A DNA stretch of 64,000 nucleotides, from contig JAJTBZ010000042.1 in the NCBI GenBank assembly GCA_021286645.1, positions 1-64,000 on the forward strand, in the 5' to 3' direction. The notes beneath the pieces are model-generated. The model was given only the letters and a program-made list of their open reading frames with translations, ran no database searches and was not told where the DNA came from. The DNA comes from Ignavibacteria bacterium. Lineage in GTDB: Bacteria; Bacteroidota; Ignavibacteria; Ignavibacteriales; Ignavibacteriaceae. Position numbers and translations under genes: made by a program. How positions within the stretch are numbered: position 1 is the first letter of the stretch; each line of letters starts with the position of its first letter. This document shows positions 1 to 64,000 of the stretch, piece after piece.

Positions 1-7
1 ATCGCCA

Positions 8-62
8 TGCCCGTGGGGTAACTCCAGTCGGGGAAAACCCTCCTTCCGTTACCCCACGGGCA
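8..62. terminator. Long perfect inverted repeat (hairpin) at window edge
   Basis: Positions 8-22 and 48-62 are perfect reverse complements (15 bp, arm TGCCCGTGGGGTAAC). The 25-base loop itself contains a GGGG-AAAA-CCC mini-hairpin. T-rich sequence follows from about position 71, but there is no immediate U tract. It may end a transcript arriving from the left of the window or be a mobile palindromic repeat; the neighbouring gene is not visible. Confidence 0.5.
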
Positions 63-340
63 GATCAGTGTTATTTTTATATTCTCTTATTATATCATTT
101 TTTTAATTATCTTCGGTTACCTTTTATTATGACTCAATAAGCTTAACTGCCGGGCGGAAAAGCTTCCGTGCTATGGGCCCTGTTGTGTTTTATACAGATG
201 AGAGTCCTAATCAGCCCTTTGTTTGTATTATCGTATGATAAAGAAAATAGTTTAATAATCGAGAGACCAAATTGTAAAAATTCTGTTTGGTGTGACGGGA
301 GGCAGAACAGGGAAGGCCCTGTTCTGTTTATAATTTTTCT
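63..340. other. Gene-poor stretch upstream of the dehydrogenase stop
   Basis: I see no convincing coding region here. A short open frame on the plus strand (168-452) runs antisense into the dehydrogenase gene, resembles no family I know and is not accepted. The only clear structure is the hairpin at 303-326. No RNA gene could be recognised. Confidence 0.5.
303..338 (+). terminator. Hairpin terminator
   Basis: A 10-bp perfect stem (303-312 with 317-326, arm CAGAACAGGG) closes a four-base loop and is followed on the plus strand by the T-rich stretch TTTATAATTTTTC. It sits just beyond the minus-strand dehydrogenase stop at 341. It could stop plus-strand readthrough or act in both directions, although the T tract favours the plus strand. 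Confidence 0.55.
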
Positions 341-1312
341 TTACAATTTTACCGGAGTAGTTGCCGGTTTGCCTGAAAGAACATTAATAACATTTTCTGC
401 GGCAATGCGTGCCATCGTATCGCGTGTAGTAACAGTTCCACTTCCGGTATGAGGAGCTAAAACCACGTTAGGTAATTGAAATAATGCAGGGTTTACCTGA
501 GGCTCATTTTCATAAACATCAAAAGCAGCACATGCTATTTTACCTTTTTGCAATTGCGAAATTAAATATTTTTCATCCACAATTTCACCTCGGGCGGTAT
601 TAATTAGAATTGCGCTCTTTTTCATTAGATTCAGCATTTTTTTATTCAATAGGTGATACGTATCTCTTGTTAAAGGTGTGTGCAGGGTAATTATGTCGGC
701 CCTGCTCATCAGTGCGTCAAGAGGAACAAATTCTGCATTAAACGCGATTTCCATTTCATGACTAACAGTACGCGAATAATAGATAATTTTCGCGCCAAAA
801 GCATGAACCCTTCTGGCCACTGCTTTACCAATGCGGCCGGCTCCAATAATACCTACCGTAGATGCATTTAGTTGTGTTCCGAGATAGAGATCTGACTGCC
901 ATCCGATAAACTTTCCCTGTCGCATGAATGAATCACCCGGCACAATGTGACGAGCGGCAGACAACATTAAGGCAAGTGTCAGGTCGGCTGTCGCGTCTGT
1001 TAAAACCCCCGGGGTGTTTGTAATTGTTAATTTTTTTTCTTGCGCTGCAATTAAATCAATATTATTATATCCGGCAGCATAATTGGCAATTATTTGGCAA
1101 TTCTCTAAATTGGAGATAACATTACTATTCATATTATCGCTCAATAAAGAAATAATCGCATCAGCATACCTGGTAAAATCGATCATTTCTTCGGTATTCA
1201 GACGAGCACCCATGTTCATAGTTACCCTGAATCCCGCATCAGTAAGCATCTTTTTTGCAATGGCGGGAATTTTTTGAGTTATAGCAATGTTATACTTTTT
1301 ATTATCACGCAC
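341..1312 (-). CDS. D-isomer-specific 2-hydroxyacid dehydrogenase (glyoxylate/hydroxypyruvate reductase type)
   Basis: This 323-residue protein has the usual length and order of the NAD(P)-dependent D-2-hydroxyacid dehydrogenase family, which reversibly reduces 2-oxoacids such as glyoxylate or hydroxypyruvate in the cytoplasm. The Rossmann loop GAGRIG is at residues 157-162. The catalytic triad is readable as Arg241 (NTARGEIVDE), Glu270 (YENEP) and His288 (APHTGS). The start is GTG at 1312, supported by GAAGG six bases upstream; the next in-frame ATG (Met22) would cut off the first strand. The gene is divergent from the B12-binding protein, with 46 bp between the starts. Family assignment is secure. 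The exact substrate cannot be read from sequence: gluconate, glyoxylate and hydroxypyruvate reductases look alike. Confidence 0.93.
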   Translation of the reverse strand: MRDNKKYNIAITQKIPAIAKKMLTDAGFRVTMNMGARLNTEEMIDFTRYADAIISLLSDNMNSNVISNLENCQIIANYAAGYNNIDLIAAQEKKLTITNTPGVLTDATADLTLALMLSAARHIVPGDSFMRQGKFIGWQSDLYLGTQLNASTVGIIGAGRIGKAVARRVHAFGAKIIYYSRTVSHEMEIAFNAEFVPLDALMSRADIITLHTPLTRDTYHLLNKKMLNLMKKSAILINTARGEIVDEKYLISQLQKGKIACAAFDVYENEPQVNPALFQLPNVVLAPHTGSGTVTTRDTMARIAAENVINVLSGKPATTPVKL

Positions 1313-1358
1313 AGAAAACCTTCAACAATTATGGATAAACAAAAATAGCAAATTTGGT

Positions 1359-2012
1359 ATGATAAAAGAATCTGTCTACTTCAGTTTTTTAAATGCCCTG
1401 CTTATTAGTGACAAGCATCGTTGCGCGGCCATTATCCATGAACAGCTTGAAAATGGTATTAATATTCGTGAAATATATATTAATATTTTCCAGAGAGCAA
1501 TGCACCGTATTGGTAAAATGTGGGAACAGGGAAAGATTAGTATTATAGAGGAGCATGTTGCCACAGAAATTGTTTCCTGGTTAATTGATTCTATTTCTCC
1601 GGGCGAACCAATTACTGCAGCAGGCCAATCGGCGGTTATTACCTGTGTTGATAAAGAATTTCACTCACTCGGGGCGCGAATTGTTTCCCATATTTTTGAA
1701 ATTAATGGTTGGAGAACAGAATATTTGGGTGCAAATACTCCTTCCAGAAAATTGAATAACTTCCTGAAAAGAAAAAATCCTGACGTACTGGCAATCTCTT
1801 TTACGTTTTATATGAACTATATTCGTTTATTACAGCTATTACAGGTAATAAGTGAGCAATTCCCTCAATTACCGGTAATATATGGCGGGCAGGCTTGTAC
1901 GGCCGAGTTGGTTACCCGGATAGCCGCTGATTATCCTATGGCTATTTATATCAACTCAATAGAGGATCTTGAATTGTTTTTACGATCTTTCACTGCAAAA
2001 CCAGGTGCCTAA
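1359..2012 (+). CDS. Stand-alone cobalamin-binding sensor protein (CarH-like B12 domain)
   Basis: The 217-residue protein consists only of a helical B12 cap domain (about 1-85) and a Rossmann-like B12-binding domain (about 88-217). His102 in EFHSLG fits the lower-axial-ligand motif (E/D)xHxxG. In the cap, Trp55 is followed after nine residues by Glu65-His66, the W-x9-EH pattern known from CarH-type adenosylcobalamin photoreceptors. No MerR-type DNA-binding domain or methyltransferase is fused or adjacent. I start at ATG 1359: an upstream ATG at 1287 would overlap the divergent dehydrogenase and add residues unlike the family. The role is inferred to be light or B12 sensing; a corrinoid carrier protein is the alternative. 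Confidence 0.8.
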   Translation: MIKESVYFSFLNALLISDKHRCAAIIHEQLENGINIREIYINIFQRAMHRIGKMWEQGKISIIEEHVATEIVSWLIDSISPGEPITAAGQSAVITCVDKEFHSLGARIVSHIFEINGWRTEYLGANTPSRKLNNFLKRKNPDVLAISFTFYMNYIRLLQLLQVISEQFPQLPVIYGGQACTAELVTRIAADYPMAIYINSIEDLELFLRSFTAKPGA

Positions 2013-2141
2013 AGCCGGCAAATTCGTAGAATAATAATGCTTCGTATTTTAGTTTTTTTTGCGAAATTGTATATTACACATGGGTTTTCCTGCAATCTAC
2101 AAGATTACCTAAGTGATTTACAAATGGAAAGATTCTAATTC

Positions 2142-3212
2142 ATGCAAATACCTGTCCCCGGAAACTCCCGTCTAACAAATAGCGCTGCAGCAGCAATCAT
2201 TTTAGCAATTAGTATCGTGGCTTTGCAAGTATTACAGGGTTTTTTAGTGCCGTTGGTCTTCGCGGTTCTGCTTACATTTCTTTTAAATCCTATCTATACT
2301 GCACTAACAAAAAGAAAAGTGCCTTCTATTATAGCTATGCTAATGCTTGTTCTATTATTATGCTTCGCAGGATATCTGGTATATGTGTTTTTCTCGATTT
2401 CGGTAGACTCTTTTATTGAAAAAAGTCCTTACTATGGAAAACGTCTGTATCTACTTGCCGGTAAAATCCTGGCTCCTTTCCATTATACCGTTGATAATTT
2501 ACTCAACCAGCTTCATTTTGGAAAGAAGGATAACATTGTCAGCAGGGCAAATACGATTTTATCCACAGGAATAATACAATCACTTTTATCTTCGTTTTCA
2601 GAGGTTGCAACAGATATTTTGATTATTCTGTTGTTTTTCATATTCATGCTGCCCGGTAAAAAAATGTTTGAACAAAGGCTGAGAGACTCTTTCACGATAA
2701 ACGGAGATAAAATCGTTGAATCGTTTCGAAGAATTGATAGCCAGGTTCAAATTTATCTGGCAGTAAAAACAATAACAGCCTTGGCTGCAGGCTCAATTAC
2801 GTTCCTTATCTTGCAATTTGGCGGTGTGGATTTCGCGGCGTTTTTTGCCATATTAACCGTATTGTTTCATTTTATTCCTAATATCGGAGCCTTCATTGCA
2901 ACTTCATTCCCGATATTATTTACACTATTGCAGTTCGGTTTCTCTCCCGGTTTTGGGGTAATCAGTATTTTATTACTCAGCAATCAATTTATTCTGGGTA
3001 ATTTTATTGAACCAAAATTTCTCGGAAAACACCTCGATCTCAGTCCTGTTGTTGTTTTGATATCGTTATTTTTTTGGGGCTGGCTGTGGGGCATTCCTGG
3101 TATGTTCCTTTCAGTTCCACTAACTGCAATCATTAAAATTGCATGCAGTAATGTTCCCTCGCTTAAACCATTGGTGACTCTTATGGGTAGTAGTAAAGAA
3201 GGTAATGAATGA
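2142..3212 (+). CDS. AI-2E family transporter (PerM/UPF0118-type permease)
   Basis: This 356-residue polytopic membrane protein has about eight hydrophobic segments and a large soluble loop near residues 85-150, as in the AI-2E transporter family (YdgG/TqsA, PerM, YhhQ-type relatives). The C-terminal half carries the family hallmarks: the FHFIPNIGAFIA segment near residue 248, then GNFIEPKFLGKHLDLSP near 292. Members are inner-membrane exporters of small molecules or ions; autoinducer-2 export is established for only a few, so no substrate is claimed. The start is ATG 2142. Its stop overlaps the start of the next gene (ATGA at 3209-3212), so the two are probably translated together. Confidence 0.9.
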   Translation: MQIPVPGNSRLTNSAAAAIILAISIVALQVLQGFLVPLVFAVLLTFLLNPIYTALTKRKVPSIIAMLMLVLLLCFAGYLVYVFFSISVDSFIEKSPYYGKRLYLLAGKILAPFHYTVDNLLNQLHFGKKDNIVSRANTILSTGIIQSLLSSFSEVATDILIILLFFIFMLPGKKMFEQRLRDSFTINGDKIVESFRRIDSQVQIYLAVKTITALAAGSITFLILQFGGVDFAAFFAILTVLFHFIPNIGAFIATSFPILFTLLQFGFSPGFGVISILLLSNQFILGNFIEPKFLGKHLDLSPVVVLISLFFWGWLWGIPGMFLSVPLTAIIKIACSNVPSLKPLVTLMGSSKEGNE

Positions 3213-4591
3213 GTCCTGCCCGTAAACCAAATTTGAAGAAACATTTATTGGCTGACAGAGTCCTGAGCAAGCTTTTTACCATAGATCTGTTTAAGGGACA
3301 AAATGCATTGTTAGTTGGTATTTCTGTACAACGTGTCTTCAAATTCAGGGAAAGCTATCTCTATGATTTTATTGTTAGTATTCCATCGGGTGAACTGGAA
3401 AATATTATAAGGCTTTATTGGCCTGAAGCATGGTTCTTTCGTGAAGGGAATAAGACCGGGGTGCGTCTGGAAGCAGAATCATTATTGGTTTTTCATCATT
3501 TTGATTCCCAGGCTGTTGCAGAGGAGCAGGCTATTGAAGAGTTTTATCGCCCCTATATTTGGGAAGGTGCACATATTGCGGTGGGCCTTTCCGGAAAAAA
3601 CATTGGCAAGTTATTTTGCTCGACAACAGCATTTGAGCAGTTGAAAACAGGGGGCATAGATGAAAATGTTAGCTCTCGGGAGCATACAACCGGCGTAGAA
3701 GCCTTGTTATATTGTTTATACGGGGCAGAGACTACTAATGAGCCGGATTTGGATTTTTACAAGAAAATTAACGAATTCTCACCAGAAATTGAGGAAATGC
3801 CTGCCTGGTATAAGTCGGCTGTATTACTTCACATTCTTACAAATGAAAAACCATCTAAAGGATTGAAAGCACTATTCGCAACTTCACTTCTTACGGTAAT
3901 TTTTCCTGAAGTTGCCGGCCTGGCAGGTGTTGAGCAGGTTAATGAACATTCGCATAAGGATGTTTTTTTACACACATGTATTGTGGTAGATAATTTATCC
4001 GCTTGCTCCAATAACGTTTGGCTTCGTTTTGCGGCATTGGTGCACGATATTGCAAAACCTCAGACTAAGCGCTTCATTGAGGGAATTGGGTGGAGCTACC
4101 ACGGACATGAAGAATTAGGCGCAAAATTAATGGGAGGGATTTTCCGCAAAATGAAACTTCCCCGTGAGCGAATAGATTACATTCGGCTGCTGATACGCCT
4201 GCATTTACGCCCTTCAGTTCTCGCCGGCGAAGAAGTAACAGATAGCGCTATACGGCGTCTCATTACGGAAAGTGGAAATTACTTAAATGATTTGATAATG
4301 CTCTGTAGAGCAGATATCACAAGCAAAAATCTTTCCCGGGTTTCCCGGTTCATGAAAAATTATGATTATGTTGAAAAGCGGATTATTGAAGTAAAAGAAA
4401 AAGACGAAAGAGCAGCTTTCCATTCACCTGTACGTGGCGAGGAAATTATGGTTATTTGTAATATACCTCCTTCAAGACAAGTTGGTATTTTAAAGGAAGC
4501 AATTGAGGCCGCAATTCTGGAAGGGAAAATTTCGAATACTTATGAGGCGGCCAAAGAATATCTTCTGAAAATAAAAGATTCGTATAAATAA
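3209..4591 (+). CDS. CCA-adding-enzyme-like HD protein with degenerate nucleotidyltransferase domain
   Basis: The 460-residue protein has the length and layout of an HD-containing tRNA CCA nucleotidyltransferase. The HD phosphohydrolase part is intact: His255 (FLHT), His279-Asp280 (LVHDIAKP), His298 and His300 (YHGHEELG) and Asp369 (CRADITSKN). The N-terminal catalytic part is not. Where family enzymes have GGxVRD this protein has VGISVQR (36-42), and the DxD metal site is replaced by YDF (52-54). The C-terminal RNA-binding helices appear present. It is therefore probably a phosphohydrolase or RNA-binding protein derived from a CCA enzyme, not an active nucleotidyltransferase. It overlaps the AI-2E gene by 4 bp and converges on the CDF gene with a 9-bp gap. 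Confidence 0.8.
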   Translation: MSPARKPNLKKHLLADRVLSKLFTIDLFKGQNALLVGISVQRVFKFRESYLYDFIVSIPSGELENIIRLYWPEAWFFREGNKTGVRLEAESLLVFHHFDSQAVAEEQAIEEFYRPYIWEGAHIAVGLSGKNIGKLFCSTTAFEQLKTGGIDENVSSREHTTGVEALLYCLYGAETTNEPDLDFYKKINEFSPEIEEMPAWYKSAVLLHILTNEKPSKGLKALFATSLLTVIFPEVAGLAGVEQVNEHSHKDVFLHTCIVVDNLSACSNNVWLRFAALVHDIAKPQTKRFIEGIGWSYHGHEELGAKLMGGIFRKMKLPRERIDYIRLLIRLHLRPSVLAGEEVTDSAIRRLITESGNYLNDLIMLCRADITSKNLSRVSRFMKNYDYVEKRIIEVKEKDERAAFHSPVRGEEIMVICNIPPSRQVGILKEAIEAAILEGKISNTYEAAKEYLLKIKDSYK

Positions 4592-4600
4592 TCCTCAGGC

Positions 4601-5470
4601 TTACATGCCATCAGGTTCGGCGTGAATAATAACTTTACTGTTCGGTAAATTTGCAGTAATAGCATCTTCAACCACATGAGTAATACGGTGTGCCTCTTCA
4701 ATGGTTATATGAGGTGGAACATGAATATTCATACTAACAAAAACCTCAGCGCCTGCCTGCCTGACTTTTATATCATGGCAGTCCAGTATTTCAGGTAATC
4801 CCTGAAGGATTTTGATAACTTTCGCGTAAGCATCTGCAGGAGCTCGATCTACCAGTACATCAAATGATTTTTTCCCGAGTTGAATACTTATCCACAGCAC
4901 TATCACTGCGACAATGAGTGCTGCAACAGGGTCAGCAGTATAGAATGAAAAACTGGAAGCAACCAATCCCAACAAAACCACGAATGAACTGAGAATATCC
5001 GTTGAAAAATGTAGAGCGTCAGCCTCAAGTGCCTGGCTATTATATTTTTTTGCAACTTTCATAAGAGCCCGGGAGCGGCTGAAATCTATTATTATTGAGG
5101 TAATGATTACTACAAAGCTCCACGGAGTTACTTCAATTGCAATATCGCGGGTAACCAGGCGGTGAACTGCCTCGTAAACAATCCACACACAGGTAATCAA
5201 TAAAAGAAAGGTCTCGATTAATGCTGAAAAATTCTCAATTTTTCCATGCCCAAAATGATGGTCGCCATCAGCGGGTTTATCAGAAAAGCGTACCGCGAAA
5301 AAAGTAATTCCGGCCGCAACAAGATCCAGACCTGAATGTAATGCTTCAGAAAGGATACCAAGACTTCCCGTGAACAAACCAACTACAAGTTTGAAACCTG
5401 TAAGGAACACGGCAGCGATAACCGAAGTGAGCGCGATACGTTTTTTTTCGTGAATAGCTTTTTCGTCCAT
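4601..5470 (-). CDS. Cation diffusion facilitator (CDF) metal exporter
   Basis: This 289-residue inner-membrane protein belongs to the CDF family, which exports divalent cations by proton antiport. About six transmembrane helices precede a cytoplasmic ferredoxin-like domain from about residue 205 (ILDCHDIKVRQAG, INIHVPPHITIEEAH, VIIHAEPD). The transport site reads HxxxD in helix 2 (SEALHSGLD) and HxxxD in helix 5 (ALHFSTD). This resembles the zinc-selective HD-HD site of ZnT proteins rather than the DD-HD site of E. coli YiiP, so zinc is the likeliest substrate. A histidine-containing loop, DGDHHFGHGKIENFSA, follows helix 2 as in the family. The start is ATG 5470. Confidence 0.93.
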   Translation of the reverse strand: MDEKAIHEKKRIALTSVIAAVFLTGFKLVVGLFTGSLGILSEALHSGLDLVAAGITFFAVRFSDKPADGDHHFGHGKIENFSALIETFLLLITCVWIVYEAVHRLVTRDIAIEVTPWSFVVIITSIIIDFSRSRALMKVAKKYNSQALEADALHFSTDILSSFVVLLGLVASSFSFYTADPVAALIVAVIVLWISIQLGKKSFDVLVDRAPADAYAKVIKILQGLPEILDCHDIKVRQAGAEVFVSMNIHVPPHITIEEAHRITHVVEDAITANLPNSKVIIHAEPDGM

Positions 5471-5634
5471 ATGATGACTGTTTGAATAAATTGAGCTAAC
5501 TACTCAAAGATACAAAGATCGGAGCAATGAATAAACGGGATAATAAAAAAAAATAGGGAGAGAGGATTGATATCACGATGGAGGCGAATAACACAAAGGA
5601 AAACGGCCGCCTTTTATTGACAGCCGTGTGTAAA

Positions 5635-6864
5635 TTATTCGTAGCGAAGAGCTTCAATTGGGTCAAGGTTAGCTGCTTTATAAGCAGGGTATGTTCCAAA
5701 AATAACGCCTACGAAGAAACAAGTCGCTATACCTATGAGAATCCAATCGTAAGGGATGGCGGCCTGAGCGTGTATTGCAAGGCCTGCAAGGTTACCAATT
5801 CCTACCCCGATAGCAATTCCGATAAGTCCACCAAACAGGCATAAAAGAACGGCTTCGAATAAAAACTGTAAAAGAATGTGTGATTTTTTCGCGCCAATTG
5901 CTTTTCTGATTCCTATTTCCCGGGTCCGTTCCGTTACCGAAACAAGCATGATATTCATAATGCCAACACCAGCGGCGAGCATAGCGATAAGTGATACTGC
6001 TAATGCACCCCATTTAATATTGGCAGTAATATCATTTACCTGTCCCATCATCGATTCATTCGAGAAAATATAGAAGTCATTATCTTCGCCTGGCAAATTC
6101 TTTCTAATGGTTCTCATGTAACCGGTAGCTGCTTCAATACATTTATTATATTCATCTTTCGATTTACTCATAACAGTAATATTAATACTGTGTGAATATC
6201 TTCCATACATACTTTGGAACGTACTAATCGGCATTACGATATAGTTATCACGGCTCTGGCCAAACATTTGCGGTTGTTTTGCCAATACACCGATAATCCG
6301 CATAGGCATATTATCGGCAAGCAAAGTACGACCTACAGGGTTAAAGACACCGAATAGTTTTTCTGCAACTTCCTGACCGAGAATGCACACGTTTGCTGAA
6401 TAGGTAATATCGGTCTCAATAAAATCGCGCCCGTCTTCCACATTCCAGTCATTGGTTTTCATTGCATCAAGTGTAATTCCAGCGAAAGAAATATTTGGGT
6501 TCGTTTCTTTATTACCATATTTGCATACCTTACCAAATTGCCATTGTTCGGCACCGATATACATTGCCTGATTATGCATTATATCGTACAGGCGGTAAAA
6601 TTGATCCATTGTAATATCGGGGCGGTTTTTTTGTCGATGATGTCCATCACCCATACGGATATTTTCCCATTTCTGGATTTGAAAGGTATTCTTCCCAAGT
6701 TGCGAAAGACCGCTTTCAATACTTTTCTGCAACATCGTTATTACGGTTGTAATAACAATTATAGAAAAAATTCCCACTACAACACCCAGAATTGTTAAGC
6801 CAGCCCGAAGACGATTACCCTTTACCGACTGTAAAGCGATTCTAAAGATTTCTTGTAAGCCCAT
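5635..6864 (-). CDS. MacB-type ABC transporter permease, second copy (FtsX/MacB_PCD family)
   Basis: The 409-residue protein has one N-terminal membrane helix (GLTILGVVVGIFSIIVIT, about 20-40), a large periplasmic MacB_PCD domain and three C-terminal helices. The FtsX signature [17 protein letters not shown] and the C-terminal LDPIEALRYE complete the family pattern. It lacks the ATPase domain that E. coli MacB carries, so it must work with the separate ATPase encoded two genes upstream. Its ATG overlaps the stop of the preceding permease by one base (TAATG), indicating translational coupling. It is the last gene of the TolC-adaptor-ATPase-permease-permease operon. The likely role is powering tripartite efflux of a peptide, lipid or macrolide-like compound; the substrate is unknown. 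Confidence 0.92.
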   Translation of the reverse strand: MGLQEIFRIALQSVKGNRLRAGLTILGVVVGIFSIIVITTVITMLQKSIESGLSQLGKNTFQIQKWENIRMGDGHHRQKNRPDITMDQFYRLYDIMHNQAMYIGAEQWQFGKVCKYGNKETNPNISFAGITLDAMKTNDWNVEDGRDFIETDITYSANVCILGQEVAEKLFGVFNPVGRTLLADNMPMRIIGVLAKQPQMFGQSRDNYIVMPISTFQSMYGRYSHSINITVMSKSKDEYNKCIEAATGYMRTIRKNLPGEDNDFYIFSNESMMGQVNDITANIKWGALAVSLIAMLAAGVGIMNIMLVSVTERTREIGIRKAIGAKKSHILLQFLFEAVLLCLFGGLIGIAIGVGIGNLAGLAIHAQAAIPYDWILIGIATCFFVGVIFGTYPAYKAANLDPIEALRYE

Positions 6865-8120
6865 TATTCATACCTCAATGCTTCTACCGGATCAAGCTTG
6901 GCTGCCGTGTAAGCAGGAGCTAAACCGGCAATTATTCCGGTGATTAATGCTACACTCATTGCAATAATTACCGCACTTATTTGTATTGATGTCGGGAAAA
7001 ATTTGTCCAGTAATAAACTGGCTATAACGGCTATAAGTAGCCCAACCAACCCTCCTAATAAACATATAACAGATGACTCAAGGAGAAATTGAGAGAGAAT
7101 TGTTCTTTTTTTAGCCCCGATAGCTTTCCGAACACCTATTTCCTTGGTACGCTCCTTAACACTCACGAACATAATGTTCATAATGCCTATAGCTCCTACG
7201 AAGAGAGATAACCCGGTAATGAACAATCCGGCAATCTGTATTACTCCAACTACTGTGTTGTAATTGGACATGAGGCCTTCCTGTTGGTTAACCGAGAAAT
7301 CATCTTCCTGGTGAAATTTTAAGCCCCGTACTTTTCGCATAATACCTTCTGCTTCAGCTTTGGTATCAGCAATCATAGAAGGGTTTTTCGCGCGTACGTT
7401 AATGGTAATTGTTCCCCATTCTTCGTTGAGGAAGTGCTTGAAGATTGTTCCAATTGGTATAAATACCTGATTATCGGGATTAAAGCTACCAAGTATAAAA
7501 CTGCCTTGCTCTGTAAGAATTCCACATACACGAAATTCGACGCCGCCAATTTTGATATATTTATCCAATCCGGATCCGTGAGTGAACAGTTTTTTTGCAA
7601 CTTCACTGCCAACAACGGCAACATATCTGGAGCCTTTGCTTTCTATTTCATTATAAAACCGACCCTCATCAAAGGTAAAATTGGTCGTTTTTACATAATC
7701 AGAGCTTGATCCATTCAGGATAACATTTTCTATAACATTATCGCCATAGCGTACCTTGCGGGCCGCGTTTGTGACCGGAGCAGTAGCCAGTGGCAGTTGT
7801 GCCATTTCAGCAAATTTATGGTAATCATCCATAGTAATTTTTCGACGATTACGCATTTTCCACCATTCCTCATTGGTAAACCATGCCCATTTATCGATGT
7901 ATAAAACATCGGTTCCAAGGGCGCTGATTCCTTTTTGAAACGAGGCATCAATTCCTTTTATGGCCGTTGTCATTAATACAACCGATGAAATACCGATGAT
8001 AATACCAAGCATGGTAAGAAAGGAACGTACTTTGTTGGCCCTGATAGCCTGCCAGGCAATAATAAGTCCTTCCCGAAGCTCGAATAATACAGTGTCAATT
8101 TTATTCGATATCATAATCAT
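6864..8120 (-). CDS. MacB-type ABC transporter permease, first copy
   Basis: This 418-residue protein is a paralog of the downstream permease, with a helix near 30-52 ([19 protein letters not shown]), a periplasmic MacB_PCD domain, and three C-terminal helices around [17 protein letters not shown]. It ends in [10 protein letters not shown], nearly the same as its neighbour, so the pair arose by duplication and probably forms a heterodimer. The ATG at 8120 overlaps the ATPase stop by four bases (ATGA). Periplasmic regions differ much more than the membrane parts, as expected if each contacts the adaptor or cargo differently. Confidence 0.92.
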
Positions 8121-8845
8121 CCAAAATTGATAGTTGAATTTTTAACACTTGGAATGTACCGATTGGGAACTAATTCATCCTTTTCGATACGTCCATCTTT
8201 CAGTCGAACAATTCGCGCCGCATGTTTCGCGATATCTTCTTCGTGCGTTACCAGAATAATTGTATTGCCTTTTTTATGAATTTCATGGCAAAGCAACATT
8301 ATTTCTTCACCCGTTTTTGAATCCAGGTTACCGGTTGGTTCATCAGCCAGAATAATTGCCGGGTTGCTTACCAGAGCACGGGCAATAGCAACTCTCTGGC
8401 GCTGCCCGCCCGAAAGTTCATTGGGTTTATGGTGAATACGATCTTCAAGTCCAACATTAATCAAAGCCTGGCGGGCGCGTTCTTTGCGCTCTTGTTTATC
8501 TATACCCGCGTAAATTAACGGCAATTCTACATTATGAAGTGCATCAGAGCGGGGAAGCAGGTTGAATGTTTGGAACACAAATCCGATTTCCTTATTCCGA
8601 ATTCCTGCTAATTCATTGTCAGACATCAAAGATACATTTTTATCTTTGAATTCATATTTACCATAGCTGGGGGTGTCGAGACACCCCAGCATATTCATTA
8701 AAGTTGATTTTCCAGAGCCCGAGGGGCCCATTATTGCCACGTATTCATTTTGATCAATCCGCAGTGAAACGTCTTGAAGCGCATGAACTTCAACATCACC
8801 GACTTGATATACTTTGGCAATATGCTCTATATTAATAATATTCAT
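8117..8845 (-). CDS. ABC transporter ATP-binding protein (MacB/LolD type)
   Basis: This 242-residue ATPase contains Walker [10 protein letters not shown] (about 40-48), the Q-loop [12 protein letters not shown], the ABC signature [15 protein letters not shown] (about 143-157), Walker [13 protein letters not shown] and the H-loop LVTHEEDIA. The [16 protein letters not shown] segment is typical of the LolD/MacB/FtsE branch, whose ATPases drive mechanotransmission across the periplasm rather than transport through the membrane. It lies between the adaptor and the two permeases, overlapping the first permease by four bases. It is cytoplasmic and presumably binds both permeases. Confidence 0.95.
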
Positions 8846-8862
8846 CGCTTCTCCGTGTAAGC

Positions 8863-10158
8863 TTATTTCTTTTCTTCTTTTTTCTTGTCGCCCATGTTCT
8901 TCGAGTCAACTTTAATTATTGCGCCGTCGTGCAAATCTTTCGAAATTGCCCGGTAGCTGCCGGATATTACTTCTTCGCTACCTTTTACGCCGCTGAGAAT
9001 TTCAATATAATTATCATCCGAAATACCAGTCTTTACCGGAACAGCTTTCGCTTTATTATTATCAACAATAAAAACTATTTCCTGAGGCTTGTCATCCTTT
9101 TTCTTTAAGTCGCTAACTTTTACTGCTTCATCAGTTTCTACCATGTGAGGTATTTCCTGCCGGGCGGTTACACTGGGAATAGGTACACTTAATACATTTG
9201 TTTTGGTATTAGTTTCGATGATTGCATTACAAGACATTCCGGGCCGTAATTTCTTATCCGGATCGTTTAGCCGAATCCTAACCTCAAAATTTATAACCTG
9301 ATCCTGTGTTCCGGTTCCGGTTTGTTTAGCACTGTTGCCTATCTGATATACAGTTCCAACAAATTTCTTGTCACCGAATGCATCAACTTTCACTTTAGCC
9401 GTATCCCCGGATTTAATAAGAACAATGTCGTTCTCATCAACATTCACGATTGCTACCATTTTCGAGAGATCAGCCACTGTCATAATATTAGTACCCTGGC
9501 TGAAACCACTTCCCAATACACGTTCACCCAATTCAACATTTAATTGTGTTACAATTCCATCAATTGGAGCAAAGATTGTTGTTTTATATAACTGTTCAAC
9601 AGCTTCTTTTACGTTTGCATCGTTTTGGTCAACAAATGCCACAGCAGATTCAACCTGTGCTTTGCCTGAAAGGAACAGGCTCTTTGCATTTTCCAGTTCT
9701 GCATCGCTTGAAAGTTTTTTAGCATGTAATTCTTTAACGCGATTATAATCGGATGTAAGCTTATCAAGTTCAGCTTTCCTTTGTGCCAGGCTTGATTTTG
9801 CAGATTGCAGATTTGCCAGCGCGCGTTGTTTTGCAGCCAGATACACATCTTGTTTAATCTTAACAAGCAATGTTCCCTTTTTGACATAATCACCTTCTTT
9901 AACCGGTAATTGTACAATCTCTCCGGTAACTTCGGGGGTGATTACTACCTTAAACTCAGGATCTACTTTTCCTGTTGCTGTTACAGTTTGTGTAATATTT
10001 CTGCGGGAAATTTTTTCCGTCTGTACTGAAATTACTTCGTCTTTACTGCCTTTTACTAAAATCACAATGACAACAGCAACAACAACACATGCCAATATTG
10101 AGAATATGATATATTTTCTTTTCTTTTTCTTATTATTGTTTAGGACCGGGGTAGTCAT
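8863..10158 (-). CDS. Periplasmic adaptor subunit of tripartite efflux (MacA/HlyD family)
   Basis: The 431-residue protein has an N-terminal membrane anchor (about 15-35) after a basic run (KKKKRK). Then come a lipoyl-like half-motif ([19 protein letters not shown]), a coiled-coil hairpin (about 110-190, rich in A, K, E and L), the returning half ([20 protein letters not shown]) and beta-barrel and membrane-proximal domains. This is the membrane fusion protein order. It should bridge the MacB-like permeases and the TolC-like channel. Relative to E. coli MacA there is a lysine-rich insert ([14 protein letters not shown]) and a charged C-terminal tail ending in KKEEKK. The start is ATG 10158, 18 bp after the TolC gene. 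Confidence 0.93.
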
Positions 10159-10176
10159 AAAATATCTCCTAAGGGT

Positions 10177-11487
10177 TTATTCAAAACTTTTTGATTCTAA
10201 TTTGCCAACTAAGTACTGAAGCTGATCGCGTAATTTTCTGAATTCGAACTGAGAATTCAACAAGTTGGTAACTGCATTTGTATACTCAGAATTTGCAATC
10301 AGAACATTTAACAGGGTAGTGGAACCCAATGTGTATTTTTCTTCTTCTATTCGTCTATTTTCCTGCGCAGCAGTAACGTTTTTTGTACCTACTTCAACTC
10401 GTTTAATTACTGCCTGGAAATCCAAATAACTTTTTTGCAGCGATTTTTTGATTGATCTCGTCAGATCGTTCAATTTTATCTCTTCCAGTTTGCTGCTTAC
10501 AGTTGCCTGTTCAACAGCGGCATCGGTTTTCCAACCACTGAATAATGGAATACTTAATGTTAAGCCTGCAGTCAGATCTCTGTTTTTGAATACATTGCTG
10601 AAGTCAGTTGCGCCAAAAGAATAACCCACATTTGCGTTTAACTGCGGAAGGTAACCTGCTTTTGATACATCGACAGCTAGTTTTGCAGAGCTAAGTGATA
10701 ATTTCTGACTCTGGAAATCACTCCGTACACTTAAAGCATTCTCTATAGATTTACTGAGATTATCATATTCTTTGGTTGAGGCAGCTACCTGCGAGGTAAT
10801 ATCTTCCTCAAGCGCGGGCTCGTTTAGCTGATAGTTTTCTAAAACATCCAGCCCAAGAGCAAACAGGAATTCAGATTTGAGATTTTCGAATGTATTTTGC
10901 TGGGTAATTAATGCAAGTTCAGCATTGCCTACTTTAACTTGTGAGGCATAAACATCGGCAAGCGTAACTTTTCCTAATTTGTTACTTTCCAGAATAATTT
11001 CATAATTTTTTTGGTTCCATTTCAAGTCTTCCTCTTTCACGGTAACCTGTTTACCGGCGTTTACTACATCGTAGTACGCGGAAAGTGTCTGGAAAATGAT
11101 ATCCTGCTTGCGTTGTTCCAGGCTAAGCTGAGCTGCTTCCAGTTGCTGTTGACTATTCTTATAATTTGCTACATTAGCCAATCCATCAAACAAGGTAACA
11201 TCAGCTCTCACGCCCGTAGAATAGGTATGTGTAGTTGTTGTTACATCATTTGGCCCGAAAGAATTCGAATTGCGATCCCAATTCCACATTGCTGAAGCTG
11301 AGACATTTGGCATAAATGCACCGTAGGCCGATTTTACACCGGCTTCCGTTACTTTGATGCTTTCTTTCATCTTTTGTAACTCGGTATTTTTATTCAACGC
11401 AATCCGGACTGCCTCCCGTGAGGTAAGTACCTTCTGCGCGAAAAGGCTTTGAAAAAGTAAGATAATTAGTAATCCATATTTGTACAT
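10177..11487 (-). CDS. TolC family outer-membrane efflux protein
   Basis: The 436-residue protein has a short signal peptide (YGLLIILLFQSLFA, cleaved near residue 17) and two repeats of the outer membrane efflux protein fold. These are long amphipathic helices with beta segments such as VSASAMWNWDRNSN and LNANVGYSFGATDF, and the second half repeats the TGLTLSIPLFSG pattern. It forms the trimeric outer-membrane exit duct for the adaptor and MacB-like pump encoded just downstream. It is the first gene of the operon, so the promoter must lie in the 361-bp divergent region above 11487. The length matches TolC relatives of Bacteroidota. Confidence 0.94.
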   Translation of the reverse strand: MYKYGLLIILLFQSLFAQKVLTSREAVRIALNKNTELQKMKESIKVTEAGVKSAYGAFMPNVSASAMWNWDRNSNSFGPNDVTTTTHTYSTGVRADVTLFDGLANVANYKNSQQQLEAAQLSLEQRKQDIIFQTLSAYYDVVNAGKQVTVKEEDLKWNQKNYEIILESNKLGKVTLADVYASQVKVGNAELALITQQNTFENLKSEFLFALGLDVLENYQLNEPALEEDITSQVAASTKEYDNLSKSIENALSVRSDFQSQKLSLSSAKLAVDVSKAGYLPQLNANVGYSFGATDFSNVFKNRDLTAGLTLSIPLFSGWKTDAAVEQATVSSKLEEIKLNDLTRSIKKSLQKSYLDFQAVIKRVEVGTKNVTAAQENRRIEEEKYTLGSTTLLNVLIANSEYTNAVTNLLNSQFEFRKLRDQLQYLVGKLESKSFE

Positions 11488-11848
11488 GCTTTACTCCGAA
11501 ATTGATGCAAAATGCAATTATTCAGTTTTGATAATGCTAAACTACGTAATTGAAATATTTTAATAATCTTTTAAGTATAAACGGTTTTAATTATTGATAT
11601 ATGGTACTGGTTCGGCAGGGGAGGAAAATATCCATTTTTTTTTTCTCAAAATCTCTATAAACTTGGCAACGTCGCTTTTATAACCTCACGAGCCTGTGAT
11701 TTTCGATGGTTCTCTGTGTTTCCGTTCCCTTTAGGGCAATATACAATTTCATGAAAGATTTATCCATATAAAATGTATTACCCCGTGCTTTTTTTCTATA
11801 TTATCCTGATTTATTTTTTTTATTGGCAAGGTCTGGCAGACAGGGAAT
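11488..11848. other. Divergent intergenic region (TolC operon / exonuclease gene)
   Basis: This 361-bp AT-rich region must hold promoters for both the leftward efflux operon and the rightward exonuclease-UvrC gene. It contains a T-run of about ten bases near 11635 and no clear palindrome. I could not identify a confident -10/-35 pair or operator, and no open frame here looks real. Confidence 0.5.
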
Positions 11849-13561
11849 ATGAACGATAACGACTTACTGGAACAATCTCTCGATTCAATGGTGTTTTGTG
11901 CCGTTGACGTTGAGACCACTGGGCTGAATGCAATTTCTAATCGTGTAATCGAGATTGGAATGGTAAAAATGCAGAGGGGTGAAATTATCGATAGATTCGG
12001 AAGTTTAGTGAATCCGGGTTGTAGAATCCCCCCATTCATTACTCAACTTACCGGTATTGATGATGATGAAGTTGATGGCGCCCCCTTCTTTGAAGAGATT
12101 ATTGATCAGATTTCGGATTTTATGGATGGTACTATACTCGTTGGCCATAATCTACAGTTCGATTTAGGCTTTCTTCGGCAGGAATACTTTCGGGCAGGTC
12201 GGGAAAGATTTGTTCCTATAACAGTTTGCACACTAAAAATAGCCCGGCGGTTGTTTCCGTTTCTGAAAAGCAGGTCGCTCGGTCCATTGGCGCAACACCT
12301 GCGCTTACATACAGATACCCTTCACCGCGCGCTTGAAGATGCTGAATTAACCGCTCATGTTCTCTATAAAGAAATTGAAATACTCCGGCAGCAGGAAAAT
12401 ATGAGCATCGCCAGAGACGTAGTAAATTATCAATTCGGCCTAAAAGTGCCGGCAGTTGTGCAGATGGCAAAACCCGCATTAGTATCTTCCGCGGCAACCG
12501 TTCCCGATGCACCAGGCGTGTACTACTTCCTCAATAAAAAATCACAGATCGTCTACATCGGCAAGGCTAAATCGCTAAAACAACGTTTACGTTCATACGT
12601 TTCGCCTACGGTTAAGGGTAAGCAGAAAAAAATCGTCAAGAATGCAGAAACTCTTCGAATCCAGCAGACTAATACAGAACTAACCGCTTGTTTGCTCGAA
12701 TCCGAATTAATTAAGCTGATTGACCCGAAAATGAACATTCAGCTAAAGAGTTATCGGGATAAATATTTTCTTCAGGTAGATAACAGTCACCGGTTCCCAA
12801 TTATAACTATCGCAAAAGACTTCTTCTTCGATGGTAACGACTATTTTGGACTCTTTCTCAATAAACGTAAAGCAGAAGAAATCTTTGATATTATTAATAA
12901 GATATTCGCCCTTAGAGAGTGTAGTGAAAAAGAGTTTAAAAAGGGTAAAACCTGTTTCTTACATGAAATAGAAAGATGCACCGGTGCCTGTGAAAATATG
13001 GATGAGGAGGCGTATTCTTCAGAATTGACCAGGGTATTTGAGTTTATGTCAGGGAAAAACCAGTTTGCCTTAGACCGGCTATTGAAAAAGATGAGAAAAT
13101 ATTCAGATGAGCTGCGCTTCGAAAAAGCCCAAGAGGTTAAAGAACTTGTTCAGCTTGTGCTCGCTCAAATTCAAAAATCTTCACTTTTAGAAGAACCGGT
13201 TAACCGCGCCAATGTTTTATTTGAGGTTATTTACAACAATGTTCAGGTCGATTATATTTTACTGGTGCAGGGAAAAGTATACGTTAATAATTATATACTA
13301 AACGCGGACAGGAATTTTGACAGGGCGCTTCAGGAGTATTTTGAAGGCTCGATGAGTGTTGATCAAAAGCCCGATGCCGAAGACCTGGAGAAAACCAAAA
13401 CTCTTTTGAACTGGGTTATTCGGAACAGACATCAGGTAAATGTTTTCTATTTAAAGAACTACAAAACACGGATGGATCTGGAAAGACGCTTGAGCCATTC
13501 ATTAAAGAGTAAATCAAATATCTCCGAAATAGTGATCAGTTTAGAGACTGTTTTAGAATAA
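11849..13561 (+). CDS. DnaQ-like exonuclease fused to UvrC-like GIY-YIG nuclease
   Basis: The 570-residue protein joins a DEDDh 3'-5' exonuclease (about 12-180) to the N-terminal half of UvrC. The exonuclease acids are all present: Asp20 and Glu22 (DVETTG), Asp105 (GHNLQFDLGF), His159 and Asp164 (HRALEDAE). A GIY-YIG nuclease follows at about 218-300 (GVYYF, then YIGKAKSLKQRLRSY). After it come a UvrC-type cysteine segment (CFLHEIERCTGACE) and a UVR-like helical pair (LRFEKAQEVKELVQL). The C-terminal RNase H-like nuclease and HhH domains of full UvrC are absent, as in Cho. A repair role making one 3' incision, possibly with end trimming, is inferred. The start is ATG 11849 with AGGGA directly upstream. 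Confidence 0.92.
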   Translation: MNDNDLLEQSLDSMVFCAVDVETTGLNAISNRVIEIGMVKMQRGEIIDRFGSLVNPGCRIPPFITQLTGIDDDEVDGAPFFEEIIDQISDFMDGTILVGHNLQFDLGFLRQEYFRAGRERFVPITVCTLKIARRLFPFLKSRSLGPLAQHLRLHTDTLHRALEDAELTAHVLYKEIEILRQQENMSIARDVVNYQFGLKVPAVVQMAKPALVSSAATVPDAPGVYYFLNKKSQIVYIGKAKSLKQRLRSYVSPTVKGKQKKIVKNAETLRIQQTNTELTACLLESELIKLIDPKMNIQLKSYRDKYFLQVDNSHRFPIITIAKDFFFDGNDYFGLFLNKRKAEEIFDIINKIFALRECSEKEFKKGKTCFLHEIERCTGACENMDEEAYSSELTRVFEFMSGKNQFALDRLLKKMRKYSDELRFEKAQEVKELVQLVLAQIQKSSLLEEPVNRANVLFEVIYNNVQVDYILLVQGKVYVNNYILNADRNFDRALQEYFEGSMSVDQKPDAEDLEKTKTLLNWVIRNRHQVNVFYLKNYKTRMDLERRLSHSLKSKSNISEIVISLETVLE

Positions 13562-13677
13562 AATGGTGTCTATAAGCACGAAAATGAATCGGGTGGCGGG
13601 CTTTATTATGATAAATGTTGAAATATAGCTCCAGACTCGTTAAATTATGTTATTAAATCTAATCATTGAGCATCTGG

Positions 13678-14898
13678 ATGAACACCAATTCAAAAGTTAT
13701 AGTATTTTCAGAAAACCGTGATACACGCGGAGCTTACATATCTTTCGGCAATTTGTATGAATTGACTCCAATTATAAAAGAAAAAAACAAAGTAAGCTTA
13801 CAGGTTCTGATGGAGCAAAAATATGATCTCGTCCTGATCGAGATTATGAATCCTGTTATGTCAGAAATCGAGTACGTTGATCAGGTATATGCTCTTGCTC
13901 AGGGAGCGCCGATTATACTCATAAGTTCATATTTTTTTGATACGAAGGACATAGTGTTCGGCAGTAAAATCCAGGGTTTTATTATGAAGCCGGTTGATTT
14001 GAATAAAATTAAGGCTGCGGTAGATTCACTGGAAGCATCAGAATCTGTACAGAACATTGCACAGTCGCTTCCGGTTAACCATCCCGAGAAAGTCGACAGA
14101 GTAATGCAGGAAAATAAAAAGCTTTCTGTGTTATTGGAAATATCACATAGTTTGAATTCAATAAATAATTTTGATGATTTATTGAGCCACATAATTTCTT
14201 TGGCCATAGGGGCATTGCAGGCAGAGCGGGCTACTTTATTTATTGCAGACTGGAATAGGGGTGAGTTATGGTCACGCTCTGGAACCGGGCTGGAGAAACA
14301 GGAAATTCGAATCCCGATAGATACCGGTATCGCCGGCGAAGTGGCGGGCAGCGGAAAGCCACAAATCATACATGATCCGTACAATCATCCAAAATTTAAT
14401 AAAGATGTTGATCTGAAAACAGGGTTTAAAACCAGAAATATTCTGTGTCTGCCAATGATAAATCTCGAAGGCAAGGTTATAGGAGTCTTTCAGATACTAA
14501 ATAAACTCGATGGTGAGTTTAATAATGATGATTTATCGTTCCTCAATGCAATGGCTGTAAGTACGGGCATTGCAATCGAAAATGTCTTGTTGCACGATGA
14601 ATTAAAAAAACAACTTGCAGAAATAAAACAGTCGTATGATGACTTATATATAGCTCAAAATGCGATTTTAAAGGATACCCGGTTTGTTACGTTTAATGAA
14701 ATACACAGTTACATTCTGGAAGTACTTAAGAAAATTGTAAAGGTTGAAGAAGCCTCGATTCAGGTAAAGAACTCAGCCTCTTTCGATGAAAAATGCCGTC
14801 AGTTCGCCGATGCTGTGTCACGCGCTTTGAACGTAATCAGAACTGAGGCAAGTACATACCTTGAAGAGAAAAAGAAAGAATTTACACTTAAGGGATAG
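13678..14898 (+). CDS. Pseudo-receiver plus GAF domain signalling protein
   Basis: The 406-residue protein has an N-terminal response-regulator-like fold (about 1-118), a GAF domain (about 145-300: ERATLFIADWNRGELWSR, IPIDTGIAGEVAGSG, then LCLPMINLEGKVIGVFQI) and a helical C-terminal region with coiled-coil character. In the receiver, the position normally held by the phosphorylated Asp is Glu55 (LVLIEIMNP), while the conserved Lys104 (FIMKPVD) is kept. There is no kinase, cyclase or DNA-binding output domain. It probably senses a small ligand and acts through protein contacts. I chose ATG 13678; a TTG at 13666 is in frame but has no better ribosome-binding site. Eight bases separate it from the EVE gene. 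Confidence 0.8.
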   Translation: MNTNSKVIVFSENRDTRGAYISFGNLYELTPIIKEKNKVSLQVLMEQKYDLVLIEIMNPVMSEIEYVDQVYALAQGAPIILISSYFFDTKDIVFGSKIQGFIMKPVDLNKIKAAVDSLEASESVQNIAQSLPVNHPEKVDRVMQENKKLSVLLEISHSLNSINNFDDLLSHIISLAIGALQAERATLFIADWNRGELWSRSGTGLEKQEIRIPIDTGIAGEVAGSGKPQIIHDPYNHPKFNKDVDLKTGFKTRNILCLPMINLEGKVIGVFQILNKLDGEFNNDDLSFLNAMAVSTGIAIENVLLHDELKKQLAEIKQSYDDLYIAQNAILKDTRFVTFNEIHSYILEVLKKIVKVEEASIQVKNSASFDEKCRQFADAVSRALNVIRTEASTYLEEKKKEFTLKG

Positions 14899-14905
14899 CT
14901 GAATA

Positions 14906-15367
14906 ATGAAATATTGGATTTTTAAATCAGAGCCTGGTGTATTTTCCTGGAATGATCTTTTGGTTTCAGAAAACCAGACAACTTACTGGGATGGTGTGCG
15001 CAATTACCAGGCCCGGAATTTTTTACGCGATGAAGTGAATATCGGGGATTTGGTTTTCTTTTATCATAGTAATTCCGAACCACTTGCAATTATCGGGTTT
15101 TGCAAAGTTGTTAAAGCCGGCTATCCTGATTTTACTGCACTTGACCCGAAAAGTGAACATTTTGACCCTGCGAGCTCAACCGAAAATCCACGGTGGTATA
15201 TGGTGGATATAAAAGCTGAGCACGAGTTTAAAAGCCCGGTAACGTTAGAAATATTAAAACAATCCCCCGGCCTGGAAGAGCTTAGACTGTTGCAAAAAGG
15301 CAATAGGCTTTCTATTATACCGGTAACAAAACAGGAAGCCGGTATCATACAAAAGCTTGGTAGGTGA
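14906..15367 (+). CDS. EVE domain protein
   Basis: This 153-residue protein is a single EVE domain, a PUA-like fold also found in human THYN1. Recognisable segments are KYWIFKSEP at the N-terminus, WDGVRNYQARNFLRD (about 28-42), GDLVFFYHSN and NPRWYMVDIK. EVE and related ASCH/PUA domains bind modified bases in DNA or RNA (established for the fold). Its substrate here is unknown. It lies eight bases after the GAF gene, so the two are probably cotranscribed, and it may act in DNA or RNA modification sensing. Confidence 0.92.
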   Translation: MKYWIFKSEPGVFSWNDLLVSENQTTYWDGVRNYQARNFLRDEVNIGDLVFFYHSNSEPLAIIGFCKVVKAGYPDFTALDPKSEHFDPASSTENPRWYMVDIKAEHEFKSPVTLEILKQSPGLEELRLLQKGNRLSIIPVTKQEAGIIQKLGR

Positions 15368-15457
15368 TTTAGCCGCATAAAAACAGGCTGAAAAGGTGTA
15401 TAGAGTGTTTTTACTGCCTAAAATAGCTGTTTTTCTGCATGTTTGAGAAAAAAATAA

Positions 15458-15486
15458 TTGACTTGCTCTGTAAAAAATGCTATTTT
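15458..15486 (+). promoter_or_regulatory. Promoter of the HU gene
   Basis: TTGACT at 15458-15463, a 17-base spacer and TATTTT at 15481-15486 form a good housekeeping promoter 38 bp before the HU start. The -10 region read as TATTTTCG is also one base from the Bacteroidota consensus TAnnTTTG, so either sigma type could use it. Transcription would begin near 15493. Confidence 0.6.
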
Positions 15487-15524
15487 CGATTAACCTAATT
15501 AACACTAATTAAAAAGGAATACAT

Positions 15525-15824
15525 ATGGCACCTGCAAAGCCTTTAACAAAGTCGCAGATCGTTCAGCATTTAGCCGATAAAGTCGGAACAACAAAAAAAC
15601 AAGCTACTCAATTCTTAGAAGAATTAAATGCGTTAGCTTATAAAGAAGCAAAGAAAAGCTTCACCCTTCCCGGTTTAGGCAAACTCGTTGTAGTAGCGCG
15701 TAAGAAAAGAACTGGCAGAAATCCCAGAACCGGAGAAACCATGGTAATCCCGGCCAAGAAAGTATTGAAATTTAGAATCGCTAAACAGGCTAAAGATGCG
15801 ATTCTTCCTCCTAAAACCAAATAA
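15525..15824 (+). CDS. HU family DNA-binding protein
   Basis: This 99-residue basic protein matches the HU/IHF fold. It has an N-terminal helical part (LTKSQIVQHLADKVGTTKKQA), the FTLPGLGKLVVVARKKRTGRNPRTGE beta-arm region with its tip Arg/Pro, and a lysine-rich C-terminus. It bends and compacts DNA as a homodimer or heterodimer. It has its own promoter, an AAGGA ribosome-binding site six bases before ATG 15525, and a strong terminator, so it is monocistronic and likely highly expressed. Confidence 0.96.
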   Translation: MAPAKPLTKSQIVQHLADKVGTTKKQATQFLEELNALAYKEAKKSFTLPGLGKLVVVARKKRTGRNPRTGETMVIPAKKVLKFRIAKQAKDAILPPKTK

Positions 15825-15841
15825 GTAATTCCGATTAGGTG

Positions 15842-15870
15842 AAGCAGGGCTTAGACCCTGCTTTTTTTTT
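15842..15870 (+). terminator. Rho-independent terminator of the HU gene
   Basis: An 8-bp perfect stem (15842-15849 with 15856-15863, arm AAGCAGGG) with a six-base loop is followed by a run of T to 15870. It lies 18 bp after the HU stop and just before the convergent ClC gene stop. Confidence 0.92.
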
Positions 15871-15875
15871 GCCTT

Positions 15876-17672
15876 TCAAACAACAGGCTGAATATCTTTG
15901 AGGAGTTCATTTCTGTAATGTTCAAAAATCCTTGACTTTGAAACGAAACCAACGTATTTACAATTCTCTACTACAGGTATATTCCACAGGTTGCTTTCAT
16001 AAAACATGTGAAAAATCTCGTTTACATTAAATTGATTACTTATCACATACATAGGCTTCTTCATAATATCACTTGTTAATACCATATCATATAGCTCAGT
16101 ATTTAACAGGTGCTCACGAATTTCATCGAGATAAATTACGCCGAGCAGGTGTTTCTGTTCATCAATTACCGGGAAGATATTCCTTTTCGATTGTAGTACT
16201 TGCCTGATGAAGGCTCTCAGAGTCAGGTTCGGGGCTACGGGCAAAAAATCAAGCTCGAGCAAATCATTTAGATTAATTCGCGAGATAATGTTTTCGTCTT
16301 TATCGGCCGGGTCTCCAAATCCTTCTTCAGCCAGGCTTTTGGTATAGATCGTATGAGGCTCAAAGAAGCGTGATGTAAAATATGAAACGGCAGATACAAC
16401 CATTAACGGAACAAAAAGTCCATAGCTGCCGGTTATTTCTGCTATTAAAAATATTGCAGTTAACGGGGCCCGAACAATTCCGCTAATAACAGCGGCCATG
16501 CCCGCGGCAATAAAATTAACATTATTAAGTTCAACAGTTCCGGTCAGGCTGCCGATATGCGGGAACAAAAAACCAAGCATTGCACCCATAAATAGTGAGG
16601 GGGCTATAATTCCTCCATCGCCGCCTGCCCCGGTGGTTACGCCAACCGCAAGTGCTTTCAGTAATAATATTGCCAGAACAACATACAATACCAGCCAGGG
16701 TGTTGAAATAGATGGCAGGAAATGGCTATTTACTAATAAAGAGGTATAATCTTTGTTCACCAGGCTTCGTATTGAACTGTATCCCACACCATAGAGAGGG
16801 AAGAATAAAATAATAAGAATCACTAAAGCCGGCCCGCCAATCAGAAAACGTTTCCATTGGCTTCCCAGTTTCTTAAAAAATCTATCGATGTACGCTACGC
16901 TTTTTATTACTCCGGCCGTGAAAACTCCTCCTACAATTCCCAGTAAGCCATAAAAGGGGAGAGCATAGAAATACCAGGTACCGGTGTGTAATTCAAATAA
17001 TCTTTCACTAAACAAAGCTTGCGAGACTATAGAGGCTGTTGCAGATGCAATAAGTAAAGGAATTAAATTAGAAATTGTTAATTCGCCGAACAAAACTTCT
17101 ACGGCAAAAATTACCCCGGCGATAGGACAATTAAAAATTCCTGAAATACCGCCTGCAGTGCCACACGCGAGAAATAATGATTGTATTTTCGTGTCGAATT
17201 TTAAAGCTTCTGCCAAATTAGAACCTATAGCCGCACCGGTAGCTGCGATCGGTGCTTCAAGTCCTACCGAACCGCCTGTTCCAACTGTTAAAGTACTTGT
17301 AATTAAATGCGAATATGTTCGGGCAAATGGTATTTGAATTTTCCCTTTGGCTATTCCGTGAATTATATCGCTTAACCCTTTAAACTCCCTTCCATTTTGG
17401 AGGTATTTTACATACAATATCACAAGAATAATGCCGATAAGAGGAGTAAGATATACATAGTAATTTTGAGTAGAAAGCAGGTTGCTTACAAGAGTATGCA
17501 ATAATTCCACGCTTACTTTTAATAACACCGCTATCAGTCCGGTTACCAAACCAATAAATACACTGATGACGAGTACAGCATGTTTAACAGACGATGTTTT
17601 AGCAGTAATTACACCGCCAATATAATTGAGAAATCTAAGGAGAAAATGTTTAGGTTGAGATTCGGGATTCAT
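15876..17672 (-). CDS. ClC-type chloride channel or antiporter with CBS pair
   Basis: The 598-residue protein has a ClC membrane domain (about 25-445) and two C-terminal CBS domains (about 470-590). ClC landmarks are the helix with GGSVGLEAPIAATGAAIGS (about 133-151), where the gating glutamate lies in GLEAP, a variant of the usual GxEGP, and GAGGDGGIIAPSLFMGAMLG later. ClC proteins exchange chloride for protons or conduct it passively; the missing G in GLEAP does not decide between the two. The CBS pair may bind adenine nucleotides and regulate opening. The start is ATG 17672. It converges on the HU gene. Confidence 0.92.
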   Translation of the reverse strand: MNPESQPKHFLLRFLNYIGGVITAKTSSVKHAVLVISVFIGLVTGLIAVLLKVSVELLHTLVSNLLSTQNYYVYLTPLIGIILVILYVKYLQNGREFKGLSDIIHGIAKGKIQIPFARTYSHLITSTLTVGTGGSVGLEAPIAATGAAIGSNLAEALKFDTKIQSLFLACGTAGGISGIFNCPIAGVIFAVEVLFGELTISNLIPLLIASATASIVSQALFSERLFELHTGTWYFYALPFYGLLGIVGGVFTAGVIKSVAYIDRFFKKLGSQWKRFLIGGPALVILIILFFPLYGVGYSSIRSLVNKDYTSLLVNSHFLPSISTPWLVLYVVLAILLLKALAVGVTTGAGGDGGIIAPSLFMGAMLGFLFPHIGSLTGTVELNNVNFIAAGMAAVISGIVRAPLTAIFLIAEITGSYGLFVPLMVVSAVSYFTSRFFEPHTIYTKSLAEEGFGDPADKDENIISRINLNDLLELDFLPVAPNLTLRAFIRQVLQSKRNIFPVIDEQKHLLGVIYLDEIREHLLNTELYDMVLTSDIMKKPMYVISNQFNVNEIFHMFYESNLWNIPVVENCKYVGFVSKSRIFEHYRNELLKDIQPVV

Positions 17673-17778
17673 ATATTCAATAAATTTAAATAACTTAACC
17701 GGTTAAGGTTATTGGACGGTAGATTATTACCAGGTACAAACTTAAGAATTGTTTATACCTCATCAAATAATACTGTGT

Positions 17779-17807
17779 AAAAAAAATCCCGGTTGCAAAC
17801 CGGGATT
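17779..17807 (-). terminator. Terminator of the methylmalonyl-CoA mutase/epimerase operon
   Basis: A 10-bp perfect stem (17785-17794 with 17798-17807, arm AATCCCGGTT) with a three-base loop lies seven bases past the epimerase stop. On the minus strand it runs into a T tract (the A-run 17779-17786 on the plus strand). This is a strong intrinsic terminator. Confidence 0.9.
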
Positions 17808-17813
17808 AAGTCT

Positions 17814-18218
17814 TTATTTTTTCTCGCATAGTTCCGTGAGAACCCCGAAAGTTGATTTCGGGTGTAGAAACGCGATATCCAGGCCTTCCGCGCCCTTCCG
17901 TGGAGCTTTGTCAATGAGAGTTACACCTGCTGATTCAACATGAGCGAGTTGCTCTTCAATACCCTGAACTGCGAAAGCAAGGTGGTGTATTCCTTCGCCT
18001 TTCTTCTCAATAAACTTTGCTATTGGTCCTTCAGGTGATGTAGATTCCAGTAACTCGATTTTTGTTTGACCGACCATAAAGAATGCGGTTCTAACTTTTT
18101 GATCTGCTACTTCTTCAATTTTATAACACTCGAATCCGTATGTTTTTTCGTAGAATGCAATAGCAGATTCTAAATCTTTTACCGCAATTCCAATATGTTC
18201 TATATGTGTTGGTTTCAT
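17814..18218 (-). CDS. mce: Methylmalonyl-CoA epimerase
   Basis: This 134-residue glyoxalase-fold protein interconverts (2R)- and (2S)-methylmalonyl-CoA. It shows the two beta-alpha-beta repeats starting IEHIGIAVKDLESAIAFYE and IHHLAFAVQGIEEQL, and metal-ligand positions His8, His78 or His79, and Glu129 (LTELCEKK). The length is that of bacterial epimerases. It follows the mutase gene by 42 bp on the same strand and is closed by a terminator, so the two form a propionyl-CoA/succinyl-CoA module. Confidence 0.95.
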   Translation of the reverse strand: MKPTHIEHIGIAVKDLESAIAFYEKTYGFECYKIEEVADQKVRTAFFMVGQTKIELLESTSPEGPIAKFIEKKGEGIHHLAFAVQGIEEQLAHVESAGVTLIDKAPRKGAEGLDIAFLHPKSTFGVLTELCEKK

Positions 18219-18260
18219 TGTTTGTACTATATCAATAATGAATAATTTGCGAACTGTAAT

Positions 18261-19943
18261 TTATATGAAAACTGTTTCTTTGTACTCACCGAAAACTCCT
18301 CGTAAAGTATTGCTGATTTCGCCAATACTTGCATATACCCTAACAGCATCGACAATATAGGGCATAAGATTAGCATCACCGGCAGCGGCATTTTTTAGGG
18401 CCTCCAGCTTTGCGTCAACCTCTGCTGCCGATCTGCCCGCGCGGATACCGGCGAGGAATTTTACCTGTTCTTCCTGTACTTTCATATCAATTTTCAATAA
18501 GCCGGATGGAGCGGGTTCTTCAATTTGGAATTTATTCATGCCAACGATAATTCGCTCTTTTGCTTCTATTTCTTTCTCGTAACGGTAAGCAGCTTTTTGT
18601 ATTTCACTTTGCTGATATCCTGTTTCAATAGCAGCAGCAGCACCGCCAAGCGAATCAATTTTGGCAATATATTCTGCGGCTTCTGACTCAATCTGGTCAG
18701 TCATCGATTCTACATAATATGAGCCCGCTAAAGGATCGATTGTATTAACTACGCCGCTTTCGTGGGCAACAATCTGTTGGGTGCGCAATGCAATACGAAC
18801 TGCATCTTCAGTCGGCAAAGCCAAAGCTTCATCGCGGGAATTTGTATGGAGACTCTGGGTACCCCCTAATACAGCCGCAAGAGTTTGAACTGTTACCCTG
18901 ACAATATTATTATCAACCTGTTGAGCCGTTAGTGTAGAACCGGCAGTTTGAGTGTGGAAACGAAGCATTAATGATTTTGCATCTTTCGCGCTGAAACGCT
19001 CTTTCATAATCTTGGCCCACAACCGGCGTGCAGCACGGTATTTTGCTACTTCTTCAAGTAAATCATTATGCGCATTGAAGAAGAATGAAAGACGGCCCGC
19101 GAACTGGTCAACATCCAACCCGGCCTTAATGGCAGCATCGACATATGCTATACCATCTGCCAGTGTAAAACCAACTTCCTGTGCTGCGGTTGAACCTGCT
19201 TCTCTAATGTGATATCCGGAAATTGAAATCGTGTTCCATTTCGGGACTTCTTTCGAGCAAAACTCGAAAATATTGGTAATCAGACGCATTGATGGTTTTG
19301 TAGGGAAGATATATGTTCCGCGCGCAATGTATTCTTTCAGGATATCATTTTGAATAGTTCCACTCAGTTTTTCCCGGCTGACTCCCTGTTTTTCCGCTAC
19401 TGCTATATAAAGAGCGAGCAGAACAGATGCCGGAGCATTAATTGTCATCGATGTTGATACTTTATCCAGGGGTATCTGATTAAAAAGAATTTCCATATCT
19501 GCAAGAGTATCAACTGCAACTCCTACTTTGCCTACCTCGCCATACGCTAACGGATCATCGCTATCGTAGCCGATTTGTGTTGGCAGGTCAAACGCTACAG
19601 AAAGCCCCATCTGTCCCTGTCCTAAAAGATACCGATACCGTTCATTCGATTCCTTGGCTGTGCCAAACCCGGCGTATTGGCGCATTGTCCATAGCCTGCC
19701 ACGATACATAGTAGGCTGCACTCCACGAGTATAAGGGTACATTCCGGGAAATCCAATTTTTTCCTGATAATCTTCGCCATTAACATCGTTACTGGTATAA
19801 AGCGGTTTTACCGGATTAAAGGAAACTGTTGAAAACTCCTTTTTCCATTCCGGGGCTTTCGCAGTTGATTTTTGGTAAACCTTTTCATCCCAGGTATTAT
19901 ATGCCTCTTGAATTTTTTTTCGTAAGTCGCTTAAACTTTCCAT
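18261..19943 (-). CDS. Methylmalonyl-CoA mutase large subunit, catalytic domain only
   Basis: This 560-residue TIM-barrel protein matches the substrate-binding part of adenosylcobalamin-dependent acyl-CoA mutases. It lacks the C-terminal B12-binding domain, so a separate small subunit is needed and is not in this window. [18 protein letters not shown] includes Tyr90, the residue that distinguishes methylmalonyl-CoA mutase from isobutyryl-CoA mutase (Phe there). [20 protein letters not shown] and the [18 protein letters not shown] segment are also typical. It rearranges (R)-methylmalonyl-CoA to succinyl-CoA. The adjacent epimerase gene supports that substrate. The start is ATG 19943; the gene is first in a two-gene operon. 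Confidence 0.94.
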
Positions 19944-20288
19944 TTCTACCTCAAAATCTTAATTGAAAATCAGAAGATGTGCTTAAACAACAGGTGAATT
20001 GCGGTAATGCCGGCTTATACCACCCAACAAAACATTTTTAAGTACATCAAGTAATTTCATGGCTAAGCATTGGTGAAATCATGAAATTACTAATTCTGTA
20101 CCGCAAAAATAGAAAAATATTTATAGGTTTCTTCATTTACCAGTAAAATATTTACGGCTGTATATTCAGAAAAATAGGAATTGAAATTTTTCACAGAGGA
20201 TAAAAGTCATGGTTTTATAGGATTTTTTCTGTTTTGGTGTAAACATATTTCCATTTTTATACGATAATTACAAAAAACAGAAGGCAAT
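19944..20288. other. Divergent intergenic region (mutase operon / lipoprotein)
   Basis: This 345-bp AT-rich region separates the leftward mutase operon from the rightward lipoprotein gene. It contains one clear palindrome (20050-20091, listed separately) and no credible open frame. Promoters for both directions must be here, but I cannot place them with confidence. Confidence 0.5.
20050..20091. promoter_or_regulatory. Inverted repeat, possible operator of the mutase operon
   Basis: AGTAATTTCATG at 20050-20061 is perfectly repeated in reverse at 20080-20091, with an 18-base spacer. There is no U tract on either side, so it does not look like a terminator. It lies 107 bp upstream of the mutase start and 198 bp upstream of the lipoprotein start, in a divergent region. 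Binding by a dimeric regulator is inferred. Confidence 0.35.
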
Positions 20289-20696
20289 ATGAGAAAGATT
20301 TTTGTTGCTGCCTGCTGCATGTTTACAATGTTCTTAACATCATGCGCGACAGTATTAAATACAACCACACAGGATATTAGTGTACAGACTTCACCGCAAA
20401 CGGCGAGAATTACTATTGATTCCAAGAAATTTGGAAATACTCCCCAGGTAATTAATTTAGACCGTAAGGAAGATCATACGCTAAAGCTTGAGGCAGATGG
20501 ATATGAAGTGTATGAGACGCAAATTACCCGAAAAGTCTCTTCCTGGGTGTGGCTCAATGCATTGAATGGTTTTCTGCCGGGATTGTTAATTGACTATATT
20601 ACCGGCAGCATGTACAATTTAGTTCCTGAACAGCCAACTATTAACCTTATGCAATTGCCGCCGCCAAAACCACCGGAAAAGCCGGTGAAAAAATAG
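20289..20696 (+). CDS. PEGA-like domain lipoprotein
   Basis: This 135-residue protein has a lipoprotein signal (FLTSC, lipidated Cys at about residue 19). A PEGA-like beta domain follows (VQTSPQTARITIDSKKFGNTPQVINL, KLEADGYEVYETQIT). Then come a hydrophobic segment, WVWLNALNGFLPGLLIDYITGSMYNL, and a proline-lysine tail. The same arrangement occurs in many hypothetical lipoproteins. It is probably attached to the inner leaflet of the outer membrane and involved in surface or peptidoglycan-related contacts, but the function is unknown. AAGG precedes ATG 20289. Confidence 0.82.
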   Translation: MRKIFVAACCMFTMFLTSCATVLNTTTQDISVQTSPQTARITIDSKKFGNTPQVINLDRKEDHTLKLEADGYEVYETQITRKVSSWVWLNALNGFLPGLLIDYITGSMYNLVPEQPTINLMQLPPPKPPEKPVKK

Positions 20697-20707
20697 TTGA
20701 GTAATGA

Positions 20708-20734
20708 ACAAAGGGAGGCTTCGCCTCCCTTTGT
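20708..20734. terminator. Bidirectional hairpin between lipoprotein and ppk2
   Basis: A 12-bp perfect stem (20708-20719 with 20723-20734, arm ACAAAGGGAGGC) has a TTC loop and lies between two convergent stops at 20696 and 20748. It lacks a long T tract on either side but is stable enough to stop or protect both transcripts. Confidence 0.75.
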
Positions 20735-20747
20735 GTTGGTGTAGATA

Positions 20748-21614
20748 TCAATCTTTTTCTGAAAGAAGTTGTTCCCGGTACGTTGCCAGATTTTTCAATT
20801 TTTCTTCACTTAATTTGGGGTATTCGGGTTTCATTTTCTCGAGAGTATTCACTACAACGCTTGATATCAGCAGGCGGGCAAACCATTTTTTATCGGCTGG
20901 CACTATGTACCATGGCGCGCATTGAGTGCTGGTTTCGCCAATAGCCTCTTCATACGCTTTCATATATTCATTCCAATGGCCGCGTTCTTTAACATCAGCA
21001 GATGAAAATTTCCAGTTTTTACTCGGGTCATCCAGTCGTTGCAGGAACCTCTTCTTTTGTTCCTCTTTGGATACATGCAGGAAAAACTTTACAGTCCAAA
21101 CACCATTTTCATATAGATATTTTTCATAATCCCTGAATTGACGAAAACGTTGCTTCCAAATATCTTTGGTCACTAAAACTTCCGGTAATTTCTCAGCTTC
21201 CAGATAATTATGCACTCGTACTACAAGTATTTCTTCGTAATGCGATCGATTGAATATGCCTATCCGTCCCCGTTCCGGCAGTGATTTATTAATCCGCCAG
21301 AGATAATCGTGGTCTAACTCTTCGGCTGAAGGTTGTTTAAAGCTAAAGACTTGTGTGCCCTGCGGATTTAAACCAGACATGACATGTTTTATAGCCCCGT
21401 CCTTACCAGCGGCGTCGAGTGCCTGGAAAATAAGAAGCAGGGCAAATCTATCATGGGCGTACAATTTATCCTGCAATTCTGCCATCTGTTTTATATTGTG
21501 TTGCAGCAAACGCTCGGCTTCTTCTTTCTGCTCAAATTTGCCGGTATCGTTGGTTGGGTAATCCTTTAGGGATAATTCTTTCTGATAGGGCGCGCGGTAC
21601 TTCTTGATATCCAT
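20748..21614 (-). CDS. ppk2: Polyphosphate kinase 2 family enzyme
   Basis: This 288-residue P-loop kinase of the PPK2 family transfers phosphate between polyphosphate and nucleotides in the cytoplasm. Walker A reads LDAAGKDG (about 66-73), and the Walker B-like segment with the lid is RIGIFNRSHYEEILVVRVH (about 117-135). The following DYEKYLYENG and KFFLHVSKEEQKKRFLQR segments are family-typical. The length fits single-domain short PPK2 enzymes; AMP versus ADP preference cannot be read. The start is ATG 21614 with AAAGGTG upstream. Confidence 0.94.
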   Translation of the reverse strand: MDIKKYRAPYQKELSLKDYPTNDTGKFEQKEEAERLLQHNIKQMAELQDKLYAHDRFALLLIFQALDAAGKDGAIKHVMSGLNPQGTQVFSFKQPSAEELDHDYLWRINKSLPERGRIGIFNRSHYEEILVVRVHNYLEAEKLPEVLVTKDIWKQRFRQFRDYEKYLYENGVWTVKFFLHVSKEEQKKRFLQRLDDPSKNWKFSSADVKERGHWNEYMKAYEEAIGETSTQCAPWYIVPADKKWFARLLISSVVVNTLEKMKPEYPKLSEEKLKNLATYREQLLSEKD

Positions 21615-21784
21615 ACGAACACCTTTCTAGTGAAATGACACATGGCCTAAAGAGCATAATACGGTGAATTTACCCCAATGTCAAGCCCCTGCCATTTAAA
21701 TAAAAGCCCTTTGTGGAAAAGCCGGGGATTAGTATTTTAAATGTTTTGAAATTAAAGATTTAGCTCAAATATATTAAAGGATAT

Positions 21785-23194
21785 ATGTTAGAATTACAGC
21801 GTACCATAAAAAATGAAGTAAGTCATTCCGGAATAGGTTTACATACCGGAACCCGTTGTACCATGACGTTTAAGCCGGCGGCTCCAAACACCGGTATCCG
21901 ATTCATCCGAACTGACTTGGGCGGGCGCCCTGAAATACCCGCGCTTTGTGATTATGTTGTTGATGTTTCGCGAGGTACTACCTTGGGTATTGGCGAAGCA
22001 AAAGTTCATACCGTTGAACATGTATTAGCTGCTGTAGTTGGTCTGGGAATTGACAATATCGCCATTGAACTTGATGGTATTGAACCCCCGATTGGTGATG
22101 GTAGTTCGATTGCTTATGTAGAAGTGCTCTTACATGCCGGCATTGAACAACAGGATGTCCCTAAAGATTATCTGATCATCGATGAAACCGTTATCTTTCA
22201 TGATGAAGAGCGCCAAATAGATATTGTTGCGTTACCTTTGGACAGGTATAGAATTACAGTTCTGGTTGATTATCAGAATCCTGCTTTAGGAAGTCAACAC
22301 TCCGGTTTATTTGATCTTGAAAACGAATTCGTTAAAGAATTTGCTCCGGCACGTACATTTTGCTTCTTAAGTGAGGTTGAACAACTTTCGAAGGCCGGGC
22401 TGATCAAAGGCGGTGATCTTGATAATGCTGTCGTTATTGTAGATAAACAATTAAATGAGCAGGAAATTACTGAGCTTTCTGAAAAACTTGGAATCAGTGG
22501 AAATATTGTTCTTGGCGAGAATGGAATTTTAAATAATAAACAACTCCGGTTTAAGAATGAGCCGGCCCGTCATAAACTTCTCGATTTACTGGGTGATTTA
22601 GCATTGATCGGGGTTCCGCTGAAAGCTCAAATTTTGGCGGCACGCCCGGGGCATAAGGCAAATGTAGAGTTCGCCAAACAAATACGGAAACTATACCAGC
22701 AGAAGAAACTTGTAAAGAAATTCCAACATGTTAAAAAGGAAGGTGTAGTTTTTGATATTAACGCTATTAAAAAAATACTGCCTCACCGTTATCCTTTCTT
22801 GTTAGTTGATAAAATCACTCACCTGGAAATGGATAAAAAGGTTGTTGGTATCAAATCTGTTACCGTGAATGAACCGTTTTTCGAGGGACATTTCCCGGGC
22901 AGTCCCATTATGCCAGGTGTGCTTATTATTGAAGCAATGGGGCAAACCGGTGGTGTACTGCTTCTGAATTCGGTACAGAACCCCGAAGAAAAACTCGTTA
23001 TGTTTATGCAGATCAATAACGCGAAGTTCCGTAAACCGGTACTTCCCGGTGATCAGCTGGTAATGGAATTGGAAATGGTAAATAACCGCGGTAAAGTGGT
23101 AATTATGAGTGGTAAAGCAATGGTTAATGATGTAGTAGTTTGTGAAGCCGAATTTATGGCTGCCGTTGTTGACCGTGCAAAGCAGGCTCAGTAA
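21785..23194 (+). CDS. lpxC/fabZ: Bifunctional UDP-3-O-acyl-GlcNAc deacetylase / 3-hydroxyacyl-ACP dehydratase (LpxC-FabZ fusion)
   Basis: The 469-residue protein fuses LpxC (about 1-305) to FabZ (about 320-469), the arrangement known in Bacteroidota and Chlorobi. LpxC commits lipid A synthesis: the zinc ligand His79 (HTVEHV) and the later HKLLDLLGD motif are present. FabZ dehydrates 3-hydroxyacyl-ACP: ILPHRYPFLLVD and the active-site segment FFEGHFPGSPIMPGVLIIEAMGQ are intact. Joining the two couples consumption of hydroxyacyl chains for lipid A with fatty acid elongation. AAGGA lies four bases before ATG 21785. It is first in the envelope operon that continues to tamB. Confidence 0.97.
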   Translation: MLELQRTIKNEVSHSGIGLHTGTRCTMTFKPAAPNTGIRFIRTDLGGRPEIPALCDYVVDVSRGTTLGIGEAKVHTVEHVLAAVVGLGIDNIAIELDGIEPPIGDGSSIAYVEVLLHAGIEQQDVPKDYLIIDETVIFHDEERQIDIVALPLDRYRITVLVDYQNPALGSQHSGLFDLENEFVKEFAPARTFCFLSEVEQLSKAGLIKGGDLDNAVVIVDKQLNEQEITELSEKLGISGNIVLGENGILNNKQLRFKNEPARHKLLDLLGDLALIGVPLKAQILAARPGHKANVEFAKQIRKLYQQKKLVKKFQHVKKEGVVFDINAIKKILPHRYPFLLVDKITHLEMDKKVVGIKSVTVNEPFFEGHFPGSPIMPGVLIIEAMGQTGGVLLLNSVQNPEEKLVMFMQINNAKFRKPVLPGDQLVMELEMVNNRGKVVIMSGKAMVNDVVVCEAEFMAAVVDRAKQAQ

Positions 23195-23237
23195 AATTAA
23201 TAATGAAATTGTTTGTATTACTAATAAAAAGAATACT

Positions 23238-24014
23238 ATGATAAAACAACACCCGACTGCTATTATTGATCCCAATGCAAACATTGGAGAAAATGTTGAA
23301 GTAGGACCGTTCGCAATCATCCATGGCGATGTAGAAATTGGCGATGGATCATATATCGGGCCGCATACGGTAATTTACGATGGTGCGCGTATAGGTAAAA
23401 ATTGTCGTATTTTCCAGGGCGCCTCCATTTCTCACCAGCCCCAGGATTTAAAATATGCAAATGAAAAAACATACCTATTCTTAGGTGATAATGCAACTAT
23501 TCATGAGCATGTTACTTTGCATCGTGGTACTCATGAAACCGGGAAAACCGTTATTGGTAGTGATGTGCTTTTCATGGCATATTCACATATCGCGCATGAC
23601 TGTCGGATTGGGAATAAAGTAATACTTGCAAATGGTGTTCAAATTGCCGGCCACGTGCATATTGATGACTGGACTATTATTGGTGGAATGACTCCGGTGC
23701 ATCAGTTCGTGAAAATTGGCAAACATTGCATGATTGGCGGCGGATTCAGAGTAGCACAGGATATTCCGCCCTATATTCTTGCCGCAGGCGAGCCATTAAA
23801 ATATACCGGTTTAAATGTTGTGGGTCTTCGTCGCAGAGGATTTACCAATGAACAAATAATGACTTTAAAAGAAATTTATACAATTTTGTACAGCCCTCAC
23901 AATAATGTCAGCCAGGCCAAATCATTAATCCTGGAACAAATTCCTGACAGCGCAATGCGTGAAGATGTATTATCATTCCTGGCCTCGAGTAACAGAGGTA
24001 TTTCAGGAAAATGA
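23238..24014 (+). CDS. lpxA: Acyl-ACP--UDP-N-acetylglucosamine O-acyltransferase
   Basis: This 258-residue left-handed beta-helix enzyme catalyses the first step of lipid A synthesis. Hexapeptide repeats run from PTAIIDPNANIGENVEVGPF to about residue 190. The catalytic His lies in the YSHIAHDCRIGNKV segment, and a C-terminal helical domain follows. The start is ATG 23238 (MIKQHPTAII), which matches LpxA N-termini; an ATG at 23142 would overlap lpxC/fabZ and add unrelated residues. Its stop overlaps the lipM start (ATGA). Confidence 0.96.
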   Translation: MIKQHPTAIIDPNANIGENVEVGPFAIIHGDVEIGDGSYIGPHTVIYDGARIGKNCRIFQGASISHQPQDLKYANEKTYLFLGDNATIHEHVTLHRGTHETGKTVIGSDVLFMAYSHIAHDCRIGNKVILANGVQIAGHVHIDDWTIIGGMTPVHQFVKIGKHCMIGGGFRVAQDIPPYILAAGEPLKYTGLNVVGLRRRGFTNEQIMTLKEIYTILYSPHNNVSQAKSLILEQIPDSAMREDVLSFLASSNRGISGK

Positions 24015-24778
24015 TTTTCAGCATCATTCGTTCAGGCGCCCTGACGGGCGCCATGAACATGAAGCTGGATTCGTTATTAGCTGCCCGGTGTAAACCTGAT
24101 GAATTTTATTTGCGTTTGTATCGTTGGCAGCCCTATTGTATTTCACTTGGCATGTATCAGGAGAAGGAATCTGTCAATTGGAATAAAGCTGCTGAAGACG
24201 GTTTAGATATTGTTGTGCGCCCGACAGGCGGCAGGGCGGTTTTGCACGCTGAGGAGCTTACTTACGCAATAATCTGCCATAGTAACCACTCATTCACCCC
24301 GCAAACAATTTATAAAGAAGTGAATGTGGCTTTACAAAAAGGTTTAGCCTTGTATAATCCAAAACTTAGTTCGTCTTCTTTGGAATCATTGCAACCAAAT
24401 TTTAGAGAATTATATAAGGCAGATGGTGGTTTTGCCTGTTTTGCCGTGAGCGCGAGAAATGAATTGAAGTTTGATCACCGGAAAATTGTTGGCAGCGCGC
24501 AAAGAAAAATCGGAGATGTAGTTTTACAGCATGGCTCCATTTTATGCGGGACATTTCATAAAAAAATTATTGATTATTTAATAATACCGGAACATCAACG
24601 CGAAGCAACCGTCCAAAATATAGAAAATAAAACAACGGAAATTGAAACAGTTACCGGAGTGGTAACTGATTATCATAAACTCGAATTCTCCATTCGGAAC
24701 GGATTCGAACAGCATTTTAATGAAGAAAAAAAGTTTGTTGAACTGGAAGGTTTCCTACCCGGTTCACTTGAGGAATGA
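24011..24778 (+). CDS. lipM: Octanoyltransferase, LipM type (BPL/LPL fold)
   Basis: The 255-residue protein has the biotin/lipoate ligase fold. Visible motifs are [18 protein letters not shown] (about 74-91) and [24 protein letters not shown] (about 140-165), followed by LQHGSILCG. The Cys at the start of the second motif matches the catalytic Cys of LipM, which moves octanoyl groups from ACP to the GcvH lipoyl domain, rather than ligase LplA, which lacks it. A lipoate ligase remains a lesser possibility. It overlaps lpxA by four bases and is followed eight bases later by panB. Confidence 0.85.
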
Positions 24779-24786
24779 AGGTTAAT

Positions 24787-25602
24787 ATGAGTGTATCAGG
24801 CCAATTTAGAAAAGTTACACGTAAAACATTTATGCTAATGAAACAAAAGAGTGTTAAAATTACCGCTTTAACCGCGTATGATTTTTTAACTGCTCAGTTG
24901 CTCGATCAGGCAGGTATTGATTTAATTCTTGTTGGTGATTCATTAGGTAATGTTTTTCAGGGAAATGAAACTACACTGCCCGTTACTATGGATGAAATGA
25001 TCTATCATACAATTGCCGTTACCAAAGGGGTTCAACGTGCTATGGTAGTAACGGATATGCCGTTTATGTCCTATCAATTGAGCGCTGATGAAGCATTTCG
25101 GAACGCCGGTAGAATCATGAAAGAAACTTCTTCCGGTGGTGTGAAGATTGAAGGCGGCGAAAGGGTGGCAGATGCAATTTATAAAATTACCGAGGCGGGC
25201 ATTCCTGTGATGGGACACATAGGATTAACACCCCAGAGTATTCATCAATTTGGCAGCTACAAAGAACGTGGCACTTCCGAAGACGAAGCCGCTGAGTTAA
25301 TTAAAGATGCAAAGATTCTGGAACAAGCCGGTGCCTTTAGCATTGTTCTGGAAAAGATACCAGCTGATGTTGCTAAGACAATTACTGAAAGTATATCAAT
25401 TCCTACCATAGGAATTGGAGCAGGCCGGTTTTGCGATGGTCAAATTCTGGTCACTCCCGATATGCTTGGATTAAATAAAGAATTTCATCCTCGTTTTGTA
25501 AGGTACTATGCCCAATTAGCCGATTCAATTGATTCAGCTGTTAAACAGTATATTAATGACATTAAATCGATGGATTTTCCCAACGATTCAGAAAGCTATT
25601 AG
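24787..25602 (+). CDS. panB: 3-methyl-2-oxobutanoate hydroxymethyltransferase
   Basis: This 271-residue TIM-barrel enzyme forms ketopantoate for pantothenate and coenzyme A. Motifs are [56 protein letters not shown] and [18 protein letters not shown] choose ATG 24787, which has GAAGG five bases upstream, over ATG 24775 in the same frame, which has AGGA immediately before it and would overlap lipM. The gene is in the envelope operon, probably by operon accretion rather than functional linkage. Confidence 0.95.
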
Positions 25603-25610
25603 TCAGAGTT

Positions 25611-26702
25611 ATGAAAAAGGTTCTTTTTGTTGGCGTTGTAAGTGTAATTGTTTTTTTTGTGTCATTTTCAGCTTACAGTCAAACTGAGTATAAAACGTTT
25701 TACGAGAACGCTAATGTTATTGATGTGGTTACAGAAGGGAATAGTTTATTTTTTGCTACTTACGGCCAGGGTATAATCCAATATAATACAATTACTGAAG
25801 AATGGAAGGTATATTCGTCGCAAACAGGGAATGCAGAAAACGATTTCTTTTACTGCATTGCTGTATCGCCGGATTATATCTGGGGCGGCGCCAGTGACGG
25901 GTTATACATTTATGACAGGAAACGTGATTTTTGGAAAAAACGAAAATTCTCGGCAGGCGGAGAATACGGTAACTGGATTCGTGCTTTATATTATGACCAG
26001 TCAACCGAAACCCTCTGGATTGGAAGATTTTCATACCTTTCACGCCTAGCGGTCAAAAAACAAAAATATGATGATTTTGATATGACCGTGAAGAAAGATG
26101 ATCGCACAAATAACTTTAAGGTTATTAAGCCGGATGGTCCGGATCACATTTGGTTCGGTTGTGAAGCGGGTGCTTTTTACTACGATAAAACTCAGGATAT
26201 AGAAGATAAAAATTCGTATGTATTCTATAGCAATAAACAAAACGCTTTTCGGGGAGATGGCGACTATGTTGCTGTTTCGGAAATATTAAGTGATCCGAAT
26301 GGTGTTTGGTTTGGCACAGAAGAGTTTATTAGTTCGGAAAAACCGAGATTTAATATCGGTGGTTTGTACTATTTTAACAGAAAAGCCAATTGGCAGCGGT
26401 TTGATACACGAACCGGGCTTCCGGGAAACGGTATAAAAGCCCTATTAAAAACCGGAAAGAAAATGTGGGTATCTGCCTATGAGTTTGAAAAGGAATCGAA
26501 AACCGAACATGGAAAAGGATTAGTAATGATGGATGTAATTTCTGGTAAAGTTCAGAAAATTGATCTGGATCAGATAAAAATTACTACTTTACTTATTAAT
26601 ACCTTATCCTTCGATGGTAAAAACCTTTGGCTTGGTACTGATAAGGGTTTATGGAAAATTAAATTCACCAATCCATTCGCTGAATGGAGTTTGAAAAAAT
26701 AA
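25611..26702 (+). CDS. Exported beta-propeller protein (two-component-regulator-propeller-like)
   Basis: The 363-residue protein has a signal peptide (VGVVSVIVFFVSFSAYSQ, cleaved near residue 24) and a series of blades with recurring WxG-type motifs: IWGGASDGLYIYDR, LWIGRFSYL, IWFGCEAGAFYYDK, VWFGTEEF and LWLGTDKGLWKIKF. These match the Reg_prop type repeat seen in periplasmic sensor domains, but no kinase domain is attached. It sits between panB and rfaE1 on the same strand with tight spacing, and probably acts in the periplasm or at the outer membrane. The function is unknown. Confidence 0.75.
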   Translation: MKKVLFVGVVSVIVFFVSFSAYSQTEYKTFYENANVIDVVTEGNSLFFATYGQGIIQYNTITEEWKVYSSQTGNAENDFFYCIAVSPDYIWGGASDGLYIYDRKRDFWKKRKFSAGGEYGNWIRALYYDQSTETLWIGRFSYLSRLAVKKQKYDDFDMTVKKDDRTNNFKVIKPDGPDHIWFGCEAGAFYYDKTQDIEDKNSYVFYSNKQNAFRGDGDYVAVSEILSDPNGVWFGTEEFISSEKPRFNIGGLYYFNRKANWQRFDTRTGLPGNGIKALLKTGKKMWVSAYEFEKESKTEHGKGLVMMDVISGKVQKIDLDQIKITTLLINTLSFDGKNLWLGTDKGLWKIKFTNPFAEWSLKK

Positions 26703-26710
26703 AGGATACT

Positions 26711-27703
26711 ATGAAAATTCAGAGTTCTCGTTTAGCGGAATTGAAAGTTAAATTTAAAGGTTTACGGATTGCCGTGCTTGGCGATGTGATGCTCGATAGT
26801 TATTACTGGGGGGAAGTTCGAAGAATTTCTCCTGAGGCACCTGTTCCTGTAGTAGAAGTAAATAATGAGTCGTACCGCTTTGGCGGGGCCGCGAACGTAG
26901 CATATAATATTGCAACATTAACAGGTCTGCCTTTGCAGATGGGTGTAGTTGGTAATGATCGCGATGCAACTACGTTCAAAAAATTGATGAAAGATGCTAA
27001 AATTTCTTCCGAAGGTTTAGTTGTCGATTCCTCAAGGCCAACTACGGTAAAAACCCGGCTTATGGCCCATAATCAGCATGTTGTTCGTTTCGATAAAGAA
27101 AACACCAACCCTATTACTGAAGAAATTCAGAGTAAGTTTATCGAAATCTTAAATCAGCAGATTGGTTCACTTGACGCTTTAATTCTTCAGGACTATAATA
27201 AGGGGGTACTTACTCAAGGTTTCATCGAGCAGGTTGTGGAAATTTGCCGCCAAAATAATGTTATTGTTACAGTGGATCCGAAATATCATAATTTCTTTTC
27301 CTATAAAAATGTAACTGTTTTCAAACCAAATAGAAAAGAAGCCGAAGATATGCTCAAAATGCGTATCAGGAACGAAAGTGAAGTTCGTGAGGCTGGCAAG
27401 ATACTCATGTCAAAATTGAAAGCCCAGCATGTTCTTATTACTCTTGGCGAAGACGGAGTGGCTATTTTTAGTAAGGGCAAGGATGTTAAAATTATTCCAA
27501 CCAAAGCCCGTAAAGTGGCCGATGTTTCAGGTGCAGGAGATACGGTAATTGCCACGCTTACTATGGCTATGGCAGCCGGTGCAGATATTTATGAAGCTTC
27601 GATACTTGCTAATTACGCTGCCGGTATAGTTTGCGAAGAGGTCGGAATTGTACCCGTTCAGGTAAACAATTTATTTGATACTGTTGAACGGAGTGAAGCA
27701 TGA
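26711..27703 (+). CDS. rfaE1: D-glycero-beta-D-manno-heptose-7-phosphate kinase
   Basis: This 330-residue PfkB-fold sugar kinase phosphorylates heptose 7-phosphate at C1 on the way to ADP-heptose for the lipopolysaccharide inner core. It shows LGDVMLDSYYWGEVRRISPEAPVPVVEV near the N-terminus and the ATP-binding/active-site motif DVSGAGDTVIATLTMA near residue 275. Unlike E. coli HldE, the adenylyltransferase is a separate downstream gene. I start at ATG 26711 with AGGA four bases upstream; an ATG at 26684 lies inside the previous gene. Confidence 0.95.
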   Translation: MKIQSSRLAELKVKFKGLRIAVLGDVMLDSYYWGEVRRISPEAPVPVVEVNNESYRFGGAANVAYNIATLTGLPLQMGVVGNDRDATTFKKLMKDAKISSEGLVVDSSRPTTVKTRLMAHNQHVVRFDKENTNPITEEIQSKFIEILNQQIGSLDALILQDYNKGVLTQGFIEQVVEICRQNNVIVTVDPKYHNFFSYKNVTVFKPNRKEAEDMLKMRIRNESEVREAGKILMSKLKAQHVLITLGEDGVAIFSKGKDVKIIPTKARKVADVSGAGDTVIATLTMAMAAGADIYEASILANYAAGIVCEEVGIVPVQVNNLFDTVERSEA

Positions 27704-28191
27704 GCTCTTATTTAACTCTTGCAGAATTCCTGCCGCTGCGTGCTGAATTAAAAAAGCAGAACAAAAAATTGGTATTTACTAATGGCTGTTTTGATATACT
27801 CCATGCCGGCCATGTTGACTATCTTGCAAAAGCCCGTTCTGCAGGCGATGCATTAATTCTTGGACTGAATTCTGATAAGTCAATAAAAATTATTAAAGGC
27901 GAAAACAGGCCTATTGTTCCTGAACATGAGCGTGCTTTCATTCTTTCAAATTTGCGATCGGTAGACTATGTTGTACTTTTTGACGAGCCTACTCCACATG
28001 ATCTGATAAACGCAATAATTCCCGATGTACTGGTAAAAGGTGCTGATTGGGCAATTGAAAATATTGTTGGTAGAGATATTGTTGAAAAAAACGGCGGTGA
28101 AGTAAAAACAATTTCTTTTGTTAATCAACAATCAACTACAAATATTATTAAAACTGTATTGGAACGCTATTCAGGTGAAAAGGGAAATTAG
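27700..28191 (+). CDS. rfaE2: D-glycero-beta-D-manno-heptose 1-phosphate adenylyltransferase
   Basis: This 163-residue nucleotidyltransferase has the cytidylyltransferase-like HxGH motif (GCFDILHAGHVDYLAKA, about 28-44). The later NSDKSIK and RAFILSNLRSVDYVV segments are also typical. It attaches AMP to heptose 1-phosphate to give ADP-heptose. It overlaps rfaE1 by four bases (ATGA), so kinase and adenylyltransferase are coupled. GGAG lies six bases before the ATG. Confidence 0.95.
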   Translation: MSSYLTLAEFLPLRAELKKQNKKLVFTNGCFDILHAGHVDYLAKARSAGDALILGLNSDKSIKIIKGENRPIVPEHERAFILSNLRSVDYVVLFDEPTPHDLINAIIPDVLVKGADWAIENIVGRDIVEKNGGEVKTISFVNQQSTTNIIKTVLERYSGEKGN

Positions 28192-31100
28192 TCCTCTTGT
28201 GAGGAGTCGTTTTCATAAAATCGTGAATTATTTTCTCGGTTTTTTTATTTCACTGTTTGCTCTAATTATTATTATTATCGGGTTTACCCAAACTTCTACA
28301 TTCAGGGAATTTGCCCGGAATAAAGTTCTGACAATATTAAATGATTCTCTGAATGGTCATATTAATATTGAAAAGATTGATGGAACAATATTTACCACGT
28401 TAATTGTTCGCAACGCAACCTTGTTTTCGCAGGGGGATACAATAGCTTCTGTTGGCAGAGTTGCTCTTCATTTGAAGCCGCTTGAAATCTTCCGCAAAAC
28501 TATTGCCGCCGAGAGTGTTGAGATTACTGATTTGAATGCCAGGCTGTATTCTGACTCTGCCGGTTCGTTTAACATATCAAAAGTTTTTCCTTCCTCTCCC
28601 AAAGACTCAACTCATTCGGAATTCCCGTTTAAGATTCAGGTTTCTTCTTTGAAAATATCCAATGTTAATGCGGATATTTGCAGTGAAGTGAACAGGCACC
28701 ATACTGATTATGTTGATAACTTTTCTTTAAACAATTTCCGTGTTCGTAAATTTCAGTTCGAAGCTTCTGCCTCTGTGGATATTGCACGGAAAGAATTTCT
28801 CATCCAATTAAAGAAAACCGGATTTGAAAGCAATATCACTGATTTTGGCTTACAGAATTTCTCAGGTATTATATTTGCATCTCGGGATAGTGTTGTGTTG
28901 AAAGACCTCAACCTAATTACTCAACGCTCGAAGTTAAATCTTTCATTATCAGCAAGACATTTGAATATATTCGGGGACTCACTTTCTAAAGCCCTTCATA
29001 CAGCTCCTCTATCCTTAAATTTGAAAGCAGAACCGTTCCATTTTGGTGATCTGCATTTATTCGTTCCTGCTACCACAATGCTGGCCGGCCCCCTTGAGCT
29101 TCAATGCAATGCACATGGATCGTTTGATAAACTAGCTGTCGATATGCTTAATATTCAATGCGGGGAAAGTGAATTGCAGGTATCCGGGCAATTAGAAAAG
29201 ATATTTGCAGGCAGCCACATGCAGATTAAGGCGGCGATGCAAAAAAGTAAAATCCTACAATCAGATATTAGCAATCTGCTGCCTGGAATAAAGTTACCTG
29301 ATTTGAAGAATTTCTCAACCGTTGGTATCGATAGTTTGAGGTATTCAGGTACGCCATTGGTGTTTGATATTGATGGTAAATTACTTGCAGGTTCGGGTGT
29401 GCTCTCTTTTGATTCGCAACTTGATTTTGCAGGGACCTCAGCAAAGTACCAATTGTCTACACGATTTTCTGATGTCGATATTTCGTCTTTTTCTAAAGTG
29501 CCGGTTATCCTAAACGGAACGGGCAATATTGCCGGAACAAGCTTTACCCCTTCCGCTATGGTAGCCGAATTCACGTTTAATGCCGGGTATTCGGTAATTG
29601 GAAACAATGTTTTCAGGAAATTGGATTTCTTCGGAGAAGCCAACGCGGGTGAGATAGATGCTCATCTGATTACTCAGACTGATCATGATTCAGTTGAGGC
29701 TAATATCTTCGCGGTGGTAAATGATTCAATTCCCTCGTATAATGCAAATTTGAATATCTGCCACCTTAACCTTGCCAGTTTAATGCGAGATACTTCTCTG
29801 AATACTGATATCAACCTGAGTGCCAGGGTAGAGGGAAGAGGAGTAAATCTTCACGACATCCTGGGTTCATTAAATCTTGATATGCGTGAAACCACGGTAT
29901 TTGGAAACACGGTAGATGGGCTTCGCGCTGACGTACTGTTTACAGAAAATTCATCCAAACAACGAAAATTGAAAATAGTTTCTGATGTGTTCGATGCTGA
30001 GTTGAATGGCTCATATTATCTTGATAATTTAATAAATGTTACTGTTGATGAACTGAATCGCGTTCAGGGAATTATTACCCGTAAATTACAAACATATTTC
30101 CCTGATTGGCATTTGGAGCTCGATTCCTTACAGAAAATTAAAATGGGTTCTACTCCCGTACAGAATGGCCCTGCCGAAAATTTATTCGCCACATTTTCTG
30201 TTACACCAAAAAATATTGATAAAATTAATGCATTCCTTAAGAAAAGGGAAATCAGTTTTGACGGATCTCTTTATGGATCAATCAAAACCACCTCGGATAG
30301 CTGTTCAATGCAATTAAACTGCAATGTGAATTTTGCTTCGTTTGCTGATTCACTACATTCATTTTTTATTGAGAACGGAAATTTGGAATTCGATCTGGGC
30401 AATAAAATATTTGAGGAGGATCTAAATAACATCCGGAGTAATTTGCTCTTTTCAGCTGATCAGGCATTTATGGGAAACCGGTATAAAAATATTGATTGCC
30501 AGCTGAGATTGCAAAATGGGGCATTGATTGCTGCTGCAAAATTGGGACTAAATGAGAATTTTTCAGCCGACCTTAAATTACATGCCGATCTTTATAATGA
30601 CTCAATAGCCGCAACTGTTCAGAAACTATCCTGTAAATACAACACTTATGAACTCGCGAACCGTACTCCGGGAACAGTAGTGTTTGCCCATGATAATTTT
30701 TATATAAATGATCTTTCACTTTGGCGTGGGGATTCTAAATTCGCTCTTAAAGGAATATTTTCCCGTAACGGAAATAATGACTTGCAATTTACGGCTTCCG
30801 GTGTAAAAGGATATGATATAAGTTATTCTTTGCTGAACCTCGCGAGTGTAGACGTAATTGATAACGATCTTGGTTGTACGGCGCATATGACGGGTACATT
30901 GGAAAAACCGAATATCGATTTCCGCATGCAAATCGATAATATTACATACAAAAAACTCGGGCTTGGTTCTTTCGCGGGAACACTTGCATATTCAGATGAT
31001 AAATTAAATTTCTCTGCCCATTCAACTAATACTATTAATGGGAAAACCGCTACGACACTATCAATAGATGGTTATTTACCCATATATCTTGGAATCGGAG

Positions 31101-32680
31101 AAGTAGCGGAGCGTTTACATAAAGACCTTCCCCTGTTAATGGATATCAGGGCAAATAATTTTGATATGCACATGTTCAGCGATTTCGTACCGAATATTGT
31201 AGATGTTAAAGGCTTTGTAGAATCGGATATTCATATCGGTGGAACTTATAATAATCCGATGCGAAATGGGTATTTACGGCTAAATAACGGGAGCTTTCGC
31301 GCTGTCCTGAACAATCTTGAGTACTCTGCCGGTGCCGTATTAAAACTTACGGATAAAGAAATTGCACTCGATAGTATTATAGTTCAGAATATTTCGAAAG
31401 TAAAAACAAGAGGAACAATGCGGGGGGCAGGCCGTATTGATATCAGTGATCTTGATAATATAAAAGTTGAAATAAGGGCAAATGGTAGTCTTTCAGTTTT
31501 CGGGCCTGATTCAAAAACTCCCGGAGCTGCTCTATATGGCGATATGTTTCTCGAAAGCGGAGGGGATATAGTCTTTACCATGGCAGATGGCCAGTCGTTT
31601 TTGAGAATGCCCCTTGTTGTTACTGATGCGGCGCTCATTTTCCCTCCAATGCAAAATGTGTATTCGGGCGCGAGAGATAATTTTTATTACCGGTATCCGG
31701 AAGAAAAAATCAAACTTTCGGCTCGTGAAGAAGAAATTCGTAAGCTGCTTTCTCAGGCAGCTGAAAGAAAGCAATTGGATGATAGTAAGGGGAGTACCGG
31801 TTTAAACTTTGACTATGAAATTAGCATGAGCATGAAAAATGAAGGCAATTTTACATTTATTTTTGCTCAGGAATCAAATCAAAAACTAACAGCCCTTCTT
31901 AAAGGTGATGTGCTTTTTGAACGCAAGTACGGTATCCAGAATTTTCAGGGAGAGTTAAAAGTTCTGGAAGGTTCTACTCTGGAGTTTATAAAATCCTTTA
32001 CTGCAACCGGTTCTCTACGCTTTGAAAGCGATATTACTAATCCTTATCTGGATATTGTTGGCTTATATAAAGGGTACTACACCGAAGTGGATACATCGAA
32101 AGGCCCGGGCAGCCAAAAAGAAGAAGAAGTTGCCGTTAAAGTTAAATTAAGCGGTCCCTTACAGGATATGGCAAAAAATTTCTCGAAGAGTGACGATAAT
32201 ATCGCGATCTATTATGGAAAGACTAATATTGAGAAAAATATAGCCTCGACTGAGTATGATAAAGCCGATGCAATGTGGTTTGTTTTATTGGGGAAATTTA
32301 AGAAGGATATATCGTCGCAGGATAAAACGAAAACGGCCGGACAGATAGATCCTATTACCGGTACAGCCACATCTGTAGCAGGCTCAGTGATAGGAGGTCT
32401 ACTGAATAACTATTTGGGAGAGGTTGTTAGAACAATTGAGTTGCGTAATATGGGAACTAGTACTAAGTTCAATCTCAGCGGCAGGTATAAGAACTTCAGG
32501 TATACTATTGGCGGCTCGACGAATTTCTTACAGGATTTCTCTACTGCTAATCTCCGGGTGGAATACCCGATATTTGAGAAATTTTTTATACGGGTAGAGC
32601 GTAAAGAGGCCACTTCAGAAATCAATTCAACGAACGATATGATCAATGAAGTCGGGTTCCGGTATAGCTTCGAATTCTAA
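28175..32680 (+). CDS. tamB: TamB-like translocation/assembly module protein (DUF490)
   Basis: The product, about 1500 residues, has an N-terminal membrane anchor (IVNYFLGFFISLFALIIIIIG) and a very long beta-rich periplasmic body, as in AsmA-like lipid-bridge proteins. The TamB C-terminal domain ends it (VKVKLSGPLQ, ADAMWFVLLGKF, VRTIELRNMG, final RYSFEF). TamB links inner and outer membranes and is implicated in phospholipid transport and outer-membrane protein assembly. It follows lipid A and heptose genes, which fits. The start is uncertain: GTG 28175 (overlapping rfaE2 by 17 bp) or GTG 28199 are both plausible; ATG 28118 would overlap much more. The gene converges on a methyltransferase gene 9 bp away. 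Confidence 0.9.
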   Translation: MKREISPLVRSRFHKIVNYFLGFFISLFALIIIIIGFTQTSTFREFARNKVLTILNDSLNGHINIEKIDGTIFTTLIVRNATLFSQGDTIASVGRVALHLKPLEIFRKTIAAESVEITDLNARLYSDSAGSFNISKVFPSSPKDSTHSEFPFKIQVSSLKISNVNADICSEVNRHHTDYVDNFSLNNFRVRKFQFEASASVDIARKEFLIQLKKTGFESNITDFGLQNFSGIIFASRDSVVLKDLNLITQRSKLNLSLSARHLNIFGDSLSKALHTAPLSLNLKAEPFHFGDLHLFVPATTMLAGPLELQCNAHGSFDKLAVDMLNIQCGESELQVSGQLEKIFAGSHMQIKAAMQKSKILQSDISNLLPGIKLPDLKNFSTVGIDSLRYSGTPLVFDIDGKLLAGSGVLSFDSQLDFAGTSAKYQLSTRFSDVDISSFSKVPVILNGTGNIAGTSFTPSAMVAEFTFNAGYSVIGNNVFRKLDFFGEANAGEIDAHLITQTDHDSVEANIFAVVNDSIPSYNANLNICHLNLASLMRDTSLNTDINLSARVEGRGVNLHDILGSLNLDMRETTVFGNTVDGLRADVLFTENSSKQRKLKIVSDVFDAELNGSYYLDNLINVTVDELNRVQGIITRKLQTYFPDWHLELDSLQKIKMGSTPVQNGPAENLFATFSVTPKNIDKINAFLKKREISFDGSLYGSIKTTSDSCSMQLNCNVNFASFADSLHSFFIENGNLEFDLGNKIFEEDLNNIRSNLLFSADQAFMGNRYKNIDCQLRLQNGALIAAAKLGLNENFSADLKLHADLYNDSIAATVQKLSCKYNTYELANRTPGTVVFAHDNFYINDLSLWRGDSKFALKGIFSRNGNNDLQFTASGVKGYDISYSLLNLASVDVIDNDLGCTAHMTGTLEKPNIDFRMQIDNITYKKLGLGSFAGTLAYSDDKLNFSAHSTNTINGKTATTLSIDGYLPIYLGIGEVAERLHKDLPLLMDIRANNFDMHMFSDFVPNIVDVKGFVESDIHIGGTYNNPMRNGYLRLNNGSFRAVLNNLEYSAGAVLKLTDKEIALDSIIVQNISKVKTRGTMRGAGRIDISDLDNIKVEIRANGSLSVFGPDSKTPGAALYGDMFLESGGDIVFTMADGQSFLRMPLVVTDAALIFPPMQNVYSGARDNFYYRYPEEKIKLSAREEEIRKLLSQAAERKQLDDSKGSTGLNFDYEISMSMKNEGNFTFIFAQESNQKLTALLKGDVLFERKYGIQNFQGELKVLEGSTLEFIKSFTATGSLRFESDITNPYLDIVGLYKGYYTEVDTSKGPGSQKEEEVAVKVKLSGPLQDMAKNFSKSDDNIAIYYGKTNIEKNIASTEYDKADAMWFVLLGKFKKDISSQDKTKTAGQIDPITGTATSVAGSVIGGLLNNYLGEVVRTIELRNMGTSTKFNLSGRYKNFRYTIGGSTNFLQDFSTANLRVEYPIFEKFFIRVERKEATSEINSTNDMINEVGFRYSFEF

Positions 32681-32689
32681 AGCAGAAGT

Positions 32690-33436
32690 TTAGCGGGGTG
32701 TTTGTAATAGATAGGTTACCGATATCATCTCTGTTTCCAATAACTTGACTTCATCCTCCTGAGCCTGGACATAGGTATCAAACAAATCGCTTTTCTCCGG
32801 ATATAATTCTTTCAATTCACCCGCCCGCTGCTTAATCTTTTCGGTATTATAAATATTTATTTCATGTAACTGTTCCCGGTCATGCAACTGCGAGTCAACT
32901 ATGTTTAAACCGCTTTGAGTGAATATATATTCTAATATATTGATAGATAATGTCGCTGTTTCATATAGAATATGCTTCCCGGGTCTGCAGCAGGCAGTTA
33001 TTTGCTGGAGTGATTCAATTTCATTACCTAATACGTCGGTATCTGCCCCGAAAATAACCAGATCGATATCACGGAAAGCAGTTACGGCAGTTCGAAGATC
33101 CATGACGTTAAACTCGACAAAGTTCTGCATTTCTAATTGAACTGCTATTTCCCGGGCATCATCGATGAATGGCGGAAAGAGATCAATTCCTATGCCTCTT
33201 ATACCATATTTTCGCGCGAATTGCAGCACATTTGCGCCTTTACCACAACAGAGATCCAGAACAGTATTATCCACCTGTAATCCACCCAATGCTCTATCGA
33301 GCAGTTCAATAGAAACAATAGGCTTTGATCCAAGTTCAAAAAGATCTTTCAGTAAATAGGGAATATAGCGGATAAGTCGTTTATCGGCCCCGCTTAAAGA
33401 TTGAACTATTTTAAAATCATTATCTTGATCGCTCAT
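32690..33436 (-). CDS. Class I SAM-dependent methyltransferase
   Basis: The 248-residue protein has methyltransferase motif I, VLDLCCGKGANVLQFAR (about 62-78), then GIGIDLFPPFIDDAREIA with the acidic ribose-binding Asp, and NVMDLRTAV for the adenine-binding loop. The substrate is not recognisable; small-molecule methylation is most likely. ATG 33436 (MSDQDND) is preferred over an in-frame GTG at 33454, which has no ribosome-binding site. It stands alone on its strand, convergent with tamB. Confidence 0.85.
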   Translation of the reverse strand: MSDQDNDFKIVQSLSGADKRLIRYIPYLLKDLFELGSKPIVSIELLDRALGGLQVDNTVLDLCCGKGANVLQFARKYGIRGIGIDLFPPFIDDAREIAVQLEMQNFVEFNVMDLRTAVTAFRDIDLVIFGADTDVLGNEIESLQQITACCRPGKHILYETATLSINILEYIFTQSGLNIVDSQLHDREQLHEINIYNTEKIKQRAGELKELYPEKSDLFDTYVQAQEDEVKLLETEMISVTYLLQTPR

Positions 33437-33677
33437 ATACAGAAGAAACGACACACATTCTATTCAACGAACCTCAGTTAGTCTGATAACGCAATGTAGT
33501 AAAAAAAAAATTAAAATGCTTGATTGTAAGCACGCGGATAAAAGTGAAAAAAAAATCGCTTTTTGCGCATTCATGAATGAATTCTTATGTGCAGAAAAGA
33601 AAATATTCGTAAATTTATAAATCTAACTTGCAGTGAAAACTCTCAAGACAGACTATACAATAATTTCGGAAAACGAT

Positions 33678-34406
33678 ATGAACTTAGATGTTTTAGTTTT
33701 TTGCGCCCATCCTGATGATGCTGAAATTGGGATGGGAGGAACCATTGCTAAATTTGCCGCACATAACATGAAGGTGGGCATAATAGATTTTAGCAGAGGT
33801 GAATTAGGGACACGCGGCTCTGCTGAAATACGTCAGAAAGAAGCCTTTCAATCGGCAATAGTGCTTAAAGTTGCTACTAGAGAAAATTTGCATATTCCTG
33901 ATGGCGATATTCAATCGAATAAAGAAAATATGCTTAAGGTGGTAATGGCTATACGGCGGTTTAAACCAAAACTCATTTTTGCTCCATTTAAAAACGATCG
34001 GCATCCCGATCATGTTGCCGTAAGCAAAATGGTCAAGAAAGCATTTTTCTTCTGTGGTGTGCAAAAAATGAAGACGTTTTCACATGGAAGCGGGCAGGAG
34101 GCATATCGTCCGAAAAAATTATACTATTATATGCAGTCATATTCATTTACTCCTTCATTTATTGTTGATATCTCAGAAAGCTTTGAATTGAAGATGAAGG
34201 CTCTTGGCTGCTATACTACACAGTTTTTTAATCCGGAAAATACCGAACCGGAAACATTTATTAGTCAGCCAGGATTCCTAAAATCGATTGAATCCCGCGC
34301 ACAACTTTATGGATTTAAAATAGGAAAGGACTACGGAGAACCGTTTTTCTGTGAAGAAGATACCGAATTGGATATCATTCATCAGGTGAGAGGTCTTCAT
34401 CGTTAG
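33678..34406 (+). CDS. bshB1: Bacillithiol biosynthesis deacetylase BshB1
   Basis: This 242-residue zinc hydrolase of the PIG-L/LmbE family removes the acetyl group from GlcNAc-malate during bacillithiol synthesis. The zinc motif HPDDAEIGMGGTI (about residue 11) and the second site NDRHPDHVAVS (about 108-118) are present. The C-terminal segments YYYMQSYSFTPSFIVDIS and RAQLYGFKIGKDYGEPF are characteristic of BshB1 of Bacteroidota. I start at ATG 33678 (MNLDVLVFCAHPDD), which fits family N-termini, rather than the in-frame GTG 33633. The other bacillithiol genes are not in the window. Confidence 0.9.
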   Translation: MNLDVLVFCAHPDDAEIGMGGTIAKFAAHNMKVGIIDFSRGELGTRGSAEIRQKEAFQSAIVLKVATRENLHIPDGDIQSNKENMLKVVMAIRRFKPKLIFAPFKNDRHPDHVAVSKMVKKAFFFCGVQKMKTFSHGSGQEAYRPKKLYYYMQSYSFTPSFIVDISESFELKMKALGCYTTQFFNPENTEPETFISQPGFLKSIESRAQLYGFKIGKDYGEPFFCEEDTELDIIHQVRGLHR

Positions 34407-34431
34407 GCTTACCTTGGTCTGTACGTTTACT

Positions 34432-34480
34432 AAAACCGCACATCCGTGTTAATTCCCGATGATGCGGTTTTCTATTTTTT
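34432..34480 (+). terminator. Terminator after bshB1
   Basis: AAAACCGCA at 34432-34440 pairs with TGCGGTTTT at 34463-34471, with a partly paired 22-base loop, followed by CTATTTTTTATT. It lies 26 bp after the bshB1 stop and before the LTA synthase-like gene. Confidence 0.7.
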
Positions 34481-34501
34481 ATTAATTGAATTGAAGTGAT
34501 A

Positions 34502-36460
34502 ATGAAGCGAGTTCCTTTCCGGTTTCCACAGCATATAACATTCTTTCTGGCAGCATATACATTAGGGATGGTGTTTTTTTTAATCTTTCGTACTGTTCTC
34601 TTGAGCACGAATATATCCCAGGCTTCGGCCCTTCCCGAGCATCAGATAGTTTCATTGATTTTTCAGGCAATGATAATGGGACTGCGTTTTGATACCGTGG
34701 TTTCCGGATATATACTTGCTCTGCCACTGATTTTACTTATTATACAATCTTTCCTGTCATTCGAGAGTAGAATTGCTTTGATACTGCGTGTGGCAGCATT
34801 CTGGTTAGCCGGAATTTTGTATACAGTAGCTTTTATGATTTGTAGTGCTGATATTCCATTCTTTAATTATTATTTCTCACGACTTACAACTGCCGTGCTA
34901 AACTGGGCAGATGAACGCAGTTTTATGGTAGGAATGATATTTAAGGAAAAGAGTTATCTGTTATATGTGGTTATATGTATAATCTTATCATCAGTATTTT
35001 GGCGCGCGTATTATTTACTATTTAAAGGATTATTGAAGTCTGAATCCAAGCGGCCAACCATTACCTTGAATATTGTTGGTAGCCTTCTTCTTATACTTGC
35101 TACATTTGTTGGTATTCGGGGCAGATTAGAAACGAAATCGCCAATTCGGGCAGGTACCGCAGCATTTTCAGAATTTGCCTTCCCGAACCAGCTGGGCTTG
35201 AATCCCGTATTTACGTTTTTACGGAGTTATCTCGATGACCTTGAAGGGAAAACTACCCGGCTGCAATTGATTAACGAAGCGGAAGCTATTCGAAATGTAC
35301 AAGCATATTTTCAGACTTCAGAGGGAATTGAGCGGGTAATTGCCGGCAGGAAAAAACCCGATTCGCTGAATGTGGTAGTTGTAATCATGGAAAGTATGTC
35401 CGCCCATAAAATGCACAGGTATGGCAATAGTTTAATTGTTACACCTTTTTTAGATAGCCTGGCTTCCATTTCATACTGCTTCGATAATTTTTACTCCGCG
35501 GGTATTCATACATATAATGGTGTATATTCTACGCTGTATTCATTCCCTTCATTAATGAAACAGCACCCGATGAAGATGACTACTGTTCCTTCAATGACTG
35601 GTTTTCCGGTAACCCTGAAGAATAATGGTTACTCAACAATCTTCTTCACCACACATGATGATCAGTTCGATAATATGGCCGGGTTTATGTATGCAAATGG
35701 TTTTGAAAAAGTTGTGAGTCAAAAAGATTACCCGAGTGAATGGGTAGTTGGGCCTACCGGTGTGCCAGATCATATCCTATTCGAACAAAGTATCCAATAC
35801 CTAAACGCACTATCTACTAAAGGTAAACCGTTTTTTGCTGCTTTGCTAACCGCAAGTGATCACGGTCCCTATTTTATTCCTTCAAATATACCGTTTAAAC
35901 CAAAATATGAAGGAATATTGAATCAAATAATAGAGTATGCAGATTGGTCCCTTTCACACTTTATGGATATTGCCTCCAAACAGCCATGGTTTAATAATAC
36001 TGTTTTTGTATTCGTTGCCGATCATGGTGCCAGTTTAGATCCTAAATATGAACTGCCGATATCTTATGTGCATTCACCATGCATTATCTATAGTAAGCAA
36101 TTGCCTGATATGCCAAAAACAATAGAATCGCAAGGCTCGCAAATTGATGTTTTCCCTACGGTTATGGGAATACTTGGTTTGCCGTATACAAACCAGACTT
36201 TTGGTACAGATATTTTGCATGCCCCTCGCCCGGTGGTCTATTTTAGTGCAGATGAGAAAATAGGATGTATCGCGGGTGATTATTACTTCCTACGGAAGGG
36301 GGATGGTAGTGAAGCATTATATAATTTCCGAAATAATTCTACAATTGATGAAATAGCCGGACGCAAAGCCTTAGCTGATAGCATGAAAACATATACATAC
36401 TCAATGATGCAGAGTGCTCAAATGGTTATAAAACAAAACACTCACAAGCAGAAGAAATAA
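34502..36460 (+). CDS. LTA synthase family protein (phosphoglycerol transferase / sulfatase fold)
   Basis: The 652-residue protein has five N-terminal membrane helices (about 10-200) and an extracytoplasmic alkaline-phosphatase-superfamily domain. Catalytic landmarks are intact: VVIMESMSAHKM (metal-binding Glu), AGIHTYNGVYSTLYSFP (Thr nucleophile), FFTTHDDQFDNMAGFM, and FVADHGAS near residue 506. In Firmicutes such enzymes polymerise glycerol phosphate into lipoteichoic acid. In diderms relatives add phosphoglycerol or phosphoethanolamine to glycans or lipids, which is inferred here. ATG 34502 is used; an upstream GTG at 34496 is in frame. Confidence 0.9.
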   Translation: MKRVPFRFPQHITFFLAAYTLGMVFFLIFRTVLLSTNISQASALPEHQIVSLIFQAMIMGLRFDTVVSGYILALPLILLIIQSFLSFESRIALILRVAAFWLAGILYTVAFMICSADIPFFNYYFSRLTTAVLNWADERSFMVGMIFKEKSYLLYVVICIILSSVFWRAYYLLFKGLLKSESKRPTITLNIVGSLLLILATFVGIRGRLETKSPIRAGTAAFSEFAFPNQLGLNPVFTFLRSYLDDLEGKTTRLQLINEAEAIRNVQAYFQTSEGIERVIAGRKKPDSLNVVVVIMESMSAHKMHRYGNSLIVTPFLDSLASISYCFDNFYSAGIHTYNGVYSTLYSFPSLMKQHPMKMTTVPSMTGFPVTLKNNGYSTIFFTTHDDQFDNMAGFMYANGFEKVVSQKDYPSEWVVGPTGVPDHILFEQSIQYLNALSTKGKPFFAALLTASDHGPYFIPSNIPFKPKYEGILNQIIEYADWSLSHFMDIASKQPWFNNTVFVFVADHGASLDPKYELPISYVHSPCIIYSKQLPDMPKTIESQGSQIDVFPTVMGILGLPYTNQTFGTDILHAPRPVVYFSADEKIGCIAGDYYFLRKGDGSEALYNFRNNSTIDEIAGRKALADSMKTYTYSMMQSAQMVIKQNTHKQKK

Positions 36461-36724
36461 TTCCCAATACTTAGAGGTACTACAACGAGATAACGAGTAG
36501 TACCTCAATGTAAACTCTTCATATAGCCGCAATCTACAGCAGGATACAGTTCCCACGATTGAAAAAAATATCGAAAAAAAACATCAATTAATTCAATCGT
36601 TTTCCCTATTTTAACAGACTCTTTTTTAAAAAAAGGGAAGATGAAAGAACGACTCGCGTTTCTTAATAAATGGACATCTTCTCCAAGAGTAACTTACGTA
36701 TAGAGAAATTGTGAACAGGTTTTT
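36461..36724. other. Short intergenic region with three successive inverted repeats
   Basis: Three perfect inverted repeats occur here: 36474-36483 with 36497-36506 (10 bp, arm GAGGTACTAC), 36555-36563 with 36592-36600 (9 bp, arm ACGATTGAA), and 36602-36607 with 36634-36639 (6 bp, TTCCCT). The first may end the LTA synthase-like transcript. The second is followed by a T-rich run. Together they could form a leader RNA for the downstream membrane protein gene; I recognise no known riboswitch. Confidence 0.45.
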
Positions 36725-37921
36725 ATGGAATGGGTCATACTAATTAGTTGGTTGTCCATTATCAATGGAGCTTTGGGCGGCCAATATATATTAAATTGGA
36801 TGGGTAATCAACCAAAGTTCGTTGGTGATAAGCAAGTAGGAGTGTCGCCGGGAATAATGACTTTCTGGCGCGAAGTGTCGAAGCTATTGTGGGCAGTAAT
36901 TGCAGTTTTTATAGAACTGGTACGTGGAAAACAGTGGAAATATCTGTGGCCTGGTATGCTTTCGCTTACAACCTTAATAATTTGCGCTTTCACTGGTGTA
37001 ATTGAAAATATTGGATTTTTCTATTTGCCACGGTATTATTCACCTCATTTGTATGCACCATACGTTAATATATATTTAGCGTTTCTGCCATTCTGGGGTA
37101 AATTATTATTTAATGCTCCTATCCGTAAAGAACATTATGCTGGTATTTCGCTTGTAGTATTAGGACTTGCTTTTCCCCATGTACCCCGTATTTTCGGAAT
37201 TCAGGCTGATCCGAGCACTCGTTTGGATTTTACCGCGATTCTATGGATTGTGATAATAAATATTTGCCTGATGTCTCAACAGGTTTTGAACAATAAAACT
37301 GTTCAAACAGCATTACCAAATGTTGGGGCTAATGCATTGGTAGTATGGCGAGAAATATGGAAATTGATCTTCATTGTATCCGCGGTTATTATTTTCCCTA
37401 TTTTCGGAAGTATGCTAAAAATTAACATGCCTGAAAAAGTAGAAGCCAAGATATATGAGACTCAGGTACTGGTAAAACTTGATTCAGCACAAAAGCAAAT
37501 TCTGGCACTGAATTATTCCAAAGTAGGTCAGGAATATAAACTACGTCAAAACGCTACTCCCGAGGATTTAAAAGCAGTTGAAACCTGTTTTAAAACGGCC
37601 GAGTATCACCGGTTTTTCTCATTGTTTGATGGGAGCATACTCCCGAAAAATTGGTGGCCGATACTTTTTGTTGTTCTTGCAGGCCTTACCGGGTATATAT
37701 ATAGTTTTGGCTTCTTTAAGCTCTCCCGATTCGCTGCACACTTTTGGGTACCGTATACAAATGTCTATCTGGCCCTGCTCCCGTTTATTATGATGTTATT
37801 TGGGAAGGATGTAACCCCATTTCAAATAGGAGGAGCAATTATTGTTACTGCCGGTTTGATGGTTGGAGTTTCGGATTACAGCCGTAATAAAGTTGAAGAG
37901 ATCGAAAAAAAACACGCGTAA
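36725..37921 (+). CDS. DMT-like membrane protein with two homologous halves
   Basis: This 398-residue membrane protein has about ten hydrophobic segments arranged as an internal duplication. FWREVSKLLWAVIAVFI (near 47) matches VWREIWKLIFIVSAVII (near 208), and HLYAPYVNIYLAFLPF (near 111) matches HFWVPYTNVYLALLPF (near 341). This is the fold logic of drug/metabolite (EamA) transporters. A soluble insert of about 60 residues (EKVEAKIYETQVLVKL onwards, residues 238-300) interrupts the second half. The substrate is unknown. The gene has its own terminator. Confidence 0.75.
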   Translation: MEWVILISWLSIINGALGGQYILNWMGNQPKFVGDKQVGVSPGIMTFWREVSKLLWAVIAVFIELVRGKQWKYLWPGMLSLTTLIICAFTGVIENIGFFYLPRYYSPHLYAPYVNIYLAFLPFWGKLLFNAPIRKEHYAGISLVVLGLAFPHVPRIFGIQADPSTRLDFTAILWIVIINICLMSQQVLNNKTVQTALPNVGANALVVWREIWKLIFIVSAVIIFPIFGSMLKINMPEKVEAKIYETQVLVKLDSAQKQILALNYSKVGQEYKLRQNATPEDLKAVETCFKTAEYHRFFSLFDGSILPKNWWPILFVVLAGLTGYIYSFGFFKLSRFAAHFWVPYTNVYLALLPFIMMLFGKDVTPFQIGGAIIVTAGLMVGVSDYSRNKVEEIEKKHA

Positions 37922-37944
37922 CCGGCGTCTAAACTGAAAATTCA

Positions 37945-37980
37945 AAGCCACACGGACTTGCTCCGTGTGGCTTTTTTTTT
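37945..37980 (+). terminator. Strong terminator after the DMT-like gene
   Basis: A 12-bp perfect stem (37945-37956 with 37962-37973, arm AAGCCACACGGA) with loop CTTGC is followed by a T run to 37980. It is 24 bp downstream of the stop. Confidence 0.95.
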
Positions 37981-38611
37981 ATGTATAAGCCAATAATGAT
38001 CTATCAATTGTATGTATGAAAATCTCAGGGAGCATTGGTATTCCCGAATTTTTGTTTATGAGATTTAATCGCTATTCATTTTTAGCATTCACTTTCTTCA
38101 TATAAATTGACCAACCGGGTAATTTTAAGGTAATCTCGGTAATGTATTAATTATTAATAAGTTAGAAGATTATCAAATTTGTATAAATATTGTGCATAAA
38201 TAGCTAACATATTATATTATAATGAATTACGTAAAGTGTCTTATAGATGTGTTTTGATGTGCTCCTGTAGTGAATGCTCCGTCTTTTTAGAGCCCGGGTT
38301 ATTGTTTCTTGGCTATTTGCAGATGATTTCGAATTGATAGTTGCTAAGGTTGCAGCATATATCAAACCGGAGAATTCAAGTTATCCACATACAACCAAAC
38401 AACTCACGAAAAATAAACGGAGCATGAGTGATAGTAAGCGAATAAACACCCGGAAAGATTTGAAAAACGGGAGCATATATTGTTTGAGGGATTTGAAAAA
38501 GGTTATGCAAAAATGGAGCGTTAGCTCTTTTCGGGCGGGAGCAGGGAGGTTGGTTCACCTCCCAAAATTCCCACCACTGTAGGATATAGCAAATGTATCT
38601 GTTTCGCTAAG
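37981..38611. other. Gene-poor stretch with no convincing content
   Basis: These 631 bases contain one open frame (38274-38582, 102 codons) with atypical composition and no family resemblance, which I do not accept as a gene. A small perfect hairpin lies at 38544-38550 with 38557-38563 (GGGAGGT). The phrase GATTTGAAAAA occurs twice, 33 bp apart (38457 and 38490). The region may be decayed coding sequence or hold an unrecognised small RNA. Confidence 0.45.
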
Positions 38612-40885
38612 TTAAAATTCCAGGCTTACTCCTATTGAGGGAAGCACGCCTATCGATTTAGCTTCTTCGACTTCCTGATTCCTTGAATTCCATTTATAGC
38701 CGGTCAGATTTCTGTGCCCATAGATATTTTGAATGTCTATGTATGTGATAAGAGTTGTTGAAGTAAAGAACCAATGCTTATCAATACGGATATCAAGGCT
38801 ATGCATTGGGCTAAGGTTTTCAGAATTGTAGTCTGTTTTATCCTGTTTGCCTCCGGGGCCAAAAGGGGTATATGGTCTGCCTGAAGCATACCTGAATTTC
38901 ATGCTACCCTCTAAAGATTCGCTAAATTTATACCCGCCGCTTAGATTTATTATAACCCTTTGATCGTAAGAACCCGGGCGTTCTATTCCATCAAGGGCTG
39001 TAAATTCTGTTTTATTCAGGGTTACGCTAAGTATTCCATAGCATGGTATTTCCGAAAGTTTTTTCTGTACAGATAACTCGATTCCATGTGCCACGCCTTT
39101 ACCGGAGCTAAGCAACGGTTCCAGGCCAAATGAACTGAAATTATCTTCCGCACCGGAAAAACCTGCACCGGTATTAGCCAGAACCAAATAGGGCCGTATG
39201 CTGCTGGTTGGGTAATCGGAGTATTTTTTATAATATGCTTCTACCTTCAATAAAGCATCACTTTGTAAACGGTAGTCAAATCCGGCAATATACTGATCCA
39301 TCTGCACAGGCAGTAAGTTCTGGTTCCCTACAGCAAGCCAGATATATGAGGGTGATTGAAAATATTTGCCTGCGCTAAAATTAAGGTTCAGTAGTGGCAC
39401 AGGGGAGTATGTGGCAGAGAATCGGGGGCTGAATCGATATTTCGCTGAGATACCGTCGAAATAATCCATTCTGAGCCCGGTAATAGTCGAGAAATTGTCA
39501 GACCATCTGTTGGATAGGCTCGCGAATAATCCATGCTTGATATAATGGGTATTGAATTTTGTTGAGTCAAAAGGCAAACGCTCACCAAAACTTGTATAAA
39601 ATGAAGGTAGTTTTACATCAGCATCAAAATTTATATAGCTGAACTGCCCACCGAAAGTTAGCTCACTAATTTTCGAGAGTTTCATGGCAATTTCAACTTT
39701 AGCCTTGTTTTCAACCTCAAGAGATATGTTTTTAAAAATAGGGTTGAGGGAAGTATCTTTTTGTTCTGTATTGTAGTCAGTCAAATTTCGACTGAGTGTT
39801 GCTCTAATATATCCTTGCGAATATAGGTGCTGAAAACTGAGTCCGGCAATATATTGATATTGATCGCTGCCCATGACACGTGAGTTATCAAACCGTTGGG
39901 TGGCAGTCGAGTTAAAATATTTTACTCCGTTGATGGCATGCACAGTAACAAAAGAAAGGGAATTTTGTGTATCAATTGACCAGTCGTATTTTCCGAGAAA
40001 ATCCCAATATTCGGGGACGAATCCGAACCCCGCCGCCTTAAATATAAAATCGAGATAACTGCGGCGTGCCGAGAAAATAAATGACGAGTTATTGGATACG
40101 GGGCCTTCTAAATTTAATCCGAACTGAGAAGCCGAGATTGTAGCTTTTCCACCAAGTTTATCTGTTCTGCCATCGCGCAAATCTATATTGAGTACGGATG
40201 ATAGCCTGTCTCCATATAAAGCCGAAAAACCACCGGTAGAGAAGGATGTTTCTTTTACAAAATCAAGATTGATAAAGCTTAAGGGGCCGCCATTAGCTCC
40301 CTGAGTCCCAAAATGGTTAATATTGGGTATTTCCATTCCATTCAGCACATATAAATTTTCTGAGGGGGCTCCGCCGCGAACAATTAAATCGTTACGCCCC
40401 GCATCTGCCTGAGCAACCCCGGGTAGTACCGATAAGGCGCGAATTACATCTTCAAAACCACCGGCCGAACGACGAATTTCTTCATACCCCAAAGAAGTTG
40501 TACTTGTAAATTGTGTTCCGGATTTATCGAAGTAACCGCCTGAAACAGTAACAGAGTTAAGTTGTACTATTTCTTCAGTCATCTCAATTGTTATTTGGGT
40601 TGGTTTACTGTTATTTACCGGCAAATCTGTTCGAAGCAGCGTTTTATAACCGACAGCGGATATTTTTAGCTGATAGAGTGCGGGAGCCAGATTGGAAATA
40701 CTGAAATTCCCGCTTTCATCAGTCGCTGTACCAATTGTAGTTCCAGGTATCTGTATTGTTGCAAGAGGTATTCCCTGACCGGTGAAATGGTCAATTACTT
40801 TACCATTAACAGTTCCACGATTCGATTGAGCAGCTATATACTGCGAAAATACTATAATAAGTAGTAGATAAATATATTTTTTCAT
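38612..40885 (-). CDS. TonB-dependent receptor with carboxypeptidase-like regulatory N-domain
   Basis: The roughly 757-residue protein has a signal peptide (YIYLLLIIVFSQYIAAQ), a carboxypeptidase-D regulatory-like domain (about 22-110: GTVNGKVIDHFTGQGIPLATI, GYKTLLR), a plug (DVIRALSVLPGVAQADAG, LYVLNGMEIPNINHFG) and a beta-barrel ending in GVSLEF. It is an outer-membrane receptor importing an unknown nutrient with TonB. I use ATG 40885, which has GGAGG 11 bases upstream; the upstream ATG at 40903 is directly followed by that ribosome-binding site. No SusD partner or ligand-specific neighbour is present. The barrel is at the short end for the family. Confidence 0.93.
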   Translation of the reverse strand: MKKYIYLLLIIVFSQYIAAQSNRGTVNGKVIDHFTGQGIPLATIQIPGTTIGTATDESGNFSISNLAPALYQLKISAVGYKTLLRTDLPVNNSKPTQITIEMTEEIVQLNSVTVSGGYFDKSGTQFTSTTSLGYEEIRRSAGGFEDVIRALSVLPGVAQADAGRNDLIVRGGAPSENLYVLNGMEIPNINHFGTQGANGGPLSFINLDFVKETSFSTGGFSALYGDRLSSVLNIDLRDGRTDKLGGKATISASQFGLNLEGPVSNNSSFIFSARRSYLDFIFKAAGFGFVPEYWDFLGKYDWSIDTQNSLSFVTVHAINGVKYFNSTATQRFDNSRVMGSDQYQYIAGLSFQHLYSQGYIRATLSRNLTDYNTEQKDTSLNPIFKNISLEVENKAKVEIAMKLSKISELTFGGQFSYINFDADVKLPSFYTSFGERLPFDSTKFNTHYIKHGLFASLSNRWSDNFSTITGLRMDYFDGISAKYRFSPRFSATYSPVPLLNLNFSAGKYFQSPSYIWLAVGNQNLLPVQMDQYIAGFDYRLQSDALLKVEAYYKKYSDYPTSSIRPYLVLANTGAGFSGAEDNFSSFGLEPLLSSGKGVAHGIELSVQKKLSEIPCYGILSVTLNKTEFTALDGIERPGSYDQRVIINLSGGYKFSESLEGSMKFRYASGRPYTPFGPGGKQDKTDYNSENLSPMHSLDIRIDKHWFFTSTTLITYIDIQNIYGHRNLTGYKWNSRNQEVEEAKSIGVLPSIGVSLEF

Positions 40886-41080
40886 TTTTCTTATAACCTC
40901 CATTCATGCCATTTCAACTTTTTGTCAGAAAGAAAAGTTCAATTATTCTGGGAATTTTGTTACCTTTTAAGATAAATAATTGAAAATTGGAATACTATAT
41001 TTTTTCCCGGTATTTTGTTATGCTGGCAGTTATTGAGCCGGGAAAGTAAATTTTCTATCTAAACCAGAATTGATAAAACC

Positions 41081-42907
41081 ATGCCACAAGCAAAAGATAA
41101 AAAAAAGTCGAAAGCAGTTGTTGATCTTACATTTGTAGGGGATGCATCGTTTATTTTGAATGAAGATTTTACTGTCGAGGCCGTTTTACGTGTTGATGAA
41201 TCCTATTTGCAGGAAGCAACCGGAATGCACCCGGGTGTGAATTTCTTTTCCTGTTGGCGGTTAAAGGCCGAACCGGAAGAAGTGTGTGCAGCCTGTGAAA
41301 AAAATGGTAAATGGGAAAATTTCTTCAATTTTAATAATAAGTTCATTCTTGTTGAACTTCATAGAAATACTGCCGGTAAACTTACCATGTATCAGGGCTA
41401 CCTTAAAGTGGCACGTGTACAACCAGTGAGCATGGCTCAACAAAACCAGTTCCCAATGGTACCATATCAGGTGCCCGGAGTTCTTTATCAATCGAAATCA
41501 CTTCAGAAAGACCTACCCATTCATTATCAGGGAAGTATATTCGCTCTTACCGGGTATACCGAAGCGGACCTTAATGAGTTACCTGGTAAATATCTCTCTA
41601 TTGTTTACAGTGAGGATGTATCAATTATTATGAAAATGATAACTGATATTAATCTTGAATATGGAAAAAAATCGGAAGAAGTTATCTACCGCCTGGTTAA
41701 ACGGGATGGAACAATTATCTGGGTAAAAGAAAATGTATTGGTTACCAAAGATCCATCAACAAAAAAAGCACTGTACCAGGGACTGATAACTGATATAACC
41801 AAACTTCGAGAATATGAGAACAAACTTCTGGAATCAGAAGCTAAGCTGGTTGAAAATAATCAGAGTAAAGATAGATTTATTAATATACTCTCGCATGATT
41901 TACGAGCGCCGTTTACCAGTATTCTGGGATTTTCGGAGATATTGCTCAACGAGACAAACCTCTCGATACAAGAAAAAAACGAATATCTTACCTATATATA
42001 TGAAGCTTCACAAAACCAATTGCAGTTTATTGGGTATTTGCTCGATTGGTCGCGTTTACGTACAGGTGGTTTAAAAATTGAACCTCAACGGCTTCGTGTT
42101 CAGGCTGTGGTCTATAATGTCGTTTCCATACTTACCGGTAACGCGATTCGGAAAAATATTAATATTCAAGTGGATATCGGTGATAACCTGTATGTTCAGG
42201 CAGATGAACGCCTGCTGACTCAGGTAGTTTTAAATCTGCTTTCCAATGCAATTAAGTTTTCAAATGAAAATCAGTTCATTGAAATAAGTGCGGGGATATT
42301 CAACGATACTCATGTTGAAATTATTGTCAAAGACCACGGGGTTGGAATTCCATGGGATGACCAATCAAAGATATTCTCAATTGATAAGAACTATTCGAAA
42401 GAAGGTACGAAGGGCGAAAAAGGCAGCGGGTTTGGGCTCGCGCTCGTGAAAGAAATAATTGCTAAACATAGCGGTGAAATTTGGTTTTATTCGGAACCGG
42501 AAAAGGGCACGGAATTCCATTTTACACTACCGTTACCTTCCAATTCACTTTTGGTAGTTACCGATAATGATGATGACAGGCAGCAAATTATCGAGTTAAT
42601 CCGCAGAAATTTCCCTGAGTTTTCAATTTCAGCAGCTGAAAACGGCTATGAAGCAATCAGTACACTTGCACAGCAAGTACCAAATGTAATTATTACTGCT
42701 CATTCTATGCCGCTTATGACTGGTTTGCAACTAATTGAGGCAATAAAAAGAGGTGATGCAGATATGAAATTACCTTCTCTAATTATCGGGAATAACATAT
42801 CACAAGAAACAGAAATGCACTATTTTCGGTTAGGTGTGCGGGCAATATTTCAAAAACCATTTGATGCAGAAGAGTTCGTAAACGCTCTGCGAATGATCTT
42901 ACTCTAA
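41081..42907 (+). CDS. PAS-containing hybrid histidine kinase with a non-phosphorylatable receiver
   Basis: This 608-residue soluble kinase has an N-terminal PAS-like segment (1-115) with Cys58, Cys69 and Cys72 close together. A second PAS domain (about 130-245), a phosphotransfer HisKA helix (His272 in NILSHDLRAPFTS), and an HATPase_c domain (NLLSNAIKFSNEN, KDHGVGIP, GSGFGLALVKEIIAKHSG) follow. Last comes a receiver (about 495-608). In the receiver the phospho-acceptor is Ala540 (IITAHSMPLM) instead of Asp, although Lys592 (QKPFD) and the N-terminal acids (TDNDDD) persist. The receiver is therefore probably regulatory only. The UpxY gene follows 13 bp later. Confidence 0.9.
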   Translation: MPQAKDKKKSKAVVDLTFVGDASFILNEDFTVEAVLRVDESYLQEATGMHPGVNFFSCWRLKAEPEEVCAACEKNGKWENFFNFNNKFILVELHRNTAGKLTMYQGYLKVARVQPVSMAQQNQFPMVPYQVPGVLYQSKSLQKDLPIHYQGSIFALTGYTEADLNELPGKYLSIVYSEDVSIIMKMITDINLEYGKKSEEVIYRLVKRDGTIIWVKENVLVTKDPSTKKALYQGLITDITKLREYENKLLESEAKLVENNQSKDRFINILSHDLRAPFTSILGFSEILLNETNLSIQEKNEYLTYIYEASQNQLQFIGYLLDWSRLRTGGLKIEPQRLRVQAVVYNVVSILTGNAIRKNINIQVDIGDNLYVQADERLLTQVVLNLLSNAIKFSNENQFIEISAGIFNDTHVEIIVKDHGVGIPWDDQSKIFSIDKNYSKEGTKGEKGSGFGLALVKEIIAKHSGEIWFYSEPEKGTEFHFTLPLPSNSLLVVTDNDDDRQQIIELIRRNFPEFSISAAENGYEAISTLAQQVPNVIITAHSMPLMTGLQLIEAIKRGDADMKLPSLIIGNNISQETEMHYFRLGVRAIFQKPFDAEEFVNALRMILL

Positions 42908-42920
42908 TCGGAGCCGTCTA

Positions 42921-43445
42921 TTGAGTTCATGTGATTTGCGAAGCTGGTTTGTTTTGTGTACCAGACCACGCGCGGAGTTTAAAGCGGAAGAACATTTAAA
43001 TCGTCTGGAGATTGAATGTTACCTTCCAATCATCTCATCATTAAGGCAGTGGAGTGACAGGAAAAAAAAGATAACTGAACCTCTATTACGTGGGTATATA
43101 TTTGTTTATGCGAATGAAAAGGAACGTATTACTGCGCTTGAACTACCATCAATTCATAAATGTCTTAGTGATAGAGGAAAACCAGCAGTTCTTTCCCCTC
43201 AGAGTATTCAGAATCTGAAAAAATTTATTCATGAAGAAAAATTATATTCCGTGCAAACCGGCATAGTTCCGGGTTGTAAAATTAGAATTCTATCCGGCCC
43301 ATTTGCCGGGGTTGTTGGTATTATTACCGATGAAGTTAAAGGTAAAGCGCTTACAGTAAGCGTTGAATTACTTAACCGTACAATCATTACATTGATAACA
43401 GATGAAGATATTGTTGAAGTTATTAATGAAATCGACATTCAATAG
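42921..43445 (+). CDS. UpxY-type (NusG/RfaH-like) transcription antiterminator
   Basis: This 174-residue protein has a NusG N-terminal domain (WFVLCTRPRAEFKAEEHLNR, about 9-28, with CYLPIISSLRQWSDRKKKITEPLLRGYIFVY) and a KOW-like C-terminal domain (GCKIRILSGPFAGVVGIITDEVKGK, about 115-140). UpxY proteins modify RNA polymerase to read through long polysaccharide operons. Here no capsule operon follows, so it is an orphan or acts at a distance. The start is TTG 42921, supported by GGAG seven bases upstream; no ATG exists in frame nearby. It is 13 bp after the hybrid kinase and probably cotranscribed with it. Confidence 0.85.
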   Translation: MSSCDLRSWFVLCTRPRAEFKAEEHLNRLEIECYLPIISSLRQWSDRKKKITEPLLRGYIFVYANEKERITALELPSIHKCLSDRGKPAVLSPQSIQNLKKFIHEEKLYSVQTGIVPGCKIRILSGPFAGVVGIITDEVKGKALTVSVELLNRTIITLITDEDIVEVINEIDIQ

Positions 43446-43480
43446 TTTGTTTTATTGTTTATTTAATTAACGAGGGCATC

Positions 43481-44257
43481 GTGAAAACAAAAATATCTAT
43501 AATTATTCTCGCTCTGCTATTTTGTGGAGCTGCTTTTGGACAATCTGTAAGTGATTTGCTGAGTCAGTCAGATGTGGCAACACTGAAGGAATTCAACAAT
43601 CAAAAAGCGTTGGAAAAGCTTACTGCTGCCGACAAAGCGAGTCCGAATAACTGGGAAGTGCAGTGGCGAATTAGTCGTGCGTATGCAAATATTGCCAATC
43701 ACATGCCTTCAGCTACTGATGTGCAAAAACAAGCTCAATTAGCAAAATATCAGGAAGCGCTTGATTTCGCGAATAAAACAGTTAAGCTTGCACCGGATAA
43801 ATCGATTGGGTATCTCAGGCGGGCAGTTGCTACCGGTCGTATCGCGTTATTTAAAGGTGCATTCTCGGTAATTGGTCTGGTGAATGATGTACGCAATGAT
43901 TTGGAAAAATCGATTAAACTAAATAACGCGGGCAATGAAAACCTTGCTTTAGCATATTATATGCTGGGACGTACCCACGCAAAAGTTTGCGAGAAACCAA
44001 AACTTGTACGCTTACCGCTTGGGTTAGGTTGGGGAAATATGGAAACGGCATTTACCATGTTTCAAAAAGCCATAGAACTTCGCCCGAATTTTCGCATGTT
44101 TCATCTTGACTATGCAAAAGCACTCATTGAAGATGATGAGTATGCTAAAGCTAAAGAACAACTCGCTAAAATACCTTCAATTCCGGTTGCACACGAGGAT
44201 GATGAAGCCGTTTTAGCTGAATCGAAGACACTTTATGAGCGAATTAAAAATAAGTAA
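43481..44257 (+). CDS. Exported TPR-like protein (RMD1-related)
   Basis: This 258-residue protein has a signal peptide (IIILALLFCGAAFGQ, cleaved near residue 21) and helical repeats of TPR type (KLTAADKASPNNWEVQWRISRAYANIANHM, NLALAYYMLGRTHAKVC, AFTMFQKAIELRPNFRMFHLDYAKALIEDDEYAKAKEQL). It resembles the regulator-of-microtubule-dynamics type TPR family. It probably works in the periplasm as a scaffold; the partner is unknown. The start is GTG 43481 with GAGG six bases upstream. It overlaps the sirtuin start by 23 bp. Confidence 0.8.
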   Translation: MKTKISIIILALLFCGAAFGQSVSDLLSQSDVATLKEFNNQKALEKLTAADKASPNNWEVQWRISRAYANIANHMPSATDVQKQAQLAKYQEALDFANKTVKLAPDKSIGYLRRAVATGRIALFKGAFSVIGLVNDVRNDLEKSIKLNNAGNENLALAYYMLGRTHAKVCEKPKLVRLPLGLGWGNMETAFTMFQKAIELRPNFRMFHLDYAKALIEDDEYAKAKEQLAKIPSIPVAHEDDEAVLAESKTLYERIKNK

Positions 44258-44978
44258 TCGCCTCTCGGAGAAACTTCTGGAGGCCCGGAGAATTGTTTTT
44301 TTCACCGGAGCTGGCATTTCCGCGGAAAGCGGAATTGCCACGTTCCGTGGTGATGGGGGAATATGGAATAAATTTAAACCCGAAGAACTTGCCAACTTCT
44401 CTGCATTCATGAAAAATCCTGATTTGGTATGGGAATGGTACCAATATCGCCGGCAAATAGTATATGATACTCAGCCAAATGCCGCCCACTACGCGATAAC
44501 TGAATTTGAAAAATTCTATACCGTAACAGTCGTCACTCAGAATGTTGATAATTTACATACCCGCGCGGGTAATACAACAGTTCATGAGTTGCATGGTAAT
44601 ATTGAAAAAAATTACTGTATTAGCTGTAAAAAACGTTTTGATTATCAACAGTTTGAAAGTGGAGGCGGCTCACCTAAATGCACTTGCGGTGGATTAATTC
44701 GGCCGGATATTGTATGGTTTGGCGAATATCTTCCACAGGAAGCGTTTACAGCCGCTGAAGAAGCGGCAAAAAATTGTGATATACTCTTTTCTATCGGTAC
44801 TTCGGGAGTCGTATATCCGGCTGCCGGAATCCCTATGTTAGCTCATAGAATGAAGAGATATACCGTAGAAATTAATGTTAACTCTACTGAAATGAGTTAT
44901 ATTTTTGATGAAAACTATACGGGAAAAGCAGGGCAAATATTACCTGATATTCTGGAATTTGTAAAGAAAAATAAATGA
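44235..44978 (+). CDS. cobB: NAD-dependent protein deacylase (sirtuin, CobB type)
   Basis: This 247-residue Sir2 family enzyme removes acyl groups from lysines using NAD. Motifs: FFTGAGISAESGIATFRG (22-39), Tyr69 and Arg72 (YxxR, as in SIRT5/CobB, which favours succinyl/malonyl lysine), QNVDNLH, catalytic His120 (HELHGN), and Cys128, Cys131, Cys149 and Cys151 as the zinc ligands. C-terminal TSGVVYPAAGIP is also typical. The ATG at 44235 overlaps the TPR gene by 23 bp. Acyl preference is inferred from the YxxR pair. Confidence 0.95.
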   Translation: MSELKISNRLSEKLLEARRIVFFTGAGISAESGIATFRGDGGIWNKFKPEELANFSAFMKNPDLVWEWYQYRRQIVYDTQPNAAHYAITEFEKFYTVTVVTQNVDNLHTRAGNTTVHELHGNIEKNYCISCKKRFDYQQFESGGGSPKCTCGGLIRPDIVWFGEYLPQEAFTAAEEAAKNCDILFSIGTSGVVYPAAGIPMLAHRMKRYTVEINVNSTEMSYIFDENYTGKAGQILPDILEFVKKNK

Positions 44979-44994
44979 AATACATAGGTCGCTC

Positions 44995-46347
44995 ATGAAA
45001 TCTCAAAAATCAGTTTTCATCTGTTCAAGCTGCGCACACGAATCCCTAAAGTGGCTTGGTAAATGCCCGCAATGCGGCTCATGGAACTCATTTGTTGAGG
45101 AAAAGGTAGAACCCAAAGCGCCAAAAGGTACAGTTCAATATAAAGGCGCCAGGCCAACGAAACTAAAAGATATTACCTATTCGAATACACATCGGCTCCT
45201 GACCGGCACCGGTGAATTAGATAGAGTTTTAGGCGGTGGTTTTATGCCGGGTTCTATTATCTTACTCGGTGGTGATCCGGGAATTGGTAAATCCACACTT
45301 ATCCTTCAGGCTGCTTCAAAGCTCCTGTTACCGGTACTATATGTATCAGGTGAAGAATCGGCTCAACAAATTAAATTGCGCGCGGATCGACTGGGAGTTG
45401 ATTCCGAACACCTGTTGCTACTTGCAGAAACTGAATTAAATGCCATCCTTCAGGCTATCGACGAGTATAAACCATCTTTAGTGGTAATTGATTCGATTCA
45501 AACCACGTTTGATAGTAATCTGGATAATTCACCCGGGGCAATAACGCAGTTACGCGAATGCACCTCCCGACTGATGGATGCAACAAAAAAGAACGGTTTT
45601 ACCACATTATTGATTGGCCATATTACAAAGGAAGGAACTATTGCAGGTCCGAAAATCCTCGAACATATAGTTGATACAGTAATAATGTTTGAGGGTGATA
45701 GTTCTAATTCGTACCGGATACTTCGGGCGCAAAAAAACAGGTTTGGCAGTACAAATGAAATTGGTGTATTCGAAATGCTGGATACCGGACTCAGGGAAGT
45801 ACAAAACCCGAGTGAGCTATTCATAGGGGAAAGAACTGCAAATGTTTCAGGATCGGTAATTACCTGCACTATGGAAGGTACCCGCCCTATACTACTCGAA
45901 ATTCAGGGTTTGGTAACCCCATCTCATTTTGGTTCTCCGCAAAGGGTTTCCAACGGTTTTGACTATCGAAGGCTCTCAATATTATTAGCCGTATTGGAAA
46001 AACGTAATGGTCTTCGGTTATCCAACGCAAACGTCTTTCTGAATATTACCGGCGGCGTTCGTGTAGATGAACCGGCTATTGACCTGCCTGTATGTTGTGC
46101 CATAGCATCGAATCTTTTGGAAAAAAGAATTGATCCATCGGTGATTGTAATTGGCGAAACAGGATTGGGCGGTGAAATCAGAAGCATTTCAAATATCGAT
46201 AAACGCCTGCAGGAAGCTGAAAGAATTGGGTTTACTAAAGTGGTTATACCTTCCAGAAATGTTCGATCGATTACCTACAAAGGCAAGCTGAAAATTCTGG
46301 GTGTGGATAATTTACAGGATGCTTTAAAGCACGTTCTTATCCAATAA
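44995..46347 (+). CDS. radA: DNA repair protein RadA/Sms
   Basis: This 450-residue RadA-type recombination helper has a CxxC-x18-CxxC zinc finger (CSSCAHESLKWLGKCPQCG, 10-28), Walker A GGDPGIGKSTL (near 92-102), the RadA KNRFG motif (AQKNRFGSTNEIGVFEM) and a C-terminal Lon-protease-like domain (ALSNANVFLNITGGVRV-type segment near 340-357). It promotes branch migration of recombination intermediates. The length is that of the family. It is on the same strand as cobB, 16 bp after it. Confidence 0.97.
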   Translation: MKSQKSVFICSSCAHESLKWLGKCPQCGSWNSFVEEKVEPKAPKGTVQYKGARPTKLKDITYSNTHRLLTGTGELDRVLGGGFMPGSIILLGGDPGIGKSTLILQAASKLLLPVLYVSGEESAQQIKLRADRLGVDSEHLLLLAETELNAILQAIDEYKPSLVVIDSIQTTFDSNLDNSPGAITQLRECTSRLMDATKKNGFTTLLIGHITKEGTIAGPKILEHIVDTVIMFEGDSSNSYRILRAQKNRFGSTNEIGVFEMLDTGLREVQNPSELFIGERTANVSGSVITCTMEGTRPILLEIQGLVTPSHFGSPQRVSNGFDYRRLSILLAVLEKRNGLRLSNANVFLNITGGVRVDEPAIDLPVCCAIASNLLEKRIDPSVIVIGETGLGGEIRSISNIDKRLQEAERIGFTKVVIPSRNVRSITYKGKLKILGVDNLQDALKHVLIQ

Positions 46348-46462
46348 CCATTTCTATGCCCGATTATGTGATCTGAATTAGAAATTGTATCTGCTTTATT
46401 CATATTTTTACACTCTGGAATTAATTCGCTGAGAGTCAACTTAATCAGGAGCCGGGTTCATT

Positions 46463-49132
46463 ATGAAACGCAGCTATTTCAAAAATTCTTTTCTTCCTTT
46501 CACTCTTTTCCTTTTTTCTCTTATTGGTATGTTCTTGTTTGTAATATTGGAACATGAGCCGCGACAGGGCGCTGAATCTGAAGAGCCATTGGAAGAAACA
46601 ATGGGTGGAAGGGACAACCCTGAAGCCGCGATGGAGTATCGATATGCAATGCTTGCCGGACCTACCGGTGAACTTGATCCAATGGCAAGAATGAAGGCTA
46701 TTTCATTTGCTGAGGCAAATAATCTCGCCCGAACGGAAAAAACAGGAACTGATTTAACCTGGCAGCCGGTTGGACCAGGAAATATAGGCGGTAGAATACG
46801 TTCCATTATCATTAATCCGGATAATACAAACCAATTACTCATAGGAGCCGTGTCAGGAGGAGTATGGAAAAGTACGAATAAAGGCGTTACCTGGTTACCT
46901 AAACTCGATAATGGTCCTTTCCCTTCTATTGGTTCAATGGTAATTGACCCCAATGCGCATAGTACAGTTTATGCAGGTACGGGTGAGGGGTGGCGCAATG
47001 CAGATGCTATTTACGGCGGTGGAATTTACAAGTCAACCGATTTCGGCGAAACCTGGAATATTCTTACTTCCACTACAGGCACCTGGGATTTTAAAAACGT
47101 TCTAAAAATAGTAGTAGATGCGAATAGTAACATATATGCCATAACAAGAGCTTCCAATAAAAAACATGGTGTGGGTTCGTATCTGACCAATGGCGGCCTT
47201 TTCCGTTCGACCAATGGGGGAGATTCCTGGACGAAAATCAATCCTTCAACTTCTACGGATAACTATTACAATCCCAATGATCTGCTTGTCCTTGCACCCG
47301 GCGTGCTGTTATTCACTACGGGACCTGTAACCAATCCCGGAAGTATGTATAAATCAACTGACGACGGCGTCACATGGAAAAAGATAACTACAGGACTGCC
47401 TACAGCTAATTATGATCGTATTGCTATGGCAAAGGATCCATCAAATGCTAATAGACTATTTGCAGTTTTTGGTTCTTCTAATACTGCATCTCCATATTTC
47501 GGTTTGGAAAACATCTATAAATCGACTGATGCCGGTGAAAGCTGGACTGCGGTTACCCGGCCCCCGAACTTAGCCTCAACAAGTAATTTATCGTATTTGA
47601 GTGCTCAGGAATGGTATGATAACGTGATTGCGATAGATCCGTTTAATTCCAACAGGATCGTTGTCGGCGGTGTGGACCTGGTTGCTAGTACTGATGGCGG
47701 AACTACATGGAGCCAGTTGACATATTGGCATCTTTATTACGGCAGCCCGTTTGTTCATGCTGATCATCATGCACTGGTCTTTGATCCGGTTACTTCCGGT
47801 ATTTTATACTCGGGCAATGATGGAGGAATTTATCGTACTACTAATTCAGGAAGTACCTGGACTGCATTAAATAACGGTTTGGCGATCACTCAGTTTTACG
47901 GCGGTGCTGTTTCGAAAACCGGTACGATGTATACGGGGGGAACTCAGGATAATGGGCATTTGAAATATGGGGGAAGCGGCACTACATGGGTAACAGTAAA
48001 TGGAGGAGATGGTGGTTACGCCGCGATAGATCAAAGCAACTCCAATGTTGGATATGGTGAATACGTGTATTTGCAAATGGGAAAAACCACCGATGGCGGC
48101 ACTTCCTTCGAAAGCTGCACTACGGGATTAACCGATGCCGGTTCATCTACATTATGTTTGTTTATATCTCCTTTTGCTATTAATACGGTTAATGCCAATA
48201 TTCTTATCGCGGGTTCAGATAAGATCTGGCTGACTACAGATGCTGCTAAAACCTGGAACCCGATGTGTTCTACGTTGGTGACAGGTAAACTGGTCAGCGC
48301 GGTTGCAATTCAGAGCTCCGGTAGTAATTATCTTGCATTTGCCGGAATAACCGGCGGGCAGATATTTAAATGTTCAGGGTTGAACCCAACCCTAGGGCAG
48401 GCAAATGTATGGGTAAATATTTCTCCCGCGAATAATAATGGGGCTTATGTCCGGCGTGTAGTTATTGACCCTGCCGATACAAATATTATTTATGCCTGCT
48501 ACGGTGGGTATAATAACTCAGCAATTCAGAAACACGTATGGCGTTCAACCAATCAGGGCAGCTCATGGGCTGATATATCAGGAAACTTGCCAGACGTCCC
48601 CGTCCATTCACTAATTGTTAACCCGACAAACAGACAGAATCTTTTTGTAAGTACTGAGACAGGTATTTTCCAAACAACCGATTTAGGTACTACCTGGGTT
48701 TTGGCTACGACCGGTATGCCTAAATATGCTCCTGTTGACGAAATTGTATTGCAATCGGGTACTAATAAATTATTTGCATTTACTCACGGTCGAAGTGTGT
48801 TTCAGGCAGATATGCCCGTGAGTGTTAAACAAGGAACCGGAACCACGGCAAAAGACTACCGCTTAATGCAAAACTACCCGAATCCGTTTAATCCTTCAAC
48901 AACCATTAGTTATTTCCTCGCATCGGCAGGCAATACCAGCCTGATACTATATGATATCCGTGGTAAGCAGGTAGCAAGCCTCGTAAATTGTTTTCAACAG
49001 GCAGGCAGTCATGAAGTCAGATTCGATTTCCGTAATGTTGCTGCAGGAAAAGGATTCCCAAGCGGTGTATATATTTATGAATTAAAATCAGGGAATTACC
49101 GCGAATCGAAAAAAATGAATTTGATTAAGTAA
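46463..49132 (+). CDS. Secreted BNR/sialidase-like beta-propeller protein with T9SS sorting domain
   Basis: This 889-residue protein has an N-terminal membrane or signal segment (FLPFTLFLFSLIGMFLFVI). Many propeller blades of BNR/VPS10 type follow (VWKSTNKGVTW, IYKSTDFGETW, MYKSTDDGVTW, VASTDGGTTWSQL, VWRSTNQGSSW). The C-terminal type IX sorting domain begins with YRLMQNYPNPFNPSTTI and ends ESKKMNLIK. Such proteins are exported by type IX secretion and anchored or released at the surface; the cargo role could be adhesion or glycan binding. No catalytic Asp box set is claimed. ATG 46463 has GGAG 9 bases upstream. Confidence 0.88.
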   Translation: MKRSYFKNSFLPFTLFLFSLIGMFLFVILEHEPRQGAESEEPLEETMGGRDNPEAAMEYRYAMLAGPTGELDPMARMKAISFAEANNLARTEKTGTDLTWQPVGPGNIGGRIRSIIINPDNTNQLLIGAVSGGVWKSTNKGVTWLPKLDNGPFPSIGSMVIDPNAHSTVYAGTGEGWRNADAIYGGGIYKSTDFGETWNILTSTTGTWDFKNVLKIVVDANSNIYAITRASNKKHGVGSYLTNGGLFRSTNGGDSWTKINPSTSTDNYYNPNDLLVLAPGVLLFTTGPVTNPGSMYKSTDDGVTWKKITTGLPTANYDRIAMAKDPSNANRLFAVFGSSNTASPYFGLENIYKSTDAGESWTAVTRPPNLASTSNLSYLSAQEWYDNVIAIDPFNSNRIVVGGVDLVASTDGGTTWSQLTYWHLYYGSPFVHADHHALVFDPVTSGILYSGNDGGIYRTTNSGSTWTALNNGLAITQFYGGAVSKTGTMYTGGTQDNGHLKYGGSGTTWVTVNGGDGGYAAIDQSNSNVGYGEYVYLQMGKTTDGGTSFESCTTGLTDAGSSTLCLFISPFAINTVNANILIAGSDKIWLTTDAAKTWNPMCSTLVTGKLVSAVAIQSSGSNYLAFAGITGGQIFKCSGLNPTLGQANVWVNISPANNNGAYVRRVVIDPADTNIIYACYGGYNNSAIQKHVWRSTNQGSSWADISGNLPDVPVHSLIVNPTNRQNLFVSTETGIFQTTDLGTTWVLATTGMPKYAPVDEIVLQSGTNKLFAFTHGRSVFQADMPVSVKQGTGTTAKDYRLMQNYPNPFNPSTTISYFLASAGNTSLILYDIRGKQVASLVNCFQQAGSHEVRFDFRNVAAGKGFPSGVYIYELKSGNYRESKKMNLIK

Positions 49133-49141
49133 ATCGGGCAG

Positions 49142-49178
49142 GCGGCGGATATGTAAATTTATCCGCCGCTATTTTTTT
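49142..49178 (+). terminator. Terminator after the T9SS propeller gene
   Basis: A 10-bp perfect stem (49142-49151 with 49160-49169, arm GCGGCGGATA) is followed by a T run at 49172-49178. It lies ten bases after the stop at 49132 and before the convergent gene's stop at 49191. Confidence 0.93.
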
Positions 49179-49190
49179 AAGCCACTGTAG

Positions 49191-52127
49191 TTAATAATTA
49201 TCCGGCCTTCTGCTACTGATGTAATTATATGAATTATTATCCACAATTATCATATCGAGAAAATCTACGCTCCCATCACCATTAACATCTGTCGAAAGGT
49301 ATCCGGCAGCATAGTTATATGAATCATTATCAAGAATGCACATGTCGGTAAAATCTATTGATCCATCCTGGTTTACATCGCCACTGTAAATGCAATATAC
49401 AGTATTGTGAATTATTAGATTGCTCCCATAAGCTTTTGATACGGAACTCGAAAAGTCATAACTCTGGTACCCGTCTTTCAAATATGAATTTCCTGAAATC
49501 TTACTCCATGTTTCAAGAATATTTCTTCCGCGAATTACCAGGTAATATGTACCCGAGGGTGCGATTCCAAAGATTCCCATTGCGGTAAAAGTAGCAGAGT
49601 CTAATACAGCGGTACATGAATCTACCAGAGAATAAGGCGCTGTTGTATTGGCAAGATACAACTTGAATGTATCCCGTATTGATAACGTCTTTGTCCCAAT
49701 ATCGTAATAACCTTCAGGTATAAATTTTACAAGGTAATTGCCACCATTGGAAAGGTATTTAAGGCTTTTCCCGATGATCATTTGGAAAGCGGAATCATTT
49801 GCAGTCGTTTCCAGAGGGAAACCCAGGTAGATTAGCCTACCCGTTTTCGCTGAAGTACCAAATTTTCCGGTATATGCAATTCCGGCACCTTTGGAATTGT
49901 CGTACTTAAGGCATGCTACAGCCCCTCCGGAAGCATTTATCTCATCAGGTGTAGGTACTGCATAGGTTTGCCCAAAATTCAGCGTACACCCGTCAAATAT
50001 TCCACCTGTTACCCCTGAGGCAGTAAGTGAGGCCGCATCATCATTCATGTAAACTGCCTTCAAATAGTTCGTGTAAAACTGTTTATCCGAAGTGCTTCCT
50101 TTTTCATATAAATCATAACCTATCTCGCTGCCAGAAACAAATAATGAACCGCCATTTTCCAGATATTGCTTAACCAAAACCTGTTCCTTATCCGAGAATG
50201 TGGCATTTGCAGTACTTTCATCACCTAAAAGCCATATCACCGCGTCATATTGTAAAAGATTAATACCCGTGAGTAACTCCGAATTTCGAACGGAATCAAA
50301 TCGCTTCTTCCATGCTTTAAGGGCTTTCATATACATAACCGGGCCTTCATTGCTAGGTCCTCTCCAGTTACCCGTTAATCGGGTAAATCCATCAACAAGC
50401 AGGATTTTTTTTGGAGATGAATATTGCGAATAACTCAAAACGTTTGACCAAAAACTTTCTGAATAAGTTGGCGCGTCGTTTTTTACCGAACTTATTCTGT
50501 AGGCTGCAGCACTATCGGTAAGCGGGATATCGATAGTTAAATTCTTTAATGTAGTTTCGTTCTTCAACAATGCCCAGTTAGTTCCGTCAGTTGATTTATA
50601 CAAACGAAAACCTTTAAGACCGGAAGTATCACATGTCCAATTTAATCGTATGATATTGCCGGGTTGAATGAGTACTCGCTGCATAACAGGAATTACTCCG
50701 TTATAGCCGGTTGACATGTTCTTAAAAACATACGGTGCATATATTGTTAAATCGGAAAGGGCATAGGTCCAATATGAAACGCCCCAATCTCTGCCGGAAG
50801 ATTCTACTACCTTCACCGCCCCCGTGCTTGTTCGTTCAACAAACATTCTCACATGACCGTCACGCAATACCGCGTCTGCAGGGCGCAATGAATCCCATGA
50901 AGCCAACAGTTTACATGTATCGGGTAAATCAGCGGTAACTATATGAGAACTTAGGCCCCAACATTTACTCAGGAAACCTGAACAATCAACTCCCACGGCA
51001 TAACTTGAAGAAGAATTGCAATCGATATCACCGGCGTATTTACTGGAACTGAGGCCCGCATCAAATGTTGATAATGTCATAAACCCTCCCCATTTATAGG
51101 GGATTTCGGCATTGGCGCCTACAACTAACCGAGGCGGAGTCTGTATAGTATCCCCATCAGCAGCTCGTACTTTTGAAGGGGCCAGATTCGATGCTGTACA
51201 TGTGTATCGGTGATTTACATATGTTTCCCCGGTTCGAAGAGCGGTAGCCCGATCGGCTACGGCAGAAATGCCTTTATCATAAGCTGAACGTTTTTCGGGC
51301 TGTACTGGTAAAAAATTATAATGAAATGGTTTTTCAAATTCTTCAGGTAATTTTTCAATGGACCCGGATTTGATTTTTGCAGTTTCCCATTTAATTATCT
51401 TCGTAGATTCGTTGTCACTAAGGAATTGGTAAATATTTCCTTCTGCATCAACTTCAAATTCTTTAATTATGGCAATATATTTTTGGAGTGGAACGGCAAT
51501 TTTCTTTTTGATTTGGCCCTCAGGTGAGAATATGATAATACTTCTCGAAACTTCCATCGGCACTTGACGTGTTATCTCCTCAATAATCAGGTAAATATTA
51601 TTTTCTGAATCATTCCCGATAAAATCGGCATAACCTAAATTACCCTTGAAAGATACAGTATAAGACAGGGCAGTATTAAAAGAAGAAGTATTGACCGTCA
51701 ACAGGGACGAGTTTTCTCTTCGCACTGATAGGATCGTGCCATTTCGGAATTGGTATTTACCATCCTCCAACCATTCAACAGGTTCTCTATTCTTTGCAGA
51801 ATACCGTGAGGGTTGTACCAAATTCTGATTGCGGGTATAGGTATATGAATCGCGTTGTGAGGGGTTATTATCGCTCATATTTTTATTCTCAATGAGTGAA
51901 AAATTCCCATCACGATAAGAATAAATTTCTTTTTTATCGTGCATCAGTAGCTGCAGGGAAGAATCTGTTACACTAAATCCCGCGATACCGTAAACACCGC
52001 TATTATCAGAGCGCAATCTGATAGGGAGCCGTGAATGCGGCAGTTTATATACAATTGTATAAGGTACTTGTCCGGAAAGTAGCATTGTATAGCCGAATAA
52101 AATAATAAAGAGGAATTTTTTTTTCAT
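49191..52127 (-). CDS. Large secreted protein: NlpC/P60-like domain, FnIII-like domain, amidotransferase-like domain, dockerin repeats
   Basis: The 978-residue protein has a signal peptide (FLFIILFGYTMLLSGQ) and a beta-rich N-terminal region. An NlpC/P60-like papain-fold domain follows at about 325-465, with VGVDCSGFLSKCWG giving a putative nucleophile Cys and DGHVRMFV a putative His. A fibronectin-like segment comes next (about 490-575), then a glutamine-amidotransferase-like fold (LLVDGFTRLTGNW, VKQYLENGGSLFVSGSEIGYDL). Two dockerin-type calcium loops close it (DVNQDGSIDFTD and DVNGDGSVDFLD). It is probably a cell-wall or surface hydrolase attached through dockerin. The cohesin partner is not in the window. 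It converges on the T9SS propeller gene. Confidence 0.82.
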   Translation of the reverse strand: MKKKFLFIILFGYTMLLSGQVPYTIVYKLPHSRLPIRLRSDNSGVYGIAGFSVTDSSLQLLMHDKKEIYSYRDGNFSLIENKNMSDNNPSQRDSYTYTRNQNLVQPSRYSAKNREPVEWLEDGKYQFRNGTILSVRRENSSLLTVNTSSFNTALSYTVSFKGNLGYADFIGNDSENNIYLIIEEITRQVPMEVSRSIIIFSPEGQIKKKIAVPLQKYIAIIKEFEVDAEGNIYQFLSDNESTKIIKWETAKIKSGSIEKLPEEFEKPFHYNFLPVQPEKRSAYDKGISAVADRATALRTGETYVNHRYTCTASNLAPSKVRAADGDTIQTPPRLVVGANAEIPYKWGGFMTLSTFDAGLSSSKYAGDIDCNSSSSYAVGVDCSGFLSKCWGLSSHIVTADLPDTCKLLASWDSLRPADAVLRDGHVRMFVERTSTGAVKVVESSGRDWGVSYWTYALSDLTIYAPYVFKNMSTGYNGVIPVMQRVLIQPGNIIRLNWTCDTSGLKGFRLYKSTDGTNWALLKNETTLKNLTIDIPLTDSAAAYRISSVKNDAPTYSESFWSNVLSYSQYSSPKKILLVDGFTRLTGNWRGPSNEGPVMYMKALKAWKKRFDSVRNSELLTGINLLQYDAVIWLLGDESTANATFSDKEQVLVKQYLENGGSLFVSGSEIGYDLYEKGSTSDKQFYTNYLKAVYMNDDAASLTASGVTGGIFDGCTLNFGQTYAVPTPDEINASGGAVACLKYDNSKGAGIAYTGKFGTSAKTGRLIYLGFPLETTANDSAFQMIIGKSLKYLSNGGNYLVKFIPEGYYDIGTKTLSIRDTFKLYLANTTAPYSLVDSCTAVLDSATFTAMGIFGIAPSGTYYLVIRGRNILETWSKISGNSYLKDGYQSYDFSSSVSKAYGSNLIIHNTVYCIYSGDVNQDGSIDFTDMCILDNDSYNYAAGYLSTDVNGDGSVDFLDMIIVDNNSYNYISSRRPDNY

Positions 52128-52275
52128 GAAAGACTCTCAGCCTGAAACGAAAATAAGTGAATCGACAGATCAATTAGCAATATTTCTTTGCAAAAATCAC
52201 GCCGTAGTCATAAATGAAAGAAAAACATCTAAATGAGGATGTAGTTATTTACCAAAAAAGGAAGTTATTGTCAGA

Positions 52276-54168
52276 TTACGATTTCTTTAGGGAGACAAAA
52301 AATGTACTGCCCTTGCCGTGCTCGCTCTCAAGCCAAATTTTTCCGCGCATTCTTTCAACAAACCGTTTCGTAATGCTTAGCCCGAGCCCGCTGCCTTCAA
52401 ATCTTCTTCCCAACCCTTCACTGACTTGTCTAAATTCTTCAAACACTACGGAAAAATCTTCTTTCTTAATACCGATACCGGTATCCGCGACCGAGATCAG
52501 AATTTCTTCATCACCATGCTCGGAAAGTGTTATTGATACACTCCCTTTCTGTGTATATTTAACCGCGTTATCCAGTAGCTGCCCTAATACTTGTTTAAGC
52601 ATTCTATACTCGCCGGAAATAAGAGTTGAAAGCGGGAGGTTATTATTGTAATGAAATGCAATATTTTTTTTATTTGCAGCTTCCTGGTACAACGGAACAA
52701 TAAGTTCACATAATTCCTGTATCGAAAATGAAGTTAACTCAAAATCTTCATTCTCCGATTCCAGGGTGGTGAGATCTAATATCAGATTGATTGTTTCGGT
52801 TAATCTATTCGCGCTGGTATTAATAATATTCGCGAGTTCTTTAATTTCTTTTGTTTCTACCATCTCGCGGACAATTTCAGAATACCCCAGAATGCTAATC
52901 AAAGGTGTGCGCAGTTCATGACTAATATTGGCAAGGAAGTTACTCTTCAATCGATTCATGGATTCCGATTCATCCTTCGCGCGTTTGAGCTCCTGATGAA
53001 TTGCCTTGCGCTCACTGATATCAGTGAGGATACCAACCGAACCAATCAATTCTCCTTCTGCATTATACCAGGGGAAAGAGTGATCTTCAATCCACTTCAA
53101 CTCTGAATGCTTGGTTTGTATCAGGTACTCTGCCCGGTAATCTCCCTTAGTGCCGTATACTTTTTTTGCATTGAAATTATCATCTGTTGATTCCTGATGC
53201 TCGGGCACTTCAACTTGCAGGATAATGGAAGAAAGATGAATTTGATTAATTTCACTTTCTGTATAGCCCGTTAGCTTTACAATGGCAGGGTTCAGATATT
53301 CAAATCGGGTACTCAGATGGCTGTATTTATATAAAACATCACCGGTGGCTTCCACCATAAACCGGAGTTGTTCTTCATTTTCTATCATCTGTTCGTAAAC
53401 AATCTTCCTGGTGGTAATGTCTTCCTTCAGGGCGATGTAATTAATGATTTTGCCTTCTTCGTTCCGGATAACCGATATGGAAGCCATTTCCCAAAACAAC
53501 TCCCCATTTTTTCGCTTATTATGAAGCTCACCGCGCCATGTCTTACCCGCGGTAATTACTTTCCATAGATGCTGGTATTTTTCCGGACTCATCTCACCCG
53601 ATTTTAAAATACGAGGGTTTTGTCCCAACACTTCTACCATAGTATAACCGGTTGCTCTCTCGAATTGAGGGTTTACATACTCGATATTACCAAGGGTATC
53701 CGTAATAACTATCGAAAGAGGAATTTGTTCAAGAATTCTTTTCAGCCTGAAATTTTCAAAACTTGAATTTAACTGTTCTGTGATATCTTCAAAATGGAGA
53801 AATGTAACATTGATATGCTGCCGATGAGAAAATGTTGCCATTTTTGTCTGCAGTGCGTGAGTTGTTCCGCCCGTATTTACAAAATTGTAGCTCCGTATTT
53901 CATTACTGTTGCCGCAGCTGGTTATAAATAATTCTACATCCGATTCAGCCAGATAGCCTGTTATTGAATGATAGAGCAGATTTTCACGTGTTTCACCGAT
54001 GATTTCCAGAAATGCATCGGTGCACTGAATGACTTCAAAAGTACTGTTAATTAGTGCTGCAGGCGTGTTAAAACTATTCGCCATAGTGAAGTAAAAATTA
54101 ACAGATAACTCAAATTCATCTTCACTCAGTGAATCAAGATTATTTAAAAATTCATTTGATAGATGCAT
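52276..54168 (-). CDS. Multi-PAS sensor histidine kinase
   Basis: This 630-residue soluble kinase has PAS domains at about 25-115, 145-265 (VITDTLGNIEYVNPQFERATGYTMVEVLGQNPRIL) and 270-390. A HisKA helix carries the phospho-acceptor His (NISHELRTPLISILGYSEI), and an HATPase_c domain follows (LLDNAVKYTQKG, VADTGIGIKKEDF, FEGSGLGLSITKRFVERM). No transmembrane segment is seen, so it senses a cytoplasmic signal, perhaps redox or a small ligand. No response regulator is nearby, so the partner is elsewhere. Confidence 0.95.
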   Translation of the reverse strand: MHLSNEFLNNLDSLSEDEFELSVNFYFTMANSFNTPAALINSTFEVIQCTDAFLEIIGETRENLLYHSITGYLAESDVELFITSCGNSNEIRSYNFVNTGGTTHALQTKMATFSHRQHINVTFLHFEDITEQLNSSFENFRLKRILEQIPLSIVITDTLGNIEYVNPQFERATGYTMVEVLGQNPRILKSGEMSPEKYQHLWKVITAGKTWRGELHNKRKNGELFWEMASISVIRNEEGKIINYIALKEDITTRKIVYEQMIENEEQLRFMVEATGDVLYKYSHLSTRFEYLNPAIVKLTGYTESEINQIHLSSIILQVEVPEHQESTDDNFNAKKVYGTKGDYRAEYLIQTKHSELKWIEDHSFPWYNAEGELIGSVGILTDISERKAIHQELKRAKDESESMNRLKSNFLANISHELRTPLISILGYSEIVREMVETKEIKELANIINTSANRLTETINLILDLTTLESENEDFELTSFSIQELCELIVPLYQEAANKKNIAFHYNNNLPLSTLISGEYRMLKQVLGQLLDNAVKYTQKGSVSITLSEHGDEEILISVADTGIGIKKEDFSVVFEEFRQVSEGLGRRFEGSGLGLSITKRFVERMRGKIWLESEHGKGSTFFVSLKKS

Positions 54169-54245
54169 TGTAATATTTCTGAATAATGAGAAACACAGTG
54201 ATTATAATAATTTATTTCCGGCATTAATGCAACTGGCTTAATTGA

Positions 54246-54917
54246 TTATACTTTTAATATCTCAACGTATTTTTTAATATAATCGTCAATATGCTTGGTT
54301 CGATACTGCATAATAAATCGCGGGTGTTCCAATGGAATAATCTCCTTGAAAAAATGGAAACGTGAATTCAAATTTGTCAGGCATGCATAGTTTTTCCCGG
54401 TACCCAGGCAAAAGGCACGCGATTGGATACATCCCATAGCTCTATGCTCATGCAGCCATTTAATGATATATGGTTCAAGGAATGTAAGTAACTGCTTATC
54501 GTCATAATAATTATAGTTCTTATTATTCTTGATATACCCAATAGGAGAAACAGCACTGATAAAATAATGTTGATAGAAATTACCGGGCCCTCCCAGGTTA
54601 GCGATTACTTTATAAATATATCGGGCTGAGAGCTCTTCCTTTTTGGGTAAGTTATTTGGAATTTCACAAAAAGTAACGAGTTTGTCAGGATCGGTGAATG
54701 GTATCCCGGTAACTCCACCACCGAATCTGCCGGGATTGATTCCCAAAATACAATACCGCTCATTTGTATCGTTGAAAAATTTTGTGTAAAACTGCACTAT
54801 CAGGTTCCAGGCTGCAGAATCCTCAAATGGTAACATTGCCTCTACATTTCCCGGAAGAGGAGAACTGATTCTAAGTGTTTTATAGAATTGGAGCACTTTT
54901 TCAGCGAATGTTTCCAT
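54246..54917 (-). CDS. SMUG2-type uracil-DNA glycosylase
   Basis: The 223-residue protein matches SMUG2, a uracil-DNA glycosylase superfamily branch known from Pedobacter. Motif 1 is GINPGRFGGGVTGIPFTDP and motif 2 is EHPRFIMQYR, both intact. The function would be removing uracil or related damaged bases from DNA, a base-excision step. The correct start is ATG 54917, which overlaps the SDR stop as TGATG; an upstream frame start at 55058 would overlap that gene by 142 bp. The coupling suggests joint expression with the SDR, though the functional link is unclear. Confidence 0.9.
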   Translation of the reverse strand: METFAEKVLQFYKTLRISSPLPGNVEAMLPFEDSAAWNLIVQFYTKFFNDTNERYCILGINPGRFGGGVTGIPFTDPDKLVTFCEIPNNLPKKEELSARYIYKVIANLGGPGNFYQHYFISAVSPIGYIKNNKNYNYYDDKQLLTFLEPYIIKWLHEHRAMGCIQSRAFCLGTGKNYACLTNLNSRFHFFKEIIPLEHPRFIMQYRTKHIDDYIKKYVEILKV

Positions 54918-55702
54918 CAATGGTTTCGCTTTCTTTGGAACCGGGAAATCACCATCAATGACAGCCTTCGGGGGAATAGTTTTACCAGAAAAACTAACAA
55001 TGCATTGCGTTTCCCGATTATCCTGACAATGTTTTTGGAGTGAACTACCTTCAAACAAATATTTGCTACCTGTTCAGCGCTACTTATGCCGGTAATTGAT
55101 GTAGATTGTTCGTGTACAAAACCAGCCTGAGTTTGAAAATTCGTTTTTACCGGTCCCGGGCAAACTGCAGTAACAGTAATTCCAAATTCCTTAAGTTCGG
55201 CATTCAGAGCCTGAGAATAACTGAGTACATATGCTTTTGATGCGTAATAAGTTGCCATATACGGGCCGGGAATAAAGGAAGCTGTAGATGCAATATTAAT
55301 AATATGTCCCCGGTTAAATTTTTTCATCTTGGGAATTAGAGAATGTGTTAGCCGGGTAAGCGCTGTGATATTTAAGGCAATCACGCTTTCATGACTATGC
55401 CACGGTATAAGTGAGAATTCACCATACCTCCCAATTCCGGCATTGTTGATGAAGATAAGAATCTGCTCTTCAAAATTTCTCAGGTAAGTACACACTGCGT
55501 CAAGTTGCTGGAGATCGGTCAGATCGGCTGCGTAAATAAACACTTTATTGCCATATTCCTGTTGAATCTGTTGTGAAATTTTGTATAGTTTTTCGGCAGA
55601 GCGAGCAATTAAAATAAGGTTGTAACCTGCCTTGGCAAAGGATTGCGCGAGCGCCTTTCCGATTCCGGCTGATGCTCCGGTAATACAGCAATACGTAGTC
55701 AT
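54917..55702 (-). CDS. Short-chain dehydrogenase/reductase
   Basis: This 261-residue classical SDR has TGASAGIGKALA (about 8-19), the NNAG motif (FINNAGIGRYGEFS, about 87), Ser in NIASTASFIP and the active-site YYASKAYVLSY (Tyr-x3-Lys). It is most similar to the DltE/YqjQ-like subgroup of cytoplasmic SDRs. The substrate is unknown; NADP(H) is likely. It is translationally coupled to the SMUG2 gene. Confidence 0.93.
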   Translation of the reverse strand: MTTYCCITGASAGIGKALAQSFAKAGYNLILIARSAEKLYKISQQIQQEYGNKVFIYAADLTDLQQLDAVCTYLRNFEEQILIFINNAGIGRYGEFSLIPWHSHESVIALNITALTRLTHSLIPKMKKFNRGHIINIASTASFIPGPYMATYYASKAYVLSYSQALNAELKEFGITVTAVCPGPVKTNFQTQAGFVHEQSTSITGISSAEQVANICLKVVHSKNIVRIIGKRNALLVFLVKLFPRRLSLMVISRFQRKRNH

Positions 55703-55814
55703 CTGAAAATTAGCCTGAAATGTTTAACTAAATTTACAAATAAGTTTATAAATGGGCAAAAATAACTCAGTGAATTAGCGAAATGGGTAAAAATAACTCA
55801 AATAATGAATAAAA

Positions 55815-57269
55815 TTATTGTTTTTTCGGTAAAGTAACCGTGAAAGTGGTCCCGATTCCAAGCTGACTTTCTACTTTTATGTCTCCCTTATGCAAATTTA
55901 CAAATTCTTTTACAAGCACCAGTCCAAGTCCGGTACCCTTTTCGTTATTTGTTCCGGGTGTGGAATAATGTGAGCCAACGTGAAAGAGTTTTGCTACATC
56001 ATCAGCTTCCATTCCTATACCGGTATCCTGCACAATAATCCGTATTCCTATTTCATTCTCCAGTACTTTTATCAGTACTTTTCCACCAGGATGGGTGAAT
56101 TTAATCGCGTTTGATAGCAGGTTCCGGACAATAGTTGAAAGCATATTTTCATCGTATCTAAAATCGATATCCTTTTTTATTGCTGTTAAAAGAACAATTT
56201 GTTTTTCTTCTGCTATAGTCTTAAAGATTGCTGCTTCTTCAATTATTGTTTCCCGTAAATTATGTTGATCCGGAGCGAATTCAATACTGCCATTATGAAT
56301 TCTTGCCCATTGTAATAAATTTTGCACTAATGAAAAAACCCGCTTCTGTTCATTATACAGAATGCTGATAAAACGCAGGGTTTCATTCTGAGGCATAGTC
56401 CCAAATTCGGAATATAGAATTTCCGAAATATTAAGTAGTGTATGAAAGGGGCTTCTGAGATCATGTGCTATTATTGAAAAGAATTGATCCTTTGAATTAT
56501 TAATTTTTACAAGTTCGGCTTCATGCTTCCGTAATTGTTCTTCAAGCGATTTTATTTCAGTAATATCGTGTAGAATATGCAGGCAGCCGGTAAAGTTTCC
56601 CTGCATATCACGTAATGGATCGAGTATCACTTCAATCCATTTATCCTGCAGATGAATTATTTTTTTATCTCTTTCGGAAATATTTCTTAGATTCGCTGCG
56701 GGGCAGGGCGTAAGTGGTTTATGATCATCGTGAAAAATTTCCCAGCAATGTTTCCCCAGAATTTCGCTCTTTGGAATCTTTAGTAGTTTTTCAGTAGCAC
56801 TGTTGCAGTGCAGTATTCTATATTGTGTGCTAAATATGCAAATACTATCACTCATCGAATCGAGAATATAAATCCATTGTAACCATTGCGATAATGCAAA
56901 CTGTTTTTCATACACGCCGGCTTCAATGATATAGAATTCCTTCGAAGTGCCTTCATTTTGCTTCCAGAGTCTGCAATCATGATAGACGAGTACGTTTGTA
57001 CGGCTTTCGTCTATTGTTTGCAGTACAGATTCTTGACAAATTAATGTAGATTTTATATCAAAATTATTTAAAAGAGTCAGGATTCGGCCATGACAGAGTT
57101 GCAATTGTTGTTCCGGGGTGTTTGATGTATTTCCAATGCCCGGAAATCCACAGAGGTTGTATAACGACTCGTTTACATATTCCAATTCATTGCTGGGACT
57201 TAAAATTGCAATTCCCGGAATAACCGATTCGAATACTTGTGGAACAATGTTTCTCTCTCCGCTGTTCAT
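55815..57269 (-). CDS. PAS sensor histidine kinase
   Basis: This 484-residue kinase has two PAS-like segments (about 15-100 and 130-235, the second with WLQWIYILDSMSDSICIFS and FTGCLHILHDITEIKSLEEQL). The HisKA motif follows (FFSIIAHDLRSPFHTLLNIS), then HATPase_c (LLSNAIKFTHPGG, VQDTGIGME, GTGLGLVLVKEFVNLHKG). It is very like the catalytic part of the 41 kb hybrid kinase, so they may be paralogs. It lacks transmembrane helices and any nearby response regulator. Confidence 0.95.
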   Translation of the reverse strand: MNSGERNIVPQVFESVIPGIAILSPSNELEYVNESLYNLCGFPGIGNTSNTPEQQLQLCHGRILTLLNNFDIKSTLICQESVLQTIDESRTNVLVYHDCRLWKQNEGTSKEFYIIEAGVYEKQFALSQWLQWIYILDSMSDSICIFSTQYRILHCNSATEKLLKIPKSEILGKHCWEIFHDDHKPLTPCPAANLRNISERDKKIIHLQDKWIEVILDPLRDMQGNFTGCLHILHDITEIKSLEEQLRKHEAELVKINNSKDQFFSIIAHDLRSPFHTLLNISEILYSEFGTMPQNETLRFISILYNEQKRVFSLVQNLLQWARIHNGSIEFAPDQHNLRETIIEEAAIFKTIAEEKQIVLLTAIKKDIDFRYDENMLSTIVRNLLSNAIKFTHPGGKVLIKVLENEIGIRIIVQDTGIGMEADDVAKLFHVGSHYSTPGTNNEKGTGLGLVLVKEFVNLHKGDIKVESQLGIGTTFTVTLPKKQ

Positions 57270-57413
57270 AACAAGCTCGTAATTTAATATTGAAAGGCCG
57301 CCAGTGAATAGGTAAAGGAAATGGCCGCCGGTATTCTATTATCGAATAATTTAGAATAATGTTTTAGCTTTTTTAATTTACAGAATTTTCTATAGAATAA
57401 TGTGCGCCAGTAG

Positions 57414-57444
57414 ACAAAAAAACACCGGATAGTAATATCCGGTG
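57414..57444 (-). terminator. Terminator of the metallophosphoesterase gene
   Basis: CACCGGATA at 57423-57431 pairs perfectly with TATCCGGTG at 57436-57444. On the minus strand the stem is followed by a T tract (A-run 57415-57421 on the plus strand). It lies just past the stop at 57452. Confidence 0.9.
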
Positions 57445-57451
57445 CATCCTA

Positions 57452-58633
57452 TTACCATGTAATGGTAAAAACTAATAGTTCGGAATCATTACCGATTTTC
57501 AGAGGTGGACCCCAGGTTCCGATTCCGGAGGAGATATAGTAATGTGTATTGCTCTTTTTTAAGTAACCCCAACTTTTTTCATATACCCGTTCGGTAATAA
57601 AATTAAAAGGGAACATTTGTCCGTGATGTGTATGCCCGGAAAGTTGTAGTGAAACTTTATTTTGTTCTGCCTGTTCAAGATGAAATGGTTGATGATCCAG
57701 TAAAATAACGGGCGCGGCCATATCCCGGTCTTTTAATAAAGTTGCAAGATTTTTTCTTCCTTCCATCGGGTTGTGTTCCTGTCCGTAATCAGCTCTTCCT
57801 GCAAGATAAACACCATTGGGCAGGTGTACCACAGAATCGGATAATACGGAAATCCCATTCTGAGTTAAATACGCGAATGAAGCCGCTTTCCCATTAATGC
57901 TTTCATGGTTACCCGGACACGTAAACACCCCTAACGGAGCCTTAATCTGTTGCAGCTTTTTGTCAATAGCATGTCTGTGAAGATGAACAGGATGGTCGTC
58001 CACTATGTCACCGCCCATGAGTATAAGATCGGGTTTCTCTTTTTCTATCTCTCTGAGTATCTTCGTTAAAAGTTCTCCGTCATTGATTGCTGAGAAATGA
58101 CTATCTGAAAAATACATCACCTTCATTTGTTTGTTCTGTGCAATTCCCGTACGCAAATCCAAATTCATTTTCTTTACCTGCAAGGATTTTGCATTTATTA
58201 TTCCATATCCAATAATCATAGCAATCAGGCAGACAGCGGCGACAACAACTACAGATGGAGCAAAAATTGGCAGATGTACAGAACTATTTACTGTAATTAA
58301 TAGATACCGCAGTAATCTATACAAATCAATTAGCAGGCATGTAAAGAAAGAGTACATGAGAACGGCAAACCAAATTGAGCCAATACTCAGGAAAACATCA
58401 TATATGAGTGAATCGATTTTTGAAAAAACTGTTTTGGCAACAATGTACGAGCTGGCACCAGTTATAAAAAGGGCAATGACTATAACTTTTGTCCAAATAG
58501 GAAAGTGTTCGATTGCCGAAAACATACGGGTAAATACATATAAATTCGCGAGACCATAAACTGTCAGAAACACAATAAAGAATAAGGGCATAGAAATCCA
58601 ATTGTAATGTAAGGGTACAAATATAAGGAACAT
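57452..58633 (-). CDS. Membrane-anchored metallophosphoesterase (YkuE-like)
   Basis: The 393-residue protein has four or five N-terminal hydrophobic segments (up to about 165) and a calcineurin-like phosphoesterase domain. Metal-binding motifs are complete: YFSDSHFSAIND (DxH), LMGGDIVDD, CPGNHESING and LSGHTHHGQMFP. Relatives such as YkuE and YaeI are implicated in lipid or cell-wall phosphoester hydrolysis; the substrate is unknown. The ATG at 58633 is used. An in-frame TTG at 58681 lies inside a terminator hairpin, so it cannot be the natural start. Confidence 0.88.
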   Translation of the reverse strand: MFLIFVPLHYNWISMPLFFIVFLTVYGLANLYVFTRMFSAIEHFPIWTKVIVIALFITGASSYIVAKTVFSKIDSLIYDVFLSIGSIWFAVLMYSFFTCLLIDLYRLLRYLLITVNSSVHLPIFAPSVVVVAAVCLIAMIIGYGIINAKSLQVKKMNLDLRTGIAQNKQMKVMYFSDSHFSAINDGELLTKILREIEKEKPDLILMGGDIVDDHPVHLHRHAIDKKLQQIKAPLGVFTCPGNHESINGKAASFAYLTQNGISVLSDSVVHLPNGVYLAGRADYGQEHNPMEGRKNLATLLKDRDMAAPVILLDHQPFHLEQAEQNKVSLQLSGHTHHGQMFPFNFITERVYEKSWGYLKKSNTHYYISSGIGTWGPPLKIGNDSELLVFTITW

Positions 58634-58659
58634 AACAGGAAGGGTAGGCAGGTAGTTCA

Positions 58660-58704
58660 AAAAAATAGGCTGTATTATCAATGAATCTCGATAATACAGC
58701 CTAT
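58660..58704 (-). terminator. Terminator upstream of the metallophosphoesterase gene
   Basis: A 15-bp perfect stem (58665-58679 with 58690-58704, arm ATAGGCTGTATTATC) has a 10-base loop. On the minus strand it runs into a T tract (plus-strand A-run 58660-58665). It ends the PEGA lipoprotein transcript 24 bp past its stop at 58728. Confidence 0.93.
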
Positions 58705-58727
58705 AAACTTAGGTTATCAGGCCAGTC

Positions 58728-59468
58728 TTAGAAAGTTGTATTGTCAACTTTTTTATTGTATAACCATTTCAGAATAACCCAGGCTGGTTTACCGGTAGAT
58801 CCGCCACCACGCGATGTAACGATGATCTTTGAATAATGTTTATCCTGATCATACGCGAATACATAATTACCGGGAGTATCTGAAAAACGATCTGTCCATG
58901 AAGCATCTTTAACCGATGAAGCAACTCCATCTGTTAAGCTGGCAGCAGCACCAACTTTAAACCAGGTTGTTCTGGTTAATTTATTGCTGGCTGTAATCAT
59001 CTTATAGTAATCTGATGAGTAGAATAAATCTACTGTTGAAGTATTTGCTGAACTTACACTTAAAACAGTTCCTAAATTAAGCGATAAGCCACTCTTGCCT
59101 GAAGAATTATATTCCCAGATTGTGTCTGAGGTAAAAGTAACGATCCAGCCGCTTAAAGTCTGTTTCAAGGTATCAAGCTGGTTCTCTCTCGGGGTGTAAG
59201 CTGTCAACGCAACTGAATCATATGCAGTTAATGTGAACGCAAAATTGTATGTTCTTGATACATCAAGAGAATCAATTCTTACGGGGGTTACATATGATGT
59301 TAATACACCGTTCATCCAAACATGAGCACCAACAGGTGTTGTGCTGAGGTAAACACTGCCATACTTTGTTGTAGCTGCTACCGGGTTGTCTGTACTATCA
59401 CTACAACCGGCAAAGAAAGAGAGAGCTAAAAGCAGAACAGGTACTGCAATTAAACTGATTTTTTTCAT
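58728..59468 (-). CDS. PEGA-domain lipoprotein
   Basis: This 246-residue protein has a lipobox (FFAGC, Cys at about residue 22) and a PEGA domain (GSVYLSTTPVGAHVWMNGVLT, about 37-57, with TPVRIDSLDVSRTYNFAFTL). A C-terminal beta-rich domain of unknown type follows. It is anchored in the outer or inner membrane facing the periplasm. Function is unknown. It lies 31 bp after another lipoprotein gene in the same direction and is closed by a terminator. Confidence 0.8.
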   Translation of the reverse strand: MKKISLIAVPVLLLALSFFAGCSDSTDNPVAATTKYGSVYLSTTPVGAHVWMNGVLTSYVTPVRIDSLDVSRTYNFAFTLTAYDSVALTAYTPRENQLDTLKQTLSGWIVTFTSDTIWEYNSSGKSGLSLNLGTVLSVSSANTSTVDLFYSSDYYKMITASNKLTRTTWFKVGAAASLTDGVASSVKDASWTDRFSDTPGNYVFAYDQDKHYSKIIVTSRGGGSTGKPAWVILKWLYNKKVDNTTF

Positions 59469-59499
59469 TTGTATAATCCTTTGATATAGTTAGTTGGTT

Positions 59500-59982
59500 T
59501 TATTTCTTTTTCAATGAGAACTTAACTTTAATATTATCGACTGTAAGCGTAAAGGTTCCACTCATCGTCTTGAATTCTTTATCGAATGATCCGGCATAAG
59601 TACCGGCAGATCTCATGTGAATCATATCTTTCATTGTGAATGTAAGTTTTTCTTTATCAAACTTACCTGAAACTTCTTGTTTAATTTCATCTCTTTGCTT
59701 TATATGGATCTTTCCAGAGAACTGGTTGCCATCGACTTTCGTGATTGTTAATGTTGCCGGACTAATATCCATCTTACCGGTCCACTCGCCCTTTAGGTCA
59801 ATTGAAGCTTCCGGTTTTGCAGCTGGTTCAACTTTTTTTGCCGTATCAACTTTTGCAGGTGCCGGTTGAGTGGTTTCTTCTTTCACTACTGGTTGCTCTT
59901 GTTTTTTCTGGCAGCCGCTAATAATAAGTCCACTTAGAATAAGAACTGATAATAACATGACAAACAAACGGGAATGTTTCAT
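59500..59982 (-). CDS. Hypothetical lipoprotein
   Basis: The 160-residue protein has a lipobox signal (LIISGC), a proline/alanine/lysine-rich linker (about 27-62) and a beta-rich C-terminal domain (LKGEWTGKMDISPATLTITK, QFSGKIHIKQ, TYAGSFDKEFKTMSGTF) that resembles lipocalin-like or binding folds. No known function. The start ATG 59982 is preceded by an excellent ribosome-binding site (AGGAGG, five bases upstream), so it is probably well expressed. Confidence 0.78.
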   Translation of the reverse strand: MKHSRLFVMLLSVLILSGLIISGCQKKQEQPVVKEETTQPAPAKVDTAKKVEPAAKPEASIDLKGEWTGKMDISPATLTITKVDGNQFSGKIHIKQRDEIKQEVSGKFDKEKLTFTMKDMIHMRSAGTYAGSFDKEFKTMSGTFTLTVDNIKVKFSLKKK

Positions 59983-60156
59983 TTTTCCTCCTAAATCAAT
60001 GGTTGGTAAAATTAGATAGTGAAAAATAGATAATTTGAGTTTTAATTCAAATTATACAGAGCACATCATCGCCAAATGAGTACAAAAATGCACCGCTGGC
60101 AACAGAAACGTTAAAAATTTACATTTTTCAGGCAAATTCAAAATTATTTAAGGTGC

Positions 60157-61437
60157 TTATTGCAACCAGGAATAAATTGTATAGTTATTCGCGTCGGGAT
60201 AACCGGGAGGAACTGTTGTGAGCAGCCGCTGATCATACTTTTGTACGTAACGATAACCGGCAGTTAATCCTGAATTGGTTGTTGGATACAGGTTCTTTTG
60301 GGCTACACCGCCTAATAAGTTCATGTTCCAAATCCCAGAGTAACTCGCGTAACTATTTATCGTGAGTCCGTCATTTTTACAGAGAATACTACCCTGAATT
60401 GCAATATTACCACGGCTATTATTGAAAGTTACTTCGAGCCGGTTTTCACAAATAAGTCCTAATTGATCAGTTGAAGTAGTTACCGTGCGCGGATCATCGA
60501 CATACGTTATGCTATTATCTACGAAGATATTTCCAAATTTTGCTCCTGCGCCAATTCCTCCGGTAGCATTTCCGGTACTATCCACCAGAGCACACAAAGT
60601 ACATCTGCCGTCTAATTGCCCCCTGATAATAAAATTACCTCGATATGCTGCTATTACACCGTTAGGGGCCAGGGTTGAGATGGCAGAAGTAGTAGTAGCG
60701 CTCCAGCCTGACCAGGTTGTTCCGTCAGCACTAATCTGGGTTTTGTAGGTTACTGTTGCATCAGCATTAAAAGTCATGTCCACGTTAACATAAGGTTTTG
60801 AAACATTATTAGCTCTGAACACATAACCATTAAGCTTGGCTAAACTTGCAGTTGAGCCAATATTGGGTGTAAACGCAATATCGATACCGGAAGCATAGCC
60901 GCCGAGTAATTGGGGAGTACTGGATGAAGGGCTTTTATTAATACCGCTTTTACAAGTTACCCTGCCAAGAAATACAGGGCTTCCGGTAACAGGCAGTGAA
61001 GTTACCGCATGGCACGGACCGTCAATAGTATCACCCGTAGCAAAATACGCGCTGGAAGCGGCATTAAAACTGCCATACTTGGCATAATTATTCATCTTCA
61101 GCCGTACAACTATTGTATCGGTGTACCCATTAAAAGTACCAATACCGGTAAATTTTACGAATGTTGTTGTATATAATGTGTCATTGGTAACCAATACTTG
61201 CATTGTTCCGCCGGCAACCGAAGTTGTGGGAACACCATCGCGCCAGTTAGGAGTAAAGGCAATTGCACTATTGGCAATATTAATTCCCGATAATGCATTA
61301 TTTTCTGCCATACACTGGCAATAATATTGAGTATAGTAATCTACGGTCTGTGTTGCGGTTACAACCATATTTCCTGTATAAACAAGAAATATGGAACTGA
61401 ATCCCAAAACCAAAAATAGTGATGCTCTGCCAAACAT
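60157..61437 (-). CDS. Large pilin-like protein with minimal MFG leader and DUF4900-like body
   Basis: The 426-residue protein starts MFGRASLFLVLGFSSIFLVYTG, a hydrophobic helix directly after three residues. An exterior domain with Cys pairs follows. Its body, with TGDTIDGPCHAVTSL, GSPVFLGRVTCKSGI and the final NNYTIYSWLQ, resembles the DUF4900 type found in FCB pilin clusters. I infer a pilus-tip or minor-pilin function. It is last of three minus-strand genes with three bases between it and the previous stop, so it is cotranscribed. No known sorting signal is seen. Confidence 0.6.
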   Translation of the reverse strand: MFGRASLFLVLGFSSIFLVYTGNMVVTATQTVDYYTQYYCQCMAENNALSGINIANSAIAFTPNWRDGVPTTSVAGGTMQVLVTNDTLYTTTFVKFTGIGTFNGYTDTIVVRLKMNNYAKYGSFNAASSAYFATGDTIDGPCHAVTSLPVTGSPVFLGRVTCKSGINKSPSSSTPQLLGGYASGIDIAFTPNIGSTASLAKLNGYVFRANNVSKPYVNVDMTFNADATVTYKTQISADGTTWSGWSATTTSAISTLAPNGVIAAYRGNFIIRGQLDGRCTLCALVDSTGNATGGIGAGAKFGNIFVDNSITYVDDPRTVTTSTDQLGLICENRLEVTFNNSRGNIAIQGSILCKNDGLTINSYASYSGIWNMNLLGGVAQKNLYPTTNSGLTAGYRYVQKYDQRLLTTVPPGYPDANNYTIYSWLQ

Positions 61438-61440
61438 AAT

Positions 61441-62076
61441 TTATTTATTCAAATTTCTTGCTATAAGGGTAATCTGCCGCCAATACACCTGGGCATATTT
61501 TTTCCTGTCGCTGGCAGAGAATTGTTCATTATACGAATCTCCGCTTTCTAAACGAATTGCTACCTGAATTGAGGCAATTTGTCCGGAAGTACCGGCAGCA
61601 CTGCTCATTGGAGTCGCCAGTGTATCGTTGAGAGAGTTCATATATAAAAATCTGAACTGCGTAACACCTGTTTCCAATGCTATCGGCGTCTGGTTATTAA
61701 CCCTCCGATAAAGAATCCTGTCGTTGGGATTTGTTGTAGAAGATAACTCACTCGTTGCCCCGAGATAATAGGCGATAGTGTCTGTTTTTGAAGAGTTCGT
61801 TGCATCTACATCGCCAACAAGTGTTAAAGCGCTGGTATCAGCCAGGGGAATGGCATTGCTTTGTGGAGAGATCGGGCCTCCTTTGGTATATGCAATACGC
61901 TTAATATCGCGTTCGAGAATCTGAACATCCTGAAATAGCTGTCGTTGCAGTAAGAAGTCAACATTGTAGAATTGGGCATTCATTACTACATTGTAATTCA
62001 CCTGCTTAAGCGAAAGTAAAAGAATTCCGCCGATAAACATTGAACCCAAAATATCTAATATAGTTGTATATCCCAT
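61441..62076 (-). CDS. PilW-like minor pilin with minimal MG leader
   Basis: The 211-residue protein begins MGYTTILDILGSMFIGGILLLSLKQ, a hydrophobic N-terminal helix with no charged leader, then a helical stalk (NVDFLLQRQLFQDVQILERDIKRIAYTKGG, about 42-70) and a beta-rich C-terminal domain. This is the type IV minor pilin/pseudopilin (PilW/GspJ-like) plan. The conserved Glu5 of mature pilins is missing, although an Asp is at residue 8. It lies three bases after the 62571 gene's stop and four before the next gene. Confidence 0.65.
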   Translation of the reverse strand: MGYTTILDILGSMFIGGILLLSLKQVNYNVVMNAQFYNVDFLLQRQLFQDVQILERDIKRIAYTKGGPISPQSNAIPLADTSALTLVGDVDATNSSKTDTIAYYLGATSELSSTTNPNDRILYRRVNNQTPIALETGVTQFRFLYMNSLNDTLATPMSSAAGTSGQIASIQVAIRLESGDSYNEQFSASDRKKYAQVYWRQITLIARNLNK

Positions 62077-62079
62077 AAT

Positions 62080-62571
62080 CTATTGAAAAGGCCAATATGA
62101 ACAAATAGTACTCATCGATATAGTATCGCGCATATACGGGGAAGTAACCCTGACAATTACTTTTTTATGTAAAGTTTTTGTAGTTGTAATTACGTCTGGT
62201 GTCGAAGGGTTAACGTATCCAACAGTCATTGATATATCAAAAGGAGCAGAATTTTGTACGGAATCCCGGGCGGTAAAACCATTGTAATCATCGCAATCGT
62301 CAAATGTAGTTTCAGTGGTTTCTCCCGATTCTTTCCCCATGGTAGTCGACATGCCGGAAGCCGAGGTTTGTTGGGCAAGTACGGTATTTTCATCGAAAGA
62401 AAGGCGGATAGCCTGCTGTAATTTAGAATTGGCAATAGAAACCGCCAGCAGGGCATACTTCGAATTTTGTGTTGTATCCTGCGTTGTGAGCAAAGTGCTG
62501 TTTACCCGTGTTGTTATCATTGTTAACAACATCATTGCTATCAGCCCAAATAGAGATTGACCAGTACCCAT
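62080..62571 (-). CDS. Minor pilin-like protein with minimal MG leader
   Basis: This 163-residue protein begins MGTGQSLFGLIAMMLLTMITT and continues as a long helix (NSTLLTTQDTTQNSKYALLAVSIANSKLQQAIR, with FDENTV), then a small beta domain with two Cys. The start resembles prepilins, but the leader is only MG or MGTG and Glu5 is absent. It is the first gene of the three-gene minus-strand operon, so promoter elements should lie in the region above 62571. Confidence 0.65.
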   Translation of the reverse strand: MGTGQSLFGLIAMMLLTMITTRVNSTLLTTQDTTQNSKYALLAVSIANSKLQQAIRLSFDENTVLAQQTSASGMSTTMGKESGETTETTFDDCDDYNGFTARDSVQNSAPFDISMTVGYVNPSTPDVITTTKTLHKKVIVRVTSPYMRDTISMSTICSYWPFQ

Positions 62572-62842
62572 GAGTATTCCAAGTAATCTTTAGTCTTAAA
62601 CTTACAATAATAAAAAAATATCTTTAATAATAATTACTATTCCAAAAATTATTCCAGCATGCTTTATATCACAAAGCAGTAGGTATTAAAAAGTGACTCT
62701 CTATAAATATAGATGTTTTTATAAGCTATAAATATTATTAATTCTGTCCAATATACCCTTTTCGGGGGGAAGATAAATCTGTTGGAAACAAATTTGCTAT
62801 AAATATCAGGCATACACTTAATTGAAGGATGGGCAAATGTTG

Positions 62843-62935
62843 CCGGGGAAATCCGGGAAATCGGTAAATATTACCGGTAAAAAATACCGGATATCGTAGT
62901 TTCGGAAAATTTTACCGATAAGATATCGGTAGATT
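62843..62935. promoter_or_regulatory. Iterated CGG-AAAT motifs and palindromes, possible enhancer-binding site
   Basis: The direct repeats CCGGGGAAAT, CCGGGAAAT and CGGTAAAT at 62843-62869 are followed by palindromes. CGGTAA pairs with TTACCG (62862-62867 with 62871-62876), CCGGTA with TACCGG (62874-62879 with 62885-62890), and TACCGATA with TATCGGTA (62913-62920 with 62924-62931). A further CGGAAAAT is at 62903-62910. The array sits 170-262 bp upstream of the candidate sigma-54 promoter, the range used by NtrC-type activators, and could serve both directions. Confidence 0.45.
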
Positions 62936-63104
62936 CATCAATTTTTGTTGTTCACATTCTTGTGCAGGGGAACTCACGATCGGAAGGGATTAATTGTAAT
63001 AATGTGAAAAATGTGCGATTATTGCCTGAATTACGTTTGTTCCAATATTTTTGACTATCGGAATTTTCAAAATTTTTGAAAAGATACCATAGCTGAAAAT
63101 TTTT

Positions 63105-63120
63105 TGGCACGCCACTTGTA
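63105..63120 (+). promoter_or_regulatory. Sigma-54-like promoter of the first pilin gene
   Basis: TGGCACGCCACTTGTA matches the sigma-54 -24/-12 consensus TGGCACG-N4-TTGCA with one difference (TTGT for TTGC) and the required spacing (10 bases between GG and GT). It ends 60 bp before the start codon. A TATAAT overlaps at 63119-63124 but lacks a -35 partner. Pilin genes are often sigma-54-controlled. The activator is unknown and not in this window. Confidence 0.5.
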
Positions 63121-63179
63121 TAATACTGACAAAACATTAAAACAACACATCATTAACAATATCTTAGAAAGGATCTGTC

Positions 63180-63569
63180 ATGGGTCAACAACAATTGCTC
63201 CTCATCGTTCTCGGCGTTATTATCGTTGGTATCGCTATCGTAGTTGGTATTAACTTATTCCAGGCTAGTGCTGTAGATGCAAACAGAAACGCAGTTATAG
63301 CTGATTTGAATAACTTAGCTTCAATGTCTCAGCAGTATTACAAAAAACCTACCTCATTAGGCGGCGGCGGAAACTCATTTGTTGGTTTTGCAATTCCTAC
63401 TGGTTTAGGTTCAAATGCTAACGGTACTTATACTATTAGCACTGCCGGTACAGCTACCCAGATCGTATTCCAGGGTACAGGTACAGAAAATGGTGATAAC
63501 GGAACCTCAGGTGTTCAGCACCGTGCAACGGTTACCGCAACAGCAATTACAATTGCAAAAGTTAACTAA
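63180..63569 (+). CDS. Major pilin-like protein with minimal MG leader
   Basis: The 129-residue protein begins MGQQQLLLIVLGVIIVGIAI, a pilin-type hydrophobic helix with no leader peptide beyond MG. It then has a stalk (NLFQASAVDANRNAVIADLNNLASMSQQYYKKP) and a Gly-, Thr- and Ser-rich beta region. Its size suits a major pilin. Mature Glu5 is replaced by Leu, as in atypical pilins. If a peptidase cuts after Gly2, the mature start would be Gln. AAAGGAT precedes ATG 63180. A terminator follows, so it can be expressed separately from its downstream paralog. Confidence 0.72.
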   Translation: MGQQQLLLIVLGVIIVGIAIVVGINLFQASAVDANRNAVIADLNNLASMSQQYYKKPTSLGGGGNSFVGFAIPTGLGSNANGTYTISTAGTATQIVFQGTGTENGDNGTSGVQHRATVTATAITIAKVN

Positions 63570-63590
63570 ACTGAGTTAACATAAATTTTT

Positions 63591-63619
63591 AACCTGCCGG
63601 CTTCGCCGGCAGGTTCGTT
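63591..63619 (+). terminator. Terminator after the first pilin gene
   Basis: A GC-rich 11-bp perfect stem (63591-63601 with 63605-63615, arm AACCTGCCGGC) with loop TTC is followed by CGTTTT. It lies 21 bp after the stop, so transcription is at least partly stopped before the second pilin gene. Confidence 0.85.
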
Positions 63620-63689
63620 TTAAGGCTATTTGTTCTGATTTTATTGTGAAAATGAATTTTTATTGCGGTCTTATAAAATTTGGACGAAT

Positions 63690-63697
63690 TATATTTG
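63690..63697 (+). promoter_or_regulatory. Possible Bacteroidota-type -10 element of the second pilin gene
   Basis: TATATTTG at 63690-63697 matches the Bacteroidota -7 consensus TAnnTTTG and lies 79 bp before the start codon of the second pilin gene. No well-spaced TTTG -33 partner is visible, so support is weak. It would explain expression beyond the terminator. Confidence 0.3.
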
Positions 63698-63730
63698 TTC
63701 TGCAATGTATTAAAAATAGAGTATGAGAAA

Positions 63731-63761
63731 GCCGGTTTGTAAATAAAACAGCGAACCGGGC
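63731..63761 (+). promoter_or_regulatory. Leader hairpin just before the second pilin gene's ribosome-binding site
   Basis: CCGGTTTGT (63732-63740) pairs with GCGAACCGG (63751-63759), counting G-U pairs, around the ten-base loop AAATAAAACA. The ribosome-binding site GGAG and ATG 63776 follow within about 17 bases. It may protect the message or affect initiation; a regulatory role is inferred only from position. Confidence 0.4.
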
Positions 63762-63775
63762 TGAAAGAAGGAGAA

Positions 63776-64000
63776 ATGGGTCAACAACAATTGTTATTAA
63801 TAGTATTGGGAGTTATTATCGTTGGTTTGGCAATAGTTGTAGGTATTAACTTGTTTAAGGCAAGTGCTATTGAGGCCAATAGAAATGCAGTCATCGCTGA
63901 TTTAAATAACCTTGCGGCAATGGCGCAGCAGTATTATAAAAAACCTGCCAGCTTAGGCGGCGGTGGCAACTCGTTTGTAGGGTATGCACTGGCAACCGGT
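63776..64000 (+). CDS. Second major pilin-like protein, cut by the window end
   Basis: The first 75 residues are visible, starting MGQQQLLLIVLGVIIVGLAI. By my count 65 of 75 residues match the upstream pilin, with differences such as Gln28Lys and Phe70Tyr, yet the codons are widely different. The second gene uses mostly AT-ending codons in the helix (TTG TTA TTA ATA), whereas the first uses CTC, ATC and GGC. It has its own ribosome-binding site (AAGGAG) right before ATG 63776. The C-terminal part lies outside the window. Confidence 0.7.
   Translation, partial: MGQQQLLLIVLGVIIVGLAIVVGINLFKASAIEANRNAVIADLNNLAAMAQQYYKKPASLGGGGNSFVGYALATG

Follow-up and report, generated by a model that had tools for sequence, protein, structure and literature searches.

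The last ~180 residues of a 978-residue protein encoded in the window (the 64,000-nucleotide stretch of DNA analysed here, to which all coordinates refer) have, by sequence and structure prediction, the fold of an X-module–dockerin (XDoc) dyad. Tails of this type are placed at the C-terminus, frequently end in proline and are swapped between homologues with the type A sorting domain of the type IX secretion system (T9SS-A). We put the probability at roughly 0.5 that the tail is a calcium-dependent docking tail of XDoc fold, one that can be exchanged for the T9SS sorting domain. Such a tail would seem to be a hitherto undescribed alternative means of placing proteins on the cell surface.

Fold and sequence of the C-terminal tail

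The features of the gene and of its convergent neighbor are as follows.

49191..52127, minus strand: whole gene, 978 aa, ATG start; putatively secreted multidomain protein with an XDoc-like C-terminal tail
52068..52127, minus strand: predicted Sec signal peptide, about aa 1-20 (K-rich start, hydrophobic core, LLSGQ)
51288..52067, minus strand: N-terminal beta-rich region, about aa 21-280 (AlphaFold secondary structure, low confidence in parts)
50718..51260, minus strand: NlpC/P60-like papain-type domain, about aa 290-470 (residue conservation, AlphaFold model, orthologue Pfam scores)
50982..50984, minus strand: Cys382 (DCSGF), candidate nucleophile, identical in 10/10 sequences covering the position
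50853..50855, minus strand: His425 (GHVR), candidate catalytic His, identical in 10/10 covering sequences
50802..50804, minus strand: Glu442 (VVES), candidate third residue, identical in 10/10 covering sequences
50433..50705, minus strand: FN3-like domain, about aa 475-565 (secondary structure and many FN3 entries among the Foldseek matches; approximate predicted range)
49743..50414, minus strand: ThuA/class I glutamine-amidotransferase-like domain, about aa 572-795 (fold match; without the elbow Cys)
49389..49733, minus strand: X-module-like beta-sandwich, first half of the tail, about aa 799-913 (AlphaFold and fold comparison)
49194..49388, minus strand: dockerin half of the tail, about aa 914-978 (PF00404; two EF-hand-type loops)
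46463..49132, plus strand: Sortilin/VPS10-type beta-propeller protein with a T9SS-A tail (Pfam/TIGR04183), converging on the gene above
48875..49117, plus strand: T9SS type A sorting domain of this neighbor (TIGR04183 36.5 bits, cut-off 23)
49141..49170, plus strand: terminator-like hairpin between the convergent genes (hairpin scan)

The initial annotation had placed a dockerin at the end of the protein, and this was confirmed. PF00404 (dockerin type I) scored 24.4 bits on the whole protein, above its curated cut-off of 22.9, and 28.4 bits on the isolated tail, and the ligand positions of both calcium loops are conserved. The tail is larger than a dockerin alone, comprising a beta-sandwich, missed in the initial annotation, and the dockerin. 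Its AlphaFold model (pLDDT 97.1, pTM 0.91) had as its five best Foldseek matches type II XDoc chains or cellulosome chains containing one (E 3.8e-4 to 1.6e-3). In the fold comparison, eight type II XDoc or cellulosome entries aligned across both tail halves over 140-147 residues with Z 10.8-12.2, the next entry reaching Z 6.0; the best XDoc match of the predicted model had Z 12.2, with an rmsd of 3.6 over 143 residues. The tail is thus alike in fold, in both halves, to the type II XDoc of Clostridium thermocellum CipA and Acetivibrio cellulolyticus ScaA (Z 10.8-12.2), dyads in which a beta-sandwich is followed by a dockerin at the C-terminus. The sequence likeness is narrower: when a profile built from 104 tails was compared with solved XDoc chains, its matches were confined to the dockerin part, and the X half matched no solved X-module in sequence.

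Of these 104 family tails, 72 match PF00404 at E<=0.01. Counting from the first loop Asp, D1 is present in 103/104 and D12 in 104/104 tails, and the first and last Asp of the second loop are each invariant (104/104). Conservation extends to residues that are not calcium ligands, namely Asn18 (93/104), Asn48 (93/100), Asn49 (101/104) and Pro59 (94/94). These residues could have a structural role. They recur on the tails of proteins with different bodies, and for this reason we propose a shared receptor. We infer that XDoc-tailed proteins are secreted and bind calcium; by a crude rule, a signal-peptide-like start was found in 102/109 XDoc-tailed ORFs and in 88/201 other ORFs.

According to the favored model, the tail would act as a C-terminal surface-localization tail, standing in for the T9SS-A sorting domain within the same protein families. 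A single conserved receptor would bind the calcium-loaded face of the dockerin and thereby hold the cargo at the cell surface. The receptor would probably be either a divergent cohesin-like protein or another protein of the outer membrane, and would itself be exported by the T9SS. The cargo would either cross the outer membrane together with the receptor or be read by the T9SS itself. If true, dockerins would have a new partner in this receptor. Several results weigh against the model: the cohesin searches of the own and nine tail-rich genomes gave nothing, the X half matched no solved X-module in sequence, tail-rich genomes retain many T9SS-A tails, and XDoc bodies also match ORFs with neither tail, although nearly all of these are truncated or broken.

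Exchange with T9SS type A tails

Homologous proteins carry one tail or the other. Besides the window's own, 29 homologue loci of the protein were examined. All 29 have a T9SS-A tail or its start (within a single ORF in 27, interrupted by a stop in one and truncated in one) and none (0/29) an XDoc, according to a local HMM trained on ten T9SS-A tails of the own genome. A full-length paralogue in the same genome is 42.5% identical over aa 1-795 and ends in a T9SS-A tail (TIGR04183). The swap recurs elsewhere between neighboring paralogues. At one locus (L024), two are 79% identical over 312 aa up to the junction and then continue into different tails; the XDoc gene there lies at a contig end, with ~190 N-terminal residues of its paralogue missing. 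At another (L032), two ORFs ~1.2 kb apart are 71% identical over 441 aa up to the junction, followed again by different tails. Such pairs, alike in body but not in tail, amount to a natural experiment on protein localization, by which the puzzle of dockerins without cohesins becomes testable. For the T9SS-A propeller of the window, too, there is a relative with an XDoc tail (31% over 818 aa), and one ORF (L071) bears both tails.

Among loci fetched by their tails, 37/129 XDoc bodies match a T9SS-A-tailed homologue (of 41), 15 of them at 60% cover on both sides. As a control, XDoc bodies were matched to untailed ORFs, with near-equal raw numbers (38/129, 18 at 60% cover). The 14 untailed ORFs concerned comprise 11 that run off the end of the sequence examined, two that resemble fragments of one broken gene ending in both tails and one complete untailed protein; 16/129 XDoc bodies match the three that are not at a sequence end. 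As most untailed matches are broken or cut off, bodies without either tail are rare, though present.

The two tails differ in sequence. The T9SS-A domain (PF18962, TIGR04183) is alike in being C-terminal, in the same protein families and at the same junction, but it is shorter, and no T9SS-A family model matches the XDoc tail: TIGR04183/PF18962 had no match in the window protein and were not listed for any of the 104 tails. No match to the type B models PF13585/TIGR04131 was listed in the protein or the 104 tails, no NCBIfam CTD model matched the tails and no NCBIfam model names an XDoc-type tail. The last residue also separates the two, proline ending 112/149 strong XDoc tails compared with 0/104 T9SS-A tails and 3/279 other ORFs, and lysine ending 92/104 T9SS-A tails.

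The own genome encodes six XDoc-type tails and about 130 T9SS-A tails, so that the two kinds of surface tail foreseen in the initial annotation hold in spirit; the different surface layers suggested there are conjectural. In each of nine MAGs labelled Ignavibacteria(e) or Bacteroidetes, 45-132 XDoc-type tails were counted. Loss of T9SS-A in such tail-rich genomes was considered and not seen, 15 tail-bearing genomes keeping 112 to at least 150 T9SS-A matches. With so many retained, the XDoc tail seems to be an addition, not a genome-wide replacement. If the favored reading is true, these T9SS bacteria have a second, unrecognized C-terminal code, with 45-132 proteins using it in every one of the nine tail-rich genomes counted.

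The main rival reading, which we consider somewhat unlikely, is that the T9SS recognizes the tail itself, through PorV- or PorM-like contacts and with no separate docking receptor, which would make the tail one more class of T9SS sorting signal, used instead of the type A domain. The exchange at the same junction, the C-terminal placement and the mostly fixed last residue are all consistent with it, as are the failed searches for cohesins described below; several unrelated CTD classes (A, B and C) are already known (PMC10202324). SprA was found in 15/15 tail-bearing genomes examined and, in a phylum sample, in 18/18 tail-positive genomes compared with 228/296 overall (hypergeometric 0.008). 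However, 19 of the 20 SprA-negative genomes listed (of 68) belong to one family, and the association is therefore confounded by ancestry. The predicted fold also argues against direct reading, since it is that of an XDoc and the T9SS CTD among the listed structures, from mirolase, reached only Z 4.1 over 70 residues. Furthermore, the two tails on the L071 ORF would be redundant.

Cohesins and the proposed partner of the tail

Dockerins belong to the calcium-binding modules through which cellulose-digesting complexes assemble, and dockerins without cohesins are an old puzzle. The initial annotation had suggested a dockerin–cohesin pairing and had itself named a genome free of cohesins as one half of the evidence that would speak against it. 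PF00963 (cohesin) gave 0 matches in the own genome, which is 99% complete, and 0 in the nine tail-rich genomes. A custom cohesin profile likewise gave 0 in all ten; in a check on solved structures its matches at E<=1 comprised 37 distinct sequences, almost all of them named as cohesins, with a type II cohesin (2b59_A, 9e-4) among them. The pairing was consequently not borne out, and by both searches the own genome has no scaffoldin with cohesins.

Cohesins do occur in some relatives, with PF00963 above its cut-off in 4/17 genomes. Of ten cohesin loci, eight have ORFs that end, by eye, in a T9SS-A tail and one is cut off inside such a tail; a locus with PF00963 below its cut-off (G232) is without one. 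These ends indicate that a T9SS-anchored cohesin protein exists in some relatives. One such PF00963 cohesin ORF (G290) belongs to the family of the window protein itself.

A less probable explanation, which we regard as improbable, is that the tail is a calcium-stabilized cap or spacer at the protein's end and has no specific partner; the proteins would then be periplasmic or leave by another route. EF-hand-type domains often act as stabilizers, and the lack of a cohesin partner in the own and nine tail-rich genomes would agree with this. Nevertheless, a passive cap would not be expected to show conservation beyond the calcium ligands and at the last residue, to be exchanged with a sorting tail or to reach 132 copies per genome.

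An ordinary cellulosome-like system built on classical cohesins, like those of Cloacimonadota (PMC8542988) or clostridia, is very improbable despite the dockerin match, the XDoc fold and the PF00963 cohesins of some relatives (mostly on T9SS-A-tailed ORFs, e.g. G290), because no cohesin was found in the own and nine tail-rich genomes and ten XDoc-tailed proteins scanned, mostly chosen as swap examples, include one polysaccharide-lyase domain and five of propeller type. A cellulosome is not supported, and it was rejected as the main reading because these searches found no cohesin.

Unlike the XDoc of CipA and ScaA, the tail has no X-half sequence match, is carried by up to 132 proteins per genome, occurs in T9SS-bearing Gram-negatives, commonly stops at Pro and has no cohesin detected in the own or nine tail-rich genomes. 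The system of Pseudobacteroides cellulosolvens (X60-type II dockerin; PMC5590126) is alike in that a single genome has numerous secreted proteins with an XDoc (92/212); there, however, 78 cohesins on 31 scaffoldins are reported, compared with none detected here. The helix residues given in that paper are Met10, Ala17 and Phe20, whereas our tails have Asp/Asn at 17-19. In Cloacimonadota, too, secreted proteins of a T9SS-type organism bear dockerins, but PMC8542988 describes a 3,755-aa scaffoldin with repeated cohesins and a C-terminal anchoring domain there, and no such scaffoldin was detected here. In the open-licence literature, as far as the available texts go (including PMC3534657, PMC5831590, PMC8542988, PMC10202324 and PMC5590126; subscription journals lay mostly outside the scope), no description of the XDoc-type tail was found.

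A broader interpretation, offered tentatively, is that XDoc tails, found on up to 132 or more proteins of a genome in place of the T9SS-A domain, may be a separate sorting code of T9SS bacteria, calcium-loaded and read by the export machine or by an exported receptor. The cellulosome plug might then be a variant of a general targeting tag, or have been recruited from or into one.

Neighboring genes and cargo domains

A family of ~490-aa proteins, with 37 ORFs in the discovery loci, accompanies some tails. Over all 80 regions, including those that overlap the discovery loci, it was present in 20/53 with XDoc and 1/27 without. In regions free of such overlap the counts were 7/25 XDoc-centered and 3/39 control (p 0.035), making the association much weaker than in the first look. 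Among the matches listed (25 of 156) from a Pfam search of 103 untailed neighbors, no recurrent secretion family was found near the tails.

The window gene had been described as facing a T9SS propeller. The propeller gene does encode a T9SS-A tail by TIGR04183, but there is no sign that the two genes form a unit. They are convergent, 58 nt apart, with the terminator-like hairpin between them, and facing therefore implies no functional link; the hairpin scan found 4 terminator-like sites, with 3.4 expected.

The cargo protein in the window probably is an NlpC/P60-type cysteine hydrolase. The putative cell-wall hydrolase domain of the initial annotation is sustained by the Cys/His/Glu residues typical of NlpC/P60, conserved in 10/10 sequences, but not at the level of family assignment, as PF00877 (NlpC/P60) gave no Pfam match in the window protein. 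Two of five long orthologues have sub-threshold NlpC/P60 matches in Pfam (E 0.0099 and 0.072). The best 50 fold matches to a 799-aa model fall on the FN3/GATase part, and the absence of the NlpC/P60 fold from them excludes nothing.

The elbow of class I glutamine amidotransferases is usually G-x-C-x-G. In the window protein it reads G-S-E-I-G, and the nucleophile Cys is absent, being replaced by Glu in 27/29 sequences. The amidotransferase-like domain itself, also named in the initial annotation, proved to be of ThuA/GATase1-like fold, the predicted model giving Z 13.7 to GATase1-like 3rht_A and 11.4 to ThuA-like 1t0b_A in the fold comparison.

Domain architecture of the dockerin-tailed protein

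The gene under study faces a convergent neighbour:

49191–52127, minus strand: dockerin-tailed multidomain protein of 978 aa (ORF reading)
46463–49132, convergent neighbour: Sortilin/VPS10-type propeller with a T9SS type A C-terminal sorting domain (T9SS-A tail)

Dockerin_1 was the sole Pfam family over its cut-off in the 978-aa protein (best stretch, residues 916–964), confirming the dockerin tail of the initial annotation; family matches likewise bore out the T9SS-A-tailed propeller opposite. Body domains were assigned via homologues and a structural model (AlphaFold, 31 aligned sequences; pLDDT 81.6, pTM 0.84). A signal peptide comes first, then a beta-rich N-terminal region and a Cys/His/Glu domain, and after FN3 the body closes with a ThuA/class I amidotransferase-like domain. 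The proposal of an NlpC/P60-like domain is upheld in part. Cys382, His425 and Glu442 were invariant in all ten sequences covering these positions and stand in an NlpC/P60 sequence context (DCSGF, GHV, VVES), but PF00877 was not reached in the Pfam scan of the protein, matching below threshold in two of five long orthologues. A three-sequence profile matched lipoprotein Spr at an E-value of 0.7 only. The amidotransferase-like domain of the initial annotation holds for the fold, which is that of class I amidotransferases by structure comparison of the model. However, amidotransferase chemistry is unlikely because glutamate replaces cysteine at the elbow (G-S-E-I-G, 50112–50132, minus strand) in 27 of 29 sequences.

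The stops of the convergent genes lie 58 nt apart with a hairpin in between, and beyond convergence on this hairpin no further link between the two genes was found. A PAS-domain histidine kinase (52276–54168, minus strand) is located directly upstream of the dockerin-tailed gene; beyond two intervening genes comes a second ORF of similar kind (55815–57269, minus strand), whose PAS and kinase parts were judged by eye.

Exchange of the XDoc tail with the T9SS sorting domain

Residues 1–799 were searched against 197 genomes of the class, of which 47 had matches. The comparison of tails took in two paralogues from the window's genome and, apart from the window's own locus, 29 loci, at which T9SS-A tails were judged by a local HMM built from ten tails of that genome. 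Body and T9SS-A tail shared one ORF at 27 of the 29 loci, at one the ORF was split by a stop with the T9SS-A tail beyond, and at one a truncated ORF ended within that tail. The C-terminal module of the window protein, an X-module-like beta-sandwich plus dockerin (XDoc tail), was found at none of the 29. Both paralogues also carry a T9SS-A tail (42.5% identity over residues 1–795; 32.7% over a shorter part). In the orthologue of genome G212 (L133:1201–3891, minus strand), an in-frame TAG was seen ahead of its T9SS-A tail.

Neighbouring genes differ in the same way. Two genes lying side by side at locus L024 share 79% identity as far as ...DVGPDGGD, after which one continues into an XDoc tail and the other into a T9SS-A tail; the XDoc copy lies at a contig end and is without its N-terminal part. 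A second pair (L032, 71% identity) likewise differs in tail, and L033 holds an XDoc-tailed relative of the window's T9SS-A propeller (31% over 818 aa). By these alignments, XDoc tail and T9SS sorting domain substitute for each other. In a control that did not select bodies by their similarity, a T9SS-A-tailed homologue (among 41 nearby) was present for 37 of 129 XDoc bodies, and untailed ORFs gave an equally high raw figure (38/129). The case for exchange in these sequences is therefore carried more by the 29 loci and the neighbouring pairs than by the 37/129 count. Of the 14 untailed ORFs matched, 11 extend past the end of the sequence retrieved, two resemble pieces of one broken gene ending in both tails, and a single one is a complete protein with neither tail.

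Predicted fold, fixed end and distribution of the tail

The AlphaFold model of the tail (180 residues, 104 tails aligned) reached a pLDDT of 97.1 and a pTM of 0.91; all structures of protein and tail discussed here are predictions. The five top Foldseek matches in the PDB either were type II X-module-dockerin dyads or held one within a cellulosome chain. When Foldseek's list was re-scored with another aligner, eight such entries had Z-scores of 10.8–12.2 over 140–147 residues, the following row having 6.0. The X half resembles X-modules in predicted fold but gave no sequence match, the sequence profile of the tail matching solved XDoc chains in the dockerin half only. No NCBIfam model covers the tail.

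The module has a fixed end. In 105 of 151 distinct tails it finishes within three residues of the stop, and the last residue is proline in 112 of 149 strong XDoc tails, as compared with 0/104 T9SS-A tails and 3/279 other ORFs (Fisher 8e-66, relatedness ignored); T9SS-A tails have lysine last in 92/104. Non-ligand residues of the dockerin half are kept across proteins with differing bodies: numbered from the first loop Asp, Tyr -2 (92/104), Gln4 (90/104), Asn18 (93/104), Asn48 (93/100), Asn49 (101/104) and Pro59 (94/94). Such conservation would fit a partner shared by all these proteins and, equally well, a structural function.

Pfam found three dockerins in the genome, with about 170 aa in common upon alignment. 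A profile of this stretch returned six copies, all C-terminal on large ORFs (898–1836 aa, one running off its contig). Two XDoc-tailed genes adjoin on contig C29 (L021:1388–7581, plus strand). The XDoc protein on contig C98 (L020:1922–2500, minus strand) has 22 additional residues beyond the tail, which by eye resemble the last T9SS-A motif. Among named genomes, 312 relatives were reported; the best 80 of these are 78 distinct loci, all in MAGs that bear the label Ignavibacteria, Ignavibacteriales, Ignavibacteriae or Bacteroidetes. To judge by such relatives, the organism itself would belong to the Ignavibacteria. In a phylum sample, the tail occurred in 18 of 296 genomes (E<=1e-10). Ten tail-bearing MAGs were counted, nine with 45 to 132 copies and one with 26, the numbers in two of the ten being at-least values. 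The C-termini of seven distant relatives (L106, L110, L111, L114, L118, L124, L126) seem, as judged by eye, to keep one calcium loop, to be without the second and to finish in or near a VP/LP/MP motif. These relatives come from other parts of the class and, within the window's family, from G132; they perhaps represent a wider family of the tail.

Many XDoc genes are adjoined, mostly on the opposite strand, by a family of about 490 aa (L083:975–2453, minus strand, with 36 other ORFs from loci fetched by their tails, for example L042:1283–2707, L043:6766–8238, L050:4141–5574 and L067:1688–3154). Members scanned had no Pfam or NCBIfam name and a weak TPR likeness (E 0.004), and no match was found in ORFs of >=150 aa in the window or loci L020–L023 of its genome. 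Among independent regions, the family occurred in 7/25 XDoc-centred versus 3/39 control regions (p 0.035).

Docking onto a receptor or direct reading by the T9SS

SprA was present in all 15 tail-bearing genomes studied. In the phylum sample, it occurred in each of the 18 genomes with the tail and in 228/296 overall; of 20 SprA-negative genomes listed (of 68), 19 belong to one family. Each of the 15 genomes has 112 to at least 150 T9SS-A matches, and thus XDoc tails are additional to T9SS-A. Passages of a T9SS review (PMC10202324) name CTD types A, B and C; the tail is not classed as a type A or B domain (no family match).

A signal-peptide-like start was scored, by a crude rule, in 102/109 XDoc proteins and 88/201 other ORFs. 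We favour docking onto a conserved receptor because the tail has the fold of a known docking module; by its model, it would work like a type II XDoc. XDoc proteins would enter the periplasm by their signal peptide, and the folded, calcium-loaded tail would decide location, as the T9SS-A domain does in homologues, by docking on one receptor, probably of cohesin-like fold, which the T9SS would itself bring to the surface. The main rival is that the T9SS reads the XDoc tail directly, which accounts equally well for the C-terminal position and for the missing cohesin. One ORF in which a complete T9SS-A tail comes after an XDoc tail (L071:5533–6843, plus strand) slightly favours docking; fragments found upstream of it point to a broken gene or an assembly fault. 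A part in a cellulosome is not supported, no cohesin having been found in this genome with PF00963 or with A3, a cohesin profile built from relatives.

The dockerin–cohesin pairing initially suggested for this organism was not borne out, the search of its genome for cohesin modules returning none. PF00963 also had no match in nine of ten tail-bearing MAGs. In a check, A3 matched 37 solved sequences, nearly all cohesins by name; it had no match in 13 of 15 genomes, and its two positives (G290, G420) had contributed sequences to it. These genomes may still encode a cohesin whose sequence has diverged beyond the reach of profiles. In Pseudobacteroides cellulosolvens (PMC5590126), XDoc tails likewise sit on many enzymes, but with 78 cohesins there and none detected here; in Cloacimonadota (PMC8542988), dockerins are accompanied by a cohesin scaffoldin with an anchoring C-terminal domain. 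On dockerins, the pertinent passages of the Melioribacter genome paper (PMC3534657) say only that its cellulases are without them.

Homologue counts depend on the loci returned by the searches. Among relatives, cohesins are mostly found on T9SS-A-tailed ORFs. The best candidate receptor among them is encoded in G290, of the window's family (L165:370–2841, minus strand): the protein has a T9SS-A tail and two cohesin-like domains, and some 23 kb separate it from four clustered XDoc tails.

What the first reader, a model, noticed from the sequence alone, without database searches (positions are those of the whole stretch)
60157..64000. Five consecutive pilin-like proteins with almost no leader peptide
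The sequence shows that each begins M(F)G and goes straight into a membrane helix: MFGRASLFLVLG, MGYTTILDILG, MGTGQSLFGLIA, and MGQQQLLLIVLG twice. The helices line up so that Gly or Ala falls at residue 11 or 12. Established type IV prepilins carry a positively charged leader, a G|F/M cleavage site and Glu5; none is present here. Two have a G|Q junction, like archaeal class III signals. The genes form divergent blocks of minor (PilW-like, DUF4900-like) and major pilins. I infer a filament or secretion system with minimal two- or three-residue leaders, or one that skips cleavage.
Basis: partly seen in the sequence, partly recalled or inferred. Interest (0 to 1): 0.8.

Follow-up and report, generated by a model that had tools for sequence, protein, structure and literature searches.

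The report
Type IV pili made without leader-peptide cutting
These genes encode the subunits of a retractable bacterial filament (a type IV pilus) whose proteins start right where the mature subunit would begin, in bacteria that mostly lack the trimming enzyme that textbooks call indispensable, so a supposedly universal step of pilus making seems to have been deleted across a large bacterial group.

Summary
The window holds three minor-pilin-like genes and the first of three (not two) MGQQQ major pilins. Just past its end lie PilC, PilB, PilT, PilM/N-like, PilO-like and secretin genes, in an order kept in dozens of relatives. Leaders are truly absent: for all six proteins the start is the most upstream possible, and in 82 major-pilin genes an in-frame stop lies a median of 4 codons upstream. 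In 197 genomes of the class, the leaderless pilin and the PilC platform occur together in 103; 95 of those lack the prepilin peptidase. The eight with a peptidase nearly all carry a separate classical system. The family recurs in other classes of the phylum and in Calditrichota and KSB1 records. AlphaFold gives a pilin-like lollipop for the major subunit, and the second minor pilin matches T2SS minor pseudopilins structurally, with an Asp exactly where classical pilins have Glu5. Best reading: a T4aP-like retractable filament that dispensed with leader peptide and prepilin peptidase. [quoted passage not shown] this fits that gap. I found no prior description. Filament formation and mature N-termini remain untested.

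The parts
60157..61437 (-). Minor pilin A (426 aa), large putative tip subunit, GspK-like by position and size; MFGRASLFLVLG, DUF4900-like stretch
   Evidence: ORF; PF16241 E=4.4e-4, below cut-off; 8 of 20 relatives match DUF4900; K/R in residues 2-5 in 21/21, no D/E in residues 1-20
61441..62076 (-). Minor pilin B (211 aa), GspJ/PilW-like; MGYTTILDILGSMFIGG with Asp8 = Glu5-equivalent
   Evidence: AlphaFold pLDDT 82.8, helix 2-59 plus beta sheet; Foldseek top 3 = T2SS minor pseudopilins XcpV/XcpW complex entries, prob 1.00, E 3e-3 to 8e-3; PRK10557, E=0.003; Asp-x8-Gly register of E5-G14
62080..62571 (-). Minor pilin C (163 aa), GspI-like by position and size; MGTGQSLFGLIAMMLL
   Evidence: family of 23 leaderless homologues in relatives; no database match, so the GspI label rests on order and size only
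63180..63569 (+). Major pilin 1 (129 aa), leaderless; MGQQQLLLIVLGVIIVG
   Evidence: AlphaFold pLDDT 89.6, helix 3-55 plus four strands
63776..64000 (+). Major pilin 2, start (runs to contig position 64165), 90% identical to pilin 1; a third copy lies at contig 64358-64750

Best explanation
This is a type IVa-like, retractable pilus whose major and minor pilins have lost the leader peptide and which works without a prepilin peptidase. SHOWN by sequence: translation starts at, or about two residues before, the position that is residue 1 of a mature classical pilin; PilC, two ATPases (PilB and PilT), PilM/N-like, PilO-like and secretin genes are syntenic; A24 peptidase and N-methyl pilins are absent from most genomes that have the system. 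INFERRED: the pilin enters the inner membrane through SRP/Sec as an uncleaved N-in signal anchor; methionine aminopeptidase removes Met1 of the major pilin (invariant Gly2), giving the short free N-terminus that PilD would otherwise make; a tip complex of the three minor pilins (I-J-K-like) starts assembly; PilB/PilC extrude the filament through the secretin and PilT retracts it. In the tip, the invariant Lys/Arg of minor A and the conserved Asp of minor B may replace the usual N-terminal-amine to Glu5 bond.
For: Machinery downstream: PF00482 E=4e-28, PF00437 E=1e-99 and 2e-33, PF00263 E=2e-23; NCBIfam best matches PilB 410 bits and pilT_fam 309 bits. Synteny in 79 loci: PilC 67, PilB 62, PilT 49, PilMN 46, PilOP 42, secretin 38, many loci being cut by contig ends. 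Leaders absent in 82 genes and also in the relatives of all three minors. Peptidase PF01478: own genome best E=0.6 with stops inside; 8/197 class genomes, all 8 also having the leaderless pilin, 7 of them also a strongly scoring classical PilC and all 8 an N-methyl pilin. Co-occurrence pilin-PilC 103/3/3/88, Fisher p=4e-48; 95 of the 103 without peptidase. Single-contig genomes (G032, G113, G119, G149, G161, G176, G180) have the pilin and no PF01478 match. 39 of 50 genomes behind named records lack it, including the Ignavibacterium chromosome CP070637 and Stygiobacter electus. Phylum sample: 102 of 115 with the pilin lack it. PF06750 agrees. Positive control: classical pilins in the same class have readable leaders (nearest upstream start 5-38 residues before the Gly). 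Pilin folds. Conservation is highest in residues 1-24 (mean top-residue frequency 0.90 against 0.48-0.63 later), as expected of a filament core and not of a discarded signal. Asp-x8-Gly in 18 of 19 Asp-bearing minor B proteins matches E5-G14.
Against: No experiment shows a filament. The major-pilin model has no significant Foldseek match (type IV pilins appear only at E 4-5), and sequence profiles match Geobacter PilA-N only weakly (E=0.14) and classical pilins of the class barely. The register of the major pilin against classical pilins is uncertain by two residues. PilM/N and PilO assignments rest on order, size and a weak match. A highly divergent peptidase outside PF01478/PF06750 cannot be excluded by profiles. 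Met removal does not suit every minor pilin (second residue N, Q, F or H in several).
Confidence: 0.83

Rival explanations
1. A minimal two- or three-residue leader (MG, MFG, MN) is still cut off by a dedicated peptidase that is not of the A24 family, so processing remains but with a new enzyme.
For: Gly2 is invariant in 104/104 major pilins, like Gly-1 of classical prepilins; with G17 aligned to G14 the major pilin would begin up to three residues before classical residue 1.
Against: No conserved enzyme gene lies in the syntenic block. Residue 2 of the minors varies widely (G, N, Q, H, F, S, T, A, E, D), unlike a protease site. In 13 of 20 minor B proteins Met1 itself falls at -1, leaving nothing else to cut. 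Methionine aminopeptidase already explains loss of Met before Gly (established knowledge).
Confidence: 0.09
2. The hydrophobic segment is a signal peptide cut by signal peptidase I after the small-x-small stretch (ASA, ANA, SNA at residues 29-31), and the products are secreted or periplasmic proteins, not pilins.
For: Residues 29-31 are often small-x-small.
Against: The segment is the most conserved part of the protein, unlike signal peptides; it is about 22 residues long and uncharged; AlphaFold continues one helix from residue 3 to 55 straight through the putative site; minor B matches pseudopilins structurally; the genes are bound to pilus machinery.
Confidence: 0.03
3. The machine is a type II secretion-like pseudopilus, or a membrane complex, rather than a surface pilus (still leaderless).
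For: The three minors resemble the GspI-J-K set in order and size, and minor B is closest to GspJ-type proteins. The literature notes that the so-called T2SS of Bacteroidetes (Cytophaga) clusters with T4aP (PMC6668835).
Against: A PilT-family second ATPase sits in the operon, up to eleven major-pilin matches occur per genome, and conserved minor pilins also prime T4aP (PMC10191384). No GspC/GspL/GspM family was matched.
Confidence: 0.15
4. Artefact: wrong start codons, or a peptidase missed through assembly gaps.
For: The genome is a 108-contig draft.
Against: In-frame stops close upstream in 82 genes across many genera; peptidase absent in seven single-contig genomes while 12 of 14 control genomes ring.
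Confidence: 0.02

Closest known systems
Type IVa pilus (T4aP; PilA, PilB, PilC, PilT, PilMNOP, PilQ, PilD)
   Same: Two ATPases of PilB and PilT type, PilC platform, secretin, PilM/N-like and PilO-like genes in a cluster; pilin-like fold with long N-terminal helix
   Different: No leader peptide, no Glu5 in the major pilin, no prepilin peptidase or N-methyltransferase in most genomes, PilM and PilN apparently fused, secretin only 426 aa
Type II secretion minor pseudopilins GspI-GspJ-GspK (XcpVWX tip complex)
   Same: Three consecutive minor genes of rising size; minor B model matches entries 5bw0, 6utu and 9a1f; largest minor lacks an acidic residue near the N-terminus, as the cap subunit lacks Glu5 (PMC10191384)
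   Different: No leaders; minor A carries an invariant Lys/Arg near the N-terminus; no sequence-level family match
Geobacter PilA-N (geopilin domain 1)
   Same: Only solved pilin that the major-pilin profile finds, aligning the hydrophobic helix
   Different: E=0.14-0.35 only; Geobacter pilin has a leader, Glu5 and a peptidase (established knowledge)
MSHA-type pili and Nanoarchaeota filaments
   Same: Loci or phyla reported without a prepilin peptidase (PMC6668835, PMC4471445)
   Different: MSHA loci are thought to borrow a peptidase from another system in the genome; here most genomes have none and the pilins have no leader

Membership tests
Type IV filament superfamily / T4aP | Extension ATPase of PilB/GspE type | tested here: met
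   PF00437 E=1.3e-99; TIGR02538 PilB 410 bits, below that model's cut-off of 676
Type IV filament superfamily / T4aP | Platform protein PilC/GspF | tested here: met
   PF00482 E=4.1e-28, two stretches, over cut-off
Type IV filament superfamily / T4aP | Retraction ATPase PilT | tested here: met
   Best NCBIfam match TIGR01420 pilT_fam 309.4 bits against a cut-off of 319.1; PF00437 over cut-off
Type IV filament superfamily / T4aP | Outer-membrane secretin | tested here: met
   PF00263 E=1.8e-23 over cut-off
Type IV filament superfamily / T4aP | PilM, PilN, PilO, PilP alignment complex | tested here: inconclusive
   511-aa protein with weak Amuc_1101 (PilM-like) match E=1e-4 and a 296-aa membrane protein in the right order
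Type IV filament superfamily / T4aP | Class III signal peptide: hydrophilic leader ending in Gly/Ala | tested here: not met
   No leader of classical length possible in nearly all of 82 major-pilin genes; PF07963 has no match in the genome
Type IV filament superfamily / T4aP | Prepilin peptidase in the genome | tested here: not met
   PF01478 none in the window's genome and in 95 of 103 class genomes with pilin and PilC
Type IV filament superfamily / T4aP | Glu5 in the major pilin | tested here: not met
   No D/E in residues 1-24 of 104 major pilins; the literature says 'often, but not always' (PMC10191384); Asp equivalent kept in minor B
Type IV filament superfamily / T4aP | Lollipop pilin fold (long helix plus antiparallel sheet) | tested here: met
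   AlphaFold pLDDT 89.6 and 82.8; Foldseek supports minor B but not significantly the major pilin
Type IV filament superfamily / T4aP | Forms a surface filament that retracts | not testable with these tools
   Needs microscopy
Type II secretion system | GspC, GspL, GspM present and PilT absent | tested here: not met
   PilT-family ATPase present, no GspC/L/M family match among the operon proteins

The most novel reading that the evidence does not exclude
A whole lineage of type IV pili, spread through Ignavibacteria and other classes of the same phylum plus Calditrichota and KSB1, has abolished the leader peptide, prepilin peptidase and N-methylation, with translation starting at the mature N-terminus and methionine aminopeptidase as the only processing step; in the tip, a Lys/Arg on the cap subunit and an Asp on its neighbour replace the N-terminus to Glu5 bond.
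Probability: 0.7. Interest if true: 0.88.

Novelty: new variant of a known kind. Interest (0 to 1): 0.8.

Why it matters
Prepilin processing is described as a required step of type IV filament biogenesis; reviews treat leader peptide and prepilin peptidase as defining (PMC4471445, PMC10191384). A widespread system that does without both would separate what assembly needs (a short free N-terminus at the membrane face) from how it is usually made, would bear on why pilins are N-methylated, and would mean that pilus-finding programs that look for the class III signal miss such pili throughout these phyla. [quoted passage not shown]

Tried and rejected
Annotation error of start codons: rejected. 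Missed peptidase through draft assembly: rejected by single-contig genomes and controls. Archaeal-type class III signal with G|Q junction: not needed; Gly2-Gln3 is conserved, but no peptidase exists in most genomes. Signal peptidase I cleavage: unlikely. Foldseek of the major pilin against PDB and viral libraries gave nothing significant; profile comparison with classical pilins was too weak to prove homology. Profiles of minors A and C against PDB gave nothing; minor B found only a Thermus type IV-like pilin at E=0.1. Literature searches for MGQQQ, leaderless type IV pilins, absent prepilin peptidase, and Ignavibacteria/Kryptonia pilins found no description; one search was uninformative.
Full report
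1. The observation. The window lies on the first contig (93,880 bases) of a 3.72-Mb, 108-contig assembly, 99% complete. Reading past the window end adds a third MGQQQ gene at contig 64358-64750.

2. What lies next to them. Straight after the third major pilin come PilC/GspF (64909-66285; PF00482 E=4e-28), PilB (66286-68076; PF00437 E=1e-99, NCBIfam PilB 410 bits), a PilT-family ATPase (68088-69317; 309 bits), a 511-aa protein with a weak PilM-like match and a membrane segment (PilM-PilN fusion by inference), a 296-aa PilO-like membrane protein, and a 426-aa secretin (71764-73044; PF00263 E=2e-23).

3. The leaders are really missing. The ORF listing reports the most upstream start after an in-frame stop, so none of the six proteins can be extended with ATG, GTG or TTG. 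A scan of GTDB genomes with the three pilins found 442 confirmed stretches, of which 79 loci were kept: Ignavibacteria, Melioribacter, Stygiobacter, Kryptonia, Calditrichota and KSB1 by record title. Of the 82 genes examined, 81 start with ATG, usually behind a clear AGGAG-type site, with an in-frame stop a median of 4 codons upstream (60 within 5 codons, 80 within 14) and one alternative start in all. The three minor families in those relatives start in the same way. By contrast, the few classical pilins in the same class have their nearest start 5-38 residues before the cleavage Gly, so leaders are visible when they exist.

4. The peptidase is missing. PF01478 (prepilin peptidase) has no credible match in this genome (best E=0.6, with stops inside), nor has PF07963 (N-methyl pilin motif) or PF06750. 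Over 197 genomes of the class, 106 have the leaderless pilin, 106 have PilC, and 103 have both (Fisher p=4e-48), but only 8 have PF01478. All 8 have an N-methyl pilin, and 7 of the 8 have a strongly scoring classical PilC; in G019, G106, G109 and G124 the peptidase, classical PilC and N-methyl pilin lie on the same contig within about 16 kb. The PilC of such classical systems scores 72-96 bits against the window's PilC, whereas the last-ranked platforms from leaderless loci still score 378-431 bits. So the peptidase tracks a second system. Single-contig genomes G032, G113, G119, G149, G161, G176 and G180 have the leaderless pilin and no PF01478 match. Of 50 genomes behind named records, 39 lack the peptidase, including the Ignavibacterium chromosome CP070637 and Stygiobacter electus. 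In a phylum-wide sample of 346 genomes, 115 have the pilin and 102 of those lack the peptidase; 29 have the peptidase but no such pilin. Loci taken from eleven genomes of other classes again show MGQQQ starts, most of them beside PilC, PilB and PilT.

5. They look like pilins. AlphaFold with 104 homologues gives the major pilin one helix from residue 3 to 55 and a four-stranded sheet, pLDDT 89.6. Foldseek finds no significant match for it, and the profile's only pilin hits among solved structures are three weak ones to Geobacter PilA-N (E 0.14-0.35). Minor B models well (pLDDT 82.8, helix 2-59), and its three best Foldseek hits are entries of the T2SS minor pseudopilin complex of Pseudomonas (5bw0, 6utu, 9a1f; probability 1.00, E 3e-3 to 8e-3), with the next hit at probability 0.05. 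Minor B keeps an Asp followed nine residues later by Gly in 18 of 19 Asp-bearing members, the spacing of Glu5 and Gly14 in classical pilins (established knowledge); the profile alignment, weak in itself, puts Asp8 on Glu5 and Gly17 on Gly14. With that register Met1 falls at -1 in 13 of 20 members and at -3 in 6: the protein begins at, or two residues before, the point where PilD would cut. The minor genes C, B, A have the order and rising size of gspI, gspJ, gspK; A has no acidic residue in its first 20 positions, like the cap subunit that lacks Glu5 (PMC10191384), but an invariant Lys/Arg within residues 2-5.

6. Why not a cleaved signal. Residues 1-24 of the major pilin are its most conserved part (mean top-residue frequency 0.90, against 0.48-0.63 elsewhere), uncharged in 104 of 104. 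Signal peptides are not conserved in that way; a helix packed in a filament core would be.

7. Mechanism. Shown: gene content, synteny, absent leaders, absent peptidase. Inferred: SRP/Sec insertion as an uncleaved N-in anchor, removal of Met1 by methionine aminopeptidase (Gly2 is a preferred context, established knowledge), tip-first assembly from minors C, B and A, extrusion by PilB/PilC through the secretin, retraction by PilT. The charged pair Lys/Arg(A) and Asp(B) as a stand-in for the N-terminus to Glu5 bond is a proposal only.

8. Known or new. Reviews describe the leader and its peptidase as general to type IV filaments (PMC4471445, PMC10191384); MSHA loci without peptidase are explained by borrowing (PMC6668835). 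The Melioribacter roseus genome paper found pilT, pilQ, pilB and pilC but not pilA or pilD (PMC3534657), which this system would explain. No paper found in the held library names these pilins; subscription papers and preprints were not searchable. By the membership rules the system shares the core machinery of type IV filaments but fails two defining tests (class III signal, prepilin peptidase), so I call it a leaderless variant related to T4aP rather than a plain member.

Noticed in passing
window 58728-59468 and 59500-59982, minus strand: Two small putative lipoproteins (lipobox-like LSFFAGC, LIISGC) just beyond the minor pilins; homologues of both sit beside the pilin locus in L011, L027 and L029, so they may be accessory pilus proteins.
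   Followed up: partly
contig C1 73050-78158 (L001:13050-18158): Response regulators, a hybrid histidine kinase and an NtrC-type regulator follow the secretin gene, possibly a PilS/PilR-like control of the pilus.
   Followed up: no
window 46463-49132 and 49191-52127: A sortilin/BNR-repeat protein with a type IX secretion C-terminal sorting domain next to a 978-aa protein with a type I dockerin match.
   Followed up: no
G019:C16, G106:C7, G109:C38, G124:C13: A minority of genomes carry a second, classical type IV/T2SS-like system with its own prepilin peptidase and N-methyl pilins beside the leaderless one: a natural control for any experiment.
   Followed up: partly
phylum sample, family f33 (about 2-3 Mb genomes): A family of the same phylum has the prepilin peptidase but no leaderless pilin, so leader loss does not cover the whole phylum.
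   Followed up: no
L086 (record titled Patescibacteria, JAHISB010000030.1): An MGQQQ pilin in a 1.2-Mb genome titled Patescibacteria that also has an A24 peptidase and classical pilins, without the other leaderless genes beside it: transfer or binning error.
   Followed up: no
G007:C35:60580-60984: One major-pilin match begins at profile position 10 inside a 249-aa open frame, possibly a longer or fused pilin.
   Followed up: no
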